Shown here: positions 1-32,513 of the stretch, in pieces | How positions within the stretch are numbered: the stretch's first letter is position 1 | How the letters are laid out: the number at the start of each line of letters is the position of its first letter | Source of the DNA: Anaerolineae bacterium | GTDB taxonomy: Bacteria; Chloroflexota; Anaerolineae; UBA4142; SHND01 | DNA: 32,513 nt | Assembly (NCBI GenBank): GCA_021463195.1 | Contig: JAJTXZ010000021.1 | Location: 30,483 to 62,995 of the forward strand | Reading direction: 5' to 3' | Translations under genes and position numbers: made by a program | The notes under the pieces: model-generated | Told to the model about the DNA's origin: nothing | Seen by the model: only the letters and a program-made list of their open reading frames with translations | The model's database searches: none

Positions 1-809
1 GAAATAGCTTCCGCCACAAAAATAATTCCAATCAATGGCAGCAACAACCATTGTCCGGTCATTAATGCCACCACCGCGAGCGTCGAACCGAGCGCCATCG
101 AACCGACATCGCCCATGAACAATTCCGCCGGATGCGCGTTGTACCAGAGAAACGCCAGCAGCGCGCCGACCATGATAAAACAGAACGTCACCAGATAAAT
201 TTGCTGCTGCAAAAACGCAATCACGCCGTACGCGGCAAAACCAAAAGCGGTCACCCAACCTGCTAACGAATCCAAACCATCGGTAAAATTCACCGCGTTC
301 GCCGTGCCGACAATGATAAAAACCGCGATTGGAATATACGCCAGACCCAAATCAATTTTTTGCGGAATCGTCGGAATCGCGATGCTGTGAATATCCAAAG
401 GAAAATACAAAATCACCGCGATTAGGGCAGCCAAAACAATTTGCGCTAAAATTTTATAGCGGCCCAATAAACCAACCGCGCCGCGCGCGCCGCGCAAACC
501 CATCCAATCGTCATACGCGCCCAACGCGCCATAACTAACCATCGTCAACAATGGCGCCAGCACCGAACCGCCGACCACCGTCCCGCTCATCAAATTGAAA
601 ATATTCAACGTGACCGTAATCACCACGACAGGCACAATAATCATAATTCCGCCCATCGTCGGCGTGCCCATTTTCACCTGATTCGATTCAGGTTCTTCGA
701 TGCGAATTTGTTTGCCGATGCCATTGGCTTTGAGCCAACGAATCAATGGCGCGCCCCAAATCACCGCCAGCAAAAAGGACAACGTCCCCAACGTCAATGG
801 AATTGCCAT
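1..809 (-). CDS. mraY: Phospho-N-acetylmuramoyl-pentapeptide transferase MraY (3' end outside window)
   Basis: MraY transfers phospho-MurNAc-pentapeptide from UDP to undecaprenyl phosphate, making lipid I in the cytoplasmic membrane. Reading from ATG at 809 gives 269 residues before the window ends, without a stop. Visible family motifs are GTPTMGG (residues 48-54), an acidic pair in AYDDW (D100, D101), NAVNFTDGLDSLAG (171-184) and LFMGDVGS (230-237); D100/D101 and D234 correspond to the Mg2+/catalytic aspartates of the family. Several hydrophobic membrane segments lie between them. The protein is about 320-360 residues in most bacteria, so roughly the last quarter is missing. It starts 12 bp after the murF stop, in the usual dcw order, and is probably cotranscribed. 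No strong ribosome binding site is seen. The family call is secure. Confidence 0.96.
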   Translation of the reverse strand, partial: MAIPLTLGTLSFLLAVIWGAPLIRWLKANGIGKQIRIEEPESNQVKMGTPTMGGIMIIVPVVVITVTLNIFNLMSGTVVGGSVLAPLLTMVSYGALGAYDDWMGLRGARGAVGLLGRYKILAQIVLAALIAVILYFPLDIHSIAIPTIPQKIDLGLAYIPIAVFIIVGTANAVNFTDGLDSLAGWVTAFGFAAYGVIAFLQQQIYLVTFCFIMVGALLAFLWYNAHPAELFMGDVGSMALGSTLAVVALMTGQWLLLPLIGIIFVAEAI

Positions 810-821
810 AATGGGTGGCGC

Positions 822-2291
822 CTACGACGCGCTGCCTCCGCGCGCTGTCGAGTCCAACGTCAGCGCGCGCACAATCTCTTCCATCTGCGCGCCGCGCGAA
901 CCTTTGATTAAAACGATATCACCCGGTTGGGACCACTGCCGCGCGAGCGTCACCGCCTGCGCGTTATTTTGAGCGTAATGCACTTGGACATGCCCCTGTT
1001 CGCGCGCCGCGTCGCCAATCAATTTTCCCAACGCGCCCACCGCGATAATGACATTCGCCACTTGCGCCGCGCGCAGACCCACCAGCGAATGCCCTTCTTG
1101 TTCATATTCGCCCAACTCGCGCATATCGCCCAACACCGCGATTTTGCGCCCATTCAATTCCGCCAAAAGATTCAACGCCGAGAGCGTCGAAGGCGGACTC
1201 GCGTTATATGTGTCATCCAAAAGCGTGACGCCGTTTTCGCCCGGCGTCGCCAGTAAACGTAATTGCGCCGCGACATCTTGCAAACCATCCAGAATTTCTT
1301 CCCACGCCAAACCCTGCGTCAGACCGACCGCCGCCGCCGCCAGCGCAGTATGCACGCTGTGTTGACCGAGCAGCGGCACGCGCACATGCAAATGCGTCGC
1401 GCCGTGATGCAGCGCAAAGGTCATCCCTTCCAAACCGCGACTCGTAATTTCATCCGCCCACACATCGTTGGAAGAATCAATGCCAAAAGTCATCACTTGG
1501 GCGCGCGTTTGAGCGCGCAGCGCGCGCACACGCGCATCGTCGCCATTGAGAATCGCCCAGCCGCGCGCGGGCAGCGCTTGAACCAACTCTGCCTTTGCCG
1601 CCGCGATTTTCTCGATCGAACCCAGACGTTCCAAATGAATCGGCGCGATGAGCGTAACGACGCCGACGACCGGTTCGGCGATTTGGCACAGCGTCGCGAT
1701 TTCGCCCGCCGCGTACATGCCCATCTCCAAAACGGCGCGCTCGTGCGTTTCGTTCAATTCAAAAAGCGCCAACGGCAAACCCGTCTCGCTATTTAGATTG
1801 CCTTGACTTTTTAAGGTGCGATAACGCTGTTTTAAAACCGCCCAAATCAATTCTTTGGTCGAAGTTTTGCCAACGCTGCCCGTCACGCCAATCACTTGCA
1901 GCGACGGAAATTGACGCCGCCAATACGCGGCGAAATTTTGCAAAGCGCCCAAGCTATCATTTGTCGCAAAAAACGGAATCGTCGAGGCGGACAAATCGGG
2001 GTTCGGTTGTAACCCGGCGACATCTATTAAAGTTAGATTGCCTCCGAACCCCGATTCGCGCGCGCGCGCGTCTCCGACGATGGCGATTGCGCCGCGCGCC
2101 AACGCGTCGCCAATAAATTGATGTCCATCGAGCGCTTTACCCTTTAGCGCAAAAAACACCGAACCCGGTATCACTTGCCGCGAATCAATCGCCACTCGCA
2201 GGATACGCTCATGCCAGAGCGCCGCAACCGACCCGCTACCCGATGGTTTCGTTCCAACCAAAGCTTGATACAAATCACCCAACGTCAACAT
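822..2291 (-). CDS. murF: UDP-N-acetylmuramoyl-tripeptide--D-alanyl-D-alanine ligase MurF
   Basis: MurF is the cytoplasmic ATP-dependent ligase that adds D-Ala-D-Ala to UDP-MurNAc-tripeptide, completing the precursor used by MraY next door. The 489-residue product has the three Mur ligase domains. The N-terminal UDP-binding part includes DSRQVIPGSVFFALKG (36-51). The ATP loop is TGSVGKTST (137-145). The C-terminal domain carries DDTYNASPPS, the adenine/ligand-binding segment typical of MurF rather than MurC, D or E. Length is normal for the family (about 450-490). ATG at 2291 follows the upstream small gene by 9 bp. The order small gene-murF-mraY on one strand indicates one transcription unit. 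Nothing is missing from the key motifs. Confidence 0.96.
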   Translation of the reverse strand: MLTLGDLYQALVGTKPSGSGSVAALWHERILRVAIDSRQVIPGSVFFALKGKALDGHQFIGDALARGAIAIVGDARARESGFGGNLTLIDVAGLQPNPDLSASTIPFFATNDSLGALQNFAAYWRRQFPSLQVIGVTGSVGKTSTKELIWAVLKQRYRTLKSQGNLNSETGLPLALFELNETHERAVLEMGMYAAGEIATLCQIAEPVVGVVTLIAPIHLERLGSIEKIAAAKAELVQALPARGWAILNGDDARVRALRAQTRAQVMTFGIDSSNDVWADEITSRGLEGMTFALHHGATHLHVRVPLLGQHSVHTALAAAAVGLTQGLAWEEILDGLQDVAAQLRLLATPGENGVTLLDDTYNASPPSTLSALNLLAELNGRKIAVLGDMRELGEYEQEGHSLVGLRAAQVANVIIAVGALGKLIGDAAREQGHVQVHYAQNNAQAVTLARQWSQPGDIVLIKGSRGAQMEEIVRALTLDSTARGGSAS

Positions 2292-2300
2292 ACGACGCGT

Positions 2301-2657
2301 TTAAAGCGCTCGACGCTTGAATGTCCCAACATTTAACGCGCTGGCTTGCTTGACCGCGAACGCGGTTAAATCATTGGTCATTTCATGTCCATGCGTCAAC
2401 GTTTCCAACTCGTGAATCACCGGCGCCACGCGCGTCCGCGTTTCGCGCCGCGAGATATAACGCAAATATTCCCAAAGCTGTATCGTATCCAGCGCCGCGC
2501 CCGCGATTTCATCGCGCGCGAATTCAATCATTTCACACGCGTTTTGGCGCAACCCCATTGTAGCGCGCTGCCAGACATTGGGTCCGCGCTGCGCCGCGCG
2601 CGCGCGTTTTGGTTTATAACCGCGTGTTACACCAACATGAGGTTTTGCGATTGCCAT
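2301..2657 (-). CDS. Small hypothetical protein inside the dcw cluster
   Basis: This 118-residue product is not one I recognise. It fills the gap between the penicillin-binding protein (stop at 2690) and murF (start at 2291) on the same strand, with spacings of 32 and 9 bp. Two GGAG motifs lie upstream of ATG 2657 (plus-strand bases 2661-2664 and 2666-2669; the distal one is 8 bases from the ATG), which supports translation. The first 35 residues are very basic (many K and R). The rest is mixed and probably helical, with no membrane segment, signal peptide or cysteine pair. No member of the standard dcw gene set has these properties. It could be a lineage-specific accessory factor or a spurious reading frame helped by high GC. 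The Shine-Dalgarno motif and tight fit favour a real gene. Confidence 0.55.
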   Translation of the reverse strand: MAIAKPHVGVTRGYKPKRARAAQRGPNVWQRATMGLRQNACEMIEFARDEIAGAALDTIQLWEYLRYISRRETRTRVAPVIHELETLTHGHEMTNDLTAFAVKQASALNVGTFKRRAL

Positions 2658-2689
2658 ATTCTCCGCTCCGGACTAGCCAAACACGCCGC

Positions 2690-4423
2690 TTATTTCGACA
2701 TTGCCTTGCGAATATCATCCGGCGGCAAACCGGTCAACTGCGCGATTTGCTGCGCGACCGCCGCGAAAATCGGCGAAGCCACTTGCGAACCCCATGGCGA
2801 TTTTTGCGGTCGGTCAATCTTTACCAAAATCACATATTGCGGATTATCGGCGGGCAAATAGCCGCCAAACGACGCAATCGTCCACTTGGGGTCATAACCG
2901 CCCGGCACTGGAATTTGCGCGGTGCCGGTTTTGCCTGCGATGGTATAGCCGGGCAAGTTCGCCTTGTTAGTGGATTCCGTCAAAATGGAACGCGACAAAA
3001 TATCCGTGACCTGCGCGGCGGTCTCTGGTTTCAACACCCGACGCACCATGTAGGGCGAGCGCGCTTCCACCGAACCATCGGGATGAATAATGCGCTCTAC
3101 AATGTACGGCCGCATCAACTTGCCGCCATTCGCAATCACCGCCAACGCATTCGCCATTTGCAGCGGCGTCACCGCAATCCCCTGTCCAAACGAATTGGTG
3201 CCCAAATCCGATTCGTACCAAATTCCATCGCCCGGATTTTTTACCGTGCCGGGAATTTCGCCCGCCAAATCCACATTGCTCAATGTGCCAAAGCCCAAGT
3301 CGTGCAAATATTGATAAAACGTTTTCGGCCCAGTCGCCAGCGCGATTTTCGAAGCGATGACATTTAACGATTTCGCCATCGCCGCGACCAAATCCACATT
3401 GCCGTATCCTTTGCGGTCGGAATTGTAAATCGCGCGCCCGCCAATCACGACCGAGCCGGGGTCATTTAACACAATCCCACGCGAAATTTTGCCGGAATCG
3501 AGCCCCGCCGCGAGCGTAAACGCTTTGAACACCGAACCCGGTTCGTACGGCAAACTTACCGCCGGATCGGCGTACGCATCCAATTTCGTCGTCGCGAACG
3601 CATTCAAATCCGGCGCGGGATAACTCGCCAACGCCAAAATTTTGCCGGTCTGCGGATCCAAAATCAAAATTTGACCGCTGCGCGCGCCAAACTCTTGAAC
3701 GCCGCGCGCCACTTCGCGCTCGGCGATACTTTGCAGCGCGCTATTGATGGTCAAAACGAGCGATGATCCATTCAGCGCGGGCGAACCTTGCGGCAAATCG
3801 AACGGCAGCGCTTCGTCGCCCAACGCGTCGGCTTCCGCGCGAATTTGACCATCGCGACCGCGCAATAATTCGTCAAAATATTGTTCGACGCCGTACGCGC
3901 CCGAGCGGCTCGCGCTCGTAAAACCGACAAGGTGCGCCGCCAATGAACCGCCGGGATAACGCCGCTGCGGCTTGGCTACAAATTCAATCGCGCCAATTTT
4001 GCCTGCATTGCGCAAAGCCGTCAGTTGTTTGCCCGCCGTCACTGGCGCGGTGAGCGTCAGCATCACGGTTTGTTGACGCTGGTCCGATAGTTTTTCGACC
4101 AGTTCCGCTTCCGACAGATTCAAAATCGGCGCCAAGACTTGGGCTTGCTCTTTGGGATTTTGAATCAAGCGCGGATGCGCCGTGACTTCATAATAAAAAA
4201 TATCCGTCGCCAGCAGCACGCCATCGCTCGTGATAATATCGCCGCGCTTGGCGTATTCGGTCATGGTGCGCTCGCGCAAATTAACCGCCAACTCGCCCAA
4301 ATCATCATGACGCGCCATTTGCCAATAACCGAGCCGCGCCGTGATTACCAACGCGGCGGCGACCATAATCGCAAACAGCACGTAGGCGCGGCGAGAAAAT
4401 TGAGCAGGTGTAAGAGCGGACAC
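2690..4423 (-). CDS. ftsI: Class B penicillin-binding protein, FtsI/PBP2-like transpeptidase
   Basis: This is a D,D-transpeptidase that cross-links peptidoglycan outside the membrane, most likely at the septum given its place between ftsL-like and murF. The 577-residue protein has a short cytoplasmic tail, one membrane anchor (about residues 12-30), an N-terminal PBP dimerisation domain (to about 210) and a transpeptidase domain. The three active-site motifs are intact: SVFK (297-300, nucleophile S297), SLN (352-354) and KTGT (498-501). The length is normal and there is no PASTA domain. The start is GTG at 4423; no clear ribosome binding site is visible in the 74-bp gap to the upstream ftsL-like gene, so the exact start is less sure than the identity. 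It could be called ftsI, pbp2 or spoVD depending on the reference. Confidence 0.94.
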   Translation of the reverse strand: MSALTPAQFSRRAYVLFAIMVAAALVITARLGYWQMARHDDLGELAVNLRERTMTEYAKRGDIITSDGVLLATDIFYYEVTAHPRLIQNPKEQAQVLAPILNLSEAELVEKLSDQRQQTVMLTLTAPVTAGKQLTALRNAGKIGAIEFVAKPQRRYPGGSLAAHLVGFTSASRSGAYGVEQYFDELLRGRDGQIRAEADALGDEALPFDLPQGSPALNGSSLVLTINSALQSIAEREVARGVQEFGARSGQILILDPQTGKILALASYPAPDLNAFATTKLDAYADPAVSLPYEPGSVFKAFTLAAGLDSGKISRGIVLNDPGSVVIGGRAIYNSDRKGYGNVDLVAAMAKSLNVIASKIALATGPKTFYQYLHDLGFGTLSNVDLAGEIPGTVKNPGDGIWYESDLGTNSFGQGIAVTPLQMANALAVIANGGKLMRPYIVERIIHPDGSVEARSPYMVRRVLKPETAAQVTDILSRSILTESTNKANLPGYTIAGKTGTAQIPVPGGYDPKWTIASFGGYLPADNPQYVILVKIDRPQKSPWGSQVASPIFAAVAQQIAQLTGLPPDDIRKAMSK

Positions 4424-4497
4424 AAAAAGTTGAGCAAAAAGCGTTGAACGTCGCGAAACTATTTTTTTACGCGCCGTCCGACGCTTTCGCCAGAGCG

Positions 4498-5037
4498 CTA
4501 TTTAGTTTGCGCGTCAACATAAGCGGAAAGATTCTTTAATCCTAGAACGGACAACAGTTGCGCGAGCGTCGCGCTTTCATCCGCTTGAAATGTTTGCGGC
4601 ACAATATCAAAATTGGCATCGGGCAAAAAGGCGGGCATTAACTCATTCGGCGGCGGCTGAATCCACGGCATCTCGGCGTACACCACCCGTTTCGCGGGTC
4701 CCAAACCCAGCTTGCGCGCGCGCTGTTCGATGGCGCTCGGCGAAGCCAACGCCGCGATTTCATAACGCAGCTGCGCGTTCTCGCGTTCGACTTCTTGAAT
4801 TTTCAACTGCTTGACGCGCAACTCGCGCGCAATCAATGCGGCATTCGACGCTTGCGCCAAATACACCATCGCCACCAAAATAAACGCCGCGATGGCAACC
4901 AACGCGAAACGCAGCGTGCTGAGCAACGGCAGCGCTTGCATTCGCATCCGCGTTTGTTTTGTGAAATTTCGATAGCCGCTTTGCCAGCGGCGCCGGAAGC
5001 GTTCCCAACGTTCTCGCATATCTTGTGTAATCGCCAA
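4498..5037 (-). CDS. ftsL: FtsL/DivIC-like septum formation protein, TTG start
   Basis: This 179-residue single-pass protein has the layout of FtsL/DivIC division proteins: a basic cytoplasmic N-terminus (1-40), one membrane helix (about 41-63) and a coiled-coil segment (about 66-100, with a leucine/isoleucine heptad pattern), followed by the PSAIEQRARKLGLG region (about 99-112) typical of the family. In other bacteria FtsL and DivIC/FtsB pair and activate the septal synthase FtsW-FtsI. The C-terminal tail after residue 120 is longer than usual and proline-rich near the start. The gene begins with TTG directly after the rsmH stop TAA. GGAGAG at plus-strand 5045-5050, 7 bases upstream, decides for TTG over the ATG six codons later (5019). 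Sequence identity is weak in this family, so the call rests on topology and position between rsmH and the PBP gene. Confidence 0.85.
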   Translation of the reverse strand: MAITQDMRERWERFRRRWQSGYRNFTKQTRMRMQALPLLSTLRFALVAIAAFILVAMVYLAQASNAALIARELRVKQLKIQEVERENAQLRYEIAALASPSAIEQRARKLGLGPAKRVVYAEMPWIQPPPNELMPAFLPDANFDIVPQTFQADESATLAQLLSVLGLKNLSAYVDAQTK

Positions 5038-5910
5038 TTACAGTCTCTCCGCGACGCGCAATTTCGCGCTGCGCGCGCGCGGATTTTCGCGCGTCTGTTG
5101 ATAAGTCGGTTGCAGCGGATGCTTGGTCAAATTGCGCCACGCCGCGTTCGTTTTAAAAAAATTTTTCACGATGCGGTCTTCGAGCGAATGAAACGTAATG
5201 AGCGCCACGCGTCCGCCCGGTCCGACAACGCGTTCCAATTGCGGCAAGACCGTTTCAATATTTTCCAATTCGTGATTCACCGCGAGCCGCAGCGCTTGAA
5301 ACGCGCGCGTCGCCGGATGAATTTTGCCGCGCCGCCCCACCCCGCGTTCGATGGCATTCGCCAAACTTTGCGCCGAATGAAACGGCCGCTGCTCGCAAAT
5401 CAAACGCGCGATTTTGCGCGCGAGCCGTTCTTCGCCATACAGATAAATCAAATCGGCGAGCGCCGCCTCGTCCCACGTATTGACAATTTCCGCCGCCGTC
5501 AACTCGGCGCGATCGTCCATTCGCATATCCAGCGTTTCGCTCTGAAACGAAAAACCGCGCGCGGGATTCGCCAGCTGCATGGACGACAATCCAAAATCCA
5601 ACAGCGCGCCGTCGCAAGGAATCCAATGTTGTTCCGCCGCCACCATTTCCAAACGCGTAAAGTTTGAACGAATTAAAATCGCGCGTTCGCCAAAAGGGCG
5701 CAAAGTTTCACGCGCGATTCGCAACGCCTCGGCGTCGCCATCCAAACCCAAAAGTTTACCGTCAGGCGCCGCGGCGTTCAAAAGCGCTTCCGCATGTCCG
5801 CCCGCGCCCACCGTGCCGTCAATATATTTCCCCCCCCCCTTGGGCGCCAGCGCGTGAATCACTTCAGCCAACAAAACCGGCACATGCGGCTTTACTCGAT
5901 TGTCCATCAT
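5038..5910 (-). CDS. rsmH: 16S rRNA (cytosine-1402-N4)-methyltransferase RsmH (MraW)
   Basis: RsmH methylates N4 of C1402 in 16S rRNA in the P site, using SAM. The 290-residue product shows the SAM motif DGTVGAGGH (31-39), LDFGLSS (104-110), RGFSFQ (118-123), HPATRAFQALR (198-208) and ITFHSLEDR (238-246), all hallmarks of the family. Length is close to the usual 300-315. The gene is 17 bp downstream of mraZ and abuts ftsL, the standard dcw order. Residues 25-27 (three glycines) are encoded by an uninterrupted run of ten G (plus strand C at 5830-5839), an unusual slippery tract close to the SAM-binding loop. The start could be either of two adjacent ATG codons (5910 or 5907). Confidence 0.97.
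   Translation of the reverse strand: MMDNRVKPHVPVLLAEVIHALAPKGGGKYIDGTVGAGGHAEALLNAAAPDGKLLGLDGDAEALRIARETLRPFGERAILIRSNFTRLEMVAAEQHWIPCDGALLDFGLSSMQLANPARGFSFQSETLDMRMDDRAELTAAEIVNTWDEAALADLIYLYGEERLARKIARLICEQRPFHSAQSLANAIERGVGRRGKIHPATRAFQALRLAVNHELENIETVLPQLERVVGPGGRVALITFHSLEDRIVKNFFKTNAAWRNLTKHPLQPTYQQTRENPRARSAKLRVAERL
5045..5050 (-). promoter_or_regulatory. Ribosome binding site that fixes the ftsL TTG start
   Basis: GGAGAG on the minus strand lies inside the last codons of rsmH, 7 bases before a TTG that immediately follows the rsmH TAA stop. The nearest ATG (5019) has no comparable site. This suggests translational coupling of ftsL to rsmH. Confidence 0.65.
5830..5839 (-). repeat. 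G10 homopolymer inside rsmH
   Basis: Ten consecutive C on the plus strand (G on the coding strand) encode the last base of a Lys codon plus Gly-Gly-Gly at residues 24-27 of RsmH. In this assembly the reading frame is open on both sides. Such tracts are prone to replication slippage and to sequencing error. Confidence 0.95.
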
Positions 5911-5927
5911 CGCTCGCGCCGCCCATG

Positions 5928-6374
5928 CTATTTTTCTCGAATCCGCAACAGCGCGTCATTCACGCGTTCTGACATATCCGGCACATTCTTGACCAATTCC
6001 GCGTCCTGCTGCTCGTACAACGACGGATTCCACAACTCGACGTGATCGAACGCGCCGACCACCATCACCTCGCCATTCAAATTGGCGTACTCGCGCAGCG
6101 TCAGCGGCAAATTAACGCGCCCTTGCTTGTCTGGCGAATCTTCAGTTGCCTTGCTGCTGAAATAGCGCGATAATCCGCGCACGTCCGCGCCGCCCATCCC
6201 GATGGTATTGATGCCAAAAAGAAATTTTTCAAAATCAGCGGCGGGGAACACCAAAAGGCAACGTTCCAACCCGCGCGTAACCACCACGCTGACGCCGAGC
6301 AATTCGCGCATCCGCGCGGGCAAGGTCAACCGCCCCTTATCATCCAAATTGTGCGAATATTCACCGACAAACAT
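5928..6374 (-). CDS. mraZ: Transcriptional regulator MraZ
   Basis: MraZ is a nucleoid-associated DNA-binding protein that controls the dcw operon, usually by binding repeats at its own promoter. The 148-residue product begins MFVGEYSHNL and has two SpoVT/AbrB-type half-domains, each with its diagnostic motif: DDKGRLTLPAR (11-21) and DKQGRVNLP (82-90). Length is typical (about 145-150). ATG at 6374 is the first gene of the cluster and is preceded by a strong promoter and an array of four GTGG boxes at 10-bp spacing, exactly the arrangement known as an MraZ operator. The Shine-Dalgarno is weak. Autoregulation is therefore likely; whether it represses or activates cannot be read from the sequence, but boxes lying just downstream of the -10 favour repression. 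Confidence 0.97.
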   Translation of the reverse strand: MFVGEYSHNLDDKGRLTLPARMRELLGVSVVVTRGLERCLLVFPAADFEKFLFGINTIGMGGADVRGLSRYFSSKATEDSPDKQGRVNLPLTLREYANLNGEVMVVGAFDHVELWNPSLYEQQDAELVKNVPDMSERVNDALLRIREK

Positions 6375-6388
6375 GATAAAAATCCGTA

Positions 6389-6404
6389 TAGAACAATCGT
6401 TCTA
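6389..6404. promoter_or_regulatory. Palindrome matching a Gram-positive-type LexA box, in the mraZ leader
   Basis: TAGAAC-AATC-GTTCTA is a perfect inverted repeat with 6-bp arms and a 4-bp spacer. Its core GAAC-N4-GTTC (6391-6402) is the core of the LexA (DinR) box of Gram-positive bacteria. It lies 14 bp upstream of the mraZ ATG and about 70-80 bp downstream of the predicted transcription start. The operator function is inference; an eight-base specified core is expected about once per 65 kb by chance. Confidence 0.4.
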
Positions 6405-6443
6405 AAATTCCCCACTCGAACAAAAAAGTGTGGGTCATTTTCA

Positions 6444-6477
6444 CCACTTCCCCCCACTTTGTCCCACTGCAGTCCAC
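6444..6477 (-). promoter_or_regulatory. MraZ operator: four GTGG boxes at 10-bp period
   Basis: On the minus strand GTGG occurs at 6477-6474, 6467-6464, 6457-6454 and 6447-6444, a strict 10-bp period that puts all boxes on one DNA face. The array starts directly after the -10 element, so it covers the transcription start and first transcribed bases. TGGG-type repeats with about 10-bp spacing are the known MraZ target in other bacteria. Confidence 0.85.
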
Positions 6478-6506
6478 ATTATCGCTTATTTTAGGGGGCA
6501 TGTCAA
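6478..6506 (-). promoter_or_regulatory. Sigma70-type promoter of the dcw cluster
   Basis: Minus-strand TTGACA (6506-6501), a 17-base spacer and GATAAT (6483-6478) form a near-consensus housekeeping promoter reading toward mraZ. The predicted start is near 6471, giving a leader of about 97 bases that contains the MraZ boxes and the GAAC-N4-GTTC palindrome. Confidence 0.85.
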
Positions 6507-6561
6507 TAGTTTCCCCCCACCGATTTCCCATATCGCGTAAAAACTTTAAGGAAAACAGGAA

Positions 6562-7260
6562 ATGAATGTGATTTTACTGCTGACAGAGTTGCAAAATATA
6601 GACTTGGCGAGCAATGAAAACGCGCGGACGCGCGCCGAGACGCGCGCGAAATTGGCGGATACCGCGCAATTAACCGCCGCGCGCGTCGCTTTGGAAAGCG
6701 GCGCGACGCAACACACAGAGCTCGAAAGCGCGCTGCGCGCGCTCGAACTAGAGACCGGTGGCTTGGCTGAAAAACTCGCGCAGGTGAACGAGCGACTTTA
6801 CAGCGGGCGCATCACCAACGCCAAAGAACTCGCGGGGCTGAACGAAGATGAAAAGATGTTGCAGCGTCGCAAGGGGGAACTCGAAGACCGGGCGTTGGCG
6901 TTGATGGAACAAATCGAACATGCCGCCGCGGACGTAAACCAAAAACACGCCACGTATGAGCGCAGCGCCGCCGAGACTCAAACGCGACAGGAACACGCAC
7001 AAGCCGCCCTGCGCGAACTCGACGCGTCCGACACGGAATTGGAACGCAAGCGCGCCGCGCTGCGCGCGCAGCTTGACGCCAATACCTTGCGCGCGTACGA
7101 CCATTTGCGCGCGGCGAAAAAAGGACGCGCGGTTGCCCTCATCAAAAATAGCGCGTGCGGTCAATGCGGCTTTGCCGTGCCAAGCGGTTTGATGTCGCGC
7201 GCCAAAGTCGGCAGCGAATTGGTTTTTTGCGTCAACTGCGAACGCATCCTCGCGCCATAA
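6562..7260 (+). CDS. Coiled-coil C4-type zinc-ribbon protein (DUF164/CT398 family)
   Basis: The 232-residue product is mostly a long alpha-helical coiled coil (about residues 5-185, rich in A, E, R, L and Q, with few prolines) ending in a small zinc ribbon with cysteines C199-x2-C202 and C223-x2-C226. This is the layout of the widespread DUF164 / CT398-like family, found in many bacteria and named CdsZ in chlamydiae. The conserved segment NERLYSGRITNAKELAGLN (about 76-94) is the family's best-conserved stretch. Function in free-living bacteria is unclear; often it is near genes for RNase H or Nif3-like proteins, not seen here. AAGGA at 6548-6552 is 9 bases before the ATG. It diverges from mraZ and is terminated by the stem-loop at 7291-7312. 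Confidence 0.85.
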   Translation: MNVILLLTELQNIDLASNENARTRAETRAKLADTAQLTAARVALESGATQHTELESALRALELETGGLAEKLAQVNERLYSGRITNAKELAGLNEDEKMLQRRKGELEDRALALMEQIEHAAADVNQKHATYERSAAETQTRQEHAQAALRELDASDTELERKRAALRAQLDANTLRAYDHLRAAKKGRAVALIKNSACGQCGFAVPSGLMSRAKVGSELVFCVNCERILAP

Positions 7261-7284
7261 TTTTTTCGTCCGCGCCTATACAAC

Positions 7285-7316
7285 AAAAAAGCGTGACGGT
7301 TGCCCGTCACGCTTTT
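7285..7316. terminator. Bidirectional rho-independent terminator
   Basis: A-tract (7285-7290), 9-bp perfect stem (7291-7299 with 7304-7312), 4-base loop and T4 (7313-7316). On the minus strand the stem is followed by six T. It ends the zinc-ribbon gene (plus) and the recJ-to-DUF167 set (minus). The minus-strand stop codon of the DUF167 gene (7307-7309) lies inside the stem. Confidence 0.9.
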
Positions 7317-7588
7317 ATTATCGCTTTTATTTGCGCCTCTGACACGCCGCGCACGCGCACCACTTTGCGCCGCGACGTTTCGCCGCGCACGATTTCCACT
7401 TGACGGCGCGGAATGCCAAGACGGTCCGCGAGAAATTTAATCAACGCCTCGTTCGCGCGCCCTTCGACCGGCGGCGCGTTGAGCCGAATTTTCACCACAT
7501 CGTCCGTGACTCTGCTGATTTCGTCGCGCTTGGCGCGCGGCGTCACTTGAACGGTAAAGAGAATACCATCGCGAGAGGCGTGGAACAT
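7307..7588 (-). CDS. DUF167 / UPF0235 (YggU family) protein
   Basis: A 93-residue protein of the YggU/UPF0235 family, known structurally but without an assigned function. The characteristic pattern is present: VQVTPRAKRDEI near the N-terminus (13-24), VKIRLNAPPVEGRANEALI (32-50) and the terminal VEIVRGETSRRKVVRV (64-79). Length is typical (about 95-100). ATG at 7588 follows the tyrosine phenol-lyase stop by 5 bp, with no visible Shine-Dalgarno, so it is probably translated by coupling. Its stop lies inside the terminator stem, so this is the last gene of its transcript. No functional connection to its neighbours is evident. Confidence 0.9.
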   Translation of the reverse strand: MFHASRDGILFTVQVTPRAKRDEISRVTDDVVKIRLNAPPVEGRANEALIKFLADRLGIPRRQVEIVRGETSRRKVVRVRGVSEAQIKAIIKA

Positions 7589-7593
7589 TGCGT

Positions 7594-9024
<1,431 letters not shown>

Positions 9025-9170
9025 TCAAATTATCGTTTGCGTCTCGCGCTTGCATATCACACGCATCATTCTACAACGCGAACGCGTCGCGCGCGCGTTG
9101 GCTTTCTTTGGCATTTTGAACGCGACACGCTGCCGCGCAAAAGAATCCAAAGCGCGACGGGACGCGCGAT

Positions 9171-9557
9171 TTATTTTGTTTGCGCGACAGGAATAATCAA
9201 CCACAGCGTGAGCCAACGCGCCAGACTGAGCGCGGCGAGGATTTGAATGCCGCGCAAATCGGGGACGAACAGCGCATAGAGCAGCGCATACACGCCGACA
9301 AAACCCACGTAACCGACGGCGATGAGACAAAGAAACCGAACGGGCCAGCGCGCGGCAAGGCGGCGCAAACCGATCGTCATGACAAAAAGTTCTGCCAGCG
9401 ACACCAACAAGAGCATCCAAAAAATCACAAAGCCCGCGCCAGAGATGAGCAACAGAAAACTCAATGCGCCTTGCGCCCACAGCGCGAGCCAATACAGCAA
9501 CGCGGCGAGAGCCACGCCCGCCGCGCCGCACAGCGCCAATTCGATGCGCGCGCGCAT
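9171..9557 (-). CDS. Small integral membrane protein, unknown function
   Basis: From ATG 9557 the product has 128 residues and is almost entirely hydrophobic, with three to four predicted membrane segments (about 10-32, 38-60, 72-98 and 105-123 in this numbering). I do not recognise a family and see no catalytic motif. The chosen ATG is one base after the stop of the upstream Nudix gene (9559-9561), a typical coupled junction; a longer reading frame from 9593 would add 12 basic residues and overlap the Nudix gene by 35 bp, which is less likely. It ends 165 bp before the tyrosine phenol-lyase gene. It could be involved in transport but nothing in the sequence proves it. Confidence 0.6.
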   Translation of the reverse strand: MRARIELALCGAAGVALAALLYWLALWAQGALSFLLLISGAGFVIFWMLLLVSLAELFVMTIGLRRLAARWPVRFLCLIAVGYVGFVGVYALLYALFVPDLRGIQILAALSLARWLTLWLIIPVAQTK

Positions 9558-9558
9558 T

Positions 9559-9993
9559 TTATTTTTTGTCGCGCCGCGCAATCGCTTTTTCAATCATGGC
9601 TTGCGTCTGCGCCGGCAAATTGTATTGCGACAGTTCGTCCACCGCGACCCAGCGCGCCGCCATCGCGTCGCTCTGCGCGCGCAATTCGCCGCCGCGCCAT
9701 TCCGCCCAAAAATCCACGACGACGTAATGATATTGCAGCCGATCCTGCGCGTCGCGCCAAAAAATATCCACCACATCCACCACATCGCGCAGTTCGATGA
9801 CGCCGCCGCATTCTTCGGTAAATTCGCGCACCGCCGCGGCGCGCGCCGTTTCGCCCAATTCAATCGCGCCGCCGGGAATGCTCCACTCGCCCGCGCGCGG
9901 CGGCTTGCCGCGTCGAATCAACAAAAACTTGGCGCCGTCAAACGCCAGCACGCCAACGCCGGGAATTGGATAAGCGGGATATTCGCGATTCAT
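9559..9993 (-). CDS. Nudix hydrolase
   Basis: A 144-residue cytoplasmic Nudix-fold hydrolase, which would cleave a nucleoside diphosphate linked to some other moiety. The Nudix box is complete: G42, E48, R56-E57, E60-E61 and G63 in the order G-x5-E-x7-RE-x2-EE-x-G. The upstream strands (GVGVLAF, FLLIRRGKPP) and GEWSIPGG are typical of the ADP-ribose/MutT-like branch, but substrate cannot be assigned. It lies 35 bp downstream of recJ and one base before the small membrane protein, so it probably belongs to the recJ transcript. A role in nucleotide-pool clean-up next to a DNA-repair nuclease is plausible but is inference. Confidence 0.88.
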   Translation of the reverse strand: MNREYPAYPIPGVGVLAFDGAKFLLIRRGKPPRAGEWSIPGGAIELGETARAAAVREFTEECGGVIELRDVVDVVDIFWRDAQDRLQYHYVVVDFWAEWRGGELRAQSDAMAARWVAVDELSQYNLPAQTQAMIEKAIARRDKK

Positions 9994-10028
9994 TTACGCT
10001 TTGCCTCGCTGCGCTGCCTCATCCACAA

Positions 10029-11762
10029 TCACCCCTCGGCTATCCGCAAATCTCTAACTTCGAGCTGCAAGCGCGCTTCGCCGTTCCACACTTTGGACGC
10101 GAGATGATACGCGAGGTCCACCCGCTTGGGCAGCGGCGTTAATGCCGCGAGCAGCTCTTTTTGGCGAAACGCGATCGCGTCCCAAACGATGCTGCCATCC
10201 GAAACCGTCAAAGCCAAATGGTCGGCGCCGACGATGCGCGCGCTTTTCACCAAAACATTTTTCGACATAAACACCGGTTCGCGATTGCCATAACCGAATG
10301 GCTGCAAACGCTCGAGTTGCGCGAGCAATTCCCAATTCATCGCGCTCAATTCCGCGACCGCATCAATCGAAAGAGTCGGTCGCAGGTCCAACGCGCGCAA
10401 TTCGCGCGCGGCAATCGCGCGCAGCCGTTCGCGCAGCGCGGGAAATTTTTCATTTGTCACCGTAAAGCCCGCCGCCGCCGCATGGCCGCCGTGTCGCACC
10501 AGCAAGTCCGCGCACTCGTCGAGCGCGGCGATGAAATTGAATTCGGGAATGCTGCGCGCGCTGCCGCGCATTTGCCCCTTGTCGAGTTGATGCGTCATTG
10601 CGATAGCGGGCCGATAGGCGTCCTCTTGGAGTTTGCTCGCGATGAGACCGATGATGCCTTCGGGAAAATCGGGCGAACCGGCAATCAAAATAAATTCGTC
10701 GGGCGGCAGCTGCGCCACCAGCGCACGCGCTTGCTGCGTCAACTCGTCGGTCATTTTTTGGCGTTCGCGATTCGTCGTCTCGAGTTGCGCCGCGAGCTGT
10801 TCCGCTTCGCCGGGGTATTGCGTCGCCAGCAATTTGTACGCCGTGCGCGCGTGTTCGATGCGCCCCGCCGCGTTCAAACGCGGTCCGAGATAAAAACCAA
10901 TCGTGCCGGCGTTGACGATGCGCGTTTTCGCGCCGGTCTGATTGAGCAGCGCAATCAAACCGGGGCGTTCCGTTTTGACGAGCCGCGCGATGCCGCGTTT
11001 GACCAGCGCGCGATTCTCGCCGACGAGCGGCACGAGGTCCGCGACGGTGCCCAACGCGACCAAATCGAGCAGCGCGTCCAAATTCAACGCCTGCGCGTTC
11101 GGCAGCGGCGCGCGCGCGTGCGCCTGCGCCAACGCTTGCGTGAGTTTGAACGCGATGCCGACGCCCGCGAATTCTTGGAACGGATATTGGTCGTCGGGCT
11201 GTTTCGGATTGACAACGGCGACCGCGCGCGGCAGCGTCGCGCCGACCGAGTGATGGTCGGTCACAATCATGTCGAGGCCGAGCGCCGCGCCTTGGTCCAC
11301 TTCGTCGAGCGAACGAATGCCGCAATCCACCGTGACAACGACGCGCGCCCCTTTGGCGCGCAAATCTTGCAGCGCGTCTTGATTCAAGCCATAGCCTTCG
11401 TTCACGCGATGCGGAATATACGGCAGCGCTTTGGCGCCCAGGTCTTTTAACGCGTTCGTCAGCAGCACAGTGGAACAAACGCCATCGGCGTCAAAATCGC
11501 CATACACCGCAATCGCTTCGCCGTCGCGAATCGCGCGACAAAGGCGCTCGACCGCGACAGACATGCCGCTCATCAGAAACGGATCGGCGCCAATGTGTCC
11601 GTCAATAACAATATCCGCATCGCCCATAAAACGCCGCGCATCGTCAGACGTGAGAATGCCGCGCGTGAAAAAAATTTGGGCGAGTAGAGGAGAAAATTCG
11701 GGAAACCGCGCGCTGAAATGGACGGGCGCGACAGGTTGAACCAGCCAACGACGTTTGGACAT
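10029..11762 (-). CDS. recJ: Single-stranded-DNA-specific exonuclease RecJ
   Basis: RecJ is the 5'-3' single-strand DNA exonuclease used in recombination and repair. From ATG 11762 the product has 577 residues, normal length. The DHH domain motifs are all there: GDFDADG (88-94), VTVDCGI (143-149), TDHH (168-171), NPK (185-187), GTVADLVPL and GPRLNAAGR; the DHHA1 part ends in GGHAAAAG, followed by the OB-fold region (about 470-577). A longer reading frame to 12125 exists but its extra 121 residues overlap fmt and look like antisense sequence, so the start at 11762 is chosen. There is no Shine-Dalgarno; a TATAAT lies only 10 bases from the ATG, suggesting a leaderless message. It heads the set recJ-Nudix-membrane protein-tpl-DUF167. 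Confidence 0.96.
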   Translation of the reverse strand: MSKRRWLVQPVAPVHFSARFPEFSPLLAQIFFTRGILTSDDARRFMGDADIVIDGHIGADPFLMSGMSVAVERLCRAIRDGEAIAVYGDFDADGVCSTVLLTNALKDLGAKALPYIPHRVNEGYGLNQDALQDLRAKGARVVVTVDCGIRSLDEVDQGAALGLDMIVTDHHSVGATLPRAVAVVNPKQPDDQYPFQEFAGVGIAFKLTQALAQAHARAPLPNAQALNLDALLDLVALGTVADLVPLVGENRALVKRGIARLVKTERPGLIALLNQTGAKTRIVNAGTIGFYLGPRLNAAGRIEHARTAYKLLATQYPGEAEQLAAQLETTNRERQKMTDELTQQARALVAQLPPDEFILIAGSPDFPEGIIGLIASKLQEDAYRPAIAMTHQLDKGQMRGSARSIPEFNFIAALDECADLLVRHGGHAAAAGFTVTNEKFPALRERLRAIAARELRALDLRPTLSIDAVAELSAMNWELLAQLERLQPFGYGNREPVFMSKNVLVKSARIVGADHLALTVSDGSIVWDAIAFRQKELLAALTPLPKRVDLAYHLASKVWNGEARLQLEVRDLRIAEG

Positions 11763-11772
11763 AATTTTGTAG

Positions 11773-11778
11773 ATTATA
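11773..11778 (-). promoter_or_regulatory. -10 element of recJ (leaderless promoter)
   Basis: Minus-strand TATAAT at 11778-11773 ends 10 bases before the recJ ATG (11762). A start 6-7 bases downstream would leave a leader of only about 3-5 bases, and no Shine-Dalgarno exists. No good -35 is visible. Confidence 0.6.
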
Positions 11779-11788
11779 CCCCAGCTTG

Positions 11789-11797
11789 TGTTAGAAT
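11789..11797 (+). promoter_or_regulatory. Extended -10 element of fmt (leaderless promoter)
   Basis: TG (11789-11790), one base, then TAGAAT (11792-11797) is an extended -10. The fmt ATG follows 7 bases later (11805), so transcription should begin at or next to the start codon. No Shine-Dalgarno is present. Confidence 0.6.
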
Positions 11798-11804
11798 CCG
11801 TGCC

Positions 11805-12731
11805 ATGACACGCATCGTCTTTATGGGAACGCCGGAATTCGCCGTGCCGATTTTGCAAACGCTCAGCGAGCGCTACGAGGTCGTCGCGGTTTATACGCGC
11901 GCCGATAAACCGGTTGGGCGCGGCAAACAAATCGCGCCTTCGCCGGTCAAAGAATTCGCGCGCGCGCGGCAGCTGCCGTTGGAACAACCGCGCACTTTGC
12001 GGCATGGCGCGGAACAACATTTGCTGCGCGCGTATCAACCCGATGTGATTGTGGTCGCCGCGTACGGCATGCTTTTGCCCAAAGCGGTTTTGGAGACGCC
12101 GACGCGGGGCTGCGTCAATATGCACGCTTCATTATTGCCGCGCTGGCGCGGCGCGTCGCCCATTCCGTACGCGATTTTGCACGGCGACGCCGAGAGCGGC
12201 GTGACGTTGATGCAGATGGACGAGGGTCTCGATACAGGCGCGCTTTTGGCGCAGCGCAGCATAGCGCTGGCGTCGGATGAAACGACGGGGACGCTGACAG
12301 AAAAACTCGCGCGGCTCGGCGCGGAATTGATTTGCGGCGCGCTGCCCGAATATCTCGCGGGCAATCTCGCGCCGCGCGCCCAAGATAATGCGCTTGCGAC
12401 TATGACGCCGCTCATCGCCAAAGAAGACGGTTTGATAAAATGGAGCAAATCCGCCATATTTTTGGAGCGTCTGACGCGCGCGTATCAACCTTGGCCCTCG
12501 GCGTACACGCTCTGGCGCGGCGAACAGTTGAAAATTTTGCGCGCGTCGGTTTTGGAACAAGCTGCGCCCGAAGCCCCCGGCGTCGTTTTACAAATCGGCG
12601 GCGATATTGGCGTGGCGACGGGCAAAGGCGTTTTACTGCTGCGCCAAGTCCAACTCGCCGGCAAACGCGCCATGAGCGCGGGCGAGTTCGCGCGGGGCCA
12701 AAGAGATTTGGTCGGTTCGATTTTGGGATAA
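11805..12731 (+). CDS. fmt: Methionyl-tRNA formyltransferase
   Basis: Fmt transfers a formyl group from 10-formyl-tetrahydrofolate to initiator Met-tRNA. From ATG 11805 the protein has 308 residues, the usual length. It starts with the classical MGTPEFAVP (7-15), has the catalytic N105 and H107 in VNMHASLLPRWRGASP (104-119) and D143 in MDEGLDTGA (138-146), and continues into the C-terminal OB-like tRNA-binding domain (about 205-308). The adjacent reading frame can be extended to 11718 but that would run into recJ on the other strand and lacks family similarity. No def gene is adjacent. It diverges from recJ over 42 bp and ends at the stem-loop 12737-12758. Confidence 0.97.
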   Translation: MTRIVFMGTPEFAVPILQTLSERYEVVAVYTRADKPVGRGKQIAPSPVKEFARARQLPLEQPRTLRHGAEQHLLRAYQPDVIVVAAYGMLLPKAVLETPTRGCVNMHASLLPRWRGASPIPYAILHGDAESGVTLMQMDEGLDTGALLAQRSIALASDETTGTLTEKLARLGAELICGALPEYLAGNLAPRAQDNALATMTPLIAKEDGLIKWSKSAIFLERLTRAYQPWPSAYTLWRGEQLKILRASVLEQAAPEAPGVVLQIGGDIGVATGKGVLLLRQVQLAGKRAMSAGEFARGQRDLVGSILG

Positions 12732-12736
12732 TGGGT

Positions 12737-12764
12737 AAAGGTTGAACTTGCAACCTTTATTTTT
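12737..12764 (+). terminator. Rho-independent terminator of fmt
   Basis: Stem AAAGGTTG (12737-12744) pairs with CAACCTTT (12751-12758) across a 6-base loop, followed by ATTTTT (12759-12764). It begins 5 bases after the fmt stop. The opposite strand has no T-run, so it acts mainly on fmt. Confidence 0.8.
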
Positions 12765-12770
12765 CACTTT

Positions 12771-14246
12771 TTATCGCACCTCATACACGCGCAAATTCTC
12801 CTCGCCCATTCCCCGCGTGACCGCGCAGTTTGTCGAAAAAATTTCTTGAAACGAATCATCGCCGGCTAAATTCGGATACCATGTCGGAAAGAAAATCGCG
12901 TATTGCGCGCCGCGTTCCAGCATCCACGTTTTTAATTTTGCTTCGTCCCGAATAAACGGAATCACTTCAGGCGAAACGAGACCCGCCAAATCCAGCATCG
13001 GACGGTCGGGATCAAAATATCCTTGCGCGCCAATGTCATGCGCGGCGACGCGCGCGCCCGGCGGCAAATTCGCGCGCGTGAAATGGGCGACGGCGACCAT
13101 TTCGCAATTTATAATCGCGACCGCTTGCGCGTACAACGTCGCGCCTAGAAATAGAAATACAAAAAGCAGCGCCGCGAGCGTCAGCGTCCACGCGCGACGA
13201 ATGACGCGCGCGGAAATTTTTTCAAATATAAATTTCACGCCGACGATGCCGTAAATAATCATGAACGGAATTAACGGCATCATGTAACGCCCGAATTGAT
13301 ATTCAACGGGCAGGCGCCATGCGTACAGCGCGGGCAGCGCCACAAGCCACAGCGCAGGCAAGAGTTTTTCCCACGCCCGCTTGCGCGCGAAAAAATAAAA
13401 CGCATAGATGAAACCCGGCGCCAACAATAGCTGCGCGCCAAGCAACGGCTGACGATACAGCGAGAGCCAACGCGCGAAAAAATTCGTTTGGGTGAGTTCC
13501 GCGTATTCCGCGCTTTTGGCGTAAAAGGTGTTGGGCAAAAGCGTTCCGCTAATTTGGAGATTAAAATAAAGGTACGGCAGCAACACAATGCCGAACGTAA
13601 CCGCAAACGCGGCAATGGCAGCCCAATTTGTTGCTGCGCGCAGCGCGCGCCATAACAAGCCCGCGCCAACCAGCCCCACCAACACAATTCCATCCGGGCG
13701 CGTCAACACGAGCAAGCCCGCGCCCAAGCCGAACAGCGGCGCGGCGCGTTTCGCGAGAAACGCTTCGACGAGCGCGAGCGTCAAAAAAATAAACAGCATG
13801 ATTTCCATGCCGCTCGCCGCCGCCCACACCATGTGCCATTCCAACAGCAAGAATAATGGCGCGAACCAATGCGCCGCGCGCGCGTCGTCGGTCAAATGAC
13901 TTGTGACGCGCTGCGTCATCCAGCCCGACGCGCCGAGAAATATTATTCCGAGCAGAATCGCCCACGCGAAATAATCAATTCGCAAAAGATAGCCGACGCT
14001 CAAGAGCAGCGACCACAAGGGCGATGTCGAACCCGCGCTCGGTTGGCCCGCAAAAAAGGAAAATTCAAAGCGCGCGCCGAGATTGCGCGCGTATACTTGG
14101 TGAATCCACGCGTCGTCGAGGGGAAAACCGAACGCGCCGTTTTGAAGAAACGCGACGAGGAGATACAACGTGACGACGAGGAGCGCAACGAGAAAATAAA
14201 AAGAAACGCGACGGACGGGCGACAGACGACGGACGGCGAGATTCAT
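12771..14246 (-). CDS. GT-C type integral membrane glycosyltransferase
   Basis: This 491-residue multi-spanning protein has about ten membrane segments (first at about 14-35) and an Asp-Asp pair in the first outside loop (FPLDDAWIHQ, D44-D45), the usual metal/sugar site of GT-C enzymes that use polyprenyl-phosphate sugars outside the membrane. The C-terminal 100 residues form a soluble domain with PPGARVAAHDIGAQGYF and MLDLAGL, a module also seen at the end of other transferases in this locus. The specific substrate is unknown. ATG 14246 overlaps the stop of the upstream Cache gene by 4 bp (ATGA), so the two are coupled. It is the last gene of the glycan locus, ending 40 bp from the convergent fmt. 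Confidence 0.8.
   Translation of the reverse strand: MNLAVRRLSPVRRVSFYFLVALLVVTLYLLVAFLQNGAFGFPLDDAWIHQVYARNLGARFEFSFFAGQPSAGSTSPLWSLLLSVGYLLRIDYFAWAILLGIIFLGASGWMTQRVTSHLTDDARAAHWFAPLFLLLEWHMVWAAASGMEIMLFIFLTLALVEAFLAKRAAPLFGLGAGLLVLTRPDGIVLVGLVGAGLLWRALRAATNWAAIAAFAVTFGIVLLPYLYFNLQISGTLLPNTFYAKSAEYAELTQTNFFARWLSLYRQPLLGAQLLLAPGFIYAFYFFARKRAWEKLLPALWLVALPALYAWRLPVEYQFGRYMMPLIPFMIIYGIVGVKFIFEKISARVIRRAWTLTLAALLFVFLFLGATLYAQAVAIINCEMVAVAHFTRANLPPGARVAAHDIGAQGYFDPDRPMLDLAGLVSPEVIPFIRDEAKLKTWMLERGAQYAIFFPTWYPNLAGDDSFQEIFSTNCAVTRGMGEENLRVYEVR
14209..14236 (-). repeat. Short direct repeat at the 5' end of a GT-C gene
   Basis: A 10-bp unit (CGACGGACGG on the plus strand) occurs at 14209-14218 and again at 14227-14236, period 18. 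It encodes the two VRR segments near residues 5-13 of the downstream protein. It may mark a small duplication. Confidence 0.6.
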
Positions 14247-15187
14247 AGGCGACTCGCAACGAGCGCGCCACCGAGCGCGAGGAGAATCGCGCCAAGCGCA
14301 GGGAGCGCGAACGAGGAAAAATTTTCAGCCAAGGTTGGCTGCGGCGCGAGAATCAGCGCATACCATGGTTTGGTGACTAAACGCTGCGCCGCGAACGCGC
14401 GCGCGTCAAAATCCGACGCCTGCAACTGGTCGAGCGCGCCTTGCGTCACCAACTGTTGCGCGCGGGGCAAATTGGTCGCGCGCGGCGCCAGCGCTTCCGC
14501 GCCATAGGTTTGCGCGTTGGCAATTTGCGCCGCGCGCGCGGCATCGAGCGCGCCAAACGACGACAGTCGCCGCGCCGGGTCGCCCGTATCATCCAAGCGC
14601 ACGCCGTTTTCATCGCTCAATACAGCATGCCATTTTTCGCCGCGCGGCGCGATATTCCATAGTTCTTGCGCGTCCACGCGCAGCGCCAGCGCGCCCGCGA
14701 TTTCGTCCGCGTTATTGAATATGGGCGCGGCATAGAAAAGCGAATTTTCGCCGCTGTCGCGCGACACCGCCGAGACGGCGAGCTGTCCGTTCAGGGCGTC
14801 ACGAATAAATTGACGCGACGCCAGCGCGCCGCCCCATCCATCCAGCGTGGACATGATGATTGTGCCATTGGAATCCACGATGAGCGCTTGGCGTATATTT
14901 TTGTCCGCGGCGACGAGCGCTTGCAATTCATTCAATGCCACCGCCGCGCGCTGCGAACGCGTTTCGGGCGTCGAAGCCGCGAACGCGCGGATGGAAGGAA
15001 ATGCCGTCAAGGCGAACGTTTGCTGCATCCGCAGCTGCAAGAGGCGGTCATATTCGCGCGCGAGGCGCGGCGCGATTTCTGTCAGCGAATTGGATTGTGG
15101 TGGATTGAGAACGACAAAGAGCGCGAGCGGCGCGCCCGCGATGAACAAGCAGAGGATAAAACCAAGCGCGAGTGAACGTATTTTCAC
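14243..15187 (-). CDS. Cache-type extracytoplasmic sensor protein lacking an output domain
   Basis: The 314-residue protein has an N-terminal membrane helix (about 7-27), a large outside region (about 30-285) with the pattern of a double Cache sensor (LQALVAADKNIRQALIVDSNGTIIMST, then FIRDALNGQ and SLFYAAPIFN) and a C-terminal membrane helix (about 291-312). It ends two residues after that helix: there is no HAMP, kinase, GGDEF or methyl-accepting part, which normally follows. The start is GTG 15187, overlapping the stop of the acyltransferase gene by 4 bp (GTGA), and its stop overlaps the GT-C start by 4 bp. It is thus firmly embedded in the operon rather than a broken receptor next to a lost partner. 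Family identification is from pattern only; ligand unknown. Confidence 0.65.
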   Translation of the reverse strand: MKIRSLALGFILCLFIAGAPLALFVVLNPPQSNSLTEIAPRLAREYDRLLQLRMQQTFALTAFPSIRAFAASTPETRSQRAAVALNELQALVAADKNIRQALIVDSNGTIIMSTLDGWGGALASRQFIRDALNGQLAVSAVSRDSGENSLFYAAPIFNNADEIAGALALRVDAQELWNIAPRGEKWHAVLSDENGVRLDDTGDPARRLSSFGALDAARAAQIANAQTYGAEALAPRATNLPRAQQLVTQGALDQLQASDFDARAFAAQRLVTKPWYALILAPQPTLAENFSSFALPALGAILLALGGALVASRL

Positions 15188-15858
15188 GCGTTATGCACAA
15201 GGCGCGTCTTGCGTAACTCGCGCGCGGGATTGCCGACGACGACGGTATTCGCCGCGACATTCTTCAAGACGACGCTGCCCATTCCAATTAAACTACCCGC
15301 GCCAATGACGACGCCATCTTTGATGCTCGCATTGGCGCCGAGATAACACGCTTCGCCGACGCGCACATTTCCCGAAATGGCAACGCCGCCCGCGATGCTT
15401 GTATAGTCGCCAATAACATTATCATGGCTAATGACTGTCTGCGGCAAAACAATCACGTGGTCGCCAATGACGACGTTGGAGGTGATGGTGACGTTTTGGA
15501 AAATCACAACGCCGTTGCCAATCTGCGCCGTGCGCGAGACGCTCGCTGTCGGATGAATGAGCGTCGCAAAGCGTTCGCGCGGCATTTGCGTGCGCGCAAT
15601 GATTTCGCGTTTTCTCCAAAACGAATTGATACCCGCGATGCCGTTGACGAAAAAAGAATCCGCGTATTGGGACGCGCGGTCGAGTCCGCCCAAGACGCGC
15701 GCGCCCAAAATTTCTCTGCCCCATTGTTCCGCATCGTCGTCGAGAAACCCAACACATTCGTAGACACGTTCGCCGCGCGCGGCGTTGAGGTCATTCAACG
15801 TGTCGAGGATGTCTATGGAATTTCCGCCAGCGCCGAGGATGAGGATTTTTTGGGTCAT
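15184..15858 (-). CDS. NeuD/PglD-like sugar O/N-acyltransferase
   Basis: A 224-residue enzyme of the NeuD/PglD family, which uses acetyl-CoA to acetylate an amino-sugar nucleotide or a sugar hydroxyl. The N-terminal Rossmann-like part starts with KILILGAGGN (4-13); the rest is a left-handed beta-helix of hexapeptide repeats (about 108-205), with the catalytic-type H145 in ISHDNVIGD (143-151) and the terminal VVVGNPAR (206-213). The chosen ATG (15858) matches the family start; a TTG at 15891 would add 11 residues and is rejected. TAAAAT on the minus strand lies 10 bases before the ATG, like the recJ arrangement, and no Shine-Dalgarno is seen. It begins an operon with the Cache protein and a GT-C transferase. 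Confidence 0.88.
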   Translation of the reverse strand: MTQKILILGAGGNSIDILDTLNDLNAARGERVYECVGFLDDDAEQWGREILGARVLGGLDRASQYADSFFVNGIAGINSFWRKREIIARTQMPRERFATLIHPTASVSRTAQIGNGVVIFQNVTITSNVVIGDHVIVLPQTVISHDNVIGDYTSIAGGVAISGNVRVGEACYLGANASIKDGVVIGAGSLIGMGSVVLKNVAANTVVVGNPARELRKTRLVHNA

Positions 15859-15891
15859 ACCGAATCGTATTTTACACGAGACTTGCGTCAA

Positions 15892-16100
15892 AATTAGTTA
15901 TGTCGTTTTTAGGATATTTTTGAAAAACGAACAGGCTTTGCGAGAGCATTACCGCAAATATGTCACAGCGCAGCGCGAGTTCATTTTTTTGGGCGCGGAT
16001 TTTCGCGGATTCGCGCGGATTTCTAAATTGTTTTTTTCTGCGTCTATCAGCGTCTCAATCTGGGAGATGTTGTGTAAGCAACTTGCAAGGGCATAGAGTT
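15892..16100. other. Gene-free region with degenerate repeat sequence
   Basis: This 209-bp gap separates the acyltransferase from the flippase gene. It holds the repeat-like block 15961-16065 and otherwise shows no reading frame or RNA gene that I can support. It is also where base composition changes from GCGC-rich to lower GC. Confidence 0.6.
15961..16065. repeat. Degenerate intergenic repeat, copy A
   Basis: Contains TGTCACAGCGCAGCGCG (15961-15977), three CGCGGAT units at exact 10-bp spacing (15994-16000, 16004-16010, 16014-16020) and a TTTTTTTCTGCG / CAGCGTC part. The 17-bp first part recurs exactly at 28822-28838, also followed by a T-run with CTG. Both look like remains of one dispersed element. 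Confidence 0.55.
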
Positions 16101-17648
16101 TTATGCCTCTGACAAATAACGCGACATAAAGCGAGCGATTATGTTTTGAAATAACAAAATTTCTTTCGAGTCGAGTAAGCGTAGGATGATCAGATAAGCG
16201 GTCGAACCACCTATGGCGCCCAAAAGCAGCTGCATCCATAAATCTGACACAAAGCGAACAATGCTCCAAGCTGTAACGCCTCCAATGATCGCCGCAGCGG
16301 TCGTCTGAGCAAAGGATATCAGAATTATCCGCCCTCCCACATTGCCCGATTTCACTCGAATGAAACCAGACTGCCAAATAAGCGATAGACTAAAATAGAG
16401 TACATAACTGAATGCAATTCCGCTTACGCCAAAATAACTTGCCAGGAATGGCGTATAAAACACATACAAGGCAGCTTCAATCACTCCCATAATCGCAACG
16501 AGTTTTGTTTCTTTAAGCGCATAAAATGCGCGTCCGGTGATATTGCCCAAACACATTCCAATTAATGCCAACAAGTAAATCTGCAATATGGAAGCGACCT
16601 TCGCGGTATCCAAAGGCGTAAAAACACCACGCATAAACATTACCGAAACAATCGGTATAGATAACGCTATGCCCAAAGTTATAACTGGGGCAATCAGTAT
16701 CCACATCACGCGCAAACCATGCGAAATTGTGCGGCGCAAGCCCAACATATCAGACCCAGCCACGTTAAGCGCCATACGCGGAAAAATTACCGTTGCAATC
16801 CCGGTAGCGATCAACGACGATAATAGCCCTACAAGTTTGAAAGCGTATTCTAAATGAGAGATCGTGCCTTCAGCCAGATTGGACGCCAGATAGCGGTCAA
16901 TGATTGGCGTCCACCTCACAAAAAGACCAGAGAGTACGAGTGGAAGCAGGAGTTTAAATACCTTGCGAACTCCCGAATGATGTGGATCAAAAGAGCCAAG
17001 GAGGCGGCATCCGCGCAAAAAGATAGGCAACAATAAAATCACTTGTAATATCAAGCTTGCGGTAGCGGCAATAGATACGCCAACGACACCGAGGGTGGGC
17101 ACCAAGAACCATACAGTAACGAGATTGATTAGCGCGCCTACAAACGGAACAGCCGCTTGCCATCCAAAACGATTCTGCGCCTGATAAAGACCCGCTAAAA
17201 GACTAATCAATCCTGTTGCTACGATAGAGGGCCAAGTGACAAGCGCAACAGTAACTGCAATATCTAAAGTTTCCGCCGAGAGGCCGGGCGTAGTGATTTC
17301 CAAAAGAGGTCTTGCCCATATCATGCCTAATAAGGCAATTCCTCCGAGAATTATCAGGGATAACCAAGCTACGCTTCCAGCAACATGCCGCGCTTCCTCC
17401 AGTCGCCCTGTCGCAGCATAATCAACAAAAACCGGAATAATGACAAAGCTCAAACTGCCCAAGAGTATGGCGTTTGTATATTGCGGAAGGGTGTTTGCCG
17501 CAAGAAACGCGTCCATATCGGGACGGGAGCCAAACGCGGATGCGATTATGACTTGTACGACGGCGTTGATAGCCAGACTACCGAATGTGAACCCAGTAAC
17601 AATCACTGTCGAGCGCAAAAGATGAGACATTCCTTTGGGAGATGTCAT
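16101..17648 (-). CDS. MurJ/MviN-family lipid-linked glycan flippase
   Basis: The 515-residue integral membrane protein has about 14 membrane helices and the pattern of the MATE-like MurJ/MviN family (early SAFGSRPDMDAFLAAN at about 36-51, which is highly conserved in MurJ). Such proteins move lipid-linked sugars from the inner to the outer face of the cytoplasmic membrane. Because it lies in a glycan locus with epimerases and methyltransferases rather than in the dcw cluster, it may export a polysaccharide unit rather than lipid II, but the sequence does not settle it. ATG 17648 is 11 bp after the upstream epimerase stop, with AGGA about 10 bases before it. Composition is lower in GC than flanking genes. 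Confidence 0.87.
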   Translation of the reverse strand: MTSPKGMSHLLRSTVIVTGFTFGSLAINAVVQVIIASAFGSRPDMDAFLAANTLPQYTNAILLGSLSFVIIPVFVDYAATGRLEEARHVAGSVAWLSLIILGGIALLGMIWARPLLEITTPGLSAETLDIAVTVALVTWPSIVATGLISLLAGLYQAQNRFGWQAAVPFVGALINLVTVWFLVPTLGVVGVSIAATASLILQVILLLPIFLRGCRLLGSFDPHHSGVRKVFKLLLPLVLSGLFVRWTPIIDRYLASNLAEGTISHLEYAFKLVGLLSSLIATGIATVIFPRMALNVAGSDMLGLRRTISHGLRVMWILIAPVITLGIALSIPIVSVMFMRGVFTPLDTAKVASILQIYLLALIGMCLGNITGRAFYALKETKLVAIMGVIEAALYVFYTPFLASYFGVSGIAFSYVLYFSLSLIWQSGFIRVKSGNVGGRIILISFAQTTAAAIIGGVTAWSIVRFVSDLWMQLLLGAIGGSTAYLIILRLLDSKEILLFQNIIARFMSRYLSEA

Positions 17649-17659
17649 GCGCTGAAATC

Positions 17660-18682
17660 CTATCGCCCAATTGGGGGCGTCAGCACATGGAAAGATTGCG
17701 CCTCGCCCGCTTGCTTTTCGCGTCCGCTCTTATTTCTCATTCCGACATTGGCGTTTTCTAAAGCGTGAATTATATCGTGGATACCTTGCGCTAAATCGCC
17801 TTGGAACGAAAAACCCAATGCTCTGAATTTCTCATTTGAAACCGTATACGAAAGCTGATTCATAATGCGTGATTCGACATATTCAACCTGCACCTCAGGC
17901 ATATATGATTGAATCATTTTGACGATATCGTTTACTGTTGCATTTAACGTCAAGACATTATAAATTTCGTTATCAAAACGGTCCATTTTTAACACAAAAT
18001 TGAGAGCGCGCACCGCATCGCCCAGATCAAGATAAGGGCGCTTTTGATGCAAGGCCGTGCGCCAGACTGTAAGGGGTTGTCCCATACTAGCTTCCCAGCA
18101 AAATTTATTGATTGCGGTATGAAAGCGCATTCCAAGCGAGGTTCCAAAGATGGTCCCAAAGCGCCCGATATAAAAGCGCAGTCCATCCTCTTGTCCCAAG
18201 ACTTGCAGATATTGCTCCGCGCGCAATTTACTCGCGGCATACGGGCTTTGCGGTTCAAGTTCATCGGCGGCGCAGTTTTCGTCAACTATCGCTTCCTGTG
18301 TGCCGTAAACGCTGGTTGTCGAAAGAAATATCAATTTACTCCCAGTGCGCGCGCACGCCTGCGCAACACGCAAAGTCCCATCGAAATTTACATGTTCGAC
18401 TTTGCCTTGAATTTCAAAGCTTCCTGCCGCATTCGTAATCGCCGCCAGATGGATCACCACATCAATGCCATCAAAATATCGCTCCAGCTCTGCGGTGCAT
18501 ACATCATCTTCAATAAATTGAAACGGTACGCCAGCAGGTAAGTTGAATAATGAGCAATAACGCTGAGCGGAAAAATCATCAAGGAGAATAACCCGCTCCC
18601 ATTCATCTGCCTGCATTTCGTGAATAAAGCGCGACCCAATATGTCCTAACGCTCCGGTAATAAGAATCTTTTTGTTTTTCAT
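17660..18682 (-). CDS. NAD-dependent sugar epimerase/dehydratase (extended SDR)
   Basis: A 340-residue extended short-chain dehydrogenase. The dinucleotide site is TGALGHIG (9-16), the catalytic set is S/T at about 121-123 and Y148-x3-K152 in SPYAASK. These enzymes modify nucleotide sugars such as UDP-glucose or dTDP-sugars by 4-epimerisation, dehydration or reduction; the exact reaction cannot be read here. The C-terminal 30 residues are polar and probably disordered. It lies just upstream of the flippase (11 bp) and is preceded by a 115-bp gap, so it may begin a transcript. Two more SDRs occur 2 kb upstream; pairwise similarity is only moderate, so these are not recent duplicates. Confidence 0.88.
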   Translation of the reverse strand: MKNKKILITGALGHIGSRFIHEMQADEWERVILLDDFSAQRYCSLFNLPAGVPFQFIEDDVCTAELERYFDGIDVVIHLAAITNAAGSFEIQGKVEHVNFDGTLRVAQACARTGSKLIFLSTTSVYGTQEAIVDENCAADELEPQSPYAASKLRAEQYLQVLGQEDGLRFYIGRFGTIFGTSLGMRFHTAINKFCWEASMGQPLTVWRTALHQKRPYLDLGDAVRALNFVLKMDRFDNEIYNVLTLNATVNDIVKMIQSYMPEVQVEYVESRIMNQLSYTVSNEKFRALGFSFQGDLAQGIHDIIHALENANVGMRNKSGREKQAGEAQSFHVLTPPIGR

Positions 18683-18797
18683 ATCGCATTCTATGTCAAT
18701 CGCTTGATCAATTGCAGGGATTATCGCTCAAACCCGAAAACGGGTCTCATACTCGCGTCAGAGAGATGTGCCTTGAAATTGATTCAATGCCTCTGCT

Positions 18798-19901
18798 TCA
18801 AGAAGAATAATCGCATTGTAAGAATACGGTCCGGAGTTTTTCAAACGATTGTTTGACCGTAAATTGCGCTTGCACCTCTTGCAAGCCCACTTGAGCGATT
18901 CTTGACCGCAGCGCCGTATCAAGAATTAGTTTCTCGAGTTTTTCAACCCATTCGGCGGTTGTTCTTGCCAACATTCCATTGACCCCATCTTGAATCAATT
19001 CACAAATCTGACCGACCGGTGAGGCAATTATAGCAGTTGCGCCCGCCATATAAATCGTCGCTTTGAGTATGCCGCGCGCCTCAGATGCTTCGACTTGCTG
19101 CAATGGAAATAACCCAATATCCATCTTTATGATTTGGTCAATCATTTCCGCTTGAGTATATCGAGGCACGCAGGTATATCTAACTCGTTCAAAAGGCGGG
19201 AAATATTTATTATTAGGGCCAACGCCAACCAATACAAGCTGCAGCTGCGGGTATTTGGCAAAAACCAGTTCCAACGCTTCCCAGATCACAAAAAGGTTAT
19301 AAGCCGTCGCAGTGCTTCCGACCCATCCCAAAGTAACAATTTCGCGATTAGCGGATGGAAACTCGCGCCGCCGCCGATCAAAAGCTTCCACCTGCGGACA
19401 ATCCGGAATCACAAAACAATTATTTGTGAACTGCCGAATATATTTCGCGGTTAATTCATTATCTGTAGTAACCGCATCCACCAACCGCAACAACTCGGGC
19501 AAACCAGCTATGTTGTAGCGCGGCAGCCAAAGGGCATCAACCAAATCGAGAATCAAACACGCGCGCGTCTCGCGGCGCAACCTTCTCACCAGTCTTAGCG
19601 AAGTAGCTTTTGATAAATAGACCACATCATAGTTACGCGCTAGTCGTAGAATTTGATCTTCCTTGAGCTTGATCAACTGGTCATGGACACGCCGTGAAAA
19701 CATACCGAATCTTGTGATCAGGAACGCGCCAAACAAACGGTTATGGTTGGACGCGCTGCGCATAAGCGTCGGAAAAAGGCGGTTGACAAATTTAACTTGA
19801 AAACCCGAATCAATAAGCCAATCCTTGTAAATTAATCCACGCACAAAGCCGCTGGGATAAGCATCACCCGCTTCCAACACGATTAGAACTCGACGCGTCA
19901 T
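18798..19901 (-). CDS. GT4-like glycosyltransferase
   Basis: The 367-residue protein has the two-domain GT-B fold: the N-terminal acceptor part and a C-terminal donor part starting near GWVGS (192-196). The donor signature EASEARGILKATIYMAG (271-287), with SPVGQ (294-298) and DGVNG following, is the GT4 pattern, but the second glutamate of the usual E-x7-E is replaced around 279-283. It would add a sugar from a nucleotide donor to a growing lipid-linked glycan on the cytoplasmic face. ATG 19901 has GAGG about 10 bases upstream. The neighbouring gene (methyltransferase) is 39 bp upstream. The family is likely, substrate unknown. Confidence 0.8.
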   Translation of the reverse strand: MTRRVLIVLEAGDAYPSGFVRGLIYKDWLIDSGFQVKFVNRLFPTLMRSASNHNRLFGAFLITRFGMFSRRVHDQLIKLKEDQILRLARNYDVVYLSKATSLRLVRRLRRETRACLILDLVDALWLPRYNIAGLPELLRLVDAVTTDNELTAKYIRQFTNNCFVIPDCPQVEAFDRRRREFPSANREIVTLGWVGSTATAYNLFVIWEALELVFAKYPQLQLVLVGVGPNNKYFPPFERVRYTCVPRYTQAEMIDQIIKMDIGLFPLQQVEASEARGILKATIYMAGATAIIASPVGQICELIQDGVNGMLARTTAEWVEKLEKLILDTALRSRIAQVGLQEVQAQFTVKQSFEKLRTVFLQCDYSS

Positions 19902-19940
19902 CTAAAATGTCCTCGTCACAAATCTCATTCGCGTTGCATT

Positions 19941-20519
19941 CTATCGTACCGCTTCGACACGCGTATCGCGCCATCGCCGCGCGCCATGTGTCTGTGGTTC
20001 GCCAATTATGACTGCCTGGAACCCTACGCGCTTGAGCTCAAGTTCCAAATGCCAGCTAGACCAACCAAATGCATACGGGATATACGTCCTGCGTTGTTTC
20101 AGTTGCGCGATATCAAAAGCGTAAATTCCACGAACCGCTTCGATATAATTATCCAAATCGTTTTCTCGCGCCAAAGCGGCTTGAGCGCATTTGGCAAGAT
20201 CCGGGAGCTCGATTACAAGTTTTCCGCTCGGCGTCATTAAGCGAAACAATTCACTGAACAAGTCCCGAGCTTGCCACAAAGACAAATAACTCAGCGAATG
20301 TATCATTGCCGCCTCACTTACAGATTGGGCGGCAAAAAATTCCCCAATTCGCATAAAATCAACGCATAAATCGCAATCTGCCGCAGGGTCCACGTCAATA
20401 TTCACCCATCCTTTCCAATAATCTTTGTCGCATCCAAGATGCAAACGCACCTTATCTGCGGCTTTGACAGACAAATCCATCCGCAACAAACGGCAAAGCT
20501 TTGATTTCATTCTTCCCAT
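19941..20519 (-). CDS. SAM-dependent methyltransferase-like protein
   Basis: A 192-residue protein of the short class-I methyltransferase type common in glycan loci. The SAM motif is LHLGCDKDYWKGWVNIDVDP (26-45), the form seen in predicted sugar or polysaccharide methyltransferases. It continues with a post-I region SLSYLSLWQARDLFSELFRLM and a LVIELPD strand. Length is short compared with full methyltransferases (250+). It lies 11 bp downstream of an epimerase and 39 bp upstream of a GT4 gene. Start ATG 20519 has no clear Shine-Dalgarno and ATG codons at 20510 and 20480 are possible alternatives. Substrate unknown. Confidence 0.78.
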   Translation of the reverse strand: MGRMKSKLCRLLRMDLSVKAADKVRLHLGCDKDYWKGWVNIDVDPAADCDLCVDFMRIGEFFAAQSVSEAAMIHSLSYLSLWQARDLFSELFRLMTPSGKLVIELPDLAKCAQAALARENDLDNYIEAVRGIYAFDIAQLKQRRTYIPYAFGWSSWHLELELKRVGFQAVIIGEPQTHGARRWRDTRVEAVR

Positions 20520-20530
20520 GTTCGTTCAGC

Positions 20531-21484
20531 TCATTCTTCAGCCATGAGAATTTGTCTAGTCTTACGCAAGCCCGCTTCAAAGCCAAAGCGCGGCTTCCAG
20601 CCAGTTAGAGCGTATAGCCGCGCAGCCGAAATTTCCACTCGATCAATTTCAATCCGACGTCGTTCATCTGGCCATTCCGTATGAGACACTTGCCCGCGCT
20701 CCAATACGCGCACGATTGACGCGGCGATGTCCCGCACACTCAAATGCTCATAATGCGCGGCAAAATACACTTCGCCAATCAAGCGCGGATTTTGCGCTGC
20801 GGCATAAAGAATATCAACGGCGTCCTCGACATACATGACATTTCGGCTTTGGTCTCCAGCGCCAAAAATCTTGATTTCTTGATTCGTCCATGCAAGATGA
20901 ATGAAATAATTAACAAATCCAAAATCAGGATAACCTTTGCCATACGGGCCATACAGATTGGCAAAACGCAGAACGATAGTTTTTAAATCATGCACGCGAT
21001 TATAGATTCGATAATATTTCTCCGCGACTCCCTTGTTCGCAGAATAGATGTCAAGCGGCTTTTCGCCATGCGACTCGTCAATGATATCGCCGAGCGCTTT
21101 GCCAATAACTGTGCTGCTTGAAGTGTAAACCACCGTCGCATGCTCGTTCAGTAGACGAATCGCTTCGAGTACACGAAGATTACCAAGGCAGTTGACTTCG
21201 GCGTCAAATAACGGATCTTGCAAAGAAATCGGATGCGAGGTTTGTGCCGCGCAATTAAAAATAATATCCTGATCTTGGACGAGCTGCGCAATCAACGGTT
21301 CATCGCCCATACTGCCACGTACAAAACGAATCTGACTCCATACTTGACGCAAATTACGCGTCGTCGCGCGGAGACGCGGTTCAAGAGAATCGAGTATGGT
21401 CACCTGATTGGCTGGGTCTTGCAAGCAACGTCGGACCAAATTGGCGCCCAAGAATCCGGCGCCGCCAATGATCAGAATCTTCAT
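20531..21484 (-). CDS. NAD-dependent sugar epimerase/dehydratase (extended SDR)
   Basis: A 317-residue extended SDR. It has GGAGFLG (7-13) for NAD binding, an SSS stretch at 122-124 and Y147-x3-K151 (YSANK). The region KPLDIYSANKG and the FANLYGPYGKG (about 173-183) segment is typical of UDP-glucose/GDP-mannose type epimerases and dehydratases. Its stop-to-start spacing to the upstream epimerase is 2 bp and to the downstream methyltransferase 11 bp, so all are on one transcript. The product is presumably an altered nucleotide sugar for the glycan made here; substrate cannot be read. Confidence 0.88.
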   Translation of the reverse strand: MKILIIGGAGFLGANLVRRCLQDPANQVTILDSLEPRLRATTRNLRQVWSQIRFVRGSMGDEPLIAQLVQDQDIIFNCAAQTSHPISLQDPLFDAEVNCLGNLRVLEAIRLLNEHATVVYTSSSTVIGKALGDIIDESHGEKPLDIYSANKGVAEKYYRIYNRVHDLKTIVLRFANLYGPYGKGYPDFGFVNYFIHLAWTNQEIKIFGAGDQSRNVMYVEDAVDILYAAAQNPRLIGEVYFAAHYEHLSVRDIAASIVRVLERGQVSHTEWPDERRRIEIDRVEISAARLYALTGWKPRFGFEAGLRKTRQILMAEE

Positions 21485-21486
21485 TG

Positions 21487-22476
21487 TTAAATTCTCTCGT
21501 CATCCTGCAAGCAATAATCAATCGTGCGGTCAATGCCTTCAACCAGTGAGACAAACGCCTGCCATCCCGTCGCTTGTATAAAGCGCGCGGGATCAGCCAC
21601 AAAATTACGCGTCTCGATTAAAGAAAGCGACGCGGGTAGAGGCACATGCATCACCCGCGCGCGTCGTCCGGTCTTGCGCTCAACGCGCTCTGCGACCAAA
21701 TGAATTGCCTGAGCAACCGTATGTCCTCGCCCACTTCCAATTACAAAATATTGGCCATTCAAATGCTCCGCAGCTGCCGCCGCGTCCAAAAATGCGCGCG
21801 CGGCATCTTCCACATAAATATAATCACGAATGTAATTTCCGTCTCCATAAATCGTCAGCGTCTCGCCACGTAATGCCTTTCGAATCATCATATTCAACAT
21901 CCCCCGCTCTGCGCTGCTACTTTTAGGGCCTGGGCCAAAGACATTTGCCAACCGTAACACGACTCCATTTACAATGCGCTCGCGCGCATAATGGCAGAGA
22001 TACTTGTCCGCGATCCATTTATGCAAATCATACACCGTGATTGGATGGTCAGAATAGTCTTCGCTCACTGGCAAATTTGCGGTCCATCCTACTTCAGTAG
22101 CCGTGCCAGAAAACAGGATGGTCGGACAAATCTTTTTGTCGCGGCAGGCTTCCAACAGATGCAGCATCGGCAGGACATTACTATCCAGATCAGCTAACGG
22201 GTTTTGTTCTGCCACATACACACTGGTTTGCGCTGCCAGGTGCAAGACAACATCTACATCTGCCAGCGCGGTCTCCCACACAGCACGGTCTCGAACGTCA
22301 CCCTCAATATCCTGAATCTGGCCTTTAACAGTTAATGGCGTAAATCTCGCGCCAGGGCGGCTCAGCCGGGTAATGCAGCAATCTATGTTTTGCAATTGGG
22401 TGACTAGACTCGTCGCCAAATAGCCTGTCCCCCCAGTGATAAGAATATGTTTTGCTTCCAACATCATTACTGTCAT
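21487..22476 (-). CDS. NAD-dependent sugar epimerase/dehydratase (extended SDR)
   Basis: The 329-residue protein begins at ATG 22476, which overlaps the stop of the upstream methyltransferase gene (ATGA). A longer start at 22497 would overlap by 25 bp and is less likely. The cofactor motif is TGGTGYLA (14-21), in which the last glycine of TGxxGxxG is alanine. The catalytic pair is Y149-x3-K153 (YDLHK). The RLANVFGPG motif marks it as a sugar-nucleotide epimerase/dehydratase of the extended class. It lies immediately upstream of a second SDR (2-bp spacing). Which of the two acts first cannot be told. Confidence 0.86.
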   Translation of the reverse strand: MTVMMLEAKHILITGGTGYLATSLVTQLQNIDCCITRLSRPGARFTPLTVKGQIQDIEGDVRDRAVWETALADVDVVLHLAAQTSVYVAEQNPLADLDSNVLPMLHLLEACRDKKICPTILFSGTATEVGWTANLPVSEDYSDHPITVYDLHKWIADKYLCHYARERIVNGVVLRLANVFGPGPKSSSAERGMLNMMIRKALRGETLTIYGDGNYIRDYIYVEDAARAFLDAAAAAEHLNGQYFVIGSGRGHTVAQAIHLVAERVERKTGRRARVMHVPLPASLSLIETRNFVADPARFIQATGWQAFVSLVEGIDRTIDYCLQDDERI

Positions 22477-23513
22477 CTTTTTCGCGCATGAACACATATT
22501 CGCGTCGCCTGACCCAAGAAAGATAAAAACGCGCAGGCCAAAAATATTTTGTCGCCCAACGCGACAATAGACGAATCGAGCAAACGCGCGAACGAACGAG
22601 ACGCATCAACGCGTGAATTACGCAGCCAATATCGCGCGCTCCCCACATAATCATTGGGCGCAGGTTGATAAAAGACGCCAGTGATCTGAAAACGCTCTTG
22701 TAGCATTTTATAAATGTCGCGCTTGCGGAAAAAAGTGAAATGACGAGGCAAATCCAAGTTGTACCAATTTTCTCGCCAAAGCCAAAAATCAAGCGAATTG
22801 ATGTTGAGGGTGGAAAAGATTAACTGGCCGCCTGGTCCGAGTTTTTCACTGAACTGGTTTATCACCGCGAAAGGATTCTCCAAATGTTCCATCACAAAGC
22901 TGGCGACAATCACAGCCAAAGAATAATCAGGAATCTCTCTCAGCGTATCCTCAATCCGCCCGCTATGTACGACCAATCCTCTTTCACGTGCCTTCCTAGC
23001 CGCCGTTTCACTATATTCGATGCCTATACACTCTGACCATCCCAGTTTTCGCAAAAGCGCCAAGCGATTGCCTGAAGCGCAAGCCACTTCAAGCAGTCTG
23101 CCATTCGATACATAGTCGGGAAACAATTGCATTCCACAAACCCATTTACCTTCCAGTCGTTTCAACCAACTTGGCGATGGCAGTTCTTGCGGCAGATGAT
23201 TGTACCCTTTGTGGTTTTTCAGGAACCATATGGCAGAATGGCTAAGCGTCATTTCCTTCACCGAGTACGGCGCATATTCATCTGGATAATGTCTCGGCAA
23301 GAATTCCTGTTTGAGCGCAGGATTCTGAATCCATAAACCACATTGGTCACATTGGCTAACATAAAACAAACCGCCAATGCCCAGCATGTTATCTTTTCCC
23401 GTCAGCTTGACTTTGCTATTAGAGCTGCCGCATTGAGGACAAGCGCGGAGTTCATAACAAACTTGCTCTTGGGATTCTATCCGCGGTTGAAACGAATTGT
23501 CGCGCAAGCTCAT
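22473..23513 (-). CDS. Zinc-ribbon SAM-dependent methyltransferase
   Basis: A 346-residue protein with an N-terminal zinc ribbon (C25-x2-C28 and C55-x2-C58) followed by a class-I methyltransferase domain with LLEVACASGNRL (140-151) as the SAM loop and VMEHLENP (207-214) after it. The loop has ACASG in place of the usual GCGxG, a mild deviation that may still bind SAM. Such ribbon-plus-methyltransferase proteins are common in O-antigen and EPS clusters. It overlaps the stop of the upstream C-methyltransferase gene by 4 bp (ATGA) and its own stop overlaps the next epimerase by 4 bp, so these are translationally linked. Substrate unknown. Confidence 0.8.
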   Translation of the reverse strand: MSLRDNSFQPRIESQEQVCYELRACPQCGSSNSKVKLTGKDNMLGIGGLFYVSQCDQCGLWIQNPALKQEFLPRHYPDEYAPYSVKEMTLSHSAIWFLKNHKGYNHLPQELPSPSWLKRLEGKWVCGMQLFPDYVSNGRLLEVACASGNRLALLRKLGWSECIGIEYSETAARKARERGLVVHSGRIEDTLREIPDYSLAVIVASFVMEHLENPFAVINQFSEKLGPGGQLIFSTLNINSLDFWLWRENWYNLDLPRHFTFFRKRDIYKMLQERFQITGVFYQPAPNDYVGSARYWLRNSRVDASRSFARLLDSSIVALGDKIFLACAFLSFLGQATRICVHARKR

Positions 23514-24730
23514 TCAATCACCTGAACCCGCGGCACATACACAATCCACTTGCCGCCCGCGGCTTGGAATGCGCGTTCTTTTGCCATGATCTCTTCCGCA
23601 TGATTCCACCCAAAGAGCAGCGCATAGTCAGGATATCGCGCGCTGAACTTGTCATACGAACACACCGGTATATGCGCGCCGGGACTATATTTGCCTTGTT
23701 TGATTGGCGTTGTATCGCTGATAAATTCCACAAGGTCAGGCGTAATTCCGCAATAGTTAATAACAGTTGTGCTTTTAGATGTTGCGGCATAGCCCACAAC
23801 GCGCTTGCCACTTTGTTTCATTTGGCGCAACAAAGTCATCAGTTCGGCGCGCGAACGTTCGATGTTTTGCCTCAAATTGACATAGGTCTCTGGTTTATGC
23901 AATCCCAATTGATTTTCTTTTTCACGCAAGGCAATTACCGCGTCCGCTATCGGGTATTTGCCGCGCTTGGCAATAACATAGCGCATTGATCCACCATGAA
24001 CGTTCTGCGGTATGACATCAACCACTTCCAGCCCATGCTGTTTGAATACATACTCTAGCGAGGACAATGAAAAATAAAAAGCGTGTTCATCATAAATTTG
24101 GTCATACGATGTCTTTTCAAGAATATCGCCAAGATAAGGATCCTCAAATATTAAGACGCCCTCGGGCTTGAGCAAGATATTGATGCCCGCGATAACAGAA
24201 TGAAGATAAGGGATATGGCACATAACATTCGCGCCTAAAAATACATCCGCTTGACCGTATTTAGAAACAATTTTGCGCGCAAGTTCTTGGTCAAAGAACT
24301 CGCTTATGGTCTGGATTCCTCGACCTATTGCGACTTGCGCTACATTAGCAGAAGGTTCGATTCCAAGATGCCGAATTCCAGCTTGCGCGAAATTTCTCAA
24401 CATGATACCGTCATTACTACCAATCTCTACAACAAACGGGTCCGCAGAGCCAAGATAATCACGCTTCACTTGGGCGGCGAATCTGGCAAAATGTTCTGCC
24501 ATCCGCGTCGAAGTGGATGAAAAAAACGCATAGTTCGCGTGGAACATTTTCTCACGGTCTGGTTGATCCAAGAGCTGTACCATATGGCAAACAAGACAGT
24601 GCCCCACGCGCAACTCGAAAAAATATTCTTGGGCAAACTGTTCAGAACCCAGAAAACCGTTTGCGATTGGCATTCGGCCAAACGATATAAATGGTTCGAC
24701 CGTATTGTTACAAACAAGACAATGGATCAC
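23510..24730 (-). CDS. NDP-hexose C-methyltransferase (TylCIII/TcaB9-like), GTG start
   Basis: A 406-residue protein with the three-part layout of sugar 3-C-methyltransferases: an N-terminal zinc-binding domain (C4, C7, C45, C48), a SAM-binding methyltransferase domain with EIGSNDG (102-108) and a C-terminal nucleotide-like domain (about 300-406). The catalytic segment IYDEHAFYF (212-220) supplies Y213, E215 and H216, matching the Tyr/Glu/His set of TcaB9. It would place a methyl group on C3 of a keto-deoxysugar nucleotide, giving a branched sugar. The GTG start at 24730 gives the family-typical N-terminus (M-I-H-C-x2-C); the reading frame runs open to 24832 but the extra 34 residues do not fit. 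GGAGG at plus-strand 24735-24739 is 4 bases upstream, a little close. Confidence 0.85.
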   Translation of the reverse strand: MIHCLVCNNTVEPFISFGRMPIANGFLGSEQFAQEYFFELRVGHCLVCHMVQLLDQPDREKMFHANYAFFSSTSTRMAEHFARFAAQVKRDYLGSADPFVVEIGSNDGIMLRNFAQAGIRHLGIEPSANVAQVAIGRGIQTISEFFDQELARKIVSKYGQADVFLGANVMCHIPYLHSVIAGINILLKPEGVLIFEDPYLGDILEKTSYDQIYDEHAFYFSLSSLEYVFKQHGLEVVDVIPQNVHGGSMRYVIAKRGKYPIADAVIALREKENQLGLHKPETYVNLRQNIERSRAELMTLLRQMKQSGKRVVGYAATSKSTTVINYCGITPDLVEFISDTTPIKQGKYSPGAHIPVCSYDKFSARYPDYALLFGWNHAEEIMAKERAFQAAGGKWIVYVPRVQVIE

Positions 24731-24841
24731 CAGTCCTCCAACTGAAATAAAGGTAATCGGATACGTATAATTCCGTACACTAAAACAAAATTTTTTCAGG
24801 CAGTTGGCGCCGCGCGACGCCAAGCAAAACATATTTCCAAT

Positions 24842-26026
24842 TCACGCGCCGCTCGCTTCGCGCCCGATTCTTTGGCGGACCGTTGCGTCAACGCCCATCT
24901 CCCAAAACAGTTCCCCATACCTCGCCGCTACATCCTCCCACGCAAACTGTTGCGCCAGTTCGCGTGAGGCGTGTCCCATCGCACGCGCAATGTCCCGATG
25001 CATCGCCAAAAATTTCAAATGCGCGGTCAGCGCGTCCACATCTGCCCAATCAAACAACAAGCCATTCACATTTTCTTGCACCAATTCTTTGGTCCCCGGC
25101 GTGCGTGTCACCACCAACGGCAAACCCGCCGCCATCGCTTCAAGCGTCGCCACGCTCATGCCTTCATTATACGACGCCAGCACAAAGACGTGCGCGTTTG
25201 CATACACCTGCGCGATTTCTTCGCGCGGCACGTAACCGACAAAATTTACGCGGTCCGCAATGCCCAAATCGCGCGCTTGTTGTTCATTCGCGCGTCGCGC
25301 ATCGCCCGTTCCAACCAAATCGAGGACAACATCAATGTCCTGCTCCGTCAATCGTTTCACTGCTTGAATCAAATGCTCCTGCCCCTTGCGTTCAATCAAA
25401 CGCGCCACACACAACAAACGCAGCGCGCCCGCATCGGGAATGTGCGCGGGCGTGAACGCGTCCAGGTCAACCCCGTTGGGAACAATCGTCACCGCGACGC
25501 GCGCATCCACGCGCCGAATCAGGTTCGCTTCATCACCGCATTTCGCGACCACATGCGCGGCGTTGTGCCATGTCGCGCGAATCATCGGCGTTAGAATCGG
25601 ATACAGCGCGCCGTAGCGTTCTTCAAAACCGGGAATATCGGGACCGCATACGCGCACGAGATAATTCAGCCCCGCGATTTTTTTCAATACCAATGCTACT
25701 GCGCCTGCCGGCACCGCGCTCCACGCGAAAACGAAATCGTATTTTTGTGCGCGCTGCAACTTTAACGCATAAGGCAGCGCGCGCGCGGCGTAGGTTGCCA
25801 ATTCGCGATTCGACGAATGATGCAAATTTTTGTTATTGACCGGCACAAAATGCAAGCGCACGCGCTCCGCGAATTGCTCTGTTTGATATTCATGGCCGAG
25901 CGCGGACGTTATCAAATCAATTTCCAAATTCGACGCCCGCGTCCACCGCTTTAACAATTCGCGATTCACCGTCCCCGTTCCGCCACCCAGCGGTGGAAAC
26001 TCGTTGTTCAGCATCAAAATTTTCAT
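24842..26026 (-). CDS. GT4 glycosyltransferase
   Basis: A 394-residue GT-B fold glycosyltransferase of the GT4 family. The N-terminal start MKILMLNNEFPPLGGG (1-16) is the acceptor-domain hallmark of this group; the donor domain has LCVARLIERKGQ (205-216) and the E-x7-E motif E288...E296 in NEGMSVATLEAMAAGLP (287-303). It acts on the cytoplasmic side using a nucleotide-sugar donor. Composition returns here to the GCGC-rich type, so it seems native rather than part of the lower-GC cassette downstream. Upstream is a 48-bp gap made largely of a heptamer repeat, and downstream a 111-bp gap. No clear Shine-Dalgarno. Confidence 0.92.
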   Translation of the reverse strand: MKILMLNNEFPPLGGGTGTVNRELLKRWTRASNLEIDLITSALGHEYQTEQFAERVRLHFVPVNNKNLHHSSNRELATYAARALPYALKLQRAQKYDFVFAWSAVPAGAVALVLKKIAGLNYLVRVCGPDIPGFEERYGALYPILTPMIRATWHNAAHVVAKCGDEANLIRRVDARVAVTIVPNGVDLDAFTPAHIPDAGALRLLCVARLIERKGQEHLIQAVKRLTEQDIDVVLDLVGTGDARRANEQQARDLGIADRVNFVGYVPREEIAQVYANAHVFVLASYNEGMSVATLEAMAAGLPLVVTRTPGTKELVQENVNGLLFDWADVDALTAHLKFLAMHRDIARAMGHASRELAQQFAWEDVAARYGELFWEMGVDATVRQRIGREASGA

Positions 26027-26044
26027 CGCAAATCGAAATTAGAA

Positions 26045-26079
26045 TTTCACGTTTCACGTTTCACGTTTCACGTTTCACG
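26045..26079. repeat. Heptamer tandem repeat, five copies of TTTCACG
   Basis: Five perfect copies of the 7-bp unit TTTCACG (CGTGAAA on the minus strand). The stop codon of the GT2 gene (26075-26077) lies in the first unit as read on the minus strand, so the array fills most of the gap to the GT4 gene. Each unit contains TGA on the minus strand. Confidence 0.95.
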
Positions 26080-27184
26080 TTTTCCGAATTACCTCGCGCA
26101 CCACATACAGCGGACGCCGTTTCACCTCTTCAAAAATGCGTCCGACATATTCGCCGATAACGCCAATCGTAATCAACTGAATGCCCGCGAGAAAAAAAAT
26201 GGCGACAATCGTCGTCGGAAAGCCGGGCGGGTTCAAGCCCCAGAAAATCTTTTGAATGGCGTAAATGATCGCGAGCAGAATCGAAAGAATCGAAACCGCA
26301 ATGCCCATCATCGAGATCACGCGCAGCGGCACATAACTGAACGAAATCAAACCATCGAGCGCCAGCGTGAGCAAGCGTCCGTAACTGTATTTCGTCTCGC
26401 CCGCATGGCGCGCCGCGCGTTCGTATTTCAAGCCGACTTGATTCAATCCGACCCAACTACGAATGCCGCGCACGAAACGATTGCGCTCGGGCATGTTGAC
26501 GAGCAAATCCACCACGCGCCGATCCATGATGCAAAAATCGCCCGCATCGAGTGGAATATTAATGTTGGCGACGCGCTGCAAGAGGCGATAAAACGCGGCG
26601 TAACTCGCGCGTTTAAACCAACCTTCTTTCCGCTGCGCGCGAATCGCGTACACCACATCATGCCCCTCGCGCCATTTGGCGATGAATTGCGCCAGCGCTT
26701 CGGGCGGATCTTGCAAATCCGCGTCCATCACAATCACCGCGTTCCCGCGCGCTTGGTCCAAGCCCGCGCTGATGGCGGCTTGATGTCCAAAATTACGCGC
26801 AAACGAAATGACCGTCACGCGCGCGTCCTGCCGCGCGATTTCGGCGAGCAGCTCCAGACTATGGTCGCGACTGCCATCATCTATAAAAATAATTTCATAA
26901 CTCGGTTCGACCGCATCCAACGCAATCACGAGACGCCGATACAATTCTGGAATATTTTCTTGTTCGTTGCATACCGGAATCACGATTGAAAGCGTCGGTG
27001 GCGTTTGCGCGAGAGGGAATGTCAGCTCTTTGCTACGGCGCGCATTGCCGTTCGTCAACCGCGCTAACGCGCGACAAAACGCCAGCGCTGCCGCCGCATC
27101 TTGCGTCGGAATCGTTTGCGTCGAGTTTGCCGCGTCAAAATACGCTTGCTCTGAATTCGCCTCTGCCATCACACTCGCAAGCAT
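26075..27184 (-). CDS. GT2 polyprenyl-phosphate sugar synthase (DPM1/GtrB/ArnC-like)
   Basis: The enzyme transfers a sugar from a nucleotide donor to polyprenyl phosphate, providing the lipid-linked donor that GT-C enzymes use outside. From ATG 27184 there are 369 residues: an unusual 63-residue Ala-rich N-terminal extension, a GT2/GT-A domain with LSIVIPVCNEQEN (65-77), IDDGS (101-105) and DADLQDPPE (154-162), and two C-terminal membrane helices (about 283-312 and 322-345) followed by a short basic tail. Start choice: GGAG at plus-strand 27192-27195 sits 7 bases before this ATG; an alternative ATG at 27214 has none. A DPM1-type synthase surrounded by five GT-C/GT87 genes fits a coherent extracytoplasmic glycosylation system. 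Confidence 0.92.
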   Translation of the reverse strand: MLASVMAEANSEQAYFDAANSTQTIPTQDAAAALAFCRALARLTNGNARRSKELTFPLAQTPPTLSIVIPVCNEQENIPELYRRLVIALDAVEPSYEIIFIDDGSRDHSLELLAEIARQDARVTVISFARNFGHQAAISAGLDQARGNAVIVMDADLQDPPEALAQFIAKWREGHDVVYAIRAQRKEGWFKRASYAAFYRLLQRVANINIPLDAGDFCIMDRRVVDLLVNMPERNRFVRGIRSWVGLNQVGLKYERAARHAGETKYSYGRLLTLALDGLISFSYVPLRVISMMGIAVSILSILLAIIYAIQKIFWGLNPPGFPTTIVAIFFLAGIQLITIGVIGEYVGRIFEEVKRRPLYVVREVIRKT

Positions 27185-27226
27185 AAAAAAACTCCAAGGC
27201 CTTGACAAAGCCATTCAAAAATCGCG

Positions 27227-28807
27227 TTAGGGGCGCACGCGTTGATAAATTGTATATCTACCAAAAGTTTGAATTGGACGAAACGCGCCGGTGGCAATGA
27301 CCGGTTCGTACAAATGCCACACGCTGTCTCTCGGCGCGACCAAATAATCGGGGTCGCTTTGCAGCGCGTCATAATTGACAACCGCCGGCAAACCCGCCGC
27401 GCGCTTGTTCAATTCCAAATGCAGCGCGTCCGGCGGATAATGATACGCGCGATTCAAATAGATAAAGAACGGACTCTCGTACGTTTCGATGCGCGCGGTG
27501 ACGGGAGTATTTTGATTCAAAAAATCCGCCGCCGCCGCCAGCGCGCGCCCATCCGCCGCCACCAGCGTTTGATACGAAATGAACAGCGTAAGCGGAAGAT
27601 AAAACAGAATCAGCGAAAAAACAAGCCACGCGCCCAGATTTTTTCGCGTGAACCGCTTTGTCTGCAGCGGCGCGGCAATCCAAATCATTGTCGCGCGCAG
27701 CTTGAAATCGTCCGTCAAATCTCGAAACAAGAGCGCGGCAAAGGGCGCGCCGAAAAAAATCGGCGAAAAAATATAGCGCGTGATGCCGGCATGCGCCATA
27801 AAAATATACCACAACAGCCATGTCGTCGCCAAGACCCACAGCCCGATGCGTAAATCATCGTCGCGGTCTTGCAGACGCAGCCATTGTTTGCGGCGCGCGC
27901 GTTGAAACGCAAAATAGCCAAGACCCAAAATCACCGGCGTCCCCAGCAGGCCAGCGACGATAACGGCGGTCAGGCGAATCTCGAGACTGGGGACAAACCC
28001 GAGAACGAAAAGATTGGCGGGCAGCGATTGGGCGGGCAGCGTATGCCCCGTCAACGCCCAGTCAAACAAATTCGACGCCCATTGCGAGACAAAGAAACCG
28101 CCCACAAAAACAACAAGGATAGCTGCCGCAGCGCGGTAGCGCCGCGCCAAGAGATTCAAACCGAGCAGCGCCGCGCTCGTCAAAATATAAAATGGCAACA
28201 CTTGCGCTTTGGAAAGCAGCGCCGCCGCCCAAACAATAATCGCCGCGCCGTACCAGAGAGATGATTTCGCGCGCGCGAGCAAGAGACAAACGAACCCGCC
28301 CACACAAGTCAAAAATTGAAACGGTTCCGCGAACATTTGCCGCGCCATCCAAAAGGCGTTCGCGCGCGGATGCGGCGCCAACAAAATCAAAATCGCGATG
28401 GTCGCCAGCGCAATCCGCCAATGAAACAAGCGGGACAGCAACCAATAGTAGAGCGCGAGCGCCGCCGCCATCGTAATGACCGCCGCCAAGCGCCCTTGCC
28501 AAACGCCCACACCTAAAAAACGCATTGTCAGCGCGACCGAGCCGACGACCGGGAACGACGCGGATAAACCAGGCGGCGCCAATTCACCGTCGAGCAACCG
28601 ACCATAAAAGCCGCGCTCGACCCAAAGCCGCGCCGTCGCAATGGTCCAACCTTCATCCCAATCCACATCCGGCGCATCCGCTAGACGAAAGCTGACGAGA
28701 TAAAGACAAAAAAGGATGAGCGCAAAAACAATCACGCCGCGCAGCCACAGCTTGGCGCGCAGCTTGGCTAAAATCCAATGCGAATGTTTTGCGAGCGTCA
28801 AATCCAT
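27227..28807 (-). CDS. GT-C type integral membrane glycosyltransferase (ArnT/PMT-like)
   Basis: From ATG 28807 a 526-residue protein with about ten to twelve membrane helices. After the first helix (about 22-41) comes an Asp-Glu pair in DWDEGW (D51, E52), the catalytic acidic motif of ArnT/PMT-type GT-C enzymes, then alternate loops and a C-terminal soluble part (about 410-526) with FLNQNTPVTARIETYESPFF. An upstream GTG at 28858 would add 17 residues that come from repeat-like sequence, so it is rejected. The gene is 42 bp upstream of the GT2 synthase that could supply its donor. Sugar and acceptor are unknown. Confidence 0.84.
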   Translation of the reverse strand: MDLTLAKHSHWILAKLRAKLWLRGVIVFALILFCLYLVSFRLADAPDVDWDEGWTIATARLWVERGFYGRLLDGELAPPGLSASFPVVGSVALTMRFLGVGVWQGRLAAVITMAAALALYYWLLSRLFHWRIALATIAILILLAPHPRANAFWMARQMFAEPFQFLTCVGGFVCLLLARAKSSLWYGAAIIVWAAALLSKAQVLPFYILTSAALLGLNLLARRYRAAAAILVVFVGGFFVSQWASNLFDWALTGHTLPAQSLPANLFVLGFVPSLEIRLTAVIVAGLLGTPVILGLGYFAFQRARRKQWLRLQDRDDDLRIGLWVLATTWLLWYIFMAHAGITRYIFSPIFFGAPFAALLFRDLTDDFKLRATMIWIAAPLQTKRFTRKNLGAWLVFSLILFYLPLTLFISYQTLVAADGRALAAAADFLNQNTPVTARIETYESPFFIYLNRAYHYPPDALHLELNKRAAGLPAVVNYDALQSDPDYLVAPRDSVWHLYEPVIATGAFRPIQTFGRYTIYQRVRP

Positions 28808-28994
28808 CTTGCCGATTATTTTGTCACAGCGCAGCGCGCTTTCGGACGCAGCTGCCACAGCTTGACGTTTGTTTTTTCTGTGTAAATGGCGATGAACTCT
28901 GTCGCAGAAATCTGTATCCCAACAATGAACCTATGATGCGCTGTGCCACAAAACATCACAGCTTGGCAAGGCGTTCGCCAACGCCGACGCGATT
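28808..28994. repeat. Gene-free gap with degenerate intergenic repeat, copy B
   Basis: The gap begins with the same 17 bases TGTCACAGCGCAGCGCG (28822-28838) as copy A at 15961, and a following TTTGTTTTTTCTG tract. No reading frame, RNA or terminator can be supported. A small inverted piece, CACAGCTT, appears at 28856-28863 and near 28970. Confidence 0.5.
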
Positions 28995-29864
28995 TCAGAG
29001 CGCGCCCGCGTTCCGTTTTGCGCGCGTCACAAAGAGCAGCGCGACCAATGTCACAAACGCCGTCAAACCCTCGCCGCGCCACCAATCCAACGCCGCAAAC
29101 GCGAATGCCACCCACGCGAGAAGCGTCAACACAATCCACATCCGCAACGGCTTGATGAATAAAGTCAGCAGCGTGAGGTCATACGAAACAATCACCGGAT
29201 TCACCAACAGATTCACCACGCTCAAAATATCAAAATCGGCGCGCCAATATGCCCACGCCAACAAGCCAATGCTCAACCCGCCGGCGCTGATTATCCAAAA
29301 TGGATTTTGCAAAAAAGAGAGCGCGCCCCACACCGACGGCGCGAACGGCGTCCGCAAACGCTCGCCGCTGACCTCGAACCAACGTTGCACCCAATTCGGC
29401 TGCAAAAGAAACGACGCGCTCAACAACACCAACCAAATTCCGCCGAACCAAAGAAACCCGCGCCGTTCATTTTTCCACATGCGCCAAAAGACAAATGGCA
29501 GCAGCAGCCCAATCAGCTGCGGCTTGAGACAGAGCCACGCGGCGGCGATGCCTTGATGTTTTTGAAAACGCAACAACGCGAACATCGCCAGCAGCGGCAT
29601 CACGATTTGACCCATCAAAAAAGCGAGCAAGACGGGCAGAAACAACATCGCGTATAACGCGCGTTTGCGCGCGATGGCGACAAAGATGACCAACTCGATG
29701 GCGGTCCAAACAATGCGCGCAACTTCTATTGGCAGCGCCGCCAAAGGCAAGAACAGGATAAAAAATGGAAAGGGATGATAAACGCCGTATACGCTGTACG
29801 GGTCTTGGCTATACAAGAGCGCTTGCGCGGCGTGATAAAAAACATCAAAATCATTGAACGGCAT
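28995..29864 (-). CDS. GT87-like (DUF2029) membrane glycosyltransferase, short at the N-terminus
   Basis: A 289-residue membrane protein with about eight helices. FNDFDVFYHAAQALL (3-17) and WLCLKPQLIGLLLP (110-123) match the GT87 (DUF2029) pattern: the acidic residue after the first helix and the KPQ motif. Typical GT87 enzymes are about 400 residues and begin with a membrane helix before that acidic motif; this one begins directly at the motif, so either the first helix is lost or it is supplied by another protein. ATG 29864 overlaps the end of the upstream GT87 gene by 14 bp. GT87 enzymes use polyprenyl-phosphate sugars outside the membrane (mannose in mycobacteria). Confidence 0.7.
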   Translation of the reverse strand: MPFNDFDVFYHAAQALLYSQDPYSVYGVYHPFPFFILFLPLAALPIEVARIVWTAIELVIFVAIARKRALYAMLFLPVLLAFLMGQIVMPLLAMFALLRFQKHQGIAAAWLCLKPQLIGLLLPFVFWRMWKNERRGFLWFGGIWLVLLSASFLLQPNWVQRWFEVSGERLRTPFAPSVWGALSFLQNPFWIISAGGLSIGLLAWAYWRADFDILSVVNLLVNPVIVSYDLTLLTLFIKPLRMWIVLTLLAWVAFAFAALDWWRGEGLTAFVTLVALLFVTRAKRNAGAL

Positions 29865-31131
29865 GACGCGCCTGCTCCTTGGACCGCCGCAAATGCCGCC
29901 ACGTTTGATACAAGATCATCAAATTCAAAACGAGCAAAATCGCGCCGACGACGATGTGCGCGAACGCCGGGCCAACCAGCGACGCGGCGGAATCGAACGC
30001 CAATATCAATGGCGTATAGATCCAAACCACTCCCAAAAACGCGGCGGCGGGTAGAACCAACCACCAACGCAATACGCGCAGCGAACGAAATTCTTGCCAG
30101 CCCAAAATCATTGGCGCAAACAACAACACCGCCGTATGCACGTGACTGTGCCACGCGACCGCGAACGTCGCCGCCAAAGTCCCGAGCCACACCCACAGAT
30201 ATTTTTCCGACGCGCGCGCGTAAAACCACAGCGACAAACCCGCGAACGCCGTTATTCCAATGCCGACCAACGCCAAGCCCCAACCGATTTTGAGCGGAGC
30301 GACGCTATCCCAATTCAACGCCAACGCGCGCCAGCTCATCATGGATTCGGTAAAATTCGTCGCCACCCCTTGCGGCGCGGCAAAATTCAAGACAAGGCGC
30401 GTCCACGCCAGCATCCCGTCAACGCCCGCCAACACAACCGAAGCGACTATGAGCAAAAGCGCGACCGCTCCGAAACCGGCGAGCGCGCGCCATTTTTTTT
30501 GAATCAACAAGCCCGGCAGAATCAAAACGAGCAACTGCGGCTTGAGCAGCAAACCCGCCAGCCATGCGCCCGCCGTCGCCTCCTTGTCGCGTCCCAACGC
30601 GATCAACGCCTCGCCCAACGCGACAAATAAAATAATATCAATCTGTCCAAAAAAAAGATTAAACATGAACGGCAAACTCAAAAAAACGCCAATGCCCAAA
30701 AAAGCGTCAAACCTGGTCCGAGACGCGCGCATCAAGCGCCACACATAAGCAAGATAAAATAATCCATTCGCCGCGCTCCACAACACAAAACCCGTCATCG
30801 GGTCGAGCAAGCCAAAAGGCAGCAAGGGCGCGATGAAAATCGGCAGATACGGAATCTCGATGACCTCGACCGGTTTAGTTTGCGCCGCACGCGCGTACTG
30901 CCGGTACACCCTATCTTGAAATTCAGTCTGCCGATTCAAATCATAAACATCGGCAAAACCGTACGTGCGCGCAATCTGCGCCGATGCCCAATACACGCGA
31001 TAATCCACGCCGATATAATCGAACCAGCCGCGCGCCTGCGCGCTCACGCCAAAAAAGAGCAGATACAAGAGCGCAAGGACGACGAATAGAGAAAATCGCA
31101 AACGCCGCGCGCGAACGGAGCTGCCTCTCAC
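29851..31131 (-). CDS. GT87-like (DUF2029) integral membrane glycosyltransferase, GTG start
   Basis: A 426-residue protein with about ten to eleven helices. After the first helix (about 12-30) comes GVDYRVYW (41-48), with D43 as the catalytic-type aspartate, and later LLLKPQLLVLILP with the KPQ motif of GT87. It is a full-length partner of the truncated paralogue just downstream, and the two share the D-F/Y motif and KPQ but little else, so the duplication is not recent. It begins with GTG 31131, overlapping the stop of the upstream gene by 4 bp (GTGA). Probable donor: polyprenyl-phosphate sugar. Acceptor unknown. Confidence 0.82.
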   Translation of the reverse strand: MRGSSVRARRLRFSLFVVLALLYLLFFGVSAQARGWFDYIGVDYRVYWASAQIARTYGFADVYDLNRQTEFQDRVYRQYARAAQTKPVEVIEIPYLPIFIAPLLPFGLLDPMTGFVLWSAANGLFYLAYVWRLMRASRTRFDAFLGIGVFLSLPFMFNLFFGQIDIILFVALGEALIALGRDKEATAGAWLAGLLLKPQLLVLILPGLLIQKKWRALAGFGAVALLLIVASVVLAGVDGMLAWTRLVLNFAAPQGVATNFTESMMSWRALALNWDSVAPLKIGWGLALVGIGITAFAGLSLWFYARASEKYLWVWLGTLAATFAVAWHSHVHTAVLLFAPMILGWQEFRSLRVLRWWLVLPAAAFLGVVWIYTPLILAFDSAASLVGPAFAHIVVGAILLVLNLMILYQTWRHLRRSKEQARHAVQ

Positions 31132-32513
31132 CGTGTCACCTCAAACAAGAACACGGGCCTGCCCAATCCATCTTGGAACGTCGCCAGTGACGTCAATCCT
31201 TCCACCGCCGTCTTGCCTTCGTACAACGCGCGCAGCGTCGCGGGTTTGTCGTATTGCAGAATCAAATAGCGCGCGCCAAATTGACGCGCCGCGTCAAAAA
31301 TCGCGTCCACGCTTTCCGTCGGCAGATAAATCGAACGCCGTCCCGTTTCGTTGATAAACGACGGCGGATCAACGGTGATGATGGGAACCTCGGCCGGCAC
31401 ATTGCGCGCGTCGAGTTCGCGGTCCAGCGCCGCGTATTCAATATCGCGCTGATTCCACAACGCCGTCGTCGCCGTTTCGCCGGGCGGAAACCAAACGCCT
31501 TGCGCGTACAAGTACATGCTAAAAAAAATCGCCAACGCGATCGCGCCCCAACGAAAAAATTTTTGCGCTTGCGCGACATTCCAACGCTTGCGCCGTTTGC
31601 CGAGCCACGCGACCGCCGCGTCCAAACCGGGCGGAACCGCCACCGCGCCAAACGCGACCAATGCCGCCGCGGAATGCAGCATACTACCGTGTGTCGCCGG
31701 AAATGTAAACACAAATGCCATCATCAGCGTCAACAATGCGAGATAAATCAGCGCGACCTGCATTTCGACACGTCCGCGCATTTTCCAAAAACCCACCGCC
31801 GCGAACGGCGCCAAAAAAATTTGCCACACGCCAAACAGCAACACCAAAACGCTAAAGCCCAGCGCGGCGAATTTTGACGCGAGGATGTTGCCCAAGCCCC
31901 ACGCCAGATAGCGCTCCAAGGTCAAGCGCGCGACATCGTAACTGAAAAATTCATCGTAACTCAATAGCCACAGCGTGCGCGCGCTGCCCGACGCGAGCGG
32001 CGCGCCAATCGCAAAATAATTGCGCGCCAGCCATGGCGCCAGCGTCAGCGCAAAACCGCCCGCCGCTGCCAACACCGCGACGCCACAAAAACGCGCGGCG
32101 AGCGCGCGGCGATGCAGCCACAACAAAATCGGCAGTGTCGCCAAAATCAACAGCGCGTCCGCGCGCGCCAACTGCGACAACGCCGCCAATACACCGGCGG
32201 CAAAAAAATAACGCGCTTGCATTTGCGACACGCCCAATGCTAAACACAAGAGCGCGAAACCGGTTGTCACCGCGAACGGCGTAAAGTTATCCGGACTAAC
32301 CCAATAAATGACGTAAAAACCGCTGAACGCGGTCAACAGCCCCGCCATCCAGGCGTAATCGTCGCGTTGATACAGACGGCGCGCGAGATAAAACGCCAAC
32401 AAGGGCGGAAGCAGCGAGAGGAGAATAAATGGAATTTGCGCGGCGCGGTAGGAAACGCCAAACAGCGTCATCGAAATTCCCGCGAGGACTGAAGGCAGCG
32501 GCAGCCAATACAA
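31128..32513 (-). CDS. GT-C type integral membrane glycosyltransferase (5' end outside window)
   Basis: The reading frame is open to the window edge; TTG at 32513 is not a convincing start, so the real N-terminus (first helix and acidic loop) lies outside. The visible 461 residues show YWLPLPSVLAG (2-12), about nine or ten membrane helices and a C-terminal soluble domain (about 350-461) with PPGETATTALWNQRD and GARYLILQYDKP, the same kind of module as in the transferase at 12771. This matches ArnT/PMT-like GT-C enzymes. Its stop overlaps the following GTG by 4 bp. Confidence 0.78.
   Translation of the reverse strand: MYWLPLPSVLAGISMTLFGVSYRAAQIPFILLSLLPPLLAFYLARRLYQRDDYAWMAGLLTAFSGFYVIYWVSPDNFTPFAVTTGFALLCLALGVSQMQARYFFAAGVLAALSQLARADALLILATLPILLWLHRRALAARFCGVAVLAAAGGFALTLAPWLARNYFAIGAPLASGSARTLWLLSYDEFFSYDVARLTLERYLAWGLGNILASKFAALGFSVLVLLFGVWQIFLAPFAAVGFWKMRGRVEMQVALIYLALLTLMMAFVFTFPATHGSMLHSAAALVAFGAVAVPPGLDAAVAWLGKRRKRWNVAQAQKFFRWGAIALAIFFSMYLYAQGVWFPPGETATTALWNQRDIEYAALDRELDARNVPAEVPIITVDPPSFINETGRRSIYLPTESVDAIFDAARQFGARYLILQYDKPATLRALYEGKTAVEGLTSLATFQDGLGRPVFLFEVTR

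Follow-up and report, generated by a model that had tools for sequence, protein, structure and literature searches.

Wzz proteins are built from two transmembrane helices and one external domain. The fold of the GT-C superfamily is common to STT3/AglB, ArnT and PMT and to the enzyme that accompanies the protein described here. To our knowledge no Cache subunit of these transferases has been described, and text searches of open-access papers (most subscription papers lie outside that scope) found none, a review on c-di-GMP signalling being the one match. The passages on output domains in a 2016 survey of Cache families (PMC4822843) name SMP_2 as the only family without known output domains; all others come with them. 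There SMP_2 is described as exclusive to proteobacteria and related to DUF2222. Because outputs are assigned to all other families in these passages, a conserved lone dCache is unusual.

We analysed a stretch of 32,513 nucleotides from an Anaerolineae bacterium (the window) that codes for such a protein. It resembles SMP_2, as described in the survey passages, in that a Cache domain is seemingly cut off from its receptor; it differs in having a dCache fold and a gene tied to a GT-C enzyme. Alpha2delta and CACHD1 are likewise dCache proteins serving a membrane partner, alpha2delta contacting the calcium channel partly via its first Cache domain (as stated in a section of PMC9901441), though these are animal proteins, their partner is a channel, and alpha2delta carries a VWA domain and a lipid anchor; there is no evidence of direct descent from them. 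With the Wzz co-polymerases our protein shares the two helices, the external domain and, putatively, the partnership with a glycan membrane enzyme (for Wzz, PMC10030265), but the sequence family is another one and its top fold matches are dCache. DctB-type sensor kinases have the fold in common, whereas our protein is without HAMP, kinase or any cytoplasmic part. By analogy, the closest functional parallels would be Wzz with Wzy and alpha2delta with calcium channels, the lone Cache belonging to neither family. Since it has no signalling half and stands beside one GT-C gene wherever both genes are readable, our results suggest that it became a working partner of a GT-C enzyme in one order of Chloroflexota.

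Anatomy of the Cache protein and the adjoining GT-C enzyme

The features of the locus are as follows (window positions):

12771-14246, minus strand: GT-C superfamily membrane transferase, 491 aa, with an invariant LDDAWIHQVYARNL and a C-terminal soluble domain
14243-14246, minus strand: ATGA overlap, Cache stop and GT-C start
14243-15187, minus strand: lone double-Cache membrane protein, 314 aa, without output domain (Pfam, hydropathy, AlphaFold2 model, VIA-align)
14249-14332, minus strand: second transmembrane helix, residues 286-313, and protein end (hydropathy, model)
14333-14647, minus strand: proximal Cache lobe, residues 181-285, diverged
14648-15088, minus strand: distal Cache lobe, residues 34-180, the conserved half, with R125 and R170 at canonical pocket positions
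15107-15184, minus strand: first transmembrane helix, residues 2-27 in the model (hydropathy, model)
15184-15858, minus strand: NeuD/PglB/VioB-family sugar acetyltransferase, a neighbour outside the conserved unit

The first-pass annotation had described a Cache protein with two helices and no output domain, whose gene overlaps both neighbours by 4 bp, and this is borne out by the reading frame, hydropathy and Pfam. The frame starts with GTG and is present as a single copy in the window's genome; its overlaps are GTGA with the upstream NeuD-type acetyltransferase gene (15184-15187) and ATGA with the downstream GT-C gene. Hydropathy places the helices at about residues 8-26 and 293-311 and, together with the model, shows them to flank one external domain, as in the Wzz plan. 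The chain stops within about 3 residues of the second helix, leaving almost no cytoplasmic residues, and the cytoplasmic output domain of Cache signal-transduction receptors is absent.

Residues 34-180 match Pfam dCache_1 (PF02743, E=3.5e-9) with 37 bits against a gathering score of 45, which was passed by one of the six members scanned (L031, 65.3). At E<=1 Pfam reported neither HAMP nor any other output family, no SMP_2 and no Wzz domain (PF02706) in the Cache protein; the only non-Cache match listed is a weak one to Robl_LC7 inside the Cache region (E 0.048, below cut-off). NCBIfam gave no match, the PDB sequence search nothing useful, and a PDB profile search designed TIM barrels only. The AlphaFold2 model, based on an alignment of 13 sequences (the window protein and 12 relatives), reached a mean pLDDT of 88.6 and a pTM of 0.78 and contains, as in dCache_1, a long N-terminal helix followed by two PAS-like lobes. 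With VIA-align it superposes on the DctB sensor domain 3by9 (Z 22.6, rmsd 2.7, 244 residues), chemoreceptor domains being the next matches; Wzz is absent from the 50 fold matches listed, which does not prove a difference. Given that both lobes are seen in the model and that it superposes on DctB, the protein is predicted to be a complete double Cache, only partly recognised by the sequence profile, whose proximal lobe has drifted.

The adjoining 491-aa protein scores just over the DUF2079 cut-off in Pfam. Its model reaches a pLDDT of 74.6, with a weak part near residues 50-73, and matches AglB (Z 21.8, 403 residues), Pmt (21.1), STT3 (20.7) and ArnT (18.9), and Foldseek also returned GT-C enzymes; as modelled, the protein has a GT-C fold. 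D44 and D45 are invariant (13/13), and we take them to be the acidic residues of the first external loop that are a GT-C trait. The surrounding cluster also codes for a MurJ-family flippase, SDR enzymes, GT4- and GT2-type enzymes, methyltransferases, two GT87 and a PMT_2 protein. Judged by its flippase, SDR, glycosyltransferase and methyltransferase genes, it most likely makes an exported glycan. The cluster reaches the end of the contig (C58) at 31128-32513, and two of its proteins (27227-28858, 543 aa; 19941-20519, 192 aa) have no Pfam match. Wzz proteins are present in all 20 genomes of the order; in the window's own genome there are five Wzz-domain matches, on contigs C1, C31, C73 and C122, and none on C58.

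Distribution, age and gene order

Homologues of the Cache protein share 32-65% identity over the full length, well above chance. With a profile of 14 full-length members, the lone form was found in 16 of the 20 genomes of the order, in two of them (G013, G018) as contig-edge fragments. Among 60 relatives searched, 19 match: the strong matches are frames of 314-362 aa within the order, along with two pieces of 180 and 217 aa at contig edges; weak matches are either frames of 409-433 aa, the size of the Cache-HAMP proteins described below, or frames of 838-1389 aa. No lone Cache was seen outside the order in a class sample of 396 genomes, where matches at 1e-20 outside the order fall only in frames of 817-1261 aa. 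An evenly drawn phylum sample of 400 genomes returned, at 1e-30, only the window's own genome, a single match that says little on the order itself. Plasmids gave no match, and a single-sequence scan of genome contigs no relative; an alignment scan of these contigs found 14 loci, which lie on contigs of the same genomes and are not independent. The relatives are metagenome assemblies, in which the absence of a gene at a contig end is not evidence.

A broken gene fragment is rejected by the occurrence of the same lone form in 16 of the 20 genomes, and a recent truncation by its conservation across the order. The latter had been dismissed already in the first-pass annotation on account of the 4-bp overlaps; its conclusion stands, though the overlaps alone make a weak argument. 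Against its reading the annotation had set a gene order that is not conserved and homologues that always carry output domains. Both are contradicted, the order being conserved and the close homologues output-less.

The GT-C gene directly follows the Cache gene in all 15 order genomes with a readable junction. At 13 of the 14 complete junctions the overlap is NTGA (ATG in 7, GTG in 3 and TTG in 3); in the exception, L028, the genes overlap by a possible GTG start. Counted over the 20 genomes, the lone Cache is present in 16, the GT-C orthologue in 17 and both in 15: the contig end cuts the upstream side of the GT-C gene in G001 and G014, the Cache gene of G018 is cut where the GT-C gene would follow, and neither gene was found in G007 and G015. 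Usually fmt (on the opposite strand) and recJ come after the GT-C gene, and the Cache/GT-C/fmt/recJ block is syntenic as a whole.

Upstream of the Cache gene the content varies (acetyltransferase, radical SAM, a 643-aa protein, PMT-like and others). Among the five genus members that have a Cache gene, the acetyltransferase precedes it in four; in family f2 it does so in no genome whose upstream gene is readable. Of the three-gene arrangement that the annotation had proposed to look for in other genomes, the Cache/GT-C order is thus retained in 15/15, but the acetyltransferase does not belong to it and a three-gene unit is rejected. Because the upstream gene differs between genomes, the Cache/GT-C pair is the constant unit in an otherwise variable glycan cluster.

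GT-C matches outside the order were found in 16 genomes, of which 14 were compared (G021 and G036 were left out) and 12 have a readable upstream side (L087 and L100 are cut). None of these 12 orthologues has a Cache gene beside it, and in the stretches compared none lies beside fmt or recJ. Two GT-C paralogues, one in the window's genome (L101, 2016-3350, minus strand, 35% identity) and one in G005 (L102, 5225-6628, minus strand, 34% identity), are without a Cache gene. No Cache/GT-C fusion was seen in the order loci; a candidate 717-aa frame in L035 was rejected, as the GT-C frame merely stays open through the Cache gene in another frame.

Compared with 19 other Cache domains, the 14 lone Cache proteins form one clade (support 100/99). 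Three kinases join this clade with support of 94/88, which falls short of the starred level, and direct descent from the HAMP-only Cache family is unsupported. A quick GT-C tree, in which many forks are open and branches are long, unites the paired enzymes on one branch with the two order members cut by contig ends (SH-aLRT 98). Given one Cache clade, one branch of paired GT-Cs and GT-C orthologues outside the order without Cache, a single recruitment of the lone Cache at the base of the order is the simplest history and the probable one.

The HAMP-only proteins are a second output-less Cache family. They are TM-dCache_1-TM-HAMP proteins (L036 811-2082, minus strand; L037 4196-5422, plus; L038 4058-5323, plus; L039 4407-5675, plus; L040 4145-5428, minus; and L127) that end after HAMP with a conserved tail, QAAIERLRARR, and form a clade of their own (100/99). 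A PDB search with a Cache-HAMP protein gave HAMP matches only. Some have neighbours of the Roadblock/LC7, DUF4388 and winged-helix types or a Ras-like GTPase joined to a response regulator, several of these below the Pfam cut-off.

Conservation and the putative ligand pocket

Between the window protein and family f2, identity amounts to 43-51% in the distal lobe, 20-33% in the proximal lobe and 11-29% in the helices. Across 14 proteins, all of them with open frames, 28 columns of the distal lobe are invariant, and strong constraint on this lobe is shown at the level of the alignment. Of 52 near-invariant columns, 23 are specific to the lone clade (14 lone against 19 other Cache rows, with the duplicates L119, L128 and L130 dropped), 13 of them within residues 48-99. 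The lone clade is accordingly under a constraint of its own, which would be fitting for a partner surface or a changed ligand. As the two helices are the least conserved parts, the comparison favours a contact via the external domain over helix-helix signalling.

In an alignment with kinase and Cache-HAMP relatives, R125 is kept in 14/14 and R170 in 13/14 lone Cache proteins. Aligned by eye with the published motif, rather than by superposition of residues, they sit at the Arg and Asp positions of the amino-acid motif. In the sections that define it (PMC9901441; also PMC10104139), this dCache_1AA motif reads YxxxRxWY ... Y ... D. By eye, R125 is kept in the lone Cache, W is replaced by F and D by R170, and the Tyr positions are lost; an amino-acid-sensing motif is ruled out by the change from D to R and the missing aromatic residues, and the missing aspartate speaks against the amine motif. 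Since R170 also occurs in 10 of 13 kinases, it is inherited. Together the two pocket arginines hint at a putative anionic ligand.

Possible roles of the Cache protein

We tentatively read the Cache protein as an accessory subunit of the adjoining GT-C sugar transferase, which is possible and only a little short of probable. The protein would go back to a Cache receptor that shed its cytoplasmic half and, at the base of the order, was recruited a single time. The two proteins would be inserted together in the membrane and touch on its outer face, where the ligand of the Cache may be a small molecule, probably an anion, or else part of the glycan as it grows. The contact would raise, lower or position the transferase. 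Acting on the same face, they would need no signal to cross the membrane. Of the elements of this reading, anatomy, overlapping genes and conservation are observed and a single origin is probable; contact, ligand and effect on activity are inferred, as is the direct control in the membrane that the annotation had considered. In favour count the lone form in 16/20 genomes, the adjacency in 15/15 despite a changing upstream gene, the NTGA overlap in 13/14, the single Cache clade (100/99) and the paired GT-C branch (SH-aLRT 98), as well as both predicted dCache lobes, the GT-C fold of the partner, the conserved distal lobe with R125/R170, the lone-specific columns and the Cache-less paralogues L101 and L102. 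Against it count the GT-C relatives of other orders, which are without Cache, the unmet amino-acid motif and the lack of a fusion; moreover, the synteny with fmt and recJ means that part of the linkage may be inherited position, and co-translation is also compatible with two proteins that work on one glycan but do not touch. A narrower version, in which the protein is an external sensor of metabolites, no longer bound to transmembrane signalling, and gates the GT-C directly on the same side of the membrane, appears rather doubtful.

The main rival is a structural, Wzz-like co-factor, in which the Cache fold would act independently of any ligand, as a scaffold that forms oligomers around the transferase or keeps hold of the glycan chain. 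The plan is the same: an external domain between two helices, without output, encoded in a glycan cluster next to a polytopic enzyme. A complex of WzzE with WzyE is described in the relevant part of PMC10030265, and the lone-specific residues would suit such a role as well. Nonetheless we consider it unlikely: the protein has no Wzz match at E<=1, the order genomes already have Wzz proteins of their own (though not on C58), and the canonical pocket arginines are kept, needless for a pure scaffold. If the Cache instead bound an acceptor or donor glycan and presented it without a regulatory switch, its conserved charged residues would be accounted for, as would its location, which the folds predict to be at the membrane face of the GT-C active site; the ligands in the solved dCache matches listed are small, however (amino acids, succinate, malonate, choline), and we judge this improbable.

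Equally improbable is a role as co-receptor, in which the protein binds a ligand and teams up with a Cache kinase or a Cache-HAMP protein from elsewhere in the cell, its adjacency to the GT-C reflecting co-regulation only. Cache domains commonly dimerise, and related kinases and Cache-HAMP proteins exist in the order genomes, yet Pfam found no kinase or HAMP among 19 window proteins scanned, the linkage is always to the GT-C, and the lone clade has invariant residues of its own. Synteny with fmt and recJ might also be taken to indicate a passenger, that is a decayed receptor kept by operon position only; with 28 invariant distal-lobe columns over 14 proteins in frames open throughout, there is next to no chance of this.

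Cache domains are generally described as sensors for intracellular signalling; here a second old and conserved output-less case is found, tied to one enzyme. If the accessory-subunit reading is true, the locus would show a route from receptor domain to enzyme subunit and a testable case of environmental control over surface glycans without transcription or a kinase. The narrower version with direct gating, if true, would represent a new mode of control of extracellular glycan synthesis, and animal calcium channels with their Cache-bearing auxiliary subunits would have a counterpart in bacteria.
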